From a virus, in the IMG/VR virus record IMGVR_UViG_3300048929_000777, positions 1 through 42,508 of that record: a DNA stretch of 42,508 nucleotides. One strand, 5' to 3'. Shown piece after piece: positions 1 through 42,508 of the stretch. Numbering within the stretch: position 1 is the stretch's first letter; each line of letters begins with the position of its first letter. Under the pieces are notes generated by a model, which saw only the letters and a list, made by a program, of their open reading frames with translations, did no database searches and had not been told where the DNA came from. The translations under genes were made by a program, and so were the position numbers.

Positions 1-216
1 TTAGGCCGGTGGCTGTTCCGGTGCCTCTTCGGAAACTGGTCCTTCGTCCACCTCATACGCCTCAATGAGGTCCTCCGGCGACTCCGGATCGCCCCATGAT
101 TTCCAGATGGCTCGTCGAGCCACAACTCTTTCCGCTTCGCCGAAGGCCTTCTCGTAAGTTGAGTAGATGCCCGAGATTCCGTCGTCCTCGCCGGAATATG
201 TGATGCACACCCTCAT
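1..216 (-). CDS. Hypothetical small acidic protein (71 aa)
   Basis: I do not recognise this protein. Its start codon overlaps the integrase stop (ATGA), so it is the last gene of the leftward int operon. The N-terminal half alternates hydrophobic and charged residues. The last third is rich in Glu and Pro and probably disordered. The stop codon is the first base of the window. It may be a phage passenger gene at the attachment-site end. No DNA-binding or membrane motif is visible. Confidence 0.6.
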   Translation of the reverse strand: MRVCITYSGEDDGISGIYSTYEKAFGEAERVVARRAIWKSWGDPESPEDLIEAYEVDEGPVSEEAPEQPPA

Positions 217-1259
217 CCTGCAATCCTCTCGATCTCCGAATTATTATGCCCCGGAGCAAGGTGTGAATACCGCATCGTCATGGTGATGTGTTTGTGGCCC
301 ATCCACTTCTGGACTGTGGGAAGGTCGACCCCGGCCATGACGAGCCAACTGCAGAACGTGTGGCGCAGCGTGTGCCAGGTGACGCCCTTCACCTTGGCGT
401 CAGTCAGCACGTTCTCGAACCATTTGCGCTGCGCGAGGTGGACGGTCACCTGCTCGGCACCCTTCGCCTTTCTTTTGAGCGGGAAGACCCGGCCCTCGGC
501 GTTGAGTGGCTGAATGGCGCGCAGAGCGTCCCGCACGACCTTGTTCATGGGGATGTCGCGCTGAGAGCCGTTCTTCGTCTTCAGTAGGTGAATCTCGCCG
601 CGGTGCCAGTCTACTTGCTGCCACTCCAACGTGAACTGCTCCGTGAGTCGCATGCCGGTGTTCACAGCAACCAGGAAGCGCGGTAGGCGGCTCGGGCAGC
701 GCGCCGTGATGGCAGCGACGACCCGATCGTACTCCGCGCGTGTCAGGAAGCGGTAGCGCCCCCCTGGTACCTTCTTGGCGCGCATCAGGCGGGCGACATT
801 CCTGTCGGTCAGCCCGCGGATCATCGCTTCGCGGTATCCCGCCGAGAAAAACGAGCGGTACTTGTTGAAGGTGGCGGGCTCTACGCCGCGCTCCGCGATC
901 CACTCGAACAGGACATCGCGGGTGACGCGCTCCAGCGCCATGCTGCCCAGCGCTGGGCGCGCCAGTTCGGCTTTGATTTTGAAGTTGCGGATGAGTGACG
1001 GAGTGCCGTGCTCCTCGGCGTACTTCACCGCCAAGTCTAGGAGATCACCAAACGACACCTTCTTCCGGTTCAGTTCGGGCAGCTTCTTGCCCGCCAGCGC
1101 CTCCGCCCTGCGCTTGTCGCGCAGTTTGATGGCATTTCCTTTGCTGCCGACCTTCTCGCGGTGCCTGCGGCCTTCTGCGTCGTGGTAATTAATCCACCAT
1201 TCGCCGCTGCCTTTGACCCGCTCAAAGACGCCGCGATGCTTTACTTCCGGCTTCGCCAT
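213..1259 (-). CDS. int: Tyrosine recombinase / phage integrase
   Basis: This is a site-specific recombinase that would integrate and excise the phage genome. Its 348 aa match phage integrases of the lambda/XerC fold. An N-terminal arm-type region and a SAM-like core-binding domain (about residues 65-165) precede the catalytic domain. Catalytic residues are visible: Arg in TGMRLTE (about 203), Lys in the TKNGSQRD hairpin, His-x-x-Arg in HTLRHTF (about 296-299), His in GHKH (about 322) and the nucleophile Tyr in MRYSHL (about 331). It starts at ATG 1259 behind a GGCGGGAAACC ribosome site and lies just downstream of the excisionase gene. Its place at the window edge suggests attL or attR is just outside. 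Confidence 0.97.
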   Translation of the reverse strand: MAKPEVKHRGVFERVKGSGEWWINYHDAEGRRHREKVGSKGNAIKLRDKRRAEALAGKKLPELNRKKVSFGDLLDLAVKYAEEHGTPSLIRNFKIKAELARPALGSMALERVTRDVLFEWIAERGVEPATFNKYRSFFSAGYREAMIRGLTDRNVARLMRAKKVPGGRYRFLTRAEYDRVVAAITARCPSRLPRFLVAVNTGMRLTEQFTLEWQQVDWHRGEIHLLKTKNGSQRDIPMNKVVRDALRAIQPLNAEGRVFPLKRKAKGAEQVTVHLAQRKWFENVLTDAKVKGVTWHTLRHTFCSWLVMAGVDLPTVQKWMGHKHITMTMRYSHLAPGHNNSEIERIAG

Positions 1260-1269
1260 GGTTTCCCGC

Positions 1270-1461
1270 CTACAGCTCGTAGGTGTTGCACCGGGCGATC
1301 CGCTGGATCTCGGTGGCCGGAATCATCACCTTGCGCCCAAGACGGCGCGTGGCGAGCTTCTTGGACGCCAGCAGGGTATCCAGGGAGCGGATGGAGATGC
1401 TGAGGGCGAAAGCGGCGTCCTTCCGTGAGTACAGGACCTTTTCAATGACTTGTGTCGACAT
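1270..1461 (-). CDS. xis: Excisionase-like HTH protein
   Basis: A 63-aa MerR/excisionase-type winged helix-turn-helix. The pattern is SRKDAAFALSISIRSLDTLL (recognition helix), then a short wing (LGRKVMIPATEIQRI). This is the layout of phage Xis or AlpA-like directionality factors, which bend DNA at the attachment site. It is the gene directly before int, in the same operon, with a good GAGGAAGCT-ATG ribosome site. It could alternatively act as a small transcription factor for the operon, but its place next to int favours excisionase. Confidence 0.85.
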   Translation of the reverse strand: MSTQVIEKVLYSRKDAAFALSISIRSLDTLLASKKLATRRLGRKVMIPATEIQRIARCNTYEL

Positions 1462-1488
1462 AGCTTCCTCGTGAAGTTGGGCGGTAGA

Positions 1489-2211
1489 TCAGTAGGCCAA
1501 TGAGCGGCCCGGAGCTTGATTCATGGCCTCGCGAGCCATGTTGCCGTCGTGGACGATCTCGTCGGCGTCGGTATCATCGCTGCCCAGCATGTTCCGCAGC
1601 GTCTCCTTCAGCCAGTTCTGGTCGATACGGCGAAGGTCAAGCACGTCGAGGTGGCGACGGAGGAATCGTTCGATACCGGGATGTGTGTACATGCCGGTGG
1701 CGTCGGGAACGAGCCAGCCAAGACTGCGCCAGCGCTCGATCGTGTCCGGCGATGCGTGCAGTAGGCGAGCCACTTCGCTGCGTTTAAATCCGGCCCAAAC
1801 CTTCAGGTGGACCTTGATGACATTGGCGCGGCTACGAACTGCATGCGGGGTCCTGTTGAGGTGCTTCGCCATGGTGTTTGCGCCGCACAGTCCAGCGTGA
1901 GCGCGAATGTAGTCGTCGTCGGCTTTGGACCAGGCCCGGCGCGGGTGGGAAATACCCATCTTCTGCGCTTCGTAGCGGAGCGATGGTCGCGTCACGCCGA
2001 ACTTCGCAGCCATATTCCTCAATGCATCACGCAGGCCGTCGCGAGTGAGATCGGCGGCATATGTGTCGCGCAACTCCTGCAGCATCGCCGGGGTGTACTT
2101 GTTCCGGCGGAATTTCTGCATGGTGCACTCGGGACACTTGCCGGTCTTCGGAAACGCTTGGTCCGAACCGCAAGCACAGATGCCGGGGCGATTCACGATA
2201 CCTCTGGCCAT
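1489..2211 (-). CDS. Zinc-ribbon plus HTH DNA-binding protein
   Basis: A 240-aa protein with no name I can give. Residues 12-30 hold CACG...CPEC, a likely zinc ribbon. The middle has AWSKADDDYIRAHAGLCG, a SANT/Myb- or SinR-like helical repeat, then GFKRSEVARLLHASPDTIERW (about 140-160), a MerR/HTH-17-type motif. The C-terminus is acidic. It lies upstream of xis and int in one leftward operon, with a strong AGAGGTGG site ahead of ATG 2211 that overlaps the stop of the preceding micro-ORF. A role in regulating excision or early genes is an inference from domains and place only. Confidence 0.8.
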   Translation of the reverse strand: MARGIVNRPGICACGSDQAFPKTGKCPECTMQKFRRNKYTPAMLQELRDTYAADLTRDGLRDALRNMAAKFGVTRPSLRYEAQKMGISHPRRAWSKADDDYIRAHAGLCGANTMAKHLNRTPHAVRSRANVIKVHLKVWAGFKRSEVARLLHASPDTIERWRSLGWLVPDATGMYTHPGIERFLRRHLDVLDLRRIDQNWLKETLRNMLGSDDTDADEIVHDGNMAREAMNQAPGRSLAY

Positions 2212-2220
2212 TGGCCACCT

Positions 2221-2343
2221 CTAGCCGCTACGCGCGGCAATCATGCACTGGTTTTCGTATTGCAGGGGCGACGTGCTGGCCTGGTGTTGCTTCAGGTGCT
2301 CCGGCGCAGGGTTTTGCTGCAGGCAGTACGGGCAAAGACTCAC
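2221..2343 (-). CDS. Cys-pair micro-protein (40 aa)
   Basis: A GTG-start ORF that begins VSLCPYCLQQNPAPEHL and ends MIAARSG. The CPYC pair suggests metal binding or a redox site, but only one pair plus one further Cys is present. Its GTG overlaps the TGA stop of the 30-aa ORF upstream (GTGA), the coupling used throughout this genome. It is followed at once by the ribosome site of the zinc-ribbon/HTH gene. It is too short to be confident from coding statistics; order, spacing and overlap are the support. Confidence 0.45.
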   Translation of the reverse strand: MSLCPYCLQQNPAPEHLKQHQASTSPLQYENQCMIAARSG

Positions 2344-2432
2344 AGGATGGCAGTGGGCTTTGTGGCGACGTGCAAAATCATGACCAGGAAGGAAACCAAC
2401 AACAGGTCTACGGCAATCATTGGGAAGAACAT
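2340..2432 (-). CDS. Single-pass membrane micro-protein (30 aa)
   Basis: ATG 2432 is preceded by AAGAGG at five bases, a good ribosome site. The peptide is almost entirely hydrophobic (MFFPMIAVDLLLVSFLVMIL, then HVATKPTAIL), so it is one membrane helix with a short charged tail. It is the first ORF after the presumed leftward promoter and is coupled by GTGA to the next micro-ORF. Superinfection exclusion or a toxin-like membrane peptide would fit its place in the immunity region, but this is conjecture. Confidence 0.5.
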   Translation of the reverse strand: MFFPMIAVDLLLVSFLVMILHVATKPTAIL

Positions 2433-2467
2433 CAGGGCCTCTTTCGTGTGCGTTGTGCACATACAAC

Positions 2468-2520
2468 TGTGATGTGAAATAAGCATCACACGTTGTAGAT
2501 GCAATGTCAACTCTACATCG
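2468..2520. promoter_or_regulatory. Immunity operator and leftward promoter region
   Basis: Between the divergent leftward operon and the repressor gene lies a perfect inverted repeat TGTGATG-N9-CATCACA (2468-2474 / 2484-2490). Next to it is a second one, TGTAGA-N12-TCTACA, around 2494-2517. On the minus strand TTGACA (2505-2510) is a consensus -35 box, with a weak GATGCT at -10 after 17 bases, giving a start near 2475. The inverted repeats overlap this promoter, as expected for repressor operators. Part of the sequence (CATCACACGTTG, 2484-2495) recurs in the other early control region at 4973-4984. Confidence 0.55.
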
Positions 2521-3185
2521 CACGCGATGATTATTTCTTTTCAACTGATCTGGTGGAACGGATCGGTGAACGAATCGCAAAACTTCGCGGGAAGCTCAGC
2601 CAGCGCCAACTTGCTGTAAAGGCGGGAATTGAGCAGGCTACACTCTCACGCATTGAGCGCGGAGAGATGGATCTCGTATCGCCGCATGTGGCGCGCTTGG
2701 CCAAAGCTCTAGCCATTAGCCCAGAGGAACTACTGCACGAACGCTCGAACGTAGAGCCGGTGCGTCTGAATGGGCGACTTGTTCCAGTGCTGGACTTTAT
2801 CCAGGCCGGAACATTTGCCGGCGTCGCGCCCTACTTCCGAGATGAAGAGATGACCGACTTTATCCCCACGATGGGCGGTCATTCCGAAGACACCTTCGCC
2901 CTGCGGATACGCGGGGAATCAATGACGCCAGACTTCCGTGAGGGCGACATTGTCGTTATTGACCCCGAAATCGCTCCGCAACCTGAAGATTTTGTTGTAG
3001 GTAAGGACCAGGGAGGGGAAGCGACGTTTAAGCGCTACCACCGCCGCGGCGTCGATCCGGCCACCGGAAATATCCGCTTCGACCTGGTGCCGCTGAATTC
3101 AGCGTACGAAACGCTGCACTCAACTGAGCAGCATATTGAGATCGTTGGAACGATGGTGGAGCATCACCGGTATAGGCGTCGCTAA
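2499..3185 (+). CDS. LexA/CI-type self-cleaving phage repressor
   Basis: Domain order is an N-terminal XRE helix-turn-helix (SQRQLAVKAGIEQATLSRIE, about residues 34-53) and a C-terminal peptidase S24 domain. Visible catalytic features are the Ala-Gly cleavage bond in IQAGTF (106-107), Ser144 in RGESM and Lys178 in ATFKRY. This is the scaffold of lambda CI and LexA, so prophage induction through RecA-stimulated self-cleavage is expected. ATG 2499 lies within the operator region and has no ribosome site. GTG 2553 would start the protein at VERIGERIAKLR, a more typical N-terminus, so the true start is open. It is transcribed towards the terminators at 3662-3728. Confidence 0.93.
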   Translation: MQCQLYIARDDYFFSTDLVERIGERIAKLRGKLSQRQLAVKAGIEQATLSRIERGEMDLVSPHVARLAKALAISPEELLHERSNVEPVRLNGRLVPVLDFIQAGTFAGVAPYFRDEEMTDFIPTMGGHSEDTFALRIRGESMTPDFREGDIVVIDPEIAPQPEDFVVGKDQGGEATFKRYHRRGVDPATGNIRFDLVPLNSAYETLHSTEQHIEIVGTMVEHHRYRRR

Positions 3186-3186
3186 T

Positions 3187-3623
3187 GATGCTGCAATTGA
3201 TTGCACGAAAACTTGTCTTAAAACATGGCGTTATTTTGGTGTCACGTTTTTGTGTTCACTCTTTCGACTGAATTTTCTTGCTAAGTTAGAAGAGTTGTTG
3301 CATCTTACTGGTGTAACAGGTTCACGCTTTAAGAGCGTGCTAAAAGAGAAAGGCCGCCAAAACTGGCGACCATCCTCAACTGCAAGTGGCATTGCAGGGT
3401 TACTTTGCGCGTTTAGGTTTAGCCCTGAAAACAAACACACTCGTTGGATGCCGAAGCACCTTACCGTTACGGAGTCTGATCGTCTTCGTGAACACGAGCT
3501 CGCCGTCCTCGGGGAGCTGACTCTTTCCAAATCCACCCATGTATAACTCCATGGCTTAGGTTAGGTTGAACGCCAAGCAGTCTTGCCGGACTACATAGGC
3601 GTAAATAAGGTGTACTTCCAAGA
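3187..3623 (+). other. Low-GC stretch without a convincing gene
   Basis: This stretch after the repressor is clearly richer in A and T than its surroundings. A plus frame stays open to a TAA at 3544-3546, but it has no ATG before the codon in WMPKHLTV, has no ribosome site and runs into the repressor out of frame. The part from about 3280 (KLEELLHLTG to LGELTLSKSTHV) has a protein-like composition, so a decayed gene or a gene starting at TTG is possible. A minus frame (3231-3536) is rich in Ser and Arg and looks like a shadow. Compositional difference suggests a passenger insertion or remnant. Confidence 0.3.
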
Positions 3624-3652
3624 TTGACGGAACCGTTAATTCCCTCTATTCT
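3624..3652 (+). promoter_or_regulatory. Sigma70-like promoter
   Basis: TTGACG (3624-3629), a 17-base spacer and TATTCT (3647-3652) form a good promoter match on the plus strand, with a start near 3659. No ORF follows before the terminator at 3694-3728. It therefore seems to drive only a short structured transcript. Confidence 0.55.
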
Positions 3653-3658
3653 TTGAAA

Positions 3659-3728
3659 AGTAGCGACTTTGCCGAGTCGCTTTAGCTTTGATTGGGTCGC
3701 CTGGATAACTACAGGCGGCCCTTTCGTT
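3659..3728 (+). ncRNA. Candidate small RNA of about 70 nt
   Basis: A predicted transcript from the promoter at 3624-3652 would fold into two stem-loops: AGCGACT/AGTCGCT (3662-3681) and GGGTCGCCTG/CAGGCGGCCC (3694-3721, one G-U pair), then a U-rich end. It holds no start codon with a ribosome site. It lies between the repressor and an oppositely oriented operon, where phage antisense or immunity RNAs are often found. An alternative reading is that both hairpins are tandem terminators of the repressor message and the promoter match is fortuitous. Confidence 0.4.
3694..3728 (+). terminator. Rho-independent terminator
   Basis: A 10-bp stem (3694-3703 with 3712-3721, one G-U pair) and an 8-base loop are followed by TTTCGTTT. 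It ends the repressor message and/or the candidate small RNA. Confidence 0.75.
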
Positions 3729-3931
3729 TGCATTCACCTTCAATCAGCGTACCCGCGGGTGCCGTGAATTTGCAAGCACAAGATGCAGGGACGCAATCGC
3801 GTGCAAATGCTCGACTTGTGGTTCGAAAATGGTTGCTTTGCAGCGAAATCTAAGCAAAAGGCCAGAAAATTGCTCAATGTGTGGAAAAGTTGCCCGATCG
3901 GGGGCTGTGGAATACGGGGGCCTCAACCCGC
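3729..3931. other. Intergenic stretch, nothing recognised
   Basis: About 200 bases between two terminators. Only a shadow minus frame is open. I see no promoter, repeat, tRNA or plausible gene in it. Confidence 0.5.
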
Positions 3932-3962
3932 AAAAAAATAGTGCCCACCTCATAGAGGTGGG
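3932..3962 (-). terminator. Rho-independent terminator of the BRCT operon
   Basis: On the minus strand GCCCACCT, a four-base loop and AGGTGGGC are followed by ACTATTTTTTT. This is a textbook intrinsic terminator, 14 bases past the stop of the BRCT gene. It and the plus-strand terminator at 3694-3728 insulate two converging transcripts. Confidence 0.9.
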
Positions 3963-3975
3963 CGTTGTGGTTTAG

Positions 3976-4485
3976 CTATTCGACCATCTCTTCAGGTCGA
4001 ACAAGGAATTTGATCCTGTCACGTCTCCATGTTTTGAATGTCGGACCATCGTATCCGCCTACCCATCGGGTGTCAGGATCGTGTACAGAATGTCCTAGAC
4101 CTGTGATCAGAATGCTTCGTATTGACTGATTCCCGCGGGCATCCTCGTACCCCAAGACCCATACTTGCGGGTCCGGATCTACGGAGTCCCATGCAATCTC
4201 CGGAAAGTTGTTAGCGTAATGGGTCGGTTTTTGCGGAAGTTCCGTATCTGGAAAGACTGAATCGGATAGATACTGCAGGAGCTCCAGCTCAGAAATGACG
4301 GCTGTTCCCAATCGTGCCGCTTTTTTGGCTTTCTTTGAGTCCGCTTTGGCGCAAACCAGGTAGTGGGTATCGAATGTTACAGAGTCGACGTAGGTAGCGT
4401 TTTGTGTGGAATTAATGAGCTGGGCGACCGCCTTCCGTGGCTGAGACAATGGCCCTGTGATGGCGACGCGTATCTTATCGCTCAT
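3976..4485 (-). CDS. BRCT domain protein with WYL-like C-terminus
   Basis: Residues 5-75 read as a BRCT domain of the bacterial NAD-ligase type: AITGPLSQPRKAVAQLI, then THYLVCAKADSKKAKKA, then the LGTAVISELELLQYL end. The C-terminal part (about 105-165) has YEDARGNQSIRSILITG and TFKTWRRDRIKFLV, which resembles the WYL/WCX ligand-sensing fold (Y.D..G..S.R.I, then R.fR.dRI). BRCT modules bind DNA ends, nicks or phosphoproteins; WYL domains sense ligands or nucleic acids in defence and damage regulators. The pair would suit a DNA-state sensor, but function is inferred. Its start overlaps the stop of the upstream exported-protein gene (ATGA), so both are co-translated. It sits between the immunity gene and the early operon, a common accessory-gene position. 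Confidence 0.75.
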   Translation of the reverse strand: MSDKIRVAITGPLSQPRKAVAQLINSTQNATYVDSVTFDTHYLVCAKADSKKAKKAARLGTAVISELELLQYLSDSVFPDTELPQKPTHYANNFPEIAWDSVDPDPQVWVLGYEDARGNQSIRSILITGLGHSVHDPDTRWVGGYDGPTFKTWRRDRIKFLVRPEEMVE

Positions 4486-4904
4486 CGCATCTCCGGCGAA
4501 TTGATGGCTTTGGCGAGACGCTTGCTGCAGTCTTCGGCGACGCTGCGATAGCCGTTATACGCGCGCCCCTTCGTTGAAGAGCAGGAAAAAATCTGCTTAC
4601 CGTCTTTCCCTGAAAGGATGAGCATTGCGTGCGCTGATGCTTGGGGAAACATAGAGATTCCACGCCCAATGTGGTTCTCGGCGTCTAAAACCCCGCTCAA
4701 CACATATTCCGCTTCCGCCCTGTCTTGCACCTGAACAAGGGGAACACCCTTCTTCCGTATGGCTGCTGCCACCTCATCATGAAAGGGCGATCCGTCGGAT
4801 TCAATAAAGACAGCGGCACCACGCTTTATGTTCTGGCCGATGGAATGAGTGGGAAAGGCCGCTAAAGCGATCCCAAGAAGGCCCAAAAGAAGCTGTTTGC
4901 ACAT
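4482..4904 (-). CDS. Sec-exported hypothetical protein (140 aa)
   Basis: The first 23 residues are a signal peptide: MCKQ, the hydrophobic run LLLGLLGIALAAF, then cleavage after THSIG or nearby. The mature part has an alternating alpha/beta look (AAVFIESDG, DEVAAAIRKKGVPLVQV, AEAEYVLSGVL) and a conserved-looking end (RSVAEDCSKRLAKAI). I do not know the family; the pattern resembles small periplasmic proteins of unknown function. It is first in a two-gene minus-strand operon with the BRCT protein, divergent from the early rightward genes. As an exported prophage product it may alter the host envelope, but that is inference. Confidence 0.7.
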   Translation of the reverse strand: MCKQLLLGLLGIALAAFPTHSIGQNIKRGAAVFIESDGSPFHDEVAAAIRKKGVPLVQVQDRAEAEYVLSGVLDAENHIGRGISMFPQASAHAMLILSGKDGKQIFSCSSTKGRAYNGYRSVAEDCSKRLAKAINSPEMR

Positions 4905-4942
4905 GGGGCCAAGAATATTTCTCTAAAGGTCAAAAAATGATG

Positions 4943-5002
4943 TTGACTCGTCATCGTCTCATGTGAGATTGTCATCACACGCTGACGACAAATTGTCATA
5001 AC
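4943..5002 (+). promoter_or_regulatory. Early rightward control region with repeats
   Basis: The divergent gap holds TTGACT (4943-4948) as a possible -35 box, with only a weak -10 after it. It also holds TGTGA-N8-TCACA (4962-4979), the direct repeats ATTGTCAT (4968-4975 and 4992-4999) and an 11-base palindrome GACAAATTGTC (4987-4997). CATCACACGCTG (4973-4984) matches the immunity operator at 2484-2495 in 11 of 12 bases. This looks like the counterpart of lambda oR, controlling the genes from 5012 onward. Confidence 0.5.
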
Positions 5003-5011
5003 GAGGCAACC

Positions 5012-5302
5012 ATGTCCCATTCCCGAACATCCGCATCAACCATTTCTCCGGACCGCGCCCGCGTATCCACGCTGGGCGGCATCTGGACGAGCCGCCACAA
5101 GCAATCCACTCCAACCTACACGCCCGTCGAAGCTGCTCGGCTCCGCATGGACCGCCTGCAGGTGGAATCCAGCGAGCCGGATCGCGGTAGCCCACGCTAC
5201 CTGGCCGTAATCCTTCTGGCCGGAGGCGTGGTCGACTACCTGCTCTTCCGGGTGGCTGTCCATGTGTGGCATCACTTCGTGACCGGAATCGGAGGCCGCT
5301 AG
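5012..5302 (+). CDS. Hypothetical protein with one membrane helix (96 aa)
   Basis: First gene of the rightward early operon, behind GAGG at five to six bases. The first 60 residues are polar, rich in Ser, Thr and Arg, with no recognised domain. Residues about 63-85 (YLAVILLAGGVVDYLLFRV) form one likely membrane helix followed by a His-rich end. Its stop TAG shares its last base with the GTG of the next gene. Function unknown; early small membrane proteins in temperate phages often act on the host or exclude other phages. Confidence 0.6.
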   Translation: MSHSRTSASTISPDRARVSTLGGIWTSRHKQSTPTYTPVEAARLRMDRLQVESSEPDRGSPRYLAVILLAGGVVDYLLFRVAVHVWHHFVTGIGGR

Positions 5303-5685
5303 TGGCAAAGGCGATCTTCGTTTTCGGTAGCAACCTGGACGGAATGCACGAAGGCGGCGCTGCTCGTTTCGCTGCACAGCGCCATGGTGCCGCACTTGGC
5401 GTAGGCGAGGGAATCACGGAAAGCAGCTATGCGCTGCCGACAGTGGGCCACATGTTCTCGCGCATGCCTATGGAGCAAGTCGAAGCCGCAGTTGCGCGGT
5501 TTCTGTCCTTCGCGGCAGGTAATCCGGAGATGGAATTCCAGGTGACGCGCGTGGGCTGTGGCATTGCAGGATTCGCAGACGCAGAGATCGCCGCTCTTTT
5601 CACCGATGCACCCACCAACTGCTCCTTCGATTCGGCCTGGTCCCCCTACCTGCCGACAACCACCCGCTACTGGGGAACCTTTTAG
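5302..5685 (+). CDS. A1S_2505-like phage non-structural protein
   Basis: GTG 5302 shares one base with the preceding stop and gives 127 aa starting VAKAIFVFGSNLDGMHEGGAA. The FGSNL-x-G-x-H-x-GGAA start, the middle SYALPTVGHMFSRM and the VTRVGCGIAGF segment match what I recall of the A1S_2505 family, found in many phages and prophages and of unknown function. The glycine-rich nucleotide-binding look of the first 40 residues and the GCGIAG segment recall macro-domain folds, so a nucleotide-derivative ligand is possible, but this is inference. It belongs to the early operon. Confidence 0.7.
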   Translation: MAKAIFVFGSNLDGMHEGGAARFAAQRHGAALGVGEGITESSYALPTVGHMFSRMPMEQVEAAVARFLSFAAGNPEMEFQVTRVGCGIAGFADAEIAALFTDAPTNCSFDSAWSPYLPTTTRYWGTF

Positions 5686-5713
5686 CCGCGGGTGAACCCC
5701 GCAGAGGATAGCT

Positions 5714-6607
5714 ATGACGCAGACAGTGAAGCAGAACGCAGTTGCAAATAAGAAGGCAGTAGCAAAGAAGAACGTGGCTCCGCGTATGGTGAAGCCGCAG
5801 ACGGAAATCATTAACGGTGTCGAGGTCCCCGTGCTAAAGCTGGCCGATGGGGAAGTGCTGATGCTCCGCACCTGCGACAAAAACGGCAGGGCATACGGCG
5901 GATTCCAGTGGCCGCAATCGGGCGAGGTGACTGCTCCGGATTGGAGCGCACGGGCTAACTGTGGCAACGGACTGCACGGACTACTGTGGGGTGAGGGTGA
6001 CGCGGGACATCTGAGCAGCGATGTCGATGCCGTGTGGATGATTGTCGGGGTCAAGGCCGATACGCCACGCGTTGACCTGAATGGTAAGTGGAAGGCGAAG
6101 ACCTGCGCTGTTCACTACTACGGCTTGCGCGAAGTCGCCGTCGGGCTCCTGCAAAAGCATGCGCCCGCCGGTTCGCGCATCGCCTACGGCACTGCGACGG
6201 CTGGCGACGACGGCACTGCGACGGCTGGCTACTGCGGCACTGCGACGGCTGGCGACGGCGGCACTGCGACGGCTGGCTATGGCGGCACTGCGACGGCTGG
6301 CGTACGCGGCACTGCGACGGCTGGCGACCGCGGCACTGCGACGGCTGGCGTACGCGGCACTGCGACGGCTGGCGACGGCGGCACTGCGACGGCTGGCTAT
6401 GGCGGCACTGCGACGGCTGGCGTACGCGGCACTGCGACGGCTGGCTATGGCGGCACTGCGACGGCTGGCGAGGAAGGTTGCATTACGTTCCTTTGGTGGG
6501 ATCAGAAGCGCAGCAAGTATCGTCGCGCAGCGTTTGAGATCGGTGAGGACGGCGTAGAAGCAAACGTTGCATATCGCTGTGAAGGCGGAAAGCTGGTGAA
6601 AGCGTGA
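5714..6607 (+). CDS. DUF7666-like protein with 12 GTATAG repeats
   Basis: The N-terminal 30 residues are Lys-rich. A globular domain follows (about 40-150; GNGLHGLLWGEGDAGHL and AVWMIVGVKAD), matching the DUF7666-type domain seen in phage and bacterial repeat proteins. Residues 159-254 are twelve perfect eight-residue repeats, GTATAG plus two variable residues. A C-terminal cap follows (GCITFLWWDQKRSKYRRA to GGKLVKA). Such regular octapeptides likely form a beta-solenoid with the variable pair exposed. The family is known from other phages but I know of no established function. A good AGAGGATAGCT-ATG ribosome site sets the start, and its stop overlaps the next GTG. Confidence 0.75.
   Translation: MTQTVKQNAVANKKAVAKKNVAPRMVKPQTEIINGVEVPVLKLADGEVLMLRTCDKNGRAYGGFQWPQSGEVTAPDWSARANCGNGLHGLLWGEGDAGHLSSDVDAVWMIVGVKADTPRVDLNGKWKAKTCAVHYYGLREVAVGLLQKHAPAGSRIAYGTATAGDDGTATAGYCGTATAGDGGTATAGYGGTATAGVRGTATAGDRGTATAGVRGTATAGDGGTATAGYGGTATAGVRGTATAGYGGTATAGEEGCITFLWWDQKRSKYRRAAFEIGEDGVEANVAYRCEGGKLVKA
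6188..6475 (+). repeat. Twelve tandem 24-bp repeats
   Basis: Each unit is GGCACTGCGACGGCTGGC (18 bases, identical in all 12 copies) plus a hexamer that varies. The hexamers in order encode DD, YC, DG, YG, VR, DR, VR, DG, YG, VR, YG and EE. Bases 6234-6325 recur exactly at 6354-6445, so part of the array arose by a 120-bp (five-unit) duplication. The lack of any synonymous change in the constant part implies recent expansion or ongoing homogenisation. Confidence 0.97.
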
Positions 6608-6960
6608 GGGCCGCGCATGCGGCTCACGCCGCCGACATCTGCCGCTCACGCCATCGTGGCAACGTCAACAGCAACGCCGCCTTCGAGCACCACTCCGAGC
6701 AGTTCCAGACCAGCCGGGAAATGGTGTGGCACAAGCTGCGCCAACATCCCCTGGGCATGACCGCCAAGGAACTGGCCGTGCACTTCAATGTGCCGCTGCA
6801 CAGCATCAGCGGTCGCGTATCGGAGTTGAAGCTGGCGGGACGCGTGGGCTGCACCGGCGATCGCAGGGAACGTTCCGCGGTTGTCATCGCACTGAACCCC
6901 AACAAGGATTTGCTCGCTGGTGTGCTGCCGCGGGTAGAGATGATCGCGGAGGTGCGGTGA
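6604..6960 (+). CDS. Winged-helix DNA-binding protein
   Basis: GTG 6604 overlaps the previous stop (GTGA), giving 118 aa. Residues about 40-85 (VWHKLRQHPLGMTAKELAV, then VPLHSISGRVSELKLAGRV) form a winged helix of the MarR/replication-protein type. The first 38 residues are His- and Ala-rich, without a known motif. ATG 6721 is an internal alternative start that keeps the whole domain, though it has no clear ribosome site. Likely an early regulator or replication accessory protein. Confidence 0.7.
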   Translation: MRAAHAAHAADICRSRHRGNVNSNAAFEHHSEQFQTSREMVWHKLRQHPLGMTAKELAVHFNVPLHSISGRVSELKLAGRVGCTGDRRERSAVVIALNPNKDLLAGVLPRVEMIAEVR

Positions 6961-7382
6961 TGAAAGAACAGACCGGGATGGATCTCGTTCTGTTGATGGA
7001 TTTGAAGGATAGGCATGTCCGTCAAAGAGCGATTGGCGTGTGGACGCGTGAAGCCTTTGGGGCAGATCATGCGTACTCTCTTCCGCATCGTGGCCTTCGG
7101 TTACTGGAAGAGGCAATCGAACTGGCGCAGGCTGTGGGCTGCGACCTTAAGCAGTGCCACAACCTGCTTGACTATGTGTTCGCCCGCCCCAAGGGAGACA
7201 TTGCACAGGAGATGGGAGGCGTCGGGGTTACCCTTCTTGCCCTTGGAGAAGCTACCTCAATCAGTGTCGAGGTCGCAGAGCGCACCGAAGTAGATCGCGT
7301 CCTGCGAAAGCCGCTCGACCACTTCCGCAGGCGCAACGCGGAAAAGGACGCTGCGGGATTCAGTGCGGCAGGTGGTCGCTAA
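6960..7382 (+). CDS. MazG-like nucleotide pyrophosphohydrolase
   Basis: ATG 6960 overlaps the upstream stop by one base and gives 140 aa. The helix HRGLRLLEEAIELAQAVG carries the metal-binding ExxE of all-alpha NTP pyrophosphatases, and DIAQEMGGVGVTLLAL supplies the second acidic helix (E..GGVGVTLLAL) typical of the phage branch. These enzymes hydrolyse (d)NTPs to monophosphates, either cleaning the nucleotide pool or lowering (p)ppGpp-type alarm signals during phage growth. It sits in the early nucleotide/recombination block. Confidence 0.8.
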   Translation: MKEQTGMDLVLLMDLKDRHVRQRAIGVWTREAFGADHAYSLPHRGLRLLEEAIELAQAVGCDLKQCHNLLDYVFARPKGDIAQEMGGVGVTLLALGEATSISVEVAERTEVDRVLRKPLDHFRRRNAEKDAAGFSAAGGR

Positions 7383-8404
7383 TGGTTGCTACCGAACAAC
7401 AAGAACTATGGCTCGGCGAGCGGAAGAAGGGCATCGGCGGAAGCGATGCCGCCGCCGTCCTCGCCGAAGGCTACGGATGCCCACGCGCCCTCTTCTACGA
7501 CAAGAGCGGCGTAGAACCAGACTACGAACACACCGATGCTGAGAAGGGCTTCTTTGAGCGTGGACACGCGCTAGAGCCGCTGATTGCTGACCGCTTCGCG
7601 CGTGAGACGGGCATGCGTGTCCGCCGGATGCCGACGCGCATCAATGCAGAGCGCCCGTGGATGCGTGTGAACTGCGACCGCATGATTCCGTCGCAGGCTG
7701 CAACGCTGTCACAAGGACTCATCGGCCCCGGCTACCTGGAATGCAAGACGGCCAATCAGCACGTCTTCGCCAACATGCAGGAAGAAGGCATGCCGAACCA
7801 CTACGTGCTGCAGATGCAGCACGGACTGGCGACGACCGGCTGGAAGTGGGGCGCGTTTGCTGTGTTGGAGCCGTACACGTTCCGCTTCATGCACTTCATC
7901 GTGAAGCGTCACGCCGAGTTGATCCATGACGTGATCCTACCGACTGAGGAGGCGTTTTGGCAGCAGGTGCAGGCCGGTGATGTTCCTGCCGCGCTGCCTG
8001 ACTTCAACGACTCGCGCTGCGAAAAATGCGTGTATCGCCGTGGCTGCCGCAATGCCGAGGCACTGCCGAAGGTGAAGTACAAGAAGCCGGTGTACCCAGA
8101 CGACGAATCCGATTCGATAAGGACTGCTGCGCTCCAGCTAAAGCAGCTCGACGTTTCCATTGAGCATTTGGAGTCATTGAAGAAGCAGGTACGCGGTGAC
8201 ATTCAGCAGCTCATGGGCGACCGTCCGCGCGTCGCCGTGCCGTCGCAAGGTGTGAAGTTCTGCAACACCTGGCAGAACGGCCGCTTGACATGGGATGGGC
8301 GTGCGCTCGATGCAGAGCAGCCACAACTCGCAGATAAGTACAAGCGCCGCGGCGAAGGATTCATGACGCTACGCAGCTATGACATGGCCGAGGTGGCGGA
8401 ATGA
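7382..8404 (+). CDS. YqaJ/lambda-exonuclease family nuclease
   Basis: A 340-aa PD-(D/E)XK nuclease. GIGGSDAAAVLAEG is the YqaJ signature near residue 18; HALEPLIADRFARETGM holds the helical Glu; GYLECKTANQHVF provides the E-x-K catalytic pair (about 120); and YVLQMQHGLATTGWKWG is the Q-x-QH motif. It degrades double-stranded DNA from ends to feed phage single-strand-annealing recombination. The C-terminal CEKCVYRRGC may add a zinc or iron-sulphur site. No annealing protein is recognised next to it. The start overlaps the previous stop by one base. Confidence 0.9.
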   Translation: MVATEQQELWLGERKKGIGGSDAAAVLAEGYGCPRALFYDKSGVEPDYEHTDAEKGFFERGHALEPLIADRFARETGMRVRRMPTRINAERPWMRVNCDRMIPSQAATLSQGLIGPGYLECKTANQHVFANMQEEGMPNHYVLQMQHGLATTGWKWGAFAVLEPYTFRFMHFIVKRHAELIHDVILPTEEAFWQQVQAGDVPAALPDFNDSRCEKCVYRRGCRNAEALPKVKYKKPVYPDDESDSIRTAALQLKQLDVSIEHLESLKKQVRGDIQQLMGDRPRVAVPSQGVKFCNTWQNGRLTWDGRALDAEQPQLADKYKRRGEGFMTLRSYDMAEVAE

Positions 8405-8691
8405 AGGTGACATCTATCAGCGCAACCGCTGGCCGCAAGTTCAGCCACCCCACGGAGCCGTTTGGCAACATGCTCGTGTCTGCCACGTTCACCGGTGAGC
8501 TTGAGGGATGGGAGAACGCCGCAGAAGCAGCGAGGGATCTGCAGGCTATGGCTGACAACCATGTCGACGCGGAGAAACAGCGCTTGCTAGCGGCTTGCTC
8601 ACAACAACCATCGTGGAGCAATAACAAAGCGCAGCGTGCCACCGAGAGCAAGGCAGACACGCTGGCTTCGAAGCACTCAGGAGGGAAGTAG
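8401..8691 (+). CDS. Hypothetical recombination-associated small protein
   Basis: A 96-aa protein starting in an ATGA overlap with the nuclease. The first half (SATAGRKFSHPTEPFGNMLVSATFTGELE, a beta-strand pattern) and the following helix (AAEAARDLQAMADNHV) resemble small proteins often placed beside phage exonuclease or annealase genes. The C-terminal third is polar and probably disordered. No catalytic motif is visible. Translational coupling implies it works with the nuclease. Confidence 0.65.
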   Translation: MKVTSISATAGRKFSHPTEPFGNMLVSATFTGELEGWENAAEAARDLQAMADNHVDAEKQRLLAACSQQPSWSNNKAQRATESKADTLASKHSGGK

Positions 8692-8889
8692 ATGCCGTAC
8701 GTGACAGTGGAAGTAGACCTTGATGACATCCCTGGAGTCATCAGCCGGGATGAATTGAATCAGGCGAACGAACGGGCGGGTGGATTCTTGGATCTGCTTA
8801 TCGACCGCGGTATCGTCATGCCGCTTAGCCCGTCGATGCGCAGTGAACTGCTCGTTGGAACGCGCGACCTGCGGAGCGTGACACTCTAG
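8692..8889 (+). CDS. Hypothetical protein (65 aa)
   Basis: It begins right after the preceding stop, with AGGAGGGAAGTAG as a strong ribosome site. MPYVTVEVDLDDIPGVISRDEL is acidic with a beta start; the rest is helical. I do not recognise it. It is part of the tightly packed recombination block between the YqaJ and RusA genes. Confidence 0.65.
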   Translation: MPYVTVEVDLDDIPGVISRDELNQANERAGGFLDLLIDRGIVMPLSPSMRSELLVGTRDLRSVTL

Positions 8890-9270
8890 ATGCTCTCCTT
8901 CACCGTTCCAGCCACGCCACCATCGGTCAATCACTACAAGCAGCCGTACGTCCGCCGCGGGCGCATTCACTACTACGTGAAGCCCGAAGCGCAGATGTTC
9001 AAGCTGATGGTGCGTGATGCGGCGGCAGGCCGGACGGTGGCACCGGCGACGAAGCGCGAGCGTGACAAGGTGCGGTACGGCCTGAGTGTGCGTGTGGTGC
9101 TTGGACCGGGGCAGCGCGGAGACGGCGACAACTTCTTCAAATGCATTGCCGACGGACTGGTGGACGCCGGTGTCATCCATAGCGACGCACGAGTCAGCCG
9201 ATGGCTGCTTGAGGTCGACGACAAGGAACGGCGCGAGCCACGAACAGAGATCAGGATTGAGGTCCTGTAG
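8890..9270 (+). CDS. rusA: RusA-family Holliday junction resolvase
   Basis: The 126 aa start with the RusA N-terminus FTVPATPPSVNHYKQP and contain the catalytic acidic cluster: GDGDNFFKCIADGLVDAG with HSDARV following (Asp at about 78, 80, 90 and in HSDARV). The C-terminus ends in the typical E-x-R-I-E-V strand. It cuts Holliday junctions symmetrically during phage recombination and clears branched DNA before packaging. Lambdoid phages often keep it in their recombination block. Confidence 0.92.
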   Translation: MLSFTVPATPPSVNHYKQPYVRRGRIHYYVKPEAQMFKLMVRDAAAGRTVAPATKRERDKVRYGLSVRVVLGPGQRGDGDNFFKCIADGLVDAGVIHSDARVSRWLLEVDDKERREPRTEIRIEVL

Positions 9271-9273
9271 ACC

Positions 9274-10389
9274 ATGAGCCAGTTAAAACTGAAAACCGCG
9301 GCGCTTCGCCGCTGCCTTGACACCGTCCGCCCAGCGCTCGACCGCAAGGTGACGATTCCCATTCTCTCTACTGTGAAGATTGAGAGTCGCGATGGAGCTC
9401 TCTCCATGTTGGCGACCAACCTGGATCACTCGATCCGCGTACAGACGCAGGAGCCGTACGACGGTGGCGCGATGGCCGTGGTCGGCGAACGGTTAACCAC
9501 ATGGGTAAAGCTGCAAGACGCCGAAGAGGTGAAGCTGGCCGAGCAGGCCAACGGGCGCGTGACGCTTTCATGTGGCCGCGGCCGTGCGCAGGTGCCGACG
9601 ATGGCATTGGCGAACTATCCCGATGTGCAGTTCCCGAAGGCTGATAATTCGCTGACGATGCAGCAGGGCGCCCTGCTACGCGGTCTGAAGCTGGTGGCCT
9701 TCGCTATCTCGACAGAGGAGAGTCGCTATACCCTGAACGGCGCGCTGCTGGAAGTGTCCGACGGCGAGTTGCGCCTGGTGGCGACGGACGGCCATCGTCT
9801 CAGCCTGTACAAGATGTCAGTTGAGGGCGCTCCGCAGAACTCCGTCCTACTGCCGGCGGGCCTCTGCAAGATATTGCTGGGCGCGTTGAGCGACAGCGAA
9901 GAGTCGGTTACGATCTCGTGGGACGGCAAGAAGATCGGCGTGCTGATGCAGCGCGACGGTGTCGGAGCTGTGGAGGTCACGTCGCTGCGCATGACGGGCC
10001 AGTTCCCCAACTACGCAGCCGTGGTACCCCAGGCATACCCGATTAACTTCACCGTTCTCGCTGCCGACCTCCTACATGCAGTGCAGCGTAGCGCGGCATT
10101 CGCTGACAGCAAGAGCGGCGCAGCAAAGTGCACATTCCAGCCCGACGGCGTGAAGATCCTTTCGAACGATGCAGAGGCGGGCGAGGCCGACGACTTCGTG
10201 GAAGTAGCCACCGGCATGACGTCAAACGAATCTATCGGACTCAATGGCGCATACCTGGCGGATGCTTTGGCGAAGATGCCGAGCGAGGTTGAAGTCTGCA
10301 TCAAGGACCGGCAGAGCGCAGTTGTGCTGCGGTCCAAGCCTACGGCAGCAACGTCGCTAACCTACGTTGTCATGCCCATGCGTATCTGA
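9274..10389 (+). CDS. dnaN: DNA polymerase III beta sliding clamp
   Basis: Full-length, 371 aa against about 366 for the bacterial clamp. The three-domain pattern is visible: the N-terminal VRPALDRKVTIPILSTVKIE, domain II LVATDGHRLSLYKM and the C-terminal YVVMPMRI, nearly identical to the canonical end. The clamp is a dimeric ring tethering the replicative polymerase and many partners. A temperate phage carrying its own full clamp is uncommon; it could recruit the host polymerase or displace the host clamp. It is followed by a strong terminator, so it closes the first early operon. Confidence 0.95.
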   Translation: MSQLKLKTAALRRCLDTVRPALDRKVTIPILSTVKIESRDGALSMLATNLDHSIRVQTQEPYDGGAMAVVGERLTTWVKLQDAEEVKLAEQANGRVTLSCGRGRAQVPTMALANYPDVQFPKADNSLTMQQGALLRGLKLVAFAISTEESRYTLNGALLEVSDGELRLVATDGHRLSLYKMSVEGAPQNSVLLPAGLCKILLGALSDSEESVTISWDGKKIGVLMQRDGVGAVEVTSLRMTGQFPNYAAVVPQAYPINFTVLAADLLHAVQRSAAFADSKSGAAKCTFQPDGVKILSNDAEAGEADDFVEVATGMTSNESIGLNGAYLADALAKMPSEVEVCIKDRQSAVVLRSKPTAATSLTYVVMPMRI

Positions 10390-10406
10390 CGAGTTTTCCC
10401 CGCGGG

Positions 10407-10440
10407 CGCGGTGGCTGTGGGGCCACCGCGTCTTTCTTTA
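10407..10440 (+). terminator. Rho-independent terminator after dnaN
   Basis: The 9-bp perfect stem CGCGGTGGC/GCCACCGCG (10407-10415 with 10422-10430) is followed by TCTTTCTTTA. It ends the operon from the early rightward promoter. Confidence 0.85.
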
Positions 10441-10467
10441 TCTCTTCTGCCTTGAAACGAGTTGCCG

Positions 10468-11568
10468 ATGTCCCGCAAAGAGAAGGAAGCGAACTTTTGG
10501 ATGAAGTTCGTCGTCAACGATTGGCTTGCCGATCCACACCTGAGCGCGTGCTCTCCTGCAACACGCGGGATATGGATGGACGTTATATGCAACCTCCACA
10601 ACATGCGACAGCCTAAGTTCTCGGCGTCGGACGCTGCCTGGGCGCGCATGTGCCGCTGCTCACCCTCCGAGATTCAGATAGCGTTCTACGAACTGCAGGT
10701 GAGCGGAACGGCGACCGTCGTGGAAGAGCAGGGCGTGTTCACGGTGACGAGTCGTCGCATGGAGCGCGAGATGGAGATCTCAGGCGTGCGTCGTGCTGCT
10801 GTCAGCAGCCGTGCAGACCGGCAGGCTACAAACGAACAACAAAGCTCGTACAAAACGGATACAAACGAGCCTACAAAATGCGTACAAAACCCTAACTCTA
10901 ACTCTAGCTTTAATTCTTCTTCTCAGGGAGAGGTGCAGGAGAGGGAAGCCGAACATCCTATCAGCGGCGAGATGGTCGCGCAGTCGGTGCTGTTCGAGCT
11001 TCGCATTTCCGGGCGTGACCTTCGCAACGTGCTGGACGACGTGTGCCGTGCAGAGATCAAGCATGGCGAGGTTCCGGGGCTTATCCGCGACCGCATGGTC
11101 AGAGCCTGGCAGGACTACACCGCGCCGCAGACCGTAGCGCAGCTCGAGTACACCACCGGTGCCGCCAAGTTCTTTGGCGAAGGGCGTTGGAAGGACCGCA
11201 ACACGTGGCCGTGGAAGGCAGGAGTGAGCAATGGAAGCAATCAGGGCAATCGCACAAAGGCCCAGCAGCGTAGCGCCAACAGCGATGCAGCGATCCTCGA
11301 CGCATGGTCTGACCTTGCCGGAGCAGCAGGAGTTGGCGAAGCAGGCATTGCGGATGAAGGGGAACTATCCAACGCAGGAGGTGACGGCGGAGACGGCGGC
11401 GCTGTGGCGGGAGGACTGGACGGAGCTCGCCATCAGGCACGGCATGTCAGTCCTGGTGGACGCCCTCAAGCTACACCGCGCGTCATCGAGATTCCTGCCG
11501 TGCCGAGCGGACATCGAGGAACGCATCATGCAGGTGCTGGCGGAGAGGCGTACGCGGCGCGATGCTGA
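10468..11568 (+). CDS. DUF1376-like replication organiser protein
   Basis: ATG 10468 (MSRKEKEANFWMKFVVNDWL) starts a winged-helix N-terminus of the kind seen in phage replication proteins: WLADPHLSACSPATRGIWMDVI, then ARMCRCSPSEI. A Ser/Asn/Gln-rich linker follows (about 125-150). The second domain (about 160-255) ends GAAKFFGEGRWKDRNTWPWKAG, typical of DnaT/replisome-organiser C-termini. The last 113 residues lie over the next gene in another frame and turn Gly-rich, so a true tail of this length is doubtful. It probably helps load the host helicase at the phage origin. No origin repeats were recognised. Confidence 0.75.
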   Translation: MSRKEKEANFWMKFVVNDWLADPHLSACSPATRGIWMDVICNLHNMRQPKFSASDAAWARMCRCSPSEIQIAFYELQVSGTATVVEEQGVFTVTSRRMEREMEISGVRRAAVSSRADRQATNEQQSSYKTDTNEPTKCVQNPNSNSSFNSSSQGEVQEREAEHPISGEMVAQSVLFELRISGRDLRNVLDDVCRAEIKHGEVPGLIRDRMVRAWQDYTAPQTVAQLEYTTGAAKFFGEGRWKDRNTWPWKAGVSNGSNQGNRTKAQQRSANSDAAILDAWSDLAGAAGVGEAGIADEGELSNAGGDGGDGGAVAGGLDGARHQARHVSPGGRPQATPRVIEIPAVPSGHRGTHHAGAGGEAYAARC

Positions 11569-11755
11569 CGACGCTGCCCGCATCAAGCGCGAGCACGAAG
11601 AGTGGGAGAAACAGTGCGAGCGTGACTACGGCAGCGGCTGGCGAACCAAGGGAGAGCAGGGAACGATGCGGGAACTGCTGGACGAGGTTGCGAAGCGGAG
11701 GGAATTGCGCGAAAGCGCCAAAGCGGTGCAAGTAAGCACTGAGGTGAGTAGATGA
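11231..11755 (+). CDS. Phage replication-associated protein
   Basis: ATG 11231 has a strong AGGAGTGAGCA ribosome site inside the preceding gene, which it overlaps by 338 bases in another frame. From residue about 27 the protein looks genuine: LTLPEQQELAKQALRMKG, AALWREDWTELAIRHGMSVL, FLPCRADIEERIMQVLAERR. This helical layout resembles small phage proteins that partner a helicase loader. The C-terminal third is highly charged and coiled. Function is not known. Codon periodicity should favour this frame over the second half of the overlap. Confidence 0.75.
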   Translation: MEAIRAIAQRPSSVAPTAMQRSSTHGLTLPEQQELAKQALRMKGNYPTQEVTAETAALWREDWTELAIRHGMSVLVDALKLHRASSRFLPCRADIEERIMQVLAERRTRRDADDAARIKREHEEWEKQCERDYGSGWRTKGEQGTMRELLDEVAKRRELRESAKAVQVSTEVSR

Positions 11756-12216
11756 TTCACGAAGACAAAGAGATCGACCTGGCAGAGCGTATGCCATATT
11801 GGAATGGCATCGCACCACGTATCCCCACGCCGCTACACGCGATGTACAAGCGCATGATCGACACAGCCGTCGAAGAAGCGCGTGACGCGAAGGATGGACT
11901 ACCGACGGATGATGCGGTGCTGGCCGTTGATTGGCTATTCAGGGAGGCGGACCCGAAGGGTGAGATTCACACCTATTTCATGTCCTTCAAGAACTGCTGC
12001 CATGTGTTGAATGCGGACTGGCGACGGCTACGCGGCAACCTGCGCGTGTACTTGGGTTTCGAAACCATCACGACAGCACAGGCGGATAAGGTGCGCGCTA
12101 ACGCGCTGCTGAGTGTGCCGCTGCAGGGTGACGATGAGGAGTTGTTTGAGGCGATCCGCTGTGTACCGGTGCTGGATCAGGGAAACCTGTTCGGAATAGA
12201 GACGGTGCTGCACTAA
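11752..12216 (+). CDS. Hypothetical protein (154 aa)
   Basis: ATG overlaps the previous stop (ATGA). The sequence is largely helical with conserved-looking Trp residues (YWNGIAPRIPTPLHAMYKR, VLAVDWLFREAD, CHVLNADWRRLRGNLRVYLGF). I recognise no family. It ends four bases into the converging minus-strand gene. Coupling to the replication genes suggests an accessory role in replication, as inference. Confidence 0.65.
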   Translation: MIHEDKEIDLAERMPYWNGIAPRIPTPLHAMYKRMIDTAVEEARDAKDGLPTDDAVLAVDWLFREADPKGEIHTYFMSFKNCCHVLNADWRRLRGNLRVYLGFETITTAQADKVRANALLSVPLQGDDEELFEAIRCVPVLDQGNLFGIETVLH

Positions 12217-12539
12217 GCGCGGCGAAGCTTCTGGTATTCCTCTTCGGGAAGGTCGAGCCAGACGCTGCCGCGACCAATAGAGAGATCGTGCTCCACGTCG
12301 TTATTTTCTGGATCGCGTGGCAGGCCATAGCGTTCACGAATTTCAAGGATGCGTTCGGGTGTCGTGTTGTAGTAGTGGGCTGTGCTGGGCGGATGGTTTG
12401 GCGTTCCGATGCTGGTCCGCGCATCTGCTTCCAAAAAGTGACATGTCCATCCATCGCGAGCCATGAAATTCATCAGCACCCGGCGCGCTTTGGGATGTGT
12501 CACACGGTTTCGATTGTTGGTGCAGTAGTCCATGCTCAT
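12213..12539 (-). CDS. Hypothetical minus-strand protein (108 aa)
   Basis: The only reversed gene within the replication block. Its protein looks real: VTHPKARRVLMNFMARDGWTCHFLEAD, YYNTTPERILEIRERYGLP, and LSIGRGSVWLDLPEEEYQKL, with an amphipathic helix end. The plus-strand frame over the same bases has none of this. I do not recognise the family. It converges on the preceding gene with a four-base overlap of stop regions. Its own promoter should lie around 12540-12600. Being opposite to lytic transcription, it might be expressed in the lysogen. Confidence 0.6.
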   Translation of the reverse strand: MSMDYCTNNRNRVTHPKARRVLMNFMARDGWTCHFLEADARTSIGTPNHPPSTAHYYNTTPERILEIRERYGLPRDPENNDVEHDLSIGRGSVWLDLPEEEYQKLRRA

Positions 12540-12636
12540 GTCTTAACGCTAGGCGAATTTAAGGCGAAGATTCAACCGCAAAATGTAGTGGGTGTGGAAA
12601 TGGCTCAGATGGTTGTATTTGCGGCATGGTTGCGGT

Positions 12637-12960
12637 GTGAAGAGGACGCCGCTCAAGCGTTACACCCGCATCAATCCGGTAAGGAAAAAGTCGCGCCCGG
12701 GACGACTGAAAGGTGGTGACATGACGGCGTTGCGGGAAGAGTCGTACCGCCAGCACAAAGGATGCTGCATCTTCTGCTCGCAGCCGGTTAAGTACGAAGC
12801 GATGGAACTGGCACACCGGCGAGGCAAGCGCAATCACGGCGACAACCTGGACAACGTGGGACCGGCACACAAGAAGTGTCATCGGGACTCGCATAACGCG
12901 GGCGGAAAGCCAGTGCCGGTAAAGCCGCCCGAATTGAGGATGCCATGCTGCAAAAGATAG
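12637..12960 (+). CDS. HNH endonuclease-like protein
   Basis: GTG 12637 gives VKRTPLKRYTRINPVRKKSR, the typical basic N-terminus of phage recombination HNH proteins (NinG-like). The frame is open to GTG 12592, and ATG 12721 has a better ribosome site (AAAGGTGGTGAC) but would lose this part. The HNH core is CCIFCSQPV (first Cys pair), ELAHRRGKRNHGDNLDNVGP and HKKCHRDSHN. Such proteins cut or bind branched DNA. It overlaps the next gene by 16 bases. Confidence 0.75.
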   Translation: MKRTPLKRYTRINPVRKKSRPGRLKGGDMTALREESYRQHKGCCIFCSQPVKYEAMELAHRRGKRNHGDNLDNVGPAHKKCHRDSHNAGGKPVPVKPPELRMPCCKR

Positions 12961-13184
12961 GTATTGGTGCGCTGATTGTGTTCATCTGCGCCGTAGTCAT
13001 TGCCGGTGCGGTCGCGGACGAGAAGGAATGGGAAGAGTATTCGTCCGCTCACCACTGTAGCGTTGCTGGAAAGCAGGAGGGCCACATGCAAACAGGCATC
13101 AGCTCCAGCGGCAAGCTCGTAACGACGTTCGAGGACGACAAAACCATTTACCTCTGCGATGGCGGAGAGATCAGGATTCAGTAA
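12945..13184 (+). CDS. Membrane-anchored small protein (79 aa)
   Basis: The N-terminus has one hydrophobic helix (IGIGALIVFICAVVIAGAVA, residues 5-24), which may be a signal peptide cut at GAVA-D or an anchor. About 55 polar residues with two Cys (HHCSVAG, YLCDGG) follow; these could form a disulphide outside the cytoplasm. It starts inside the HNH gene and ends six bases before ssb. Function unknown. Confidence 0.6.
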   Translation: MLQKIGIGALIVFICAVVIAGAVADEKEWEEYSSAHHCSVAGKQEGHMQTGISSSGKLVTTFEDDKTIYLCDGGEIRIQ

Positions 13185-13189
13185 GAGAA

Positions 13190-13633
13190 ATGGCTAAAGG
13201 TGTGAATCGCGTCACGCTCCTCGGAAACGTAGGCAAAGACCCTGAAGTGCGAGCAACGCAGAGCGGCACTGTAGTCGCATCATTCTCACTTGCCACCGCA
13301 GATCGGGTGAAGGTCAACGGCAACTGGCAAGACAGTACAGAGTGGCACAACCTCGTTGCGTTCGGTCGCACGGCAGAAATCGTGCGCGACTACATCCATA
13401 AAGGATCTCAGCTTTACGTGGAAGGAAAGATCCAGACGCGAAGTTGGGATGACCGTGAGAGCGGACAGAGGAAGTATCGGACGGAGATTATCGTCAACGA
13501 ACTGAGCATGCTCGGGGGCGGCAAGCGAGAAGCGAACGCGCAGCAGCGCAGTGATACCTCGGGATATGCCGTTGAAGAAACCAGCGGATACGGTCAGGCA
13601 TACGTGGCGAACGACGAAGACGTGCCTTTTTGA
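13190..13633 (+). CDS. ssb: Single-stranded DNA-binding protein
   Basis: A 147-aa SSB with the OB-fold start VNRVTLLGNVGKDPEVR and the core ATADRVKVNGNWQDSTEWHN, LVAFGRTAEIVRDYIHKGSQ and LYVEGKIQTRSW. A short Ser/Gly linker follows, then the acidic tip DEDVPF, which recruits partner proteins. It coats single-stranded DNA in replication and in the YqaJ recombination pathway. A terminator follows, ending this operon. Confidence 0.97.
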   Translation: MAKGVNRVTLLGNVGKDPEVRATQSGTVVASFSLATADRVKVNGNWQDSTEWHNLVAFGRTAEIVRDYIHKGSQLYVEGKIQTRSWDDRESGQRKYRTEIIVNELSMLGGGKREANAQQRSDTSGYAVEETSGYGQAYVANDEDVPF

Positions 13634-13657
13634 TGAATAAGTTAGTGCTGATAAGCG

Positions 13658-13688
13658 GCGGGCCTGAATTGGCCCGCTTTTCTGTTTT
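13658..13688 (+). terminator. Rho-independent terminator after ssb
   Basis: GCGGGCC, six-base loop, GGCCCGC (13658-13677), then TTTTCTGTTTT. The region just after it resembles the one at 21566-21595 (see the CATAAC elements). Confidence 0.85.
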
Positions 13689-13693
13689 GCGTG

Positions 13694-13708
13694 CATAACA
13701 CACACATG
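13694..13708 (+). promoter_or_regulatory. CATAAC element six bases before a start codon
   Basis: CATAAC (13694-13699) lies exactly six bases before ATG 13706, behind a terminator and the stretch CTTTTCTGTTTTGC. No ribosome site is present. The same order and spacing occur at 21581-21595. It may be a -10-type promoter giving a leaderless message. Confidence 0.4.
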
Positions 13709-14728
13709 ACGCAGACGCTTGCAGTACAGGAAACCACGGAAGCGCCGGTAGAACTCATTACTACCGGCAAGAAGACACCGGCAGAATATTTCGTGCCGAA
13801 CGGTCTGGATGGAGCTATCGCAAAGGTTCGCGAGATGGTTGAGGCCCATAAGCCGGACATCTCGACAGAGAAAGGCCGCAAGGCTATCTCATCGATTGCC
13901 CGTAAGGTGGCATCGTCAAAAACGTATCTCGATGACCTGGGTAAGAGCTTGGTGTCGGAGATTAAAGCGCAGGCACTGGTGATCGATGCGGAGCGCAAGC
14001 GTATGCGCGACACGCTGGATGCGTTGAAGGAAGAGGCGCGCCGTCCATTGACGGAGTATGAAGACCGAGAGAAAGCGAGAATTGCGGCGCACGAGTTTGA
14101 ACTACTCCGCCTCGCACAGGTGGCGACGATTATGCCCGGAACATCTGCAGCCGCGATTGACCAGCGCATTCTCGCTGTAGCCGAGTTTAATGACCGTGAC
14201 TGGCAGGAGTTTGCCGGGCGGTGGAGAGATACACGCGACTCCGTTTATGAAAGCCTAGCCAGTTCTCTTGAGTGCGCCCGTATGCGCGAAGCAGAGCAGG
14301 AAGAACTGGAGCGCTTACGTGCCATCGAGGCGCAGCGTCAGCAGGAAGAACGTGATCAGCGCATCGCAAAGGAAGCCGTAGAGCGTGCCACGCGTGAGGC
14401 TGAAGCTGCGGCGAAACGCGAGAAGGATGAGGCGGCCAAGGCACAGCGAGAGGCTGAAGAGCGGACGCGTCGTGCAGAAGCACAGGCCGAGCAGGCGAAG
14501 CGTGACGCAGTAGCCGCAGTAGAGCGTGAACGCCAGCGTGTGGCAGATGAGGCGGAGCGCGTGCGTCAGGCGGAAGAACGCCGTGAAGCCAACAAGCGGC
14601 ATTGCGGCAAGATCAACCGTGAAATCGTAGAGTGCCTGGTTGGGTTGGGCCTGCCTGAGACGGTGGCGAAGAATGTTGTCGTTGCTATGGCAAAGGGTGA
14701 AGTCCCCCACGTAAAGGTGGCCTACTAA
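13706..14728 (+). CDS. Coiled-coil protein (TolA-like composition)
   Basis: From ATG 13706 the protein has 340 aa. Residues 25-200 are mixed helical (AEYFVPNGLDGAIAKVREMV, ISSIARKVASSKTYLDDLGK, ARRPLTEYEDREKARI). Residues about 205-305 form one long coiled coil of Ala, Arg and Glu. A small C-terminal domain (CGKINREIVECLVGLGLPE) closes it. Similar proteins sit beside phage recombination and replication genes, and DUF1351-like partners are possible; function unknown. GTG 13691 in the same frame is a less likely start. No ribosome site is seen. Confidence 0.7.
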   Translation: MTQTLAVQETTEAPVELITTGKKTPAEYFVPNGLDGAIAKVREMVEAHKPDISTEKGRKAISSIARKVASSKTYLDDLGKSLVSEIKAQALVIDAERKRMRDTLDALKEEARRPLTEYEDREKARIAAHEFELLRLAQVATIMPGTSAAAIDQRILAVAEFNDRDWQEFAGRWRDTRDSVYESLASSLECARMREAEQEELERLRAIEAQRQQEERDQRIAKEAVERATREAEAAAKREKDEAAKAQREAEERTRRAEAQAEQAKRDAVAAVERERQRVADEAERVRQAEERREANKRHCGKINREIVECLVGLGLPETVAKNVVVAMAKGEVPHVKVAY

Positions 14729-15054
14729 TGGCAACCGATACCAGGGCTACGTGGGTGTGCGACGTGTGTGGGCATGAGTGGCTGCAGGGTGCCACTGTGC
14801 CCACGCATTGCGCGTCATCTAAGTGCCGCAGTCGTAAGTGGAATGCGGGAAGTGGTAACAAAACGTCACCGGTTGAGCGTGACGTTGTGCTTCACCGTGA
14901 AGAGGGAAGCGATGCGTACACCGTCGAGTTCCTGTCCGGTGATGACGTCCAGGGCGTTCTGGAATACGCACACCAAGGCCGCTGGCCACAGATGCAGGAT
15001 GACATCGATGCGTGGCGGAAGAACGGCATCGTGCCGGCGGAGGCTGCGCTGTGA
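14728..15054 (+). CDS. Zinc-ribbon hypothetical protein (108 aa)
   Basis: Residues 10-35 hold CDVCGHEW...HCASSKC, a four-Cys zinc ribbon. The rest is acidic (DVVLHREEGSDAYTVEFLSG, DDIDAWRKNGIVPAEAAL) and not recognised. The start overlaps the preceding stop by one base and the stop overlaps the next GTG, so three genes are coupled. A DNA- or RNA-binding adaptor is possible. Confidence 0.65.
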   Translation: MATDTRATWVCDVCGHEWLQGATVPTHCASSKCRSRKWNAGSGNKTSPVERDVVLHREEGSDAYTVEFLSGDDVQGVLEYAHQGRWPQMQDDIDAWRKNGIVPAEAAL

Positions 15055-15656
15055 GGGTACTTGTTGCCTGCGAGTTTTCTGGAGTGGTGCGCGATGCGTT
15101 TCTGCGCGCGGGACATGAAGCCTATTCCTGCGATCTGATTGAGGGGTTAACCTTTCACCCAAACCATATCGTGGGTGACGCGATCGAGGTGGCATACGGT
15201 CAGCATTGGGACCTGATGATTGCTCATCCGCCCTGCACGTATATGGCAAGGTCTGGATGGCATTGGGTGAGTTCCCCTGATTCTTCGGTGGAACCACTAA
15301 AGGGAGAACCGCGTCGGCGCGCAGCACATGATGCCGCCTACTTCTTCCGTCGATTACTGGATGCTCCAGTCGCTCGCATAGCTGTGGAGAACCCGCGGCC
15401 GATAAAGCATGTGGGGTTGCCGAAGGAGACGCAGGTCATCCAGCCTTGGCAGTTCGGACATGGCGAGGTGAAGGCCACCTGCTTATGGCTGAGGAATCTC
15501 CCGATGCTTGCACCAACTGATGTGGTGCAAGGAAGGGACGCGGTGGTTCACAAGCAGAGCCCGGGCATAAGGAACGGACTGACGCGCCAGCAGCGTCGAT
15601 CAATTACCTACCGAGGCATAGCAGAAGCGATGGCTGAGCAGTGGGGGAAACTGTGA
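15051..15656 (+). CDS. DNA cytosine-methyltransferase-like protein
   Basis: GTG 15051 (GTGA overlap) gives 201 aa starting VRVLVACEFSGVVRDAFLRAGHEAYSCD, a Rossmann-type SAM-binding start (motif I with FSG, motif II with SCDL). DLMIAHPPCTYMARSGW holds the PC of the catalytic motif IV, and IAVENPRP the EN of motif VI. It is much shorter than true C5 methyltransferases and seems to lack the target-recognition domain. This short phage family may modify phage DNA against restriction. GLTRQQRRSITYRGIAEAMAEQW matches the C-terminal motifs IX/X. Confidence 0.75.
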   Translation: MRVLVACEFSGVVRDAFLRAGHEAYSCDLIEGLTFHPNHIVGDAIEVAYGQHWDLMIAHPPCTYMARSGWHWVSSPDSSVEPLKGEPRRRAAHDAAYFFRRLLDAPVARIAVENPRPIKHVGLPKETQVIQPWQFGHGEVKATCLWLRNLPMLAPTDVVQGRDAVVHKQSPGIRNGLTRQQRRSITYRGIAEAMAEQWGKL

Positions 15657-15712
15657 ACGGTCTCTTGTTCTCGCTTGAGTGTGACCACGCGGATGACCAT
15701 GTGCCCTGGTAG
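15653..15712 (+). CDS. Possible 19-aa peptide ORF
   Basis: GTG 15653 overlaps the methyltransferase-like gene's stop (GTGA) and reads VNGLLFSLECDHADDHVPW before TAG. The overlap style matches the operon. The acidic end with a terminal aromatic residue (DDHVPW) loosely recalls SSB tips. It is too short to be sure. Confidence 0.25.
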   Translation: MNGLLFSLECDHADDHVPW

Positions 15713-15796
15713 GCGATGTTTTCGAACGCGATTGTGATATTCCACAGGGCGGTGCAGGCATGAATGCAGTCAGTGTGTGCGACGGCGGTATCTCCA

Positions 15797-15952
15797 TTAT
15801 CTGCGGAAGTTCCAGCTAATCATCCAGAAGATCGTTCCCAGCGCGACCAGGCCTGCGAAATCATGCACCTTCCATCCGAACTGCGGAGAAACCATAAATG
15901 GAAAAGTGCCGATAAGGATGGCGTAGGCGAAGATGCGAATCCCAACTCTCAT
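15797..15952 (-). CDS. Two-helix membrane micro-protein (51 aa)
   Basis: The minus-strand ORF reads MRVGIRIFAYAILIGTFPFM, then VSPQFGWKVHD, then FAGLVALGTIFWMISWNFRR. This means two membrane helices with a short loop and basic ends, so both termini are probably cytoplasmic. No strong ribosome site is visible. It is oriented against the flanking lytic genes. The hydrophobic pattern and positive flanks make it unlikely to be a chance ORF. A lysogeny-expressed membrane factor is conceivable. Confidence 0.5.
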   Translation of the reverse strand: MRVGIRIFAYAILIGTFPFMVSPQFGWKVHDFAGLVALGTIFWMISWNFRR

Positions 15953-16092
15953 GCGATTTGAGAGTAGCATCCACGCACTGCACCAAGTACGGTGGCGAGG
16001 CCACGCGGCATAACGCTGACTGATATAGGAGCGATGCGCCCGGCCACCTGCACCGATGAAGGGCTATACCTGTGCACCTACACAAGGGAGGT

Positions 16093-16128
16093 ACTGGACC
16101 GTAACTCCATTACAGTGTCCGGTCCAGT
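16093..16128. other. Stable RNA hairpin in the pre-terminase gap
   Basis: ACTGGACCG (16093-16101) pairs perfectly with CGGTCCAGT (16120-16128). Inside, GTAA and TTAC of GTAACTCCATTAC can pair too. ACACAA (16080-16085) can extend the stem with TTGTGT, leaving a GGGAGGT bulge. There is no U-tract on either strand, so it is not a simple terminator. The rest of the 15713-16528 gap shows only the two minus-strand micro-genes and shadow frames. Confidence 0.4.
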
Positions 16129-16156
16129 TGTGTGTGAGGTGTGGTGCAGAACAGCA

Positions 16157-16255
16157 CTACTTTAGGTGGCGAAGAACCTCGATTAATAGTTGGACCACAG
16201 CGGTAGCCAGTGGAATCAAGGAGATTGTGGCGTCGCGACGCCGAGGACGTTTCAT
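16157..16255 (-). CDS. Single-pass membrane peptide (32 aa)
   Basis: ATG 16255 follows AGGGAG at six bases, a good ribosome site. The peptide has a strongly basic N-terminus (MKRPRRRDA) and one hydrophobic helix (ISLIPLATAVVQLLIEVLRHL). This layout is common to type I toxin peptides and small phage membrane factors. An upstream minus frame (16252-16461) ends in an ATGA overlap with this start, though its protein looks unconvincing. Hairpin 16093-16128 lies 28 bases past the stop. Confidence 0.45.
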   Translation of the reverse strand: MKRPRRRDATISLIPLATAVVQLLIEVLRHLK

Positions 16256-16512
16256 TGCACGCTCCCTACGAAAGGTGCGCAGCCTAGCCGCGCATATGCA
16301 GGAGAGGGATCCCACGACATCCCTGTTAATCCGTGGGGTCGAACGACATCAGTTAGGCGGCACTGAAGAGCCGTAAAGCGGCAATATCTAGATGATACAC
16401 AGGCAGAGTCGAGCGGGTCCCTCCCGGGCCTTCCATTTGTCGGGTGACGCGCCACCGCCACGTTTGCCTAGCGACAGGACTTTTTGCCAGCATTTCCGTT
16501 TCCGATTCACTC

Positions 16513-16529
16513 TGGCCCGTAGAGGGCCA
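16513..16529 (+). promoter_or_regulatory. Hairpin masking the small-terminase ribosome site
   Basis: TGGCCC (16513-16518), loop GTAGA and GGGCCA (16524-16529) form a 6-bp stem whose last base is the A of the start ATG. The ribosome site GAGGG (16522-16526) lies in the loop and stem. Translation of the packaging operon could thus depend on opening this hairpin. Confidence 0.45.
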
Positions 16530-17062
16530 TGAATCTCGCCAGTCTCACCATCGCCGAGGCCGCCGAACTCTTCGACGTTGATGAGCGGACGGTGCGCAAC
16601 TGGATTACCAGCAATAACTTAGCCTTCGAAGGCGAAGGAAAGCGGCGCCGCATCAACTGGCGCGTTGCGCTCCCTTGGTACGTCCGTTATCGGGCTTCAG
16701 AGATCGGAAATGCCGGAAATGGACGCCTCGTAGAACCTGACGAAACGGAAGTGGAGACGTATGAGGTCGCCCTAGCGCGAAAGACGCGCGCCGAAGCGGA
16801 CCTAAAGGAACTCCAGCTTGCTCGTGCCCGTGGCGAAGTGGCATCAATCGCAGACATGGAGCGCGTCGTGTCGACCGCGAACCTGGCGGTGCAGACGCAG
16901 CTTTTGGCGATTCCGTCGCAGGCGGCACCCGAAATCATCGGACTCACCGAACTACCTGCGGCCATCCGCATTCTGACCGGCTTCGTTGAGCAGGCGCTGA
17001 CCAACCTCGCCACCATCGACGACATTCGAGACGTCAGCGACGACGAGGGCGACGACGAGTGA
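16529..17062 (+). CDS. Terminase small subunit (Nu1-like)
   Basis: The N-terminal winged helix LTIAEAAELFDVDERTVRNW (residues 5-24), with the wing GEGKRRRINWRVALPWYVRY, matches the Nu1/DNA-packaging family. The helical part ARKTRAEADLKELQLARARGE and the acidic C-terminus (ISD-like DDEGDDE) bind the large subunit. It recognises the cos or pac site to start packaging. The stop overlaps the terL start. The cos site is expected upstream, in the 15957-16510 gap, but was not recognised. Confidence 0.9.
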   Translation: MNLASLTIAEAAELFDVDERTVRNWITSNNLAFEGEGKRRRINWRVALPWYVRYRASEIGNAGNGRLVEPDETEVETYEVALARKTRAEADLKELQLARARGEVASIADMERVVSTANLAVQTQLLAIPSQAAPEIIGLTELPAAIRILTGFVEQALTNLATIDDIRDVSDDEGDDE

Positions 17063-19011
17063 GCGTCTACCAGACCAAGCCTGACGGTATGGCTCGCCTG
17101 AAGGCTGCCGCGCAGCGAGCCCGCGGACGCTTTGCACCGCCTCCGCCGATGACGCTCTCAGAATGGGCGGATAAGTACGCCATGGTGCCCCCGGAGGCGG
17201 GTGCGCTCCCTGGTAAGTTCCGCACGTCCACTGCCGAGTATCAACGCGGCCTGCAGGACGCTATCACCGAGGTAGGCATCGAGACTGTCGTGCTGATGAT
17301 GTGTTCCCAAAGTGGGAAGACACAGGCGCAGCTCAATGCGATAGGATACTTTTCACACTGGCAACCCTCCCCCATACTCTTCGTCTCTGCCTCTGAAGGC
17401 GAGGCGGAGAAGTTTTCGAAAAACCGCGTCGCCAAGATGATTCGCGCGACGCCGGTTCTTCGAAAGTTGTTTCCGTCGCCACGCGCCCGAGACTCAGGCA
17501 ACACGCTGCTCAATAAGGAATTCGCCGGTGGCGTGCTCATCCTTGCAGGCGCAAACGCTCCGGCCGGATTGGCATCTATGCCCATCCGTATCCTCATGCC
17601 GGATGAGGTGGACCGCTATCCGGACTCCGCCGGCACTGAAGGTGATCCCGTTGACTTGGCCATGCGCCGTACAACGACCTTCTGGAACCGGAAGCACATC
17701 CTTGCGTCGACTCCGGGTATCAAGGAACACAGCCGCATCGAGGCTGCCTACGAAGAGAGCGACAAGCGGAAGTATTACGTTCCCTGTCCACACTGCGGCA
17801 CGATGCAGCCGCTGGTATGGGAGCGCTTGACCTTCACGCGCGAAGACGGCGTGAAAGACGGACGCGTCGTCGACGTGTTCTATGCGTGCGAGTACGGCTG
17901 TGAGATCCGCGAAAATTCAAAGTTTGAAATGATTCGCCGCGGTGAATGGCGGGCTACCGCGCAGTCGCGCGACGGAAAAACTGCAGGATTCCATCTCAAC
18001 GCACTCTATCCGCCCTGGCTCCGATGGACCGACCTTGTGAATGAATGGCTGGCGGCGAAGAAGTCGCTAGAGCGTAAGAAGACATTCATCAACACCCGCC
18101 TCGCCGAGACGTGGGAGATTCGCGGCAAGGGCGCGGACCTGCACGAGTTGGAGAAGCGCAAGGCCGCGACCAACTTCGCGGAGATGCTTCCCGCCGGTGT
18201 GCTCTTCGTCACGGCTGGCATTGACGTGCAGGATGACCGTCTTGAGTGCTCGCGTATCGGCTGGGGCATGGATGACGAGCGGTGGGTGATCGACCATCAC
18301 ATATTTCGTGGCGATCCGGCGTTGCCAGAAACGTTAACCGTCGACGGCGTGAAGGTTCGGAACGAGATGAGCCCATGGGCCGCGCTACAGGATCACTTGC
18401 AGTATGAGATTACTCACGAACTGGGTGTGACCATGCGTGTACAGGCCGCTCTGTTCGATTCCGGCGGCCACCATACGCAGCGCGTCTACGACTTCACAAA
18501 GAAGAACGAGGCGCGCCGGTGGTTCTCATGCGTCGGTCGCGCTGGCATTGGTAAGTCGTTGGCCAGCCGTGGCAGTGAGCAAGGCCCGTCGCACGCAATG
18601 CTTTACACCGTTGGCGTCGACACGGCGAAGGAAGACATCTACACCTGCTTCCAGAATGACAAGCCGGGTGTTGGCTACTGTCATTTCTCCGCAGACCTCG
18701 ATCCAGAGTATTTCCGCCAGGTGACCAGCGAGAAGCTGGTGAAGGTGGTTAAGGACTTCGTGACTAAGCTGGAGTGGCAGAAGAAGGGCGAGCGCAACGA
18801 AGCCCTCGACTGCTTCGTCTACGCGCGTGCCGCCGTGGCCATCCTGAAGCCTGCCTATGCAGCCATCCGTAAGAACCTTCTCGCGAAATCTGATGCGGTT
18901 AGGGCCGCCGCCGTCCCGCAGCCTGTCGTCGAGCCGAAGCCAGAAGAGATTAACGTCGCCACGCATAAGGTGGCTTCGCCGAAGAAGAATAAGCGCCTGA
19001 AGGTTTGGTGA
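17059..19011 (+). CDS. Terminase large subunit, GpA family
   Basis: The 650 aa match lambda GpA (641). The ATPase domain has a Walker A-like MCSQSGKTQ (about 81-89) and Walker B ILMPDEVDRYPDS (about 175-183), followed by the coupling motif (LASTPG). A zinc-ribbon-like CPHCGTMQ...CEYGC lies at about 245-278. The nuclease domain starts at VTAGIDVQDDRLE (about 385), whose Asp residues bind metal, and continues with ALFDSGGHHTQRV. It cuts concatemers and drives DNA into the prohead. GTG start in a four-base overlap with the small subunit. Confidence 0.96.
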   Translation: MSVYQTKPDGMARLKAAAQRARGRFAPPPPMTLSEWADKYAMVPPEAGALPGKFRTSTAEYQRGLQDAITEVGIETVVLMMCSQSGKTQAQLNAIGYFSHWQPSPILFVSASEGEAEKFSKNRVAKMIRATPVLRKLFPSPRARDSGNTLLNKEFAGGVLILAGANAPAGLASMPIRILMPDEVDRYPDSAGTEGDPVDLAMRRTTTFWNRKHILASTPGIKEHSRIEAAYEESDKRKYYVPCPHCGTMQPLVWERLTFTREDGVKDGRVVDVFYACEYGCEIRENSKFEMIRRGEWRATAQSRDGKTAGFHLNALYPPWLRWTDLVNEWLAAKKSLERKKTFINTRLAETWEIRGKGADLHELEKRKAATNFAEMLPAGVLFVTAGIDVQDDRLECSRIGWGMDDERWVIDHHIFRGDPALPETLTVDGVKVRNEMSPWAALQDHLQYEITHELGVTMRVQAALFDSGGHHTQRVYDFTKKNEARRWFSCVGRAGIGKSLASRGSEQGPSHAMLYTVGVDTAKEDIYTCFQNDKPGVGYCHFSADLDPEYFRQVTSEKLVKVVKDFVTKLEWQKKGERNEALDCFVYARAAVAILKPAYAAIRKNLLAKSDAVRAAAVPQPVVEPKPEEINVATHKVASPKKNKRLKVW

Positions 19012-19048
19012 TTCGCGCACATATCGGCGCGGCTGGTATGCCTTGGCT

Positions 19049-19606
19049 GTGAATTGCCTTGATGCAGTGCCGACACAGTTTCGCGCCGGTGACACCGTGC
19101 GCTGGAGTCGTTATGTAGCCGAGTATTTACCTTCGGATGGATGGACGCTCGCGTATCGCTTCACCTCTGCTGCCGGTAAGTTCGATGTGCCCACGGCGGA
19201 AGCCGACCCGGGCTATCTGGCGACCATTGCGGCTGGAGACTCTGCCGCTGTCACTCCGGGATCATATACGTGGGTGGAGTTCGTTTCCGGCGGAGACGGT
19301 GAGCGGTACACGCTGCGGCAGGGAACTTGCGTCGTCCTGCCAAATCTGGCGGCGCAGGAAGCGGGAACGGACCAGCGTTCGCAGGCGCAGATCGCAGTCG
19401 ACAACATCACATCGTTCCTTGCGGGAACTGCTACTCAAGGTGTTGCTGAGTACGAGATCCACGGACGCAGCATCAAGTACCACACGATTGCAGACCTGCA
19501 GAGCCTGCGGAATATGTTCCAGTCCATCGTGAATCAAGAAAAAGCTGACCGTGGCGAAGCCACGCCGCGTCGTCGCGTACTTACCGGCTTCGGAGGCCGT
19601 TGTTAA
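19049..19606 (+). CDS. Head-tail joining protein, gpW-like C-terminus
   Basis: GTG 19049 gives VNCLDAVPTQFRAGDTVRWS; TTG 19043 is an alternative. Residues 1-110 form a beta-rich domain (GWTLAYRFTSAAG, YTWVEFVSGGDGERYTLRQG). The last 65 residues (GVAEYEIHGRSIKYHTIADL, LRNMFQSIVNQEK) look like gpW, which closes the packaged head and forms the tail-docking site in lambda. The order terL, W-like, portal is the lambda order. The fusion of a beta domain to gpW is known in prophages. Confidence 0.8.
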   Translation: MNCLDAVPTQFRAGDTVRWSRYVAEYLPSDGWTLAYRFTSAAGKFDVPTAEADPGYLATIAAGDSAAVTPGSYTWVEFVSGGDGERYTLRQGTCVVLPNLAAQEAGTDQRSQAQIAVDNITSFLAGTATQGVAEYEIHGRSIKYHTIADLQSLRNMFQSIVNQEKADRGEATPRRRVLTGFGGRC

Positions 19607-21175
19607 ATGGGCTTGCTCGACTCAGTAACTCAGTTATGGCGCGGTAAATCGCCTTCGCGGTCGCTGTCGTCCGTTAGTCACGCTCCATGGCGCCGTCATT
19701 TCAAGGCCGGGAACGTCACCAGATTGACGAAAGACTGGCCAATCTTGCCACAGCAGATCAACACCATTCTGCTGTCGCAGGGTCGGCAATTGCGTGCTCG
19801 CTCTCGTCACCTGGTCATGAACGACCCGTATGCCTCGAATTTCGTTGCGATGAAGCAGCGGAACATCGTCGGCCACAACGGCGTGACCATGCAGGCCAAA
19901 GTGAAGAACCTGCGCGGCGATGGGCTTAACGACAAGCTGAATAAGTCGCTTGAGGATGCGTTTGCAACCTGGTCGCTGCCGCAATACTGCACCGTTAAGA
20001 AAGACATGCACTTCTCCGTGCTGCAGCAGTTTCTTGCGGGGCAGACCCCGACAGATGGTGAGTTCTTCGTGCAGCGAGTCGTCGACAAGACAAGCCCTTT
20101 CGGGATTCGACTGCGCGTTATCGATCCGGATCAGCTAGACACGGGCTACAACACACAGATACCGCTGGCGAACGGAAACATCGTGGTGATGGGTGTTGAG
20201 CTGAATGCGGAACTTGCGCCGGTGGCATACCACTTCTTCAAGCCGAACCTGTTCGTGGGCGCATCGCAGCCGCGCGAGCGCGTGCGTGTCGATGCTGCCG
20301 ACATCATCCACTACTTCCGTCCGTGGTTTCCAAATCAGGTTCGCGGCATACCCGACATGGCTCCGTCCATGTATCGCATGAATATGCTCAGTGGATACGA
20401 GGATGCGGAGGCAACCGCTGCTCGATTGGGTGCGACTAAGGCCGGGTTCTTCTTCAATGAAAAGGGCACCACGGACTTCCAGGGTGAAGTAGATAGAACG
20501 GACAAAGATAGCTTCATTGACGAAGCAGAGCCCGGTCAGTTCGACATCTTGCCCGAGGGCTGGAAGTTTCAGAGCTATGACCCAACACACCCCAGCACGG
20601 CGTACCCGGCTTTCATGAAGACGGGCCTGCGAGCGGTGGCCGCGGGTTTCGGCGTGGACTATCCGACCTTCGCGAACGATTTGGAAAACGTCAATCTGTC
20701 CTCCATGCGTGGCGGCCTGCTTGAGACGCGTGATGGATACCGCATGGAGCAGCAGCGTTTCATATGGGGATTCATTCAGCGCGTAGCCGCATGGCTGATC
20801 GAGGCATGGGACCTGAAGGGCGTAATTCAGCTTGGCAAGGTGACGCGCGAGCAGGCGCAGATGTCGCTTGTGTGGACACCGCGTCGCTGGGCATGGATTG
20901 ATCCACTAAAGGATGTGCAGGCCGCCGTGCTAGAGCGCGAGAACGGCTTGAACACGCTTTCGAACCAACTCGCAGAACGTGGCATGGATTACGAAGAGAC
21001 GATTGACACGCTCGCCCAGGAACAGGTTTACGCGAAGAAGAAGGGCGTCAAGTTGGGTGCTGACTTGAAGGGCGACACAACTGGAGACGGCGTCGGCCAG
21101 GACGGCGACGAGGGAGGAGAGGGAGATGGTGATAAATCGGATGATGCCGGCGGCAAAGCCGCCGGAAAAGAGTGA
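19607..21175 (+). CDS. Portal protein, lambda gpB family
   Basis: A 522-aa protein in the portal position. The N-terminal part (RRHFKAGNVTRLTKDWP, LRARSRHLVMNDPYASNFV), the core (TDGEFFVQRVVDK, IRLRVIDPDQLD) and the YEDAEATAARLGATKAGFF segment are typical of the lambda-type portal (GpB). It forms the dodecameric DNA channel and connects to the terminase. The last 40 residues are Gly/Asp-rich and disordered. It ends within a predicted 53-aa ORF. Confidence 0.93.
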   Translation: MGLLDSVTQLWRGKSPSRSLSSVSHAPWRRHFKAGNVTRLTKDWPILPQQINTILLSQGRQLRARSRHLVMNDPYASNFVAMKQRNIVGHNGVTMQAKVKNLRGDGLNDKLNKSLEDAFATWSLPQYCTVKKDMHFSVLQQFLAGQTPTDGEFFVQRVVDKTSPFGIRLRVIDPDQLDTGYNTQIPLANGNIVVMGVELNAELAPVAYHFFKPNLFVGASQPRERVRVDAADIIHYFRPWFPNQVRGIPDMAPSMYRMNMLSGYEDAEATAARLGATKAGFFFNEKGTTDFQGEVDRTDKDSFIDEAEPGQFDILPEGWKFQSYDPTHPSTAYPAFMKTGLRAVAAGFGVDYPTFANDLENVNLSSMRGGLLETRDGYRMEQQRFIWGFIQRVAAWLIEAWDLKGVIQLGKVTREQAQMSLVWTPRRWAWIDPLKDVQAAVLERENGLNTLSNQLAERGMDYEETIDTLAQEQVYAKKKGVKLGADLKGDTTGDGVGQDGDEGGEGDGDKSDDAGGKAAGKE

Positions 21176-21287
21176 GTCGGCGAAGCGTGATGTGTCACAG
21201 GTGTACGGAGTGAAGGTTCGAGACATGCGAAGCGAAGTAGGGGATAAATCGGCGCGTGTGGAGAAAAGCGTTGATGGAAGTACTTAG
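21126..21287 (+). CDS. Small charged protein (53 aa)
   Basis: ATG 21126 has a strong ribosome site in GAGGGAGGAGAGGGAG and overlaps the portal end by 50 bases in another frame. The protein (MVINRMMPAAKPPEKSESAK to RVEKSVDGST) is highly charged, with no hydrophobic core, so it may be disordered or helical. No known domain. Small genes at this place occur between portal and protease in some phages. Support is mainly the ribosome site and position. Confidence 0.4.
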   Translation: MVINRMMPAAKPPEKSESAKRDVSQVYGVKVRDMRSEVGDKSARVEKSVDGST

Positions 21288-21321
21288 TGGGGCCTAGTAT
21301 GGCCCATCAACGGAGGCACTC

Positions 21322-21525
21322 ATGCTGCATGGCCGTAGATCCTTTGTACCCGTAGCAATGTTAGCTATCGCCTTGGGCATAACGCATGCCCAAGCACCGC
21401 AACCGCAACCGCATCCGACACCCCAGCCTCAGCCTCAGCCTACCCCGCAACCCCAGCCGCAACCACAACCACAACCACAACCCCAGCCGGAGCCTCATCC
21501 GACACCTTCACCACAACCGCAGTAA
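21322..21525 (+). CDS. Secreted Pro-Gln-rich peptide (67 aa)
   Basis: An N-terminal signal peptide, residues 1-23 (basic MLHGRRS, hydrophobic FVPVAMLAIALGI, THAQA cleavage), is followed by about 43 residues of PQ, PH and PT repeats and nothing else. A clear GGAGG site lies eight bases before ATG, and a short hairpin (GGGCC/GGCCC, 21290-21305) lies upstream. A polyproline-like extended chain outside the cytoplasm is expected. It interrupts the portal-protease pair. A terminator follows. The low complexity makes a chance ORF possible, but the signal peptide argues for a gene. Confidence 0.6.
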   Translation: MLHGRRSFVPVAMLAIALGITHAQAPQPQPHPTPQPQPQPTPQPQPQPQPQPQPQPEPHPTPSPQPQ

Positions 21526-21546
21526 ACCTTACGTAATACAGAATGA

Positions 21547-21569
21547 GCCGGGCTATTTGCCCGGCTTTT
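21547..21569 (+). terminator. Rho-independent terminator
   Basis: GCCGGGC, loop TATTT, GCCCGGC, then TTTT (21547-21569). It separates the Pro-Gln peptide gene from the protease-capsid gene. Confidence 0.8.
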
Positions 21570-21580
21570 CTGTTTGGCCG

Positions 21581-21595
21581 CATAACCATCGTGTG
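21581..21595 (+). promoter_or_regulatory. Second CATAAC element before a start codon
   Basis: CATAAC (21581-21586) lies exactly six bases before GTG 21593, behind a terminator and CTTTTCTGTTTGGC. This is nearly the arrangement at 13678-13708. No ribosome site precedes the GTG. Confidence 0.4.
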
Positions 21596-23536
21596 AGCGA
21601 AGCCAAACAGATTCCCCAGCAGTTGCCGGTTCAATACCGCGCCTTTGCGCTGCGGGCGGAGAAAGCGCAGGACGGCGAAAACCAGCCCGTCCCGCTTTCG
21701 TTCTCGTCTGACAACCCCGTAAAGCGCTGCGAGTGGTTTGGGTATTGGTGGTACGAAATCCTTGGCCACGATGCAGGAGAGGTGCGCCAAGAGCGCATGA
21801 AGCAGGGCCTAACTCTGCTAGTAAACCATGACCCGAATCAGCGTGCCGGTCGCCTCGATGACGGCTCGATTGATAAGGACGGTGTCGGTCGTGGCCTGGC
21901 GTACTTCGGTACGACCGATTTCGCGAAGAATACGCGCCAGGAAGTAGACGACAAGACTCTGCGTTATACCTCCGTGGGCTATGTGGTCCATGAGTTGAAG
22001 CGTGTCGAGGATGTCGATGCTGCTGATGATGAGGACGAAAACTACCTCGGAACTTATCGCGCGGTGTGGGAGCCGATTGAGGTCAGCCTTGTCGCGGTTC
22101 CAGCAGACCCAAGTGTAGGTGTGGGGCGCAGCCTGGATGGTGCGTTGCAGTATCCGGTGCGCGGTCTGAGCGCTCCGAAAGTAAAACCGGCTACGGCCGA
22201 AACAGAAGAGGGAAAGCGTATGGCAACTGATGCCGTAGTTTCGAACGTGGAGCCGACTCCGGCTCCGACGCCCGCCCCTGCAGCGCCTACGCGCTCGCAG
22301 ATGACGGAAGAGTTGCGCGGCCTCAACGCCGTGCATGAGCAGCACCCGGACATCTTCACGTCCGAGATGCGCGATCAGTTCTTCGCGAATCAGCGTTCCG
22401 TTGCGGATGCGAAGAGTTTTGTGTTCGATGAGCAGGCGAAGCGTTCCGCGGCAACCGCAGCTCTGCCTTCCGTGCAGGTGACTGTGGATGAGGGCGATAA
22501 GACCGAAAAGGGCATCCGTATGGCTCGTTTCGTGCGCGCAGCGGCCGCAGGCGGCAAGCATGGCATGGCGGGTTCGGTGCGCTTTGCGAAGGATATTAAG
22601 GACCCGTGGCTGGAGCGCGCGCTCACCGCAAGCAATCTGACCTCGGCGGGCTTCCTGATTCCTGAAGTCATCTCGAACGAGTTCATTGAGCTTTTGCGTC
22701 CGGCGTCCATTGTCCGTAGCTTTGGTCCTTCGCTGGCACCGATGACCAACGGTGCGTTCTCTATGCGCAAGGCGCTCACGGGAACGACGGCGTCGTACAT
22801 CGGCGAGAGCAAGCCTATCCCTGTGACTGGTGTATCTGGCGGGTTCGTGAAGCTGTCTGCGAAGAAGCTGGCAGCGCTGGTACCCATCTCCAACGACCTG
22901 CTGCGCTACGAAGGTGGTCTGAGCGCGGATACGTGGGTGCGCAACGACCTGACCCGGTCTATCTCGCAGAAGGAGGATATTTCCTTCATTCGCTCGACTG
23001 GCTCCGAGTTCTCGCCGCGTGGATTTCGTTGGCTTGTGAATCCGGCCAATGTAATCACATGGACCGGCGACAACAGTTTGGCCACGGTGACGTCAATGCT
23101 TGGCAAGCTGCGCCTGGCTTTGCGCAAGTGGGATACCCCGATGACCAACCCGGGCATCATCATGTCTCCGCGTACCGAGCAGGCGCTGATGGATCTCCGT
23201 GATGGGCTCGGCAACTATACCTATCGTGCGGAAATGCTGCTCGGCAAGCTGATGACGTATCCCTATAAGGTTACGACACAGATTCCCGAAAACCTGGGCG
23301 TTAACGGCAATGCCACGGAAATCATCATTGCTGACTTCGATGACGTCGTCATCGGCGACGTGCCCGCCATCAGTGTGGAGACTTCCAGTGAGGCGAGCTA
23401 TGTCGACGAGACTGGCGCGACCGTGTCGGCTTTCCAGAGCGACCAGTCTCTTATCCGCCTGATCGTCGAGCACGACGTAAACGTGAAGCGTGACACATCC
23501 ATTGCGGTGCTGGCGGGCGTAACGCTCGGCGCGTAA
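21593..23536 (+). CDS. Prohead protease fused to HK97-type major capsid protein
   Basis: GTG 21593 gives 647 aa. Residues about 10-190 are a U35-type prohead protease (VQYRAFALRAEK, LTLLVNHDPNQRAGRLDDGS with the likely catalytic His, LRYTSVGYVVHEL, EVSLVAVPADPSVGVGR). A Pro/Ala linker (about 205-235) and a delta-like scaffold helix lead to an HK97 capsid fold (about 335-647; LTSAGFLIPEVISNEFIELL, LVPISNDLLRY, IIMSPRTEQALMDLRDG). The scaffold and shell would be freed by self-cleavage. An internal ATG 22220 (residue 210), preceded by AGAGGGAAAGCGT, could give capsid protein without protease. Such fusions are known. Confidence 0.9.
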   Translation: MSEAKQIPQQLPVQYRAFALRAEKAQDGENQPVPLSFSSDNPVKRCEWFGYWWYEILGHDAGEVRQERMKQGLTLLVNHDPNQRAGRLDDGSIDKDGVGRGLAYFGTTDFAKNTRQEVDDKTLRYTSVGYVVHELKRVEDVDAADDEDENYLGTYRAVWEPIEVSLVAVPADPSVGVGRSLDGALQYPVRGLSAPKVKPATAETEEGKRMATDAVVSNVEPTPAPTPAPAAPTRSQMTEELRGLNAVHEQHPDIFTSEMRDQFFANQRSVADAKSFVFDEQAKRSAATAALPSVQVTVDEGDKTEKGIRMARFVRAAAAGGKHGMAGSVRFAKDIKDPWLERALTASNLTSAGFLIPEVISNEFIELLRPASIVRSFGPSLAPMTNGAFSMRKALTGTTASYIGESKPIPVTGVSGGFVKLSAKKLAALVPISNDLLRYEGGLSADTWVRNDLTRSISQKEDISFIRSTGSEFSPRGFRWLVNPANVITWTGDNSLATVTSMLGKLRLALRKWDTPMTNPGIIMSPRTEQALMDLRDGLGNYTYRAEMLLGKLMTYPYKVTTQIPENLGVNGNATEIIIADFDDVVIGDVPAISVETSSEASYVDETGATVSAFQSDQSLIRLIVEHDVNVKRDTSIAVLAGVTLGA

Positions 23537-23615
23537 TCGCAACCCAAACCCGGGCCATTGCTCCCCAGCGTGGCCGGGCAGACTTATCACCAAATCTCCG
23601 CAGGAGGAAACGCTT

Positions 23616-24077
23616 ATGGGTTTCGCAACCGATCATGATCTGATTGGCCGCACGAAAGTCACATACGGTGGCGACAATGTCGCCGTGACGGCTGGCGGCA
23701 CCAATGACGCAACGCAGCAGACCGGCGTAACGTTGGATCGCTTCGCTCTGAACCTGCCGCTTGTAGGCCTGCTGTGCCTGCGATACAAGGCAGTGCTCGC
23801 AGCGGCTGCAACACTCAGCCTGGCATACGTCATCGAGCATTCGGATGACGGCACAAATTTCGTGGCCTACCAGTCAGCCAATGCATCCGTAATTGCTACC
23901 GGTCCCGCTGGCGGTGGTACGGTGCGCGACGTGTTCAAGGTCAATGTGGATCTCGCAGGCGCCAAGCAGTATGTACGCGCGAAGTACACGCCGGACATGA
24001 GTGCAGCCAATACCGATACGGCGGAGCTTTCGGCCGAGTGGATTCTCGACGGCCAGCGCTCGAAGCCCAACGCTTAA
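23616..24077 (+). CDS. Structural protein, possible head decoration
   Basis: A 153-aa protein behind a consensus CAGGAGGAAACGCTT ribosome site, implying high expression. It directly follows the capsid gene. It is beta-rich with few charges (TVRDVFKVNVDLAGAKQYVRAKYTPDM and a hydrophobic middle LCLRYKAVLAAAATL). Place, size and strong translation suit a virion decoration or stabilising protein, but no known family is recognised with certainty. Confidence 0.6.
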   Translation: MGFATDHDLIGRTKVTYGGDNVAVTAGGTNDATQQTGVTLDRFALNLPLVGLLCLRYKAVLAAAATLSLAYVIEHSDDGTNFVAYQSANASVIATGPAGGGTVRDVFKVNVDLAGAKQYVRAKYTPDMSAANTDTAELSAEWILDGQRSKPNA

Positions 24078-24092
24078 CGAAATGCAACCGAG

Positions 24093-24110
24093 AGCGGGGC
24101 TACGGCCCCG
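24093..24110. other. GC-rich hairpin after the decoration gene
   Basis: AGCGGGGC / GCCCCGCT around the loop TACG lies between two coupled structural genes. There is no U-tract, so it is more likely an mRNA-stability or partial attenuation element than a terminator. Confidence 0.4.
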
Positions 24111-24128
24111 CTGCTCCGGAGTAATCCC

Positions 24129-24260
24129 ATGCTGGTGAAGTTTCTAAAGGCTTATGAAGCCTATGCAGCGGGCGAAGTGGCAAAGTTCGAAAAGGCCATC
24201 GCCGATAAGTTGATTGAGTTGGGCCATGCCATCAAGCACGACCCGAAGGCCGCGGCGTAA
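24129..24260 (+). CDS. Small conserved-type phage protein (43 aa)
   Basis: ATG 24129 has GGAG nine bases upstream. The peptide MLVKFLKAYEAYAAGEVAKF, then EKAIADKLIELGHAIKHDPKAAA, follows the pattern of short proteins (K-x-L-K-x-Y x4 G-E-x-A-x-F) that lie between capsid and head-completion genes in many siphoviruses. Its role is unknown. It ends three bases before the next gene. Confidence 0.65.
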   Translation: MLVKFLKAYEAYAAGEVAKFEKAIADKLIELGHAIKHDPKAAA

Positions 24261-24263
24261 CCC

Positions 24264-24557
24264 ATGGCGTTCGGCGACAGCGACCTCGGCGTATTCTTCG
24301 GCACGACTGGCGTACCGGTGTTATTCGGTTCGCAGTCCACGCGTGGCAACTTCGATCAGGAGGGTGCGGGAGACACACTCATCAGCCTTCAAGTTGAGGA
24401 CTGCTCGCACATGCTGGAGATCGACCGAGGGTCGCTGTCGCCCATGCCGAAATCCGGCGATTCAATCACGGTTAATGGTCGCCCGTTCAAGGTGCGCAAG
24501 CAGACACCTGTGGATGACGGTGGGATTGTTCGTCTGTGGTTGAAGGTGGTGGCGTAA
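24264..24557 (+). CDS. Head-tail completion protein, gpFII-like
   Basis: The 97 aa lie in the lambda FII position. A beta-barrel pattern (VPVLFGSQSTRGNFDQEG, SGDSITVNGRPFKVRKQTPVDDG, VRLWLKVVA) is consistent with the head-tail connector that attaches the tail to the closed head. It ends in an ATG overlap of one base with the next gene. Confidence 0.65.
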   Translation: MAFGDSDLGVFFGTTGVPVLFGSQSTRGNFDQEGAGDTLISLQVEDCSHMLEIDRGSLSPMPKSGDSITVNGRPFKVRKQTPVDDGGIVRLWLKVVA

Positions 24558-25012
24558 TGGCCTGGGATGTAAATGACATCTCGGTGCGTGAGCGCGCTTT
24601 GCGTGCGGTAAAAGCAGCGCTGCTTGCAGATGGCTCACCGGTGTCCACGGTAACGCGCTCCATGGTCGACCAGATCGCAGACGAAAGTCTGCCGTGCTAT
24701 GACGTATCGCCGGATTCCTCCAAACAAGACAGTACGTTTGAGGACCACGACTACGCAGGTGTGATGCTGCCGGTGATCGTGCGCGGCGTAATTGACGCCA
24801 CAGATACGGACGATGGTGCGCTTGATCCGCTCTATCTCTTCGCGGTGCGGCAGCTTTGCGCAGATTCGACACTCGGCGGCACAGTGGACTCGATCACGTG
24901 GGACGGTCTGGAGCATGTGTTTCGTCCGGACGGCCGCGACATTCTCGGCGTAGAGCTGAGGTTTGAATTGAAGTTTGCAGTATCGCGCAGAGACCCTGCG
25001 CAGAAGGGGTAA
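24557..25012 (+). CDS. Tail terminator, gpU-like minor tail protein
   Basis: ATG 24557 shares one base with the previous stop; 151 aa. VRERALRAVKAALLADGSPV, the acidic central region, LFAVRQLCADSTLGGTVDSI, and the final strand LGVELRFELKFAVSRRDP fit the gpU/tail-terminator family, which caps the tail tube and fixes its length. The order of the connector, terminator and tube supports this. Confidence 0.65.
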   Translation: MAWDVNDISVRERALRAVKAALLADGSPVSTVTRSMVDQIADESLPCYDVSPDSSKQDSTFEDHDYAGVMLPVIVRGVIDATDTDDGALDPLYLFAVRQLCADSTLGGTVDSITWDGLEHVFRPDGRDILGVELRFELKFAVSRRDPAQKG

Positions 25013-25017
25013 CCACT

Positions 25018-25464
25018 ATGGCAGCAGGCCCAGCGCGGAAACTTGCAGGACGAGAAGGTCAGGTCTACATCACCCCTGCGTCCGATACGAAGGTGAAGAT
25101 CGCAAATCTCACCGACATCAAAATCAGCATCAAGGCCGACAAAATTGATGCCAGTGACCACGACACACAGGGCTGGAAGGATTCGCTGCGTGGACTGATG
25201 GAGTTCACGGGGACGGCGTCGTTCCTGTATGTGACCACTCAGGCCACGCGCTCTGCCATCTTCGATGCATTGGTGGCTGGCGATGATGTGGTATTGGAGT
25301 TTCGACCTGCCGATGCTGTCGGCGAAGAGATGTACACGGGCACCATCAACTTCGACGGGTTCGACCTTGGCGCGGACAATTCCAATGCGCAGGCTTGCAA
25401 CCTGTCTTTCTATGGTCGCGGTGCGCTGACAGACGGAACGATTGCGGCGCCGTCCGGCTCCTAA
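25018..25464 (+). CDS. Major tail tube protein
   Basis: A 148-aa protein with the tube-protein pattern: REGQVYITPASDTKVKIANL at the start, IKADKIDASDHDTQGWKDSL as the typical turn and FTGTASFLYVT with YTGTINFDGFDLGAD as the beta-sandwich strands. It polymerises as the inner tail tube. It directly precedes a terminator and the chaperone genes, as in other siphoviruses. Confidence 0.8.
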   Translation: MAAGPARKLAGREGQVYITPASDTKVKIANLTDIKISIKADKIDASDHDTQGWKDSLRGLMEFTGTASFLYVTTQATRSAIFDALVAGDDVVLEFRPADAVGEEMYTGTINFDGFDLGADNSNAQACNLSFYGRGALTDGTIAAPSGS

Positions 25465-25582
25465 TGGTTTGCGCGGTGCGAGCCGGATAAGCGTCCGGCG
25501 TCGATACCAGGCATGCAGGGCTGGCTGACCTATACGCGATCCGCCCCTGCTTCGGTGAGTAAGTCTCACCACTGCGCACAGA

Positions 25583-25620
25583 AGGCCCGTCCGGGTTACT
25601 ACGGATGGGCCTTTCGCTTT
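25583..25620 (+). terminator. Rho-independent terminator after the tail tube gene
   Basis: AGGCCCGTCCG, eight-base loop, CGGATGGGCCT (25583-25612, one G-U pair), then TTCGCTTT. A smaller hairpin, GCCGGA/TCCGGC at 25482-25499, precedes it. The pair would leave the tube message abundant and the following genes lower. Confidence 0.75.
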
Positions 25621-25654
25621 GCCCGAAAGCGGCACCAAGCAGGATAACGAATCC

Positions 25655-25909
25655 ATGCAGCAGTTATGCCTGGAGTGCAATAAGATCTCTCACCCTGGCC
25701 GAGCCACCGCAGGCATGCAGGCGGCTCGCACGCTATCGTTTGCAGCGCATCGCGAGCTTGACCTTTATAAGTGTCCACATGGAAACGGCTGGCACGCTGG
25801 CCACAACCGCAAAACACGAAAGCGCCCACCGGTGCATGAGTATCGCCGTAGTCGGCTGCTCACACTGCCGCCGCAGGCCTTGGCTAAGGAGTACGTCAAC
25901 TATGCATAG
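25655..25909 (+). CDS. Zinc-ribbon-like protein (84 aa)
   Basis: ATG 25655 starts MQQLCLECNKISHPGRATAG. CLEC at the start and YKCPHGNGWHAGHNRK in the middle resemble the short Cys/His zinc ribbon with a WH-GH end found in small prophage proteins. The C-terminus is basic. It overlaps the tail chaperone start by eight bases. Role in the tail block unknown; an unrelated early-type gene inserted here is possible. Confidence 0.6.
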   Translation: MQQLCLECNKISHPGRATAGMQAARTLSFAAHRELDLYKCPHGNGWHAGHNRKTRKRPPVHEYRRSRLLTLPPQALAKEYVNYA

Positions 25910-26345
25910 CGTCACCGGAGCGGGACATATCGAGATTGGCGGCGAGACGCGCCCCATAGTGTTCGACATGGATGCAGCAGATGCTCTGTATGAGCTTGTC
26001 GGACAGCATTGGAATCTGTGGCTCATCGAGCGCTTCCTGCCGCAGGTCTTGGCGAAGAAGTCGGAGGCGGTGCACCTCAAAGCGCTGTCGCCTTCAGATC
26101 AGATGATCGCCGCCTATGCGCTCTGCGCCGCGGACCGCAGAGATCGCGGCTACGCTGAGACGCTGGAGCAGATGCGGGGCAAGACGAAGCCGTTCGAGCT
26201 TGGCGGAATGCAGGCGGCAATCACGCGTGCAGTGCTGGCCAGCTTCGGCGCACCGGGGGAAGACCTGGAGGTGGTCGCAAGCGTGGGCGATGCATCTCCT
26301 TCCGACGTACCCGCGCAAACGCATGGAACTGGCACGCAGAGCTAA
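25902..26345 (+). CDS. Tail assembly chaperone (gpG-like)
   Basis: ATG 25902 follows AAGGAG at nine bases; 147 aa. GHIEIGGETRPIVFDMDAAD and the long helical middle (YELVGQHWNLWLIERFLPQV, LSPSDQMIAAYALCAADRR) match the alpha-proteobacterial and lambda-type G chaperones. It coats the tape measure protein until tube polymerisation. The gene is followed in the -1 frame by a second part that would make the G-T fusion. Confidence 0.75.
   Translation: MHSVTGAGHIEIGGETRPIVFDMDAADALYELVGQHWNLWLIERFLPQVLAKKSEAVHLKALSPSDQMIAAYALCAADRRDRGYAETLEQMRGKTKPFELGGMQAAITRAVLASFGAPGEDLEVVASVGDASPSDVPAQTHGTGTQS
26255..26262 (+). promoter_or_regulatory. Putative -1 frameshift site
   Basis: GGGGGAAG lies near the end of the chaperone gene (codons CCG GGG GAA). 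It is the best slippery stretch before the stop at 26345. It is close to, but not, the lambda G-GGA-AAG heptamer. The -1 frame is open from here to 26656. Confidence 0.45.
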
Positions 26346-26656
26346 AGCTTGCAGAGCGGATGGGCGTCACCTTCGACGCCTTCCGCCGTATGCCAATGGC
26401 GGTGTGGCGTGCGCATTGTGATGCCTTTAACGATTCGCAGCTTGAGTCCATGCGACGGATTGCTTGGCGCGCGTGCTGGCAGTTGCGGAGCGCCGGTGCG
26501 CGAGATGTAGAGCCGGAGGCGATGCTGGGCGACCTTATCCACTTTGAGAGATCGTTTGGGAAGCCAAAGCGCCGCGTACTCACTGCGGAGGAGAAGTTCG
26601 AAAAGATGTGGAGCCGCGCTGAGAAACGCAAGGCAGCAGGGAAGCTGAAGGAGTAA
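26261..26656 (+). CDS. Tail chaperone T part, made by -1 frameshift
   Basis: The frame one base back from the chaperone is open past its stop and reads AWNWHAELKLAERMGVTFDA, which is the conserved start of phage chaperone T regions. FRRMPMAVWRAHCDAF and SFGKPKRRVLTAEEKFEKMW follow. It would be fused to the first ~119 residues of the G protein, giving about 250 aa. ATG 26360 lies in this frame, but no ribosome site suits it, so frameshifting rather than separate translation is expected. Confidence 0.75.
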   Translation, partial: RPGGGRKRGRCISFRRTRANAWNWHAELKLAERMGVTFDAFRRMPMAVWRAHCDAFNDSQLESMRRIAWRACWQLRSAGARDVEPEAMLGDLIHFERSFGKPKRRVLTAEEKFEKMWSRAEKRKAAGKLKE

Positions 26657-26659
26657 GCG

Positions 26660-28933
26660 ATGGGTGTAACTGGCGGCGGCGTAACGGTTGTAGTTGTTGG
26701 GCAAGATGATACGAGTAAGGTATTCGATCAGATCGAAGACCGGATGCGCCGCGCCGCTGTTCCGGCGGCCGATCTAGGTAAGAAGCTGGGCGACGGCATG
26801 GGGCACGCTGTGCCGCAGGTTGCCGCTGCCAGCGCAGCCATACGCCTGTTCGAAGGCCAGATACCCATTCGTGCAGTGGAGCGGTTGATAACGATGGTGC
26901 CCGGCCTTGGCGCTGCACTGCAGGTGGCGTTCCCTGTAGTTGGCGGCATTGTCTTCGGCGAAATGGTGTTGGAGAACATCAATAAGCTGCGCCAGATGCA
27001 GAAGGAAGCTCTGACTGCTGGCCAGCGTAGCGCGGAAGCCTTCGCGCAATTGCATGACAAGATGCAGGTGACGATCACCGACCTAGAACTCACCAGCAGT
27101 AAGCTGCAGGATGAGATCGATAAGCTGTCGGGCCATCCTAACAATGGCCTAGCGACTGCACTGCTGGAGGCGAAGAAGGCTGCCGATCAACTACTGACCT
27201 CGCTGAATGAGGATCGCAAGGAACTAGAGGCCCTACTCAAAGAGCATTCGGTTGGCATACTGCAATCCATCTTTACCGGAGTCGCCGCCACTGGAAAGCA
27301 GGAACTGGAAATCAAGGCGGACGGAGAAAAGTTGGCCGGTGCGGTACGTACCGCCAACGCCGCCTACGAAAAAGCTCTTACGGAAGCTGGCGGGGATGCC
27401 TCGAAGATCGAGGCCGCGACCACGGCGCGCAATCAGTCGGTGAAGAAGTCATTTCAGGACCAGATCAATCTTTACGTCGCAGAGGCGGCACGGCTGCGCA
27501 AGGAAGAGAGGGATTCGAAAACCGCAAGTGATCGCATGGCTGCTACAGGTTTGAATCCTGCCGCGGCCTTGGCGCGTCGAGTGGATAACTCTGCCCGCAT
27601 TGCCAACGTCGAGGGGGTGGCTCAGCAGCTTCGTGACCGCCTACAGTCAGAGGTTTTAGACGAAAGGATCTCTGGGCAGCGCGTCACAGTCGGCGCCCTC
27701 AAGGGTAATAAAGAGGGTGATGAGGTAGCGCGTAAGGCTGAGGAGTTGCGCCGACAGCGACAGGAAGCCGACGCGAAGTTCGCAGAGTCGATGGTCAAGC
27801 TGCAGCAGGCGGGAGCGGATGAATCGCTGCGCCAGGCAAGGGGTCGGACAGATCAGGAGATGGCTGTACTCGACGCCTCGCACAAGATGAAGCTAGTGTC
27901 CGACGAGGAGTACTACCGTCAGAGGCTGGCCATTGAGGAGCGATATGACGGCACGCAGCTCGGCGCCGCAAATGTGCGACGCGCAGCAATCAATACTCAG
28001 ATCGGAGGCCTTGAAGGGCAGACCTTTAGTGGCCCGGATGCAGCGGCCAAGCGCGTGGAGCGTGACGCTAAGGTGAACGACCTTATGGCGGAGCGCCTAA
28101 AGATCGCCGGACAGATTGCAACCATTGAGGCAGACTCGGCGAAGAAGCGTATTGACGCTGAGGCCCAAATACTGGAGTCTCACAGGCGCGACGCCGAAGA
28201 TAACTACAGTCGTGCGAGCACTGTGCTGGATGCGGGCCGCAACAACGTTGCTTTCCGTCAGCGCCGCGGACTTATATCTGCCGGTGATGCTCGGACGCAG
28301 AATCAAGCCATCGACGCACAGCAGGCGGATGAACTGCAGAGAGTTGTAGACGCTTACCAACAGCTTGCCGACATCAGCGACGACGACACCGCTGCGAGTG
28401 CCAACGCCAAGATCGCGCAGTTGAAAGAGCAGATACTTGAGCTGCGGAATCCAATCGATGAGTCGACCGAAGCGCTGCGTACTGGCTTCGACAACGCATT
28501 TGAAGGTCTTTTCGAGAATGTTGACCAGGGCACGAAGAGCATCGAGAACTTCGCTAAGAGCATCCAGCGGACATTGACCCAGCAGGTTTACAAGGAACTG
28601 ATTCAGCCGCAGATCGATGGCGTATTGCGTCAGGCTGCTGGAAGTGTCAGCGGGGCAATCAGGCCACAGGGTAAGTTGCCATCTGGCGTAGATCTATCGT
28701 CCGTAGTTCGCCCTGTTGTGCCGAGCGGAGCCGCCGGAATCCTCGGCGACCTGACAGGTGATAAGGGAACAACATCGCACATTACGATCGTGCTGCAGCA
28801 GGACGCTACCGGCGCGGCGAAGGTGGCCGATGTATTTGCTGATGGAAACAACCGCGACCACATCATTGCAACGGTAGCGGACAACATCGGCAGCGGAGGA
28901 ATTCTGCGGCAGTTGTTGGGCCACGGCCTCTAA
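26660..28933 (+). CDS. Tape measure protein
   Basis: The 757-aa protein begins right after the chaperone. The first 60 residues resemble tape-measure starts (VTVVVVGQDDTSKVFDQIED). A hydrophobic segment (about 78-110; ITMVPGLGAALQVAFPVVGG) may enter the host membrane. Residues about 115-640 are Ala/Lys/Glu-rich coiled coils (LRQARGRTDQEMAVLDASHK, KKRIDAEAQILESHRRDAED). A conserved-type end (LRTGFDNAFEGLFENVDQG, KSIENFAKSIQRTL) is seen. Length implies a tail near 110 nm by the usual 0.15 nm per residue rule. Confidence 0.9.
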   Translation: MGVTGGGVTVVVVGQDDTSKVFDQIEDRMRRAAVPAADLGKKLGDGMGHAVPQVAAASAAIRLFEGQIPIRAVERLITMVPGLGAALQVAFPVVGGIVFGEMVLENINKLRQMQKEALTAGQRSAEAFAQLHDKMQVTITDLELTSSKLQDEIDKLSGHPNNGLATALLEAKKAADQLLTSLNEDRKELEALLKEHSVGILQSIFTGVAATGKQELEIKADGEKLAGAVRTANAAYEKALTEAGGDASKIEAATTARNQSVKKSFQDQINLYVAEAARLRKEERDSKTASDRMAATGLNPAAALARRVDNSARIANVEGVAQQLRDRLQSEVLDERISGQRVTVGALKGNKEGDEVARKAEELRRQRQEADAKFAESMVKLQQAGADESLRQARGRTDQEMAVLDASHKMKLVSDEEYYRQRLAIEERYDGTQLGAANVRRAAINTQIGGLEGQTFSGPDAAAKRVERDAKVNDLMAERLKIAGQIATIEADSAKKRIDAEAQILESHRRDAEDNYSRASTVLDAGRNNVAFRQRRGLISAGDARTQNQAIDAQQADELQRVVDAYQQLADISDDDTAASANAKIAQLKEQILELRNPIDESTEALRTGFDNAFEGLFENVDQGTKSIENFAKSIQRTLTQQVYKELIQPQIDGVLRQAAGSVSGAIRPQGKLPSGVDLSSVVRPVVPSGAAGILGDLTGDKGTTSHITIVLQQDATGAAKVADVFADGNNRDHIIATVADNIGSGGILRQLLGHGL

Positions 28934-29676
28934 GTACGGATGCCGTTCCGATAGATACGCTGCCAGGCGACGTCCCACTGCCGCTCGAAGCGATCCAGCG
29001 CAACGCGTGTCACCGTATCGACCATGTGCATGTTTGACTCGGGCACGCGCGCAGACGGGACGAGGATGTAGAAGGGAATCACATCACGCGCCCGCTTATC
29101 GCTGGCAACGCGTGCAAGGATGGCCCACCGGCCATCCTTCATCTTTTGCTTGAAGAACACGAAGCCGCGGACGACACGCTGCCGCCCGTTGACCTGCTGA
29201 CCCTTGCGTCCGGTGTATAGGAAGCGCCCATCGGCTGCACCAAGTAGGTTCCGCGGGCGCAGCTCGTTGGGGATGGTGGTGGGTGCAAACTGCCGCAGGT
29301 ACTTCGTCGGGATGGCGATGAACTCACCGCCGGCGTGCTGCACTTTTTCGCCCCCGCTCTCCTGCCGCCCAAGATAATCCGGTGCGCCGGTAGAGCGATT
29401 GGCAGTGTCCGTGTGGACGTCGGCCTGGATTGGATACTCGTTGCTTCGCGCAGGCTTGATGCGGATGCCTTGCTCAGTCCACGAATTGCGCAGCTTGAAC
29501 GCGCCGCGGACATTACGCTTCACTTCTGCCTGCGCATCCTGTGCCACTCCGGTGAGCGCGGAGGCCAGAGCGAAGGGAATGGATCGCTGCTCAAGTTCAC
29601 GGCGCTGGGCGATGAAACCGCTCGCATCCACCTTGACCTGAAACGCCATGCCGTCAGATTCGCTCGGTTCCTGCAT
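28930..29676 (-). CDS. Minus-strand structural-looking phage protein
   Basis: ATG 29676 gives 248 aa; ATG 29649 (MAFQVKVDASGFIAQRRELE) is an equally plausible start. Segments such as LTGVAQDAQAEVKRNVRGAF, FIAIPTKYLRQFAPTT, GRQRVVRGFVFFKQKMKDGR and VIPFYILVPSARV look like tail-completion or minor-structural proteins of the HK97 gp10 or DUF6441 type; this is similarity of pattern only. It is reversed within the tail operon, converging with the tape measure gene (four-base overlap) and divergent from the SleB gene. Whether and when it is expressed is open. No terminator was found on its strand. Confidence 0.7.
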   Translation of the reverse strand: MQEPSESDGMAFQVKVDASGFIAQRRELEQRSIPFALASALTGVAQDAQAEVKRNVRGAFKLRNSWTEQGIRIKPARSNEYPIQADVHTDTANRSTGAPDYLGRQESGGEKVQHAGGEFIAIPTKYLRQFAPTTIPNELRPRNLLGAADGRFLYTGRKGQQVNGRQRVVRGFVFFKQKMKDGRWAILARVASDKRARDVIPFYILVPSARVPESNMHMVDTVTRVALDRFERQWDVAWQRIYRNGIRT

Positions 29677-29695
29677 TCAGAGCCAAAGTGCAGGC

Positions 29696-30148
29696 ATGAA
29701 GTTTCTGGAGTATTACGAGGGTTACGATCTGACCGCGCTCTGCCTATGGCGCGAAGCGCGCGGCGAGGGATTGATTGGCATGCAGGCCGTGGCCAATGTC
29801 ATCGCGAATCGCGCGGCGAAGCGCAAGACTTCATGTGACGACGAAGTAATGAAGCCGCTGCAGTTCTCCTCCATGACTGCCGCAGGTGACAAGCAGCTTC
29901 TTGTGTTCCCGCACGGTGGCGATGAGACGTGGCGGAAAGCGCAGCAGCTTGCCGCAGCCGCGAAGGCGCGGACGCTTATCGATCTGACCCATGGATCGAC
30001 GCTGTACTACGCGCCCAAGAGCATCGAGCACACGAAGCCATTCATGTTGCCTGGTGGTGCCGATGTGCCATTCCCCGCGAACTGGAACGCGCATGCCGTG
30101 GAGTATGCAACCACCATAGGCAATCACGTGTTCTTCCGCGAGGTGTAG
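29696..30148 (+). CDS. SleB-type cell wall hydrolase
   Basis: ATG 29696 gives 150 aa. The SleB/CwlJ signature ALCLWREARGEGLIGMQAVA carries the catalytic Glu (20), with VIANRAAKRK following. The middle has FSSMTAAGD and GSTLYYAPKSIEHTKPF, then a short end (GNHVFFREV). These enzymes are lytic transglycosylase-like and cut peptidoglycan. There is no signal peptide or membrane helix, so release would need a holin (the small membrane proteins at 40665-41220). Its position in the tail cluster also allows a virion-associated hydrolase. Confidence 0.85.
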   Translation: MKFLEYYEGYDLTALCLWREARGEGLIGMQAVANVIANRAAKRKTSCDDEVMKPLQFSSMTAAGDKQLLVFPHGGDETWRKAQQLAAAAKARTLIDLTHGSTLYYAPKSIEHTKPFMLPGGADVPFPANWNAHAVEYATTIGNHVFFREV

Positions 30149-30151
30149 CGC

Positions 30152-30517
30152 GTGGCCTACGAAACCTTCCCGGACCTGTATAAAGCGCCGGACATCTCCA
30201 TGAAGGAGACGTTTGACGACCCCGGCATCAAGGACAAGATGGAAGACGGAGCCGTCGCCACGCGCCCGCGATACACGCGCATGCGTAAGACGCTGAAGGT
30301 GACCTATAGCCTTCTGACGCCGGAAGCCCGACGCATCCTGATTCAGTTCATGCGGTGTGTGGGAAGCTGGCAGCCGTTCTACTTCATCGACAACCGCGAC
30401 GACGCCAACCCTGAGACGTTGACGGTGCGCTTTACGAAGCTGCCGGAGATCAGTGACGACAAGTGGGCTGGTGGCAGTAAGCGATTCAAGGCAGACATGG
30501 AGCTGACCGAGATATGA
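30152..30517 (+). CDS. Minor tail protein, gpM-like
   Basis: GTG 30152 gives VAYETFPDLYKAPDISMKET. The 121 aa, the final E-L-T-E-I strand and FKADMEL are in the gpM style, and it occupies the M place just before the L-like gene, which it overlaps by four bases (ATGA). YTRMRKTLKVTYSLLTPEAR and FYFIDNRDDANPETLTVRFT are the recognisable parts. It is expected at the tail tip. Confidence 0.75.
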   Translation: MAYETFPDLYKAPDISMKETFDDPGIKDKMEDGAVATRPRYTRMRKTLKVTYSLLTPEARRILIQFMRCVGSWQPFYFIDNRDDANPETLTVRFTKLPEISDDKWAGGSKRFKADMELTEI

Positions 30518-31164
30518 GTCAGCCCCTTTCCATCTCTGTTGCGTCATCCATTGAGAAATCAAAGCTGGCCAGCAATGTGCCGTGGCTGGCCGTGGCCAAG
30601 ATTGTGTGGCCGGACAACTCAGTGCTGCGCCTGGTCCGCAATATCGACCCAATCACTTTCGATTGCGGTGACGGCGACGGCCCACAGGAATACACCCCGT
30701 TCGCATGGGAGTTTGCGGAGCTGCAGGAAAACTCCGACGGTTCGGTGCCTTCATGGGCTGTGAAGGTGTCGAATGTGAATCGCGCCGTGGAATCGCTGCT
30801 GGAAGAGTACGGCGGTGGCGTGGGCGGTTCCGTGACCATCTACGTGGTCAACGGTAAGAAGCTGCACCGCGAGCCGGATCTTGAGTTGCCATTCGACATC
30901 ACCGGCTGTACCTCGGACGCGCAGTGGGTGACATTCACGCTTGGCGCGCAGTCCCCGTTCCGCATCATGTTTGGCCGTCACCCGTATTCCGCGGATAGCT
31001 GCATCTGGCGGTATAAGTCTCAGCAGTGTGGTTATACCGGCACGCTGCCAACGTGCTCATTCCGCCTCGGCGGAAGCAATGGATGCCGCGCGCACAGCAA
31101 TCAACTGCGCTTCGGTGCATTTCCTGGTATTGACTCCAACGGTTTGAGGGCGGTGACACGATGA
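30514..31164 (+). CDS. Minor tail protein, gpL-like with four-Cys motif
   Basis: The 216 aa match lambda gpL. The last third carries four cysteines (about 163, 172, 181 and 191: SCIWRYKSQQCGYTG, TCSFRLGG, NGCRAHSN) and ends in RFGAFPGI. In lambda gpL the cysteines hold an iron-sulphur cluster. The N-terminal beta domain (VPWLAVAKIVWPDNSVLRLV) joins the tail tip hub. Start overlaps the M-like stop, and the stop overlaps the next ATG. Confidence 0.85.
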   Translation: MSQPLSISVASSIEKSKLASNVPWLAVAKIVWPDNSVLRLVRNIDPITFDCGDGDGPQEYTPFAWEFAELQENSDGSVPSWAVKVSNVNRAVESLLEEYGGGVGGSVTIYVVNGKKLHREPDLELPFDITGCTSDAQWVTFTLGAQSPFRIMFGRHPYSADSCIWRYKSQQCGYTGTLPTCSFRLGGSNGCRAHSNQLRFGAFPGIDSNGLRAVTR

Positions 31165-31361
31165 GCGTGTATGTTGCAAGGCACATCCGTGTAACCCTCC
31201 GCTTGCCGGTAATTCTCTTGAAGATGACGTGGGTATGCCTTCGATGCGGAGCATGCGCCTGCGAGTGGTGGCGCTGGATGAATTGGCAGTGCCGAGTGGC
31301 CCTTCTTCCGGACGATGAATTTGAAAGGCTGATGTTGATGCTGGCGGACCTGCGAACGTGA
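31161..31361 (+). CDS. Cys/Trp-rich small protein (66 aa)
   Basis: It starts in an ATGA overlap with the L-like gene and ends overlapping the next GTG, so it is inside the tail operon. VCLRCGACACEWWRWMNWQC holds five Cys and five Trp within 20 residues; the first part is a hydrophobic, basic helix (HIRVTLRLPVILLKM). A metal-binding or membrane-active peptide is possible. It has no counterpart that I know in lambda, where K directly follows L. Confidence 0.55.
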   Translation: MSVYVARHIRVTLRLPVILLKMTWVCLRCGACACEWWRWMNWQCRVALLPDDEFERLMLMLADLRT

Positions 31362-31723
31362 AGTACCGCGATCTCATCGGCGCACTGTACACGCTGGGCG
31401 GACGTGGACCCGAATATGACTGCGCCAGCCTCGCAATTGAGCTACAGCGACGGCAGGGTTTTGCGATGGAGATACCGCCATCGCCTAATGCGGAGAGTGC
31501 GCAGCTTCGCACCATGCGTGTGATTCTGCGCGGAGCGTGGCGAGAGATACAGAATCCGCTGCGCGGCTGCTTGGTGTTCTTTCCGACCGAGGCCCATGTG
31601 GGAACTATGCTTGACGGCTTCCGTTTCCTGCATACGACAAGCGAAGTAGGACACGCGCACATCGACACGTTAGAGTCTCCGCTTTGGCGCACAAAGCGCC
31701 GCGCATTCTACGTTCCAGCGTAG
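31358..31723 (+). CDS. NlpC/P60 tail peptidase, gpK-like
   Basis: GTG 31358 (GTGA overlap) gives 121 aa. The NlpC/P60 signs are Cys22 in EYDCASLAIE and His80 in TEAHVGTMLDG. It has no N-terminal MPN domain, unlike lambda gpK, and is about half the length. It likely cuts peptidoglycan peptides during DNA injection or trims the tail tip. Its place before the J-like gene supports this. Confidence 0.8.
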   Translation: MKYRDLIGALYTLGGRGPEYDCASLAIELQRRQGFAMEIPPSPNAESAQLRTMRVILRGAWREIQNPLRGCLVFFPTEAHVGTMLDGFRFLHTTSEVGHAHIDTLESPLWRTKRRAFYVPA

Positions 31724-31724
31724 G

Positions 31725-34337
31725 ATGCTGACCGTCTGCGAGAACCCATTCAATCTGCAAAGAGACCAGCGCGCGATTGCGCTGCTTCCCGCCGAGACAG
31801 TCGGCGAAGCACTGGAGCGTGAAGGGCTGGATGGCCGCTATGTGCTGTCGTGCAACGGAGAACTGTTGCCGCCTGAGCGTGCGCTTGCGTATGTGCCGCA
31901 GGATGGCGACGACTTGCAGGCTGTTCCGCTGCTGGAGAACAGTACGCTAAAGTCTCTGGCGATGATTGGCGTCACTCTACTTGCGGCTGCCGTGACCTAT
32001 GGCGCTTCCTTCACAATCGCTGGAACCACCTTTGGATTCACTGGACTAGGCCTTAGTCAGACTGCATCCGCGATTGCTTTCAGTGCTGCGACAATTGGCG
32101 GCCAGATTGCAGTAAATGCAATCGCCTCACTCTTCCAGAACAAGCCAGGAGGCGGTAACTATGGTGTCCTTGGTCCCGTAACAACTGCACGCTCGGGCTT
32201 GCCGATCCCAAAGGGCTACGGAACCATCCGTACCGCCTCAAACATCGTGGAATCTTGGATCGACATCATGGGTGATAACGGAGATCAGCACGACGTGGAT
32301 GATGGTGCAGATAGGATTGGACGCCAGTACATCAATGTCCGTTGCAATTTCGGACTCGGTCCGGGGCGGTCGCTAACGGATCTCCGCATCAACGATCAGG
32401 ACATAGCCAACTATGCAGATGTGGCTTATTGCATCCTGTACGGAACGAATGACCAGGCACCGGTGACGGCCGACGACTCGCGTTGGGTGGTGCTGAACCG
32501 TACGAACTATGGGACCACGCAGAATGACTACCCCACCACGGACTTCAACACAATCAATAACAATTATCCCAAGGGGCAGCGTGTGCGTGCGGCAAGCGCG
32601 GGCGTGGTTCTTCCGGGACAGCGCTCTGATACGCAAAAGCTGACGGTCTACGTCACCTTTCCGCAAGGGGTGTGGCGCCTTGACGACAACAACGTTATTA
32701 AGCGTGCTGCTATCGACTACGACGTGTACTACCGCGTGGCTGGCAGCGGCGATGCCGGATGGGTACGCGTGCTGCCCACCTCGAACGACTACACCGGCTC
32801 CACGCACTACTACTACAACATCCGGCAGACACTGCTGCGACAGGCGACCATAATTGATGGCCTGACGCCGGGTAAGTATGACGTGAAGGTGGTGAAGAAC
32901 GGCAGCGGAGCCGTGCATAATCCGCTGGACCACTTCGAGCACGAGAGTAACAAATGGGGCGACCAGATGTGGGTCGAGAGCGTGCAGGAGACGAGTTACA
33001 CCACACTTGCTTATCCAAACATGATCCAGGTGTGCCTGCGCATCATGGCCTCAGATCAGTTGGCCGGCGCGGACTTAAATCTGACGGCGGTTATTGACTA
33101 CGGCTTAAGGAGTGAGTTGCCAGCGGAACTCGCGGAGCTTTCCGAAGACACGCCCGCTGCTGTTGTGTACGACATACTCCACGATCCTGTGATGGGCGCT
33201 GACATTGACGACGACCGTATCGACCTGAATTTCCTCTCACAGTGGGCCACGCTGACGCAGACGATGGTGGACGATGGCGACGGTGGTACGCAGAAGTTGG
33301 CCGTCTTCAATGGCGTGTTCGACCAGAGCGGGCAAAGCGTATGGGACGTATTGCAGACCATCGGTGTGATGTCTCGTGCGAACCTGCAGCGCGTGGGCAC
33401 CAAGATTACTGGATGGCTGGACCAGGACGACGACCCTGTGCAGATGTTCCATATGGGCAACATGCTTGCGGATAGCTACTCCAAGACCTACCTAAATCTT
33501 GAGGATCGTGCGCAGGAGGTAGCTGTTACATTCGCTGACGCCGACGATGACTACCGCACACGCAACCCACTTCGAGTCATCGCGGACACCGACGAGAACT
33601 CGTCCGAAGCGTTGAAGAAGACTGACATAAACCTGCTGGGCTGCACGAGCCGTGCGCAGGCTTGGTATTGGGCCGTGCTTCGTCTGCGTGAGCTTGAAAC
33701 GCTGCTGCGTACGCATACGTGGAAGTCGAACACGCAGGCGATACGGTGTCGCACGGGGAACATCGTAAAGCTGCAACATGACGTTCCGCAGTGGGGATTC
33801 GGAGGCTTGCTCCAAGAGGGAAGCACGGCATTGTCGCTGGTGTTGGAAGCGAATGACTATCCCGATCCGGTCACCGAGACGTGCAATGTCGTTGTGATGC
33901 ATCCGGCCTTGCAGCGCGCGGCCATTAGCATCACGGCCATCAGCGGAAAAGTGCTAACAGTGTCCGGATATGACGGGACGACTCCGGTAAAGCGGCTGTT
34001 ACAAGGCGGCGCCGACGTGGCCGTGACGGCCGTCAATGCCACAACGCTGACCGTAGATTCTTCCGATGGACTCGCCGGAGGATCTGCTGCTCTTTGGGAT
34101 TTGGATGTGATGGAGACGCGGTCTGTGACTGCGCTAAGCGGCAACGTCGCCACGTTGGCATCGCCCTTGTCTGTCGTGCCGCAGGCGCTCGATACGGGTT
34201 ACATCTATCAATCCACGACGAAGCAATCGAAGCTCGTCCGTATCAAGCAGGTTCGCCGCATGCCTGGTGAGAAAAGCCAGATCACAGCCGTCGACTATGA
34301 CCCGACGGTATACGACATACCTGCGCCGGTGCTGTAA
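31725..34337 (+). CDS. Tail tip protein, gpI-like start fused to gpJ-like
   Basis: The 870 aa begin with a gpI/ubiquitin-like part (VCENPFNLQRDQRAIALLPA, CNGELLPPERALAYVPQDGD, DLQAVPLLE), then a Gly/Ala-rich hydrophobic segment (about 85-140). Next come the J-type blocks GPVTTARSGLPIPKGYGTIR, YINVRCNFGLGPGRSLTDLR, AAVVYDILHDPVMGAD and the C-terminal QVRRMPGEKSQITAVDYDP. It forms the central tip hub, and its C-terminal half may contact the host receptor. It is shorter than lambda J (1132 aa), with the receptor-binding end reduced; the next genes probably complete it. Confidence 0.88.
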   Translation: MLTVCENPFNLQRDQRAIALLPAETVGEALEREGLDGRYVLSCNGELLPPERALAYVPQDGDDLQAVPLLENSTLKSLAMIGVTLLAAAVTYGASFTIAGTTFGFTGLGLSQTASAIAFSAATIGGQIAVNAIASLFQNKPGGGNYGVLGPVTTARSGLPIPKGYGTIRTASNIVESWIDIMGDNGDQHDVDDGADRIGRQYINVRCNFGLGPGRSLTDLRINDQDIANYADVAYCILYGTNDQAPVTADDSRWVVLNRTNYGTTQNDYPTTDFNTINNNYPKGQRVRAASAGVVLPGQRSDTQKLTVYVTFPQGVWRLDDNNVIKRAAIDYDVYYRVAGSGDAGWVRVLPTSNDYTGSTHYYYNIRQTLLRQATIIDGLTPGKYDVKVVKNGSGAVHNPLDHFEHESNKWGDQMWVESVQETSYTTLAYPNMIQVCLRIMASDQLAGADLNLTAVIDYGLRSELPAELAELSEDTPAAVVYDILHDPVMGADIDDDRIDLNFLSQWATLTQTMVDDGDGGTQKLAVFNGVFDQSGQSVWDVLQTIGVMSRANLQRVGTKITGWLDQDDDPVQMFHMGNMLADSYSKTYLNLEDRAQEVAVTFADADDDYRTRNPLRVIADTDENSSEALKKTDINLLGCTSRAQAWYWAVLRLRELETLLRTHTWKSNTQAIRCRTGNIVKLQHDVPQWGFGGLLQEGSTALSLVLEANDYPDPVTETCNVVVMHPALQRAAISITAISGKVLTVSGYDGTTPVKRLLQGGADVAVTAVNATTLTVDSSDGLAGGSAALWDLDVMETRSVTALSGNVATLASPLSVVPQALDTGYIYQSTTKQSKLVRIKQVRRMPGEKSQITAVDYDPTVYDIPAPVL

Positions 34338-34346
34338 GGAGAGACG

Positions 34347-35024
34347 ATGCCAACGCCCACCCTGACCATCACGATCTCTCCCTCATCCGCTCCGCAGGAT
34401 TCTGCCGTCTTCGCGATCACGTGGGACTTGGAGGACTACGGCTCCGTCACCGGAGGAACGCTGCAGGCGCAGCTCGACGGAGCCAACGTTGGGTTGCCGA
34501 CAAACTTCGGCATCAATAAGACCTTCTCTGTCGCGCTTCCAAACACGACATCCGTAGGCAGTCACGCCATTGTCGTGCAGTTCTCTGGAGACCCCTCCTT
34601 TGGGGTTTCTCCTGCTACATCCAACTCTGTATCAATCACGGTGACATCCGGTGGCGGTGGCGGCGGAGGAGGATCATCCACTGGACCGCAAGCGCTCGTG
34701 CGCGTGGTGTGTTCATCGGCAGCGGGAACTGTACTAACCCGCACGCAGATTGAAAACGGAGAGCTTCCAGACCGTGCCTATCAGGTATCGTCATTAACCA
34801 TTGACGCCGCTGGCGGCGGCTACGATGGCTTCTCCAAAGGCACGCTCACGGGAACTGTGGGGGGAACTGCAACGCGCCAAGACCTCACGCTTACGGTAGA
34901 CGGAGACGGAGCGGTGACAGCGGTATCTGGATATGACTCATCTACGCTTTGGGATGCTCCTCCACGTGTCACGCTGACACGTTGGGATGGCTCAGGAAGC
35001 GGCGCTAATTTCCTCGGATACTGA
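34347..35024 (+). CDS. Ig-like tail-tip accessory protein
   Basis: The 225 aa fall into two parts. Residues 1-100 are an Ig-like beta-sandwich (LTITISPSSAPQDSAVFAIT to ATSNSVSITVTSG). An eight-Gly linker follows, then a second beta-rich domain (LVRVVCSSAAGTVL, LTIDAAGGGYDGF, RVTLTRWDGSGSG). No export signal is seen, unlike its downstream neighbours. It starts nine bases past the J-like gene behind AGGAGAG. Ig-like modules on phage tails commonly give weak adhesion to cell-surface sugars. Confidence 0.7.
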   Translation: MPTPTLTITISPSSAPQDSAVFAITWDLEDYGSVTGGTLQAQLDGANVGLPTNFGINKTFSVALPNTTSVGSHAIVVQFSGDPSFGVSPATSNSVSITVTSGGGGGGGGSSTGPQALVRVVCSSAAGTVLTRTQIENGELPDRAYQVSSLTIDAAGGGYDGFSKGTLTGTVGGTATRQDLTLTVDGDGAVTAVSGYDSSTLWDAPPRVTLTRWDGSGSGANFLGY

Positions 35025-35045
35025 TGGCTGCGGTAAGCAGAGAGC

Positions 35046-37502
35046 ATGAAGCGTGTTCTCCTCGCCGTCGCCCTCTTGTTCGCGTCTGTTGCATTTGCTC
35101 AGGTCCCGCCGCGCGTAACCCTCACCGCGTCGAACGTGCTGGACAGTGGTGGCAGCGCTCCGTTGATGTCCGGCAAGCTTTGCTTTGTGACTACGGATGC
35201 GAACGACAAGCCAATGGGGTATCGCGTCGGTAGCGGTTCGGGGCAGACATCGGCATCGCCCGACCAGGCGCCGTGCGCAACTGTCACTAATGGAGTTATA
35301 TCGCCAATCCAGATCATTAATAGTGCGGCGTCCAGCCCCCTTAATGCATGCATTCGCGTCGTGACCAAGAATGAAAAGGACATCGAGATACGCCGCAGCA
35401 AGTGCGTGCAGACCGGTACCGCTGATACCCTCTTATCATGGTGTGCGGTTTCTGGAGGTGTTGTTGCATGCAACTGGGACAAGTATCCGATTGGCACAAT
35501 CCCTGTACCCCTAGTGCAGCTGGGGCCACCGGGGCCGCAAGGCAACAATGGCGCTGACGGAACGAACGGTCTCAATGGGTGCATGGTTGGCGGTTCATGC
35601 GCGTCTGTTATTGGTGGGTACTTTGGCCAGTATGACGCCTTTGGAGACTCGATCACGCAAGGTGTACAGTCTTCGACATACAACACCTATTCCGAATGCC
35701 CACATGCAGGCTCGGGTACATGCTATGTGGCACAGCTCGCCTCGGTTGTCGGTGTTCCTGTAACCAACCATGGTATTGGTGGCGACGAAGCTGCCGATCA
35801 GCAGATTAAGGTTTACAGCACATCGTTCTCGACCACGAATCATCAGTTGGTGACGTACCAGATTGGGACGAACGATGGCGGCCAGTATTTTACAAACCTC
35901 AATGGCCTGAATATGTTTCGTAATCTGCATGCCGCCACCATCGCATATATCGCCACGGCCGGGCCGAACCAGTATCGCCTCGCCGATAATCCCAACTGCA
36001 CCTTTAGTGGGTCGTGGGCCTCCAGCACGTATTCTTCGATAGGCAAGATGACTACGCATCCCGGAGATTCCGTAACCTGCTCAAACCTGAACGGAGATGC
36101 GTTGTACGCAGCTGTCACAATGATTGATGGCAACCATACTGCGCAGTTCACGGTTGGCGTTGACGGAAGCGGAGCTCAGCCAATTGCATGGCCTTATGGT
36201 GATGGCTACGGAACCTTGCCGATCATCACCGGCCACGGCGTTACCTATGGCGATCAGCTTATCCGTATTCCGACCTCGTTCGGCAGTCACTCGATTACGA
36301 TCACAATGGTCACGGGATCGTCTGGCACGCTGAATGTAAATTGGGTGGCTGGCAACGGACAGACCAATTTTGCAGGCGCACCGACCCTTTTGGTGGCTGG
36401 TCCGATCATGAGTTCCACGGTTCCATCTGGCGACCCAAACGTCAACTATAAGCGTGCGGTGTATTCAGAGGTCGTCCATGCGAATGCGGATTTGCTGCAG
36501 CAGGACGGCCTTCGTATTGCCTATATGGCCGCAAACAAGGCGATGGATGCAAGCCTGGATGACCTTGCAGATGGTACACACCCTAACGATCCAGGATACG
36601 CACACCTTGCAAATGGGTATCTTGCCACCCTCTTATCGGTTTTCAAGCAGGGAATCCGCCACAGCGGCGGCCTCTACGTATCCGGCATGGACCAAGAGGG
36701 CGGCGGCGGTGCAGGCTCACACACGGATTATGACTCTTTGCGTGGCGTCGTGACACATCGCGCAATCGCGCAATCAGCCGCGGGTGATACGCAGCCCTAT
36801 GGCACGGAGCGGTGGTCGCTGTGCCAGTACAACGAGTACGCTCTGCCGGATGTAATCGGCGGAAACACTGATATTGCCTGCCTGCGCGAACTGACGTTGG
36901 ATGAATCAGGTGTCATCGTGGGGCCAGTTCCATCGACTTCCCGCTCTGGACAGTCTTTCCAACTCAATTTCGCTAACCCTGCGCACTACCCGAGTGACAT
37001 CCGCGATCTAAATGCAAACAACTATATCCAGCGCCGGGTGCTGTGGTACGGCAACGACGGCGTGCAGGACTACATGTGTTTTGGTATCCCTGGGCCATAT
37101 GGAGGCACTGGTGCAGAGGGGACAACATGTAGGTTGAAGGTTGGCACCATTGCAAATGTCACTCCAGAGCCCTTGTTTGTGGATATTCCTTCTTCGAGCA
37201 CGGGCACCAATTACGAGCTTGGAAGCTATACGCAGCCTGGACTTGCTACCGGCAATGCGAATGGCTTTCAGGTGGGAGTTGGGCGAAGTGTTCCATTTAA
37301 TTCTGCAGTTGTGGGTTTCCATTACGCCGGAGCGGGAAGTCATAGCAATACCGCGACGTTGGGGCTGTTTGGCACTCCTGCCGTGACTGTTGACGGGGAC
37401 GGCAACGTGACAACCCCTCATGGGTTCACTGGAACTAAGACGGCTGGCACGTGCGTGCTGACGATCTCCAGCGGAATTATCACTGACGTTTCTGGTTGCT
37501 GA
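35046..37502 (+). CDS. Exported SGNH/GDSL hydrolase with collagen-like part
   Basis: Residues 1-18 are a clear signal peptide (MKRVLLAVALLFASVAFA-Q). A beta-rich region follows, then a short collagen-like tract (GPPGPQGNNGADGTNG, about 159-175). The SGNH blocks are FGDSITQG (Ser about 201), NHGIGGDEA, IGTNDGG (about 273) and DGTHPNDPGYAH (Asp about 509, His about 512). An inserted beta-sandwich (about 315-455) lies between the third and last blocks. The C-terminal 270 residues are fibre-like, ending ITDVSGC. SGNH esterases remove acetyl or acyl groups from polysaccharides. Position and collagen tract say tail fibre; the export signal says secreted. This conflict is the main point. Confidence 0.82.
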   Translation: MKRVLLAVALLFASVAFAQVPPRVTLTASNVLDSGGSAPLMSGKLCFVTTDANDKPMGYRVGSGSGQTSASPDQAPCATVTNGVISPIQIINSAASSPLNACIRVVTKNEKDIEIRRSKCVQTGTADTLLSWCAVSGGVVACNWDKYPIGTIPVPLVQLGPPGPQGNNGADGTNGLNGCMVGGSCASVIGGYFGQYDAFGDSITQGVQSSTYNTYSECPHAGSGTCYVAQLASVVGVPVTNHGIGGDEAADQQIKVYSTSFSTTNHQLVTYQIGTNDGGQYFTNLNGLNMFRNLHAATIAYIATAGPNQYRLADNPNCTFSGSWASSTYSSIGKMTTHPGDSVTCSNLNGDALYAAVTMIDGNHTAQFTVGVDGSGAQPIAWPYGDGYGTLPIITGHGVTYGDQLIRIPTSFGSHSITITMVTGSSGTLNVNWVAGNGQTNFAGAPTLLVAGPIMSSTVPSGDPNVNYKRAVYSEVVHANADLLQQDGLRIAYMAANKAMDASLDDLADGTHPNDPGYAHLANGYLATLLSVFKQGIRHSGGLYVSGMDQEGGGGAGSHTDYDSLRGVVTHRAIAQSAAGDTQPYGTERWSLCQYNEYALPDVIGGNTDIACLRELTLDESGVIVGPVPSTSRSGQSFQLNFANPAHYPSDIRDLNANNYIQRRVLWYGNDGVQDYMCFGIPGPYGGTGAEGTTCRLKVGTIANVTPEPLFVDIPSSSTGTNYELGSYTQPGLATGNANGFQVGVGRSVPFNSAVVGFHYAGAGSHSNTATLGLFGTPAVTVDGDGNVTTPHGFTGTKTAGTCVLTISSGIITDVSGC

Positions 37503-37548
37503 AGCACGGCAAATTGCCATGATCCGGCTGGACATTCCATAACAGCGC

Positions 37549-37986
37549 ATGAGAATTTTTCGTGCGCTGTTTGCTTTGGTGTTGTGGTTCCCGGTTGTGG
37601 GTGCCGCGCATGCGCAGTTTCCCGGCTGCGATCAGGCGAAACCGCTGACCATCACATCGCCCATCACCGCGAGCGGATTGACGAAGCTGGTGACGAACAA
37701 CCGCCTGCCGAACGGCAGTATCAAGGTATGCTCGTACACCATTCAGGTGCGTACCTCTGCGTCTGCGGCTAACTTCCAGCTCGTCGCCGGTACCGGCACG
37801 GCATGTGAGGTGAATACGACGCCGCTGCAGTCAGCCATCGTGGTCCCCGCTTCGGATGAGCGCTCCATCGGTGCAGGGAAGGGGCCGCTGCCTCAGTATG
37901 ACTTGCCGTCCGGCTACGACCTTTGCATCAACCTGAGTGCCGCCGTGTCCTCGGCAGTTGTTGGAGGCACCTATGCGATTTACTAA
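37549..37986 (+). CDS. Exported hypothetical protein between SGNH genes
   Basis: The 145 aa start with a signal peptide (MRIFRALFALVLWFPVVGAA, then HAQ cleavage). The mature part is beta-rich, with four cysteines (GCDQ, VCSYTI, ACEV, LCINL) that could form two disulphides; it ends GGTYAIY. I do not recognise the family. It overlaps the next gene by 14 bases, so both are likely made together. It may be a chaperone or a surface partner of the flanking SGNH proteins. Confidence 0.65.
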   Translation: MRIFRALFALVLWFPVVGAAHAQFPGCDQAKPLTITSPITASGLTKLVTNNRLPNGSIKVCSYTIQVRTSASAANFQLVAGTGTACEVNTTPLQSAIVVPASDERSIGAGKGPLPQYDLPSGYDLCINLSAAVSSAVVGGTYAIY

Positions 37987-39901
37987 GCTCGGCATGCTCC
38001 TTGGTCTTATCGTTGCTGGGTTAGTGCTTCTTGCGCTGCCTCTATCCATGTTTCCGCAGGCGGTATCCGGAGGCGGAAACTCTGGTAATGGCGGGATACC
38101 AACGAGCCCTGTCTCGCAGAACTCCGGAGGGACAGGAATAAATACCGTCGTAAGCGGACTCTACCGCTGGTGGGACTCGTATGGTGCCTGCACGGGCGCT
38201 ATCGGCACTGGTGCGAGTGACTCTCTAAATCAGTGCTCTTTCTCGATGGCAAAGCGAGACATCCCTGGGCCTTCGCGCAATTGGTCAGTAGCTGGAACTA
38301 CGTTTTCGCAAATCCAGCAGAGCATCTTCGCCAACATTGCTCAGTATGAAAACGTGGTTTTGCCTCCGAAGCACGAATACGGAGGCGGTGAAAATGACAG
38401 CGTTTCATGTGCTTCCGCATCCGCTTCTTGCGGGGTTGCCATGCGCTTGATGAGATCGGCGGACTGGCTGCGCTTGATGACCCAATATCCGTCGCGTGTC
38501 ATGCCGAGCACTAGCGCCTGCGCCAAGACCGGAACCTGGACAAACGACACTTCCAATGCGGTGGTTCCGGCTGGCCAAACTACGCTTGGATACCCCGTCT
38601 CCAACACCACCGGGACAGGTACACTCACGTGCACTGTACCTACCTCGGCGTCATCCCAGGTATGCCTCACGACTCTGAACACAACAGCAGCCACCGCTGT
38701 ATTTACAGTCTCCATCGATTCTTCTCTGGTTGTTGATGCGAACTCCGGCACGACATCGTGGTCGGCTACAACTCTCAGTCCTACCAACCCAGCACTGACC
38801 GGAGCCAAGGCTTTATATGGTCAGTGCTTTGCTGTGACGCCAAACCAAACACATCAGGTAGTGGTAACTGTCTCCTCCGGTTCCGGTACAGAAATCGGAA
38901 TGATCAGCACGGTGCCACCACTTGCTCAGCAGCCCTATCTTGCCGTCTACAACGTAATCACGGATTCAGTCTGGACGAATGCGGCCGTCTGGAATTCCAT
39001 CACGTCCTCTCTGATCACGACGTTTCAGGGATATGGTTTCGGTCATATCTATCTGGACGACCTAGTGAACGGAACGCCTGGCATGAATACCGCTGCGGAC
39101 ATATCATCGTCCGAGCAGGCGCCTCTGCCAGGATCGACTTCCCCTAACCACCCAGGACCGATTGGTCAACTACACATGTATCAGACCGATGTCGCATCAG
39201 CGGCAGCAGCAGGCTTTCGCTTCTCTGGTACTGGTATGGGAGGAAAGAGTACCGAGCTTGGCGTGTCATCTATTCCTTTCCGGTTTTACCCATACGGCCA
39301 CGGACAGGCTCAAACGTTCTATGAGAAGTTCCACCTCATGGGAGATTCCAATTTCCCTAGCGGTGTAGCTCTCTATTCCGGAAATAACTTTCTCGCCGGG
39401 TATGCGACGTATACAGACGCTTCGAGTGGGCAACCGTGGTCTGGAAAAAATATCCTCTCGGCCTTTTCCCCCGCAGTGAACACATTGTGGAATTGCACTT
39501 CCACAATCCCCAACAACACTGCGCTCACCACGGTTGTTGCGAGCTCTATCTTCACGACAAAACTCTGCGATGATCCTGCCGGAAATGCCTATCGCAACAT
39601 CATTGTGCAGACTGTCGGAACTGCGATTGCGTCAGCCGCAACCATCGCGCCTACTACAGGTCTTGTCCACGTCACAGGCACGGCGGCCATCAGTGCCGTC
39701 ACACCCCCACCAGGAGTGTGTGACAAGGGCGCACTCGGTTGCACAATCACCCTCATTCCTGATGGTGCATGGACGTTAGCTACTGGTGGAACGCCCTCTA
39801 CGACGTCGTTCACTTTCAATAACGCCACCACAGCCGTTGTAGGACGACCTATGGCTCTTACCTGCGACGTTGCGGCGCAAAGATGCTACGCTCCTTACTA
39901 A
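37973..39901 (+). CDS. Exported divergent SGNH-like protein
   Basis: ATG 37973 gives 642 aa. A hydrophobic N-terminal segment (GMLLGLIVAGLVLLALPLSM) is a signal peptide or anchor. The SGNH outline is visible but altered: RWWDSYGACTG in place of GDS (Ser about 69), NWSVAGTTFSQIQ as block II, YGGGENDS (about 136-143) for block III, and SPNHPGPIGQLHM (His about 393) for block V, where the Asp three before the His is Ser. A beta-sandwich insert (about 185-310) sits at the same place as in the SGNH protein upstream. It looks like a diverged paralogue, perhaps with altered or lost catalysis. Confidence 0.65.
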   Translation: MRFTKLGMLLGLIVAGLVLLALPLSMFPQAVSGGGNSGNGGIPTSPVSQNSGGTGINTVVSGLYRWWDSYGACTGAIGTGASDSLNQCSFSMAKRDIPGPSRNWSVAGTTFSQIQQSIFANIAQYENVVLPPKHEYGGGENDSVSCASASASCGVAMRLMRSADWLRLMTQYPSRVMPSTSACAKTGTWTNDTSNAVVPAGQTTLGYPVSNTTGTGTLTCTVPTSASSQVCLTTLNTTAATAVFTVSIDSSLVVDANSGTTSWSATTLSPTNPALTGAKALYGQCFAVTPNQTHQVVVTVSSGSGTEIGMISTVPPLAQQPYLAVYNVITDSVWTNAAVWNSITSSLITTFQGYGFGHIYLDDLVNGTPGMNTAADISSSEQAPLPGSTSPNHPGPIGQLHMYQTDVASAAAAGFRFSGTGMGGKSTELGVSSIPFRFYPYGHGQAQTFYEKFHLMGDSNFPSGVALYSGNNFLAGYATYTDASSGQPWSGKNILSAFSPAVNTLWNCTSTIPNNTALTTVVASSIFTTKLCDDPAGNAYRNIIVQTVGTAIASAATIAPTTGLVHVTGTAAISAVTPPPGVCDKGALGCTITLIPDGAWTLATGGTPSTTSFTFNNATTAVVGRPMALTCDVAAQRCYAPY

Positions 39902-39919
39902 AATCTGAACATAAAGTGC

Positions 39920-39949
39920 GCGGGGCTGGCTAAGGCTGGCCCCGCTTTT
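39920..39949 (+). terminator. Rho-independent terminator after the SGNH genes
   Basis: GCGGGGC, 12-base loop, GCCCCGC (39920-39945), then TTTT. CTTTTGCGTGTTTGGCGCAC follows, partly like the tracts after the other terminators at 13678 and 21566. Confidence 0.8.
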
Positions 39950-39998
39950 GCGTGTTTGGCGCACATTTCTCAACACATGGGATAACCACCATGAAGCC

Positions 39999-40655
39999 AT
40001 GACCACTGCACGCAAATTCGAGATCGGTATAGCTTTTCTGGTGGTGCTCTTCCTTGTGAGCGCCTACATCCGCGAACGTGAGGCGAGGGTAACCGCAGAG
40101 GCTGCAATCGCGGCCAAGACGGATGCGCAGAAAGAGCGTGACACTCAGACTGCCGCGGCAATCGCGGATCTCAAGAAGCAGATGGACGGCGTAAAGACTG
40201 CCCCGCAGGCTGCGCAGGTGATTGAGCGATACATCGCCGCGCCGCCTACAGTCAACGGACCTTCGTTGAGGACTGCCGATCCGGTCACCGTTGTGGAGCA
40301 GGGCGACTTGAAGGGCTCGAAGGTATACGACGAGCTACCCGCAGCGCCGGATACCGAGCAGCGCGTGATTCTGACGGATGCCCAGGCGCAGACGATTGCA
40401 AAGCAGCAGATTGTGTGCGATGCCACACAGAAAAGTCTGAGCACATGCAGCGCGGATCTCGCGGACCAGAAGCAAGCGACCGCTGTAGCGGTGAAGGCGC
40501 TTAAGGGCGGGAGCTGGATGCAGCGGGCGTTGCGCGTTGCTGTTCCGGTGGGATGCGCTGCCGGCGGGGCGTTTGCGGGTGGCTATTTGAAAGGTGCGCA
40601 GGGAGCGGCTCTCGGTGCTGTGGGTGCCGGCGTGCTCTGCGCGATTGGATTCTAA
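39999..40655 (+). CDS. Membrane protein with coiled coil, spanin-like
   Basis: ATG 39999 gives 218 aa. An N-terminal membrane helix (FEIGIAFLVVLFLVSAYI, residues 8-25) is followed by a coiled coil rich in Ala, Lys and Gln (about 27-70) and a periplasmic-like middle. A Gly/Ala-rich C-terminal hydrophobic region (VAVPVGCAAGGAFAGGYL) is also present. The N-in helix plus coiled coil resembles Rz-type inner-membrane spanins. The Gly-rich end is unusual for Rz. It begins the lysis-type cassette. Confidence 0.6.
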   Translation: MTTARKFEIGIAFLVVLFLVSAYIREREARVTAEAAIAAKTDAQKERDTQTAAAIADLKKQMDGVKTAPQAAQVIERYIAAPPTVNGPSLRTADPVTVVEQGDLKGSKVYDELPAAPDTEQRVILTDAQAQTIAKQQIVCDATQKSLSTCSADLADQKQATAVAVKALKGGSWMQRALRVAVPVGCAAGGAFAGGYLKGAQGAALGAVGAGVLCAIGF

Positions 40656-40664
40656 GGAGGCGGA

Positions 40665-40988
40665 ATGGGTGAGCTACTTGAGAAGGTGAAGTCGTTCCGC
40701 TGGTGGACGATATTGAAGGCGTTGCCGTTTGAAGGTGGCCCGAGTTCCACGAAGTGGGTCTATCTCGCTTGGAACATGATTCTCGCTGCGGGATTCTTCG
40801 TGTGCGTCCTATCTCTTTGCTTTGTTCATGTCCATACGCATGAACATCGAGTGGACGCGGCAATGGTGGGCTTAATCCTTGGTCTGGCAGGCACGGGGAG
40901 TACATGCGCCACGCTGGCGCTCAATCACCGCCGTTCGAAGAATACTGAAGTCGTGATGGCAAAGCAGGAGGGTGAGACGCGTGGCTGA
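40665..40988 (+). CDS. Two-helix membrane protein, holin candidate
   Basis: The 107 aa are behind AAGGAGGCGG, a strong ribosome site. Two membrane helices are seen (VYLAWNMILAAGFFVCVLSL, about 32-51; AAMVGLILGLAGTGSTCATL, about 65-84) with a His-rich loop (CFVHVHTHEHRVD) and a charged C-terminus. Size, number of helices and its place before an XhlA-like protein fit a class II holin. The holin would let the SleB-type hydrolase reach the wall. Confidence 0.6.
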   Translation: MGELLEKVKSFRWWTILKALPFEGGPSSTKWVYLAWNMILAAGFFVCVLSLCFVHVHTHEHRVDAAMVGLILGLAGTGSTCATLALNHRRSKNTEVVMAKQEGETRG

Positions 40989-41220
40989 AGAGGCAACCTC
41001 CCTACAAAGAATTGAGCGCATGATGGAACGCCTGATGATTCAGCTTTTGGGTTCCGTTGAGGGCGACACGGAACACGGGCGCCTGCCACGAGTTGAAGCG
41101 GAGGTGGCCGACCATGACAAGCGTCTGCGTAGCCTCGAAAACATCTATGTCCGCGGTACCGGTGTGACGTTGGCTGTAGTCGTTGGCTACGAGTTGCTGA
41201 AAACCTGGTTCCATAAGTAA
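40981..41220 (+). CDS. XhlA-like lysis accessory protein
   Basis: GTG 40981 lies nine bases after AGGAGG and overlaps the holin candidate's stop. The 79 aa start with a coiled coil (SLQRIERMMERLMIQLL), then EVADHDKRLRSLENIYVR, and end in one membrane helix (GTGVTLAVVVGYELLKTWF). This N-terminal coil plus C-terminal helix is the layout of hemolysin XhlA proteins, which assist holins. Confidence 0.6.
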   Translation: MAEEATSLQRIERMMERLMIQLLGSVEGDTEHGRLPRVEAEVADHDKRLRSLENIYVRGTGVTLAVVVGYELLKTWFHK

Positions 41221-41229
41221 CGGAGACAC

Positions 41230-42258
41230 ATGCAGAAATCACTCGATGCAAAGATTGTGGCCGGCGTGGAGCGGGCGTTGGCGACGAAGTTGTCTCACCG
41301 CGACATCGCGATGCAGTTCGGTATCTCTGTCGGTAGCGTGTCGAACGTGAAGGCGCGTATGGCGCAGCCCGTAAAGGCGGCGGGGGTACGCGCTGACAAG
41401 AAGATCGCTACATATCACTGGCGTGACTTCATTGAACCAGCGAAGGCAATGCAGCGGCTCAAGAAATCAACATCGTGGTCGCAGGATCAAGCACGCATTG
41501 AGCTTGGCGATGGTAAGTCGCCCGTCATCCTGTGCGGGTTCGGTGACCAGCATATCGGCTCGTACGGCGCGAACTACGACGGCTTCGTGGCGATGACCGA
41601 AGAGATTGTCAAAACCCCCGGCCTCTACATCGCTTTGATGGGCGACTTTGCTGAGATGGCCATTCGTCTACGCGGCGTACTGGAGGTGACGAGCCAGGTG
41701 CTGACGCCGGAAATGCAGGAGGCGTTCCTGGAGTCGTGGCTGGATGAGATCCAGCACAAGGTCGCCTTCGCCACATGGGACAACCATGCTGTCATGCGAC
41801 AAGAGGCGCAGGCTGGTACTTCCGCCGTGAAGAACCTGCTGGCGCGCCGGTGCGTTTACCACAACGGCATCGGCCATTCTGACATCGTTGTCGGCAAACA
41901 GGTCTACAGGGCTGCAGCCAGCCATAAGTTCCGTGGCGGCTCCATGTTCAACCGGTTGCATGCCCAGGGCCGGTACGTTCGACAGCAGGCGGCAGACCGC
42001 GAGCTGGTGTTCATGGGAGATATTCACCAGTGGGCGTTCTCGGCGACGGAGGACGCGGGCGCTGAGCGCGTCTACATCACCGGCGGTACGCTCCACGAGA
42101 ACAGCGGATATGCCAAGCGCTTCTTTAGCCTGACAACCGCGGCGCACTACCCCTGCGTGGTGCTGATGCATGATCGTCACGCGATGATTCCGTTCAAGTC
42201 CATCGCAGAGGCCAGGACATTTGTCGCAGGGTGGGAGAGAAGTGTTGGCAGGAATTGA
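41230..42258 (+). CDS. HTH-metallophosphoesterase fusion
   Basis: The 342 aa combine an N-terminal helix-turn-helix (SHRDIAMQFGISVGSVSNVK, residues 22-41) and a calcineurin-like metallophosphoesterase domain. Metal ligands are visible in order: GDQHIG (D-x-H, about 107-109), MGDFAEM (GD, about 138), TWDNHAVM (N-H, about 185), ASHKFRG (His about 231) and GDIHQW (about 263-266). The domain could cut phosphodiesters such as nucleic-acid ends or cyclic nucleotides. Place after the lysis genes, near the right end, is typical for cargo. GGAGACAC precedes the ATG. Confidence 0.75.
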   Translation: MQKSLDAKIVAGVERALATKLSHRDIAMQFGISVGSVSNVKARMAQPVKAAGVRADKKIATYHWRDFIEPAKAMQRLKKSTSWSQDQARIELGDGKSPVILCGFGDQHIGSYGANYDGFVAMTEEIVKTPGLYIALMGDFAEMAIRLRGVLEVTSQVLTPEMQEAFLESWLDEIQHKVAFATWDNHAVMRQEAQAGTSAVKNLLARRCVYHNGIGHSDIVVGKQVYRAAASHKFRGGSMFNRLHAQGRYVRQQAADRELVFMGDIHQWAFSATEDAGAERVYITGGTLHENSGYAKRFFSLTTAAHYPCVVLMHDRHAMIPFKSIAEARTFVAGWERSVGRN

Positions 42259-42508
42259 AGAGACCTTGACCGAGCGGGGAGCCCGTTACGGTTCATTCGA
42301 TGAGCAAGCTCGCATCTCGCAGAACATCAAGCGGGCTATGATGGACTCACCCAACTGGCCAAAGCTGTCAGATGCCCAGCGTGAGGCCCTGGAGATGTGC
42401 GCGGTGAAGTTTAGCCGGATTCTCCACGGTGATCCGAACTATGCCGACTCGTGGCACGACTCACAGGGGTATCTAAGGTTGGTGGAAGACAGCCTAGCGG
42501 CAGGATAG
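42242..42508 (+). CDS. DUF6378-like phage protein
   Basis: GTG 42242 (behind GGGAGAGAA) gives 88 aa beginning VLAGIEETLTERGARYGSFD. TERGARYGSF, the middle ALEMCAVKFSRILHGDPNYA and DSWHDSQGYLRLVED match the DUF6378 family found in many siphoviruses, function unknown. It overlaps the metallophosphoesterase gene by 17 bases in another frame. Its TAG is the last codon of the window. Confidence 0.75.
   Translation: MLAGIEETLTERGARYGSFDEQARISQNIKRAMMDSPNWPKLSDAQREALEMCAVKFSRILHGDPNYADSWHDSQGYLRLVEDSLAAG

Follow-up and report, generated by a model that had tools for sequence, protein, structure and literature searches.

By the usual account, tailed phages finish building their virions in the cytoplasm, and their fibers normally lack an export signal. 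The locus studied here raises the question of why three consecutive genes behind the tail-tip genes of a phage, where tail fibers are expected, would each begin like an exported protein. They lie in a window of 42,508 nucleotides (an entire 42.5-kb IMG/VR record) that also encodes an integrase, a CI-like repressor, a terminase, a portal, a capsid protein, a tail terminator, a tail tube protein, a tape measure, an endolysin, and J. This gene set, combining an integrase and a CI-like repressor with head and tail genes and J, identifies the window phage as a lambda-like temperate siphophage. The genes of interest follow the order J, Ig-like gene P5, P1, P2, P3, terminator-like stem-loop, and spanin-like gene, so P1 to P3 fall within the late tail operon with J on one side and lysis genes on the other. 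The features, in window coordinates, are as follows.

31725 to 34337, plus strand: homologue of the central tail fiber protein J (tail tip), upstream of the fiber cluster (phrog_31, E 8e-56; PF13550)
34347 to 35024, plus strand: P5, Ig-like Big_3_5 tail-associated protein (PF16640, E 3e-5, below the family cut-off)
35046 to 37502, plus strand: P1, with a signal peptide, fiber head domain, short collagen-like stretch, SGNH hydrolase with insert, and C-terminal region; 18 Cys
35046 to 35099, plus strand: Sec signal peptide of P1, predicted cut AFA/Q
35100 to 35519, plus strand: head domain of P1 with three predicted disulfides (46-77, 102-120, and 133-142), from alignments, cysteine co-occurrence, AF2, and the Foldseek match to 8kec
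35520 to 35579, plus strand: collagen-like stretch of P1, LGPPGPQGNNGADGTNGLNG, from the sequence
35637 to 36680, plus strand: SGNH hydrolase domain of P1 (block I at 35640, block III at 35865, block V at 36570)
35961 to 36380, plus strand (approximate bounds): insert that separates blocks III and V of the SGNH domain of P1; the Pfam match is full length only once it is removed
37549 to 37986, plus strand: P2, a small signal-peptide protein; 4 Cys
37973 to 39901, plus strand: P3, with a signal or anchor, an SPVSQNSGGTG fiber-like linker, and a possible degenerate SGNH region; 14 Cys
39920 to 39945, plus strand: terminator-like stem-loop directly 3' of P3 (11 pairs, 9 of them GC, then TTTT)
39996 to 40655, plus strand: spanin-like (Rz-type) anchored protein, where the lysis region begins, called from sequence outline and position only

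The ORFs of P1 to P3 are nearly contiguous, with the start of P3 overlapping the end of P2, and a consensus scan found no excess of promoter-like sites before P1 and a strong terminator only after P3. This arrangement bears on the possibility that the genes serve lysogenic conversion or superinfection exclusion, in which surface proteins of the lysogen would modify or mask receptors. The position recalls that of lambda Lom, an exported protein encoded directly after J, and the window phage does have an integrase and a CI-like repressor. However, Lom is by annotation an outer-membrane protein without the fiber head, collagen, and enzyme modules of P1-type proteins. A moron has its own promoter and terminator and stands apart from the late genes, whereas P1 to P3 are nearly contiguous members of a late operon. 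We consider a lysogenic-conversion role very unlikely, and evidence from an isolated phage, presented below, points the same way.

Other ORFs in the window were also noted. A 248-residue ORF (28930 to 29676, minus strand) lies antisense inside the plus-strand tail operon and looks conserved, with a similar minus-strand protein adjoining tail genes at L102:826-1545. A small ORF at 4482 to 4904 (minus strand) starts with MCKQLLLGLLGIALA, is signal- or lipoprotein-like, and neighbors a DNA-ligase/BRCT-like fragment (3976 to 4485, minus strand). After the lysis genes, positions 41230 to 42258 (plus strand) encode an HTH plus metallophosphoesterase/exonuclease-like protein; proteins resembling it come after the fiber region in phages G001 and L102, and a DNA repair exonuclease is annotated near the lysis genes of phages Tunturi 3 and 4.

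The original prediction held that three consecutive genes carry a Sec-type signal or anchor, and the ORFs, their positions, and their N termini all bore this out; the signal-peptide prediction proposed alongside it, run with a rule-based predictor, flagged all three proteins. P1 begins with MKRVLLAVALLFASVAFA, followed by the predicted cut and QVPPR, and P2 begins with MRIFRALFALVLWFPVVGAAHA, followed by the cut and QFPGC, whereas the signal or anchor of P3, MRFTKLGMLLGLIVAGLVLLALPLSMFPQAVSGG, lacks an ideal cut site. All three starts have a positive charge and then a hydrophobic core, and P1 and P2 contain a textbook AxA/Q cut site. When applied to 106 control proteins of lambda, phage P2, and AcaML1, this simple rule flagged six (lom, bor, Rz, lysA, lysB, and lysC), all of them exported or membrane proteins, and none of the structural or fiber proteins. 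The only other strong hits in the window were the spanin-like gene and one small minus-strand ORF; P5 has no signal peptide and a single Cys in its 225 residues. The late operons of lambda and phage P2 likewise place fiber genes (lambda side tail fiber orf401/orf314 and P2 H) behind J or the baseplate genes; unlike P1 to P3, however, these fibers have no signal peptide and contain 0 to 0.5% Cys. The Sec-type signals thus set P1 to P3 apart from the Caudoviricetes fiber, which has no export signal.

These signals could nevertheless go unused, if the start codons were wrong or if the fibers were kept in the cytoplasm with the hydrophobic start perhaps acting as a virion anchor, as the signal of P3 might. 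Ribosome-binding sites precede the signal starts (AGAGAG upstream of P1 and GGAGG upstream of P3), which supports the annotated starts, and the P1 DNA contains no other plausible start immediately behind the signal. In addition, the AxA/Q cut context is consistent over divergent phages, and cysteine pairs track the signal, as detailed below. An unused signal is therefore very unlikely; chance signals and wrong start codons were both considered and dropped.

P1 and P3 had been proposed to be two SGNH proteins with an insert at the same point. This was correct for P1, while for P3 the fold was not established. P1 matches PF13472 (E 3e-11), and its partial Pfam match extends to full length when the insert is taken out (PF00657, E 1.7e-15, positions 3 to 206 of 208). 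Its catalytic motifs occur in order: block I GDS (S202), block III GTND (274 to 277), and block V DGTH (D509 and H512). These profile matches and motifs identify P1 as a genuine SGNH hydrolase that carries extra sequence between blocks III and V. Without that insert, it resembles SGNH/GDSL hydrolases (PF13472 and PF00657) in its full-length match and catalytic blocks; it differs from them in that the domain sits in a signal-bearing phage fiber-type protein and is interrupted by the insert. The outline of P3 resembles the SGNH outline of P1, but no Pfam SGNH profile matches P3 with or without its insert, and a single-sequence AF2 model (pLDDT 33) gave no usable fold. Alignment of P1 with P3 scored z = 6.2 against shuffles, yet the composition-adjusted BLAST E value was 0.058, which makes the likeness suggestive only. 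This alignment places the block V Asp and His of P1 opposite Gly and Ser, which is not quite the Ser in place of Asp that had been proposed. The substitutions suggest that P3, if it is an SGNH relative, has probably lost activity, and the non-enzymatic role proposed for it originally is possible.

Right after its signal, P1 contains a head domain of ~130 residues. Through a TerL alignment and then head-domain alignments, we traced this domain to 32 distinct phage proteins, most of them in fiber-type positions of sipho- and myophages. A signal peptide, cut nearly always before Q, is present on 29 of these 32 proteins; from reading their sequences, L099:5779 is taken as signal-less, because its hydrophobic stretch is internal and lacks a positive start, and L145:4470 as signal-bearing. 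Whole P1, P3, J, and single-sequence TerL used as queries returned no fiber relatives from IMG/VR, GenBank phages, plasmids, or GTDB contigs. By tblastn with three different members as queries, the head domain was not found in any of 50,697 GenBank phage records, and GTDB scans with single-sequence TerL and with the head-domain alignment gave no match.

The head domain occurs straight after J in G001 (where an apparent beta-helix spike follows the domain), G006, and L102; between the tape measure and tail-tip genes in L103, L145 to L148, and L160, all signal-bearing; and after baseplate genes in the myophages L138 and L139. Its architecture is modular, in that the same head is joined to SGNH, apparent beta-helix, collagen, or CBM parts, and other signal-bearing members match collagen repeats, tail fiber PHROG families, and carbohydrate-binding modules, including CBM5/12. 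P1 to P3 and the homologues share with tail fibers and tailspikes a tail-tip or baseplate neighborhood in the late operon, and the head-domain proteins also share the layout of a head followed by a variable sugar-binding or enzymatic tip. Three head-domain proteins lack a signal. Two are G016 fibers located after J, one of which has a head and GDSL layout like that of P1, and the third, in L161, occupies the same slot between tape measure and tail-tip genes as the signal-bearing versions. Tandem head domains behind a single signal peptide were observed within one protein in L137:9473-13009 and L149:9875-11998.

To place the head domain structurally, an AF2 model of the P1 head (pLDDT 76) was compared with solved structures using Foldseek. 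The nearest fold was gp34, the long tail fiber of the Anabaena myophage A-1(L) (PDB code 8KEC; PMC10966104), with a probability of 1.00, an E value of 4e-3, and a TM score of 0.42 to 0.47 by query length. This is a moderate match, and the likeness is weak and structural only. Pan3 and P22 tail-complex chains rank lower in the list. In A-1(L), the shoulder domain of the long tail fiber (residues 1 to 155) anchors the fiber to the baseplate (PMC10966104).

If the signals are used and the proteins fold in an oxidizing compartment, paired cysteines that track the signal are expected. Cysteine makes up 2.2 to 2.8% of P1, P2, and P3, versus 0 to 0.9% of J, capsid, portal, and tape measure (J, 0.9%; capsid, 0.1%; tape measure, 0). 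In the family as a whole, the six cysteines of the head domain act as three pairs. C5 and C6 are both present in 25 domains, both absent in 9, and never found alone (P = 2e-8); co-occurrence is also seen for C3-C4 (P = 1.5e-6) and C1-C2 (P = 2e-4), all by statistics that ignore kinship. C1 and C2 are linked to no other cysteine, whereas C3-C4 correlates also with C5-C6, and in the AF2 head model C3/C4 and C5/C6 lie opposite one another, by register, across predicted hairpins. An even number of cysteines is found in 20 of 22 complete signal-bearing head-domain proteins (counting, for L118 and L155, one Cys just before the domain boundary) and, among ORFs, in 25 of 26 with a signal versus 91 of 157 without. 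The three signal-less relatives have 0, 0, and 3 head-domain cysteines, 0.2 to 1.0% overall, and the pairs are missing. Finally, L133:7021-7911 has an extra pair (LTCTAS and LPCPDT) that its close relative L135:9929-10819 lacks, the difference expected when a whole disulfide is acquired or lost. By rule-based prediction and co-occurrence, then, these proteins have the cleavage-motif signal and the paired cysteines of a Sec-exported, oxidatively folded protein.

Signals and paired cysteines also fit the main rival explanation, that the genes encode late-made secreted depolymerases, esterases, or adhesins that are not part of the virion. At lysis, such proteins would strip capsule or slime and free progeny, with the fiber-like parts serving for trimerization and sugar binding. 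The enzyme and binding domains of the family (GDSL, beta-helix, and CBM5/12) are consistent with this, as is G008, in which a separate signal-less protein follows J. So too are the signal-bearing head-domain proteins whose genes lie away from the tail genes, in the portal-capsid interval (G001, G007, G008, L122, L150, and L152), where a tail fiber role is not obvious; these also count against the export of virion fibers. In that interval, a second small signal-bearing protein (QQTPIAYDTLGHPIYGG...) is well conserved after the head-domain protein (L117:18259-18708, L118:14060-14488, and L152:10808-11284) and is possibly a head-associated exported protein. However, the signal-less proteins of L161 and G016 have the same head in the same slots and cannot be Sec-secreted, so they are best read as virion parts. 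The fold match of the head to a virion fiber also argues against non-virion enzymes, as does the fiber region of myophage L138, in which most large genes carry signals and one small tail-fiber-family gene does not. On this evidence, secreted non-virion enzymes are an unlikely explanation, but one more plausible than lysogenic conversion or unused signals.

An isolated phage shows the same feature in other proteins. Tunturi 1 (PP887698), a podophage that infects Tunturiibacter psychrotolerans (Acidobacteriota), carries signals on five tail-region genes (gp12, gp13, gp14, gp16, and gp17, with 20, 10, 20, 1, and 32 Cys), of which gp14 is annotated as a tail spike and gp17 as a virion structural protein; the other Tunturi 1 virion proteins checked have no signal. 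Like P1 to P3, gp12 to gp17 form a signal-bearing, Cys-rich run in the tail region, but the phage differs from the window phage in being a podophage, and no head-domain homology was detected in it, so its set represents separate fiber families with the same feature. The main text of the Tunturi genome paper does not contain the term "signal peptide," and integrase or recombinase genes are annotated only in Tunturi 3 to 5, with none reported for Tunturi 1 (PMC11924767). Signal-bearing spikes in a phage with no reported integrase argue against a lysogen-only role, which we dropped on this ground together with the promoter, terminator, and contiguity evidence. Export is not required of such phages, since the tail proteins of Tunturi 3 and 4 (which also have few Cys) and the protein after J in G008 lack signals, and Tunturi 3 and 4 show that the feature is not universal among phages of that host group; these cases and the moderate fold match also count against exported fibers. 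Integrase matches in plasmids were uninformative on the host of the window phage; by analogy with Tunturi 1, our guess is Acidobacteriota.

The original prediction left a choice between secreted or surface enzymes of the lysogen and an unusual route of fiber assembly. The evidence disfavors the former and favors the latter, because the P1 head recurs in fiber-type proteins, including signal-less relatives in equivalent tail slots, because its nearest fold is a virion tail fiber, and because the genes run within the late operon to its terminator and Tunturi 1 has signal-bearing spikes. We think it slightly more probable than not, overall, that P1 to P3 are Sec-exported virion fibers that bind receptors or modify polysaccharides, are oxidized in the periplasm, and dock at lysis. 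The sequences themselves provide the signals, the paired cysteines tied to them, the fiber-like position and architecture, and the signal-less relatives in the same slots; from these we infer export through Sec, disulfides, docking at lysis, and an esterase role for P1, with good support for export and oxidation. In such a route, P1 to P3 would be made as Sec pre-proteins, unlike ordinary fibers, and signal peptidase would cleave after AxA, or P3 would stay anchored. The chains would then acquire their fold and their disulfides in the periplasm, and at lysis the fibers would dock via the P1-type head domain onto tails assembled in the cytoplasm. P1 may act as an esterase on a host surface sugar. 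The broader proposal is that in some soil phages, among them at least some of Acidobacteriota, virions are finished outside the cytoplasm through Sec export, periplasmic disulfides, and attachment only at lysis; it is a tentative one, to which we give nearly an even chance.

In the open-access journal literature searched, we found no reports of Sec signals on tailed-phage fibers, and one study takes the fact that phage variable proteins lack signal peptides as support for their phage origin (PMC6199706). Our results caution that signal-bearing genes beside J are not automatically lysogenic-conversion genes, and the combination of a signal, paired cysteines, and a fiber head may serve as a sequence marker for receptor-binding proteins in soil viromes. 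If the proposed route is correct, it would give tailed-phage assembly a periplasmic branch, in which the phages gain oxidized host-binding proteins and the host Sec and Dsb machinery joins phage maturation.
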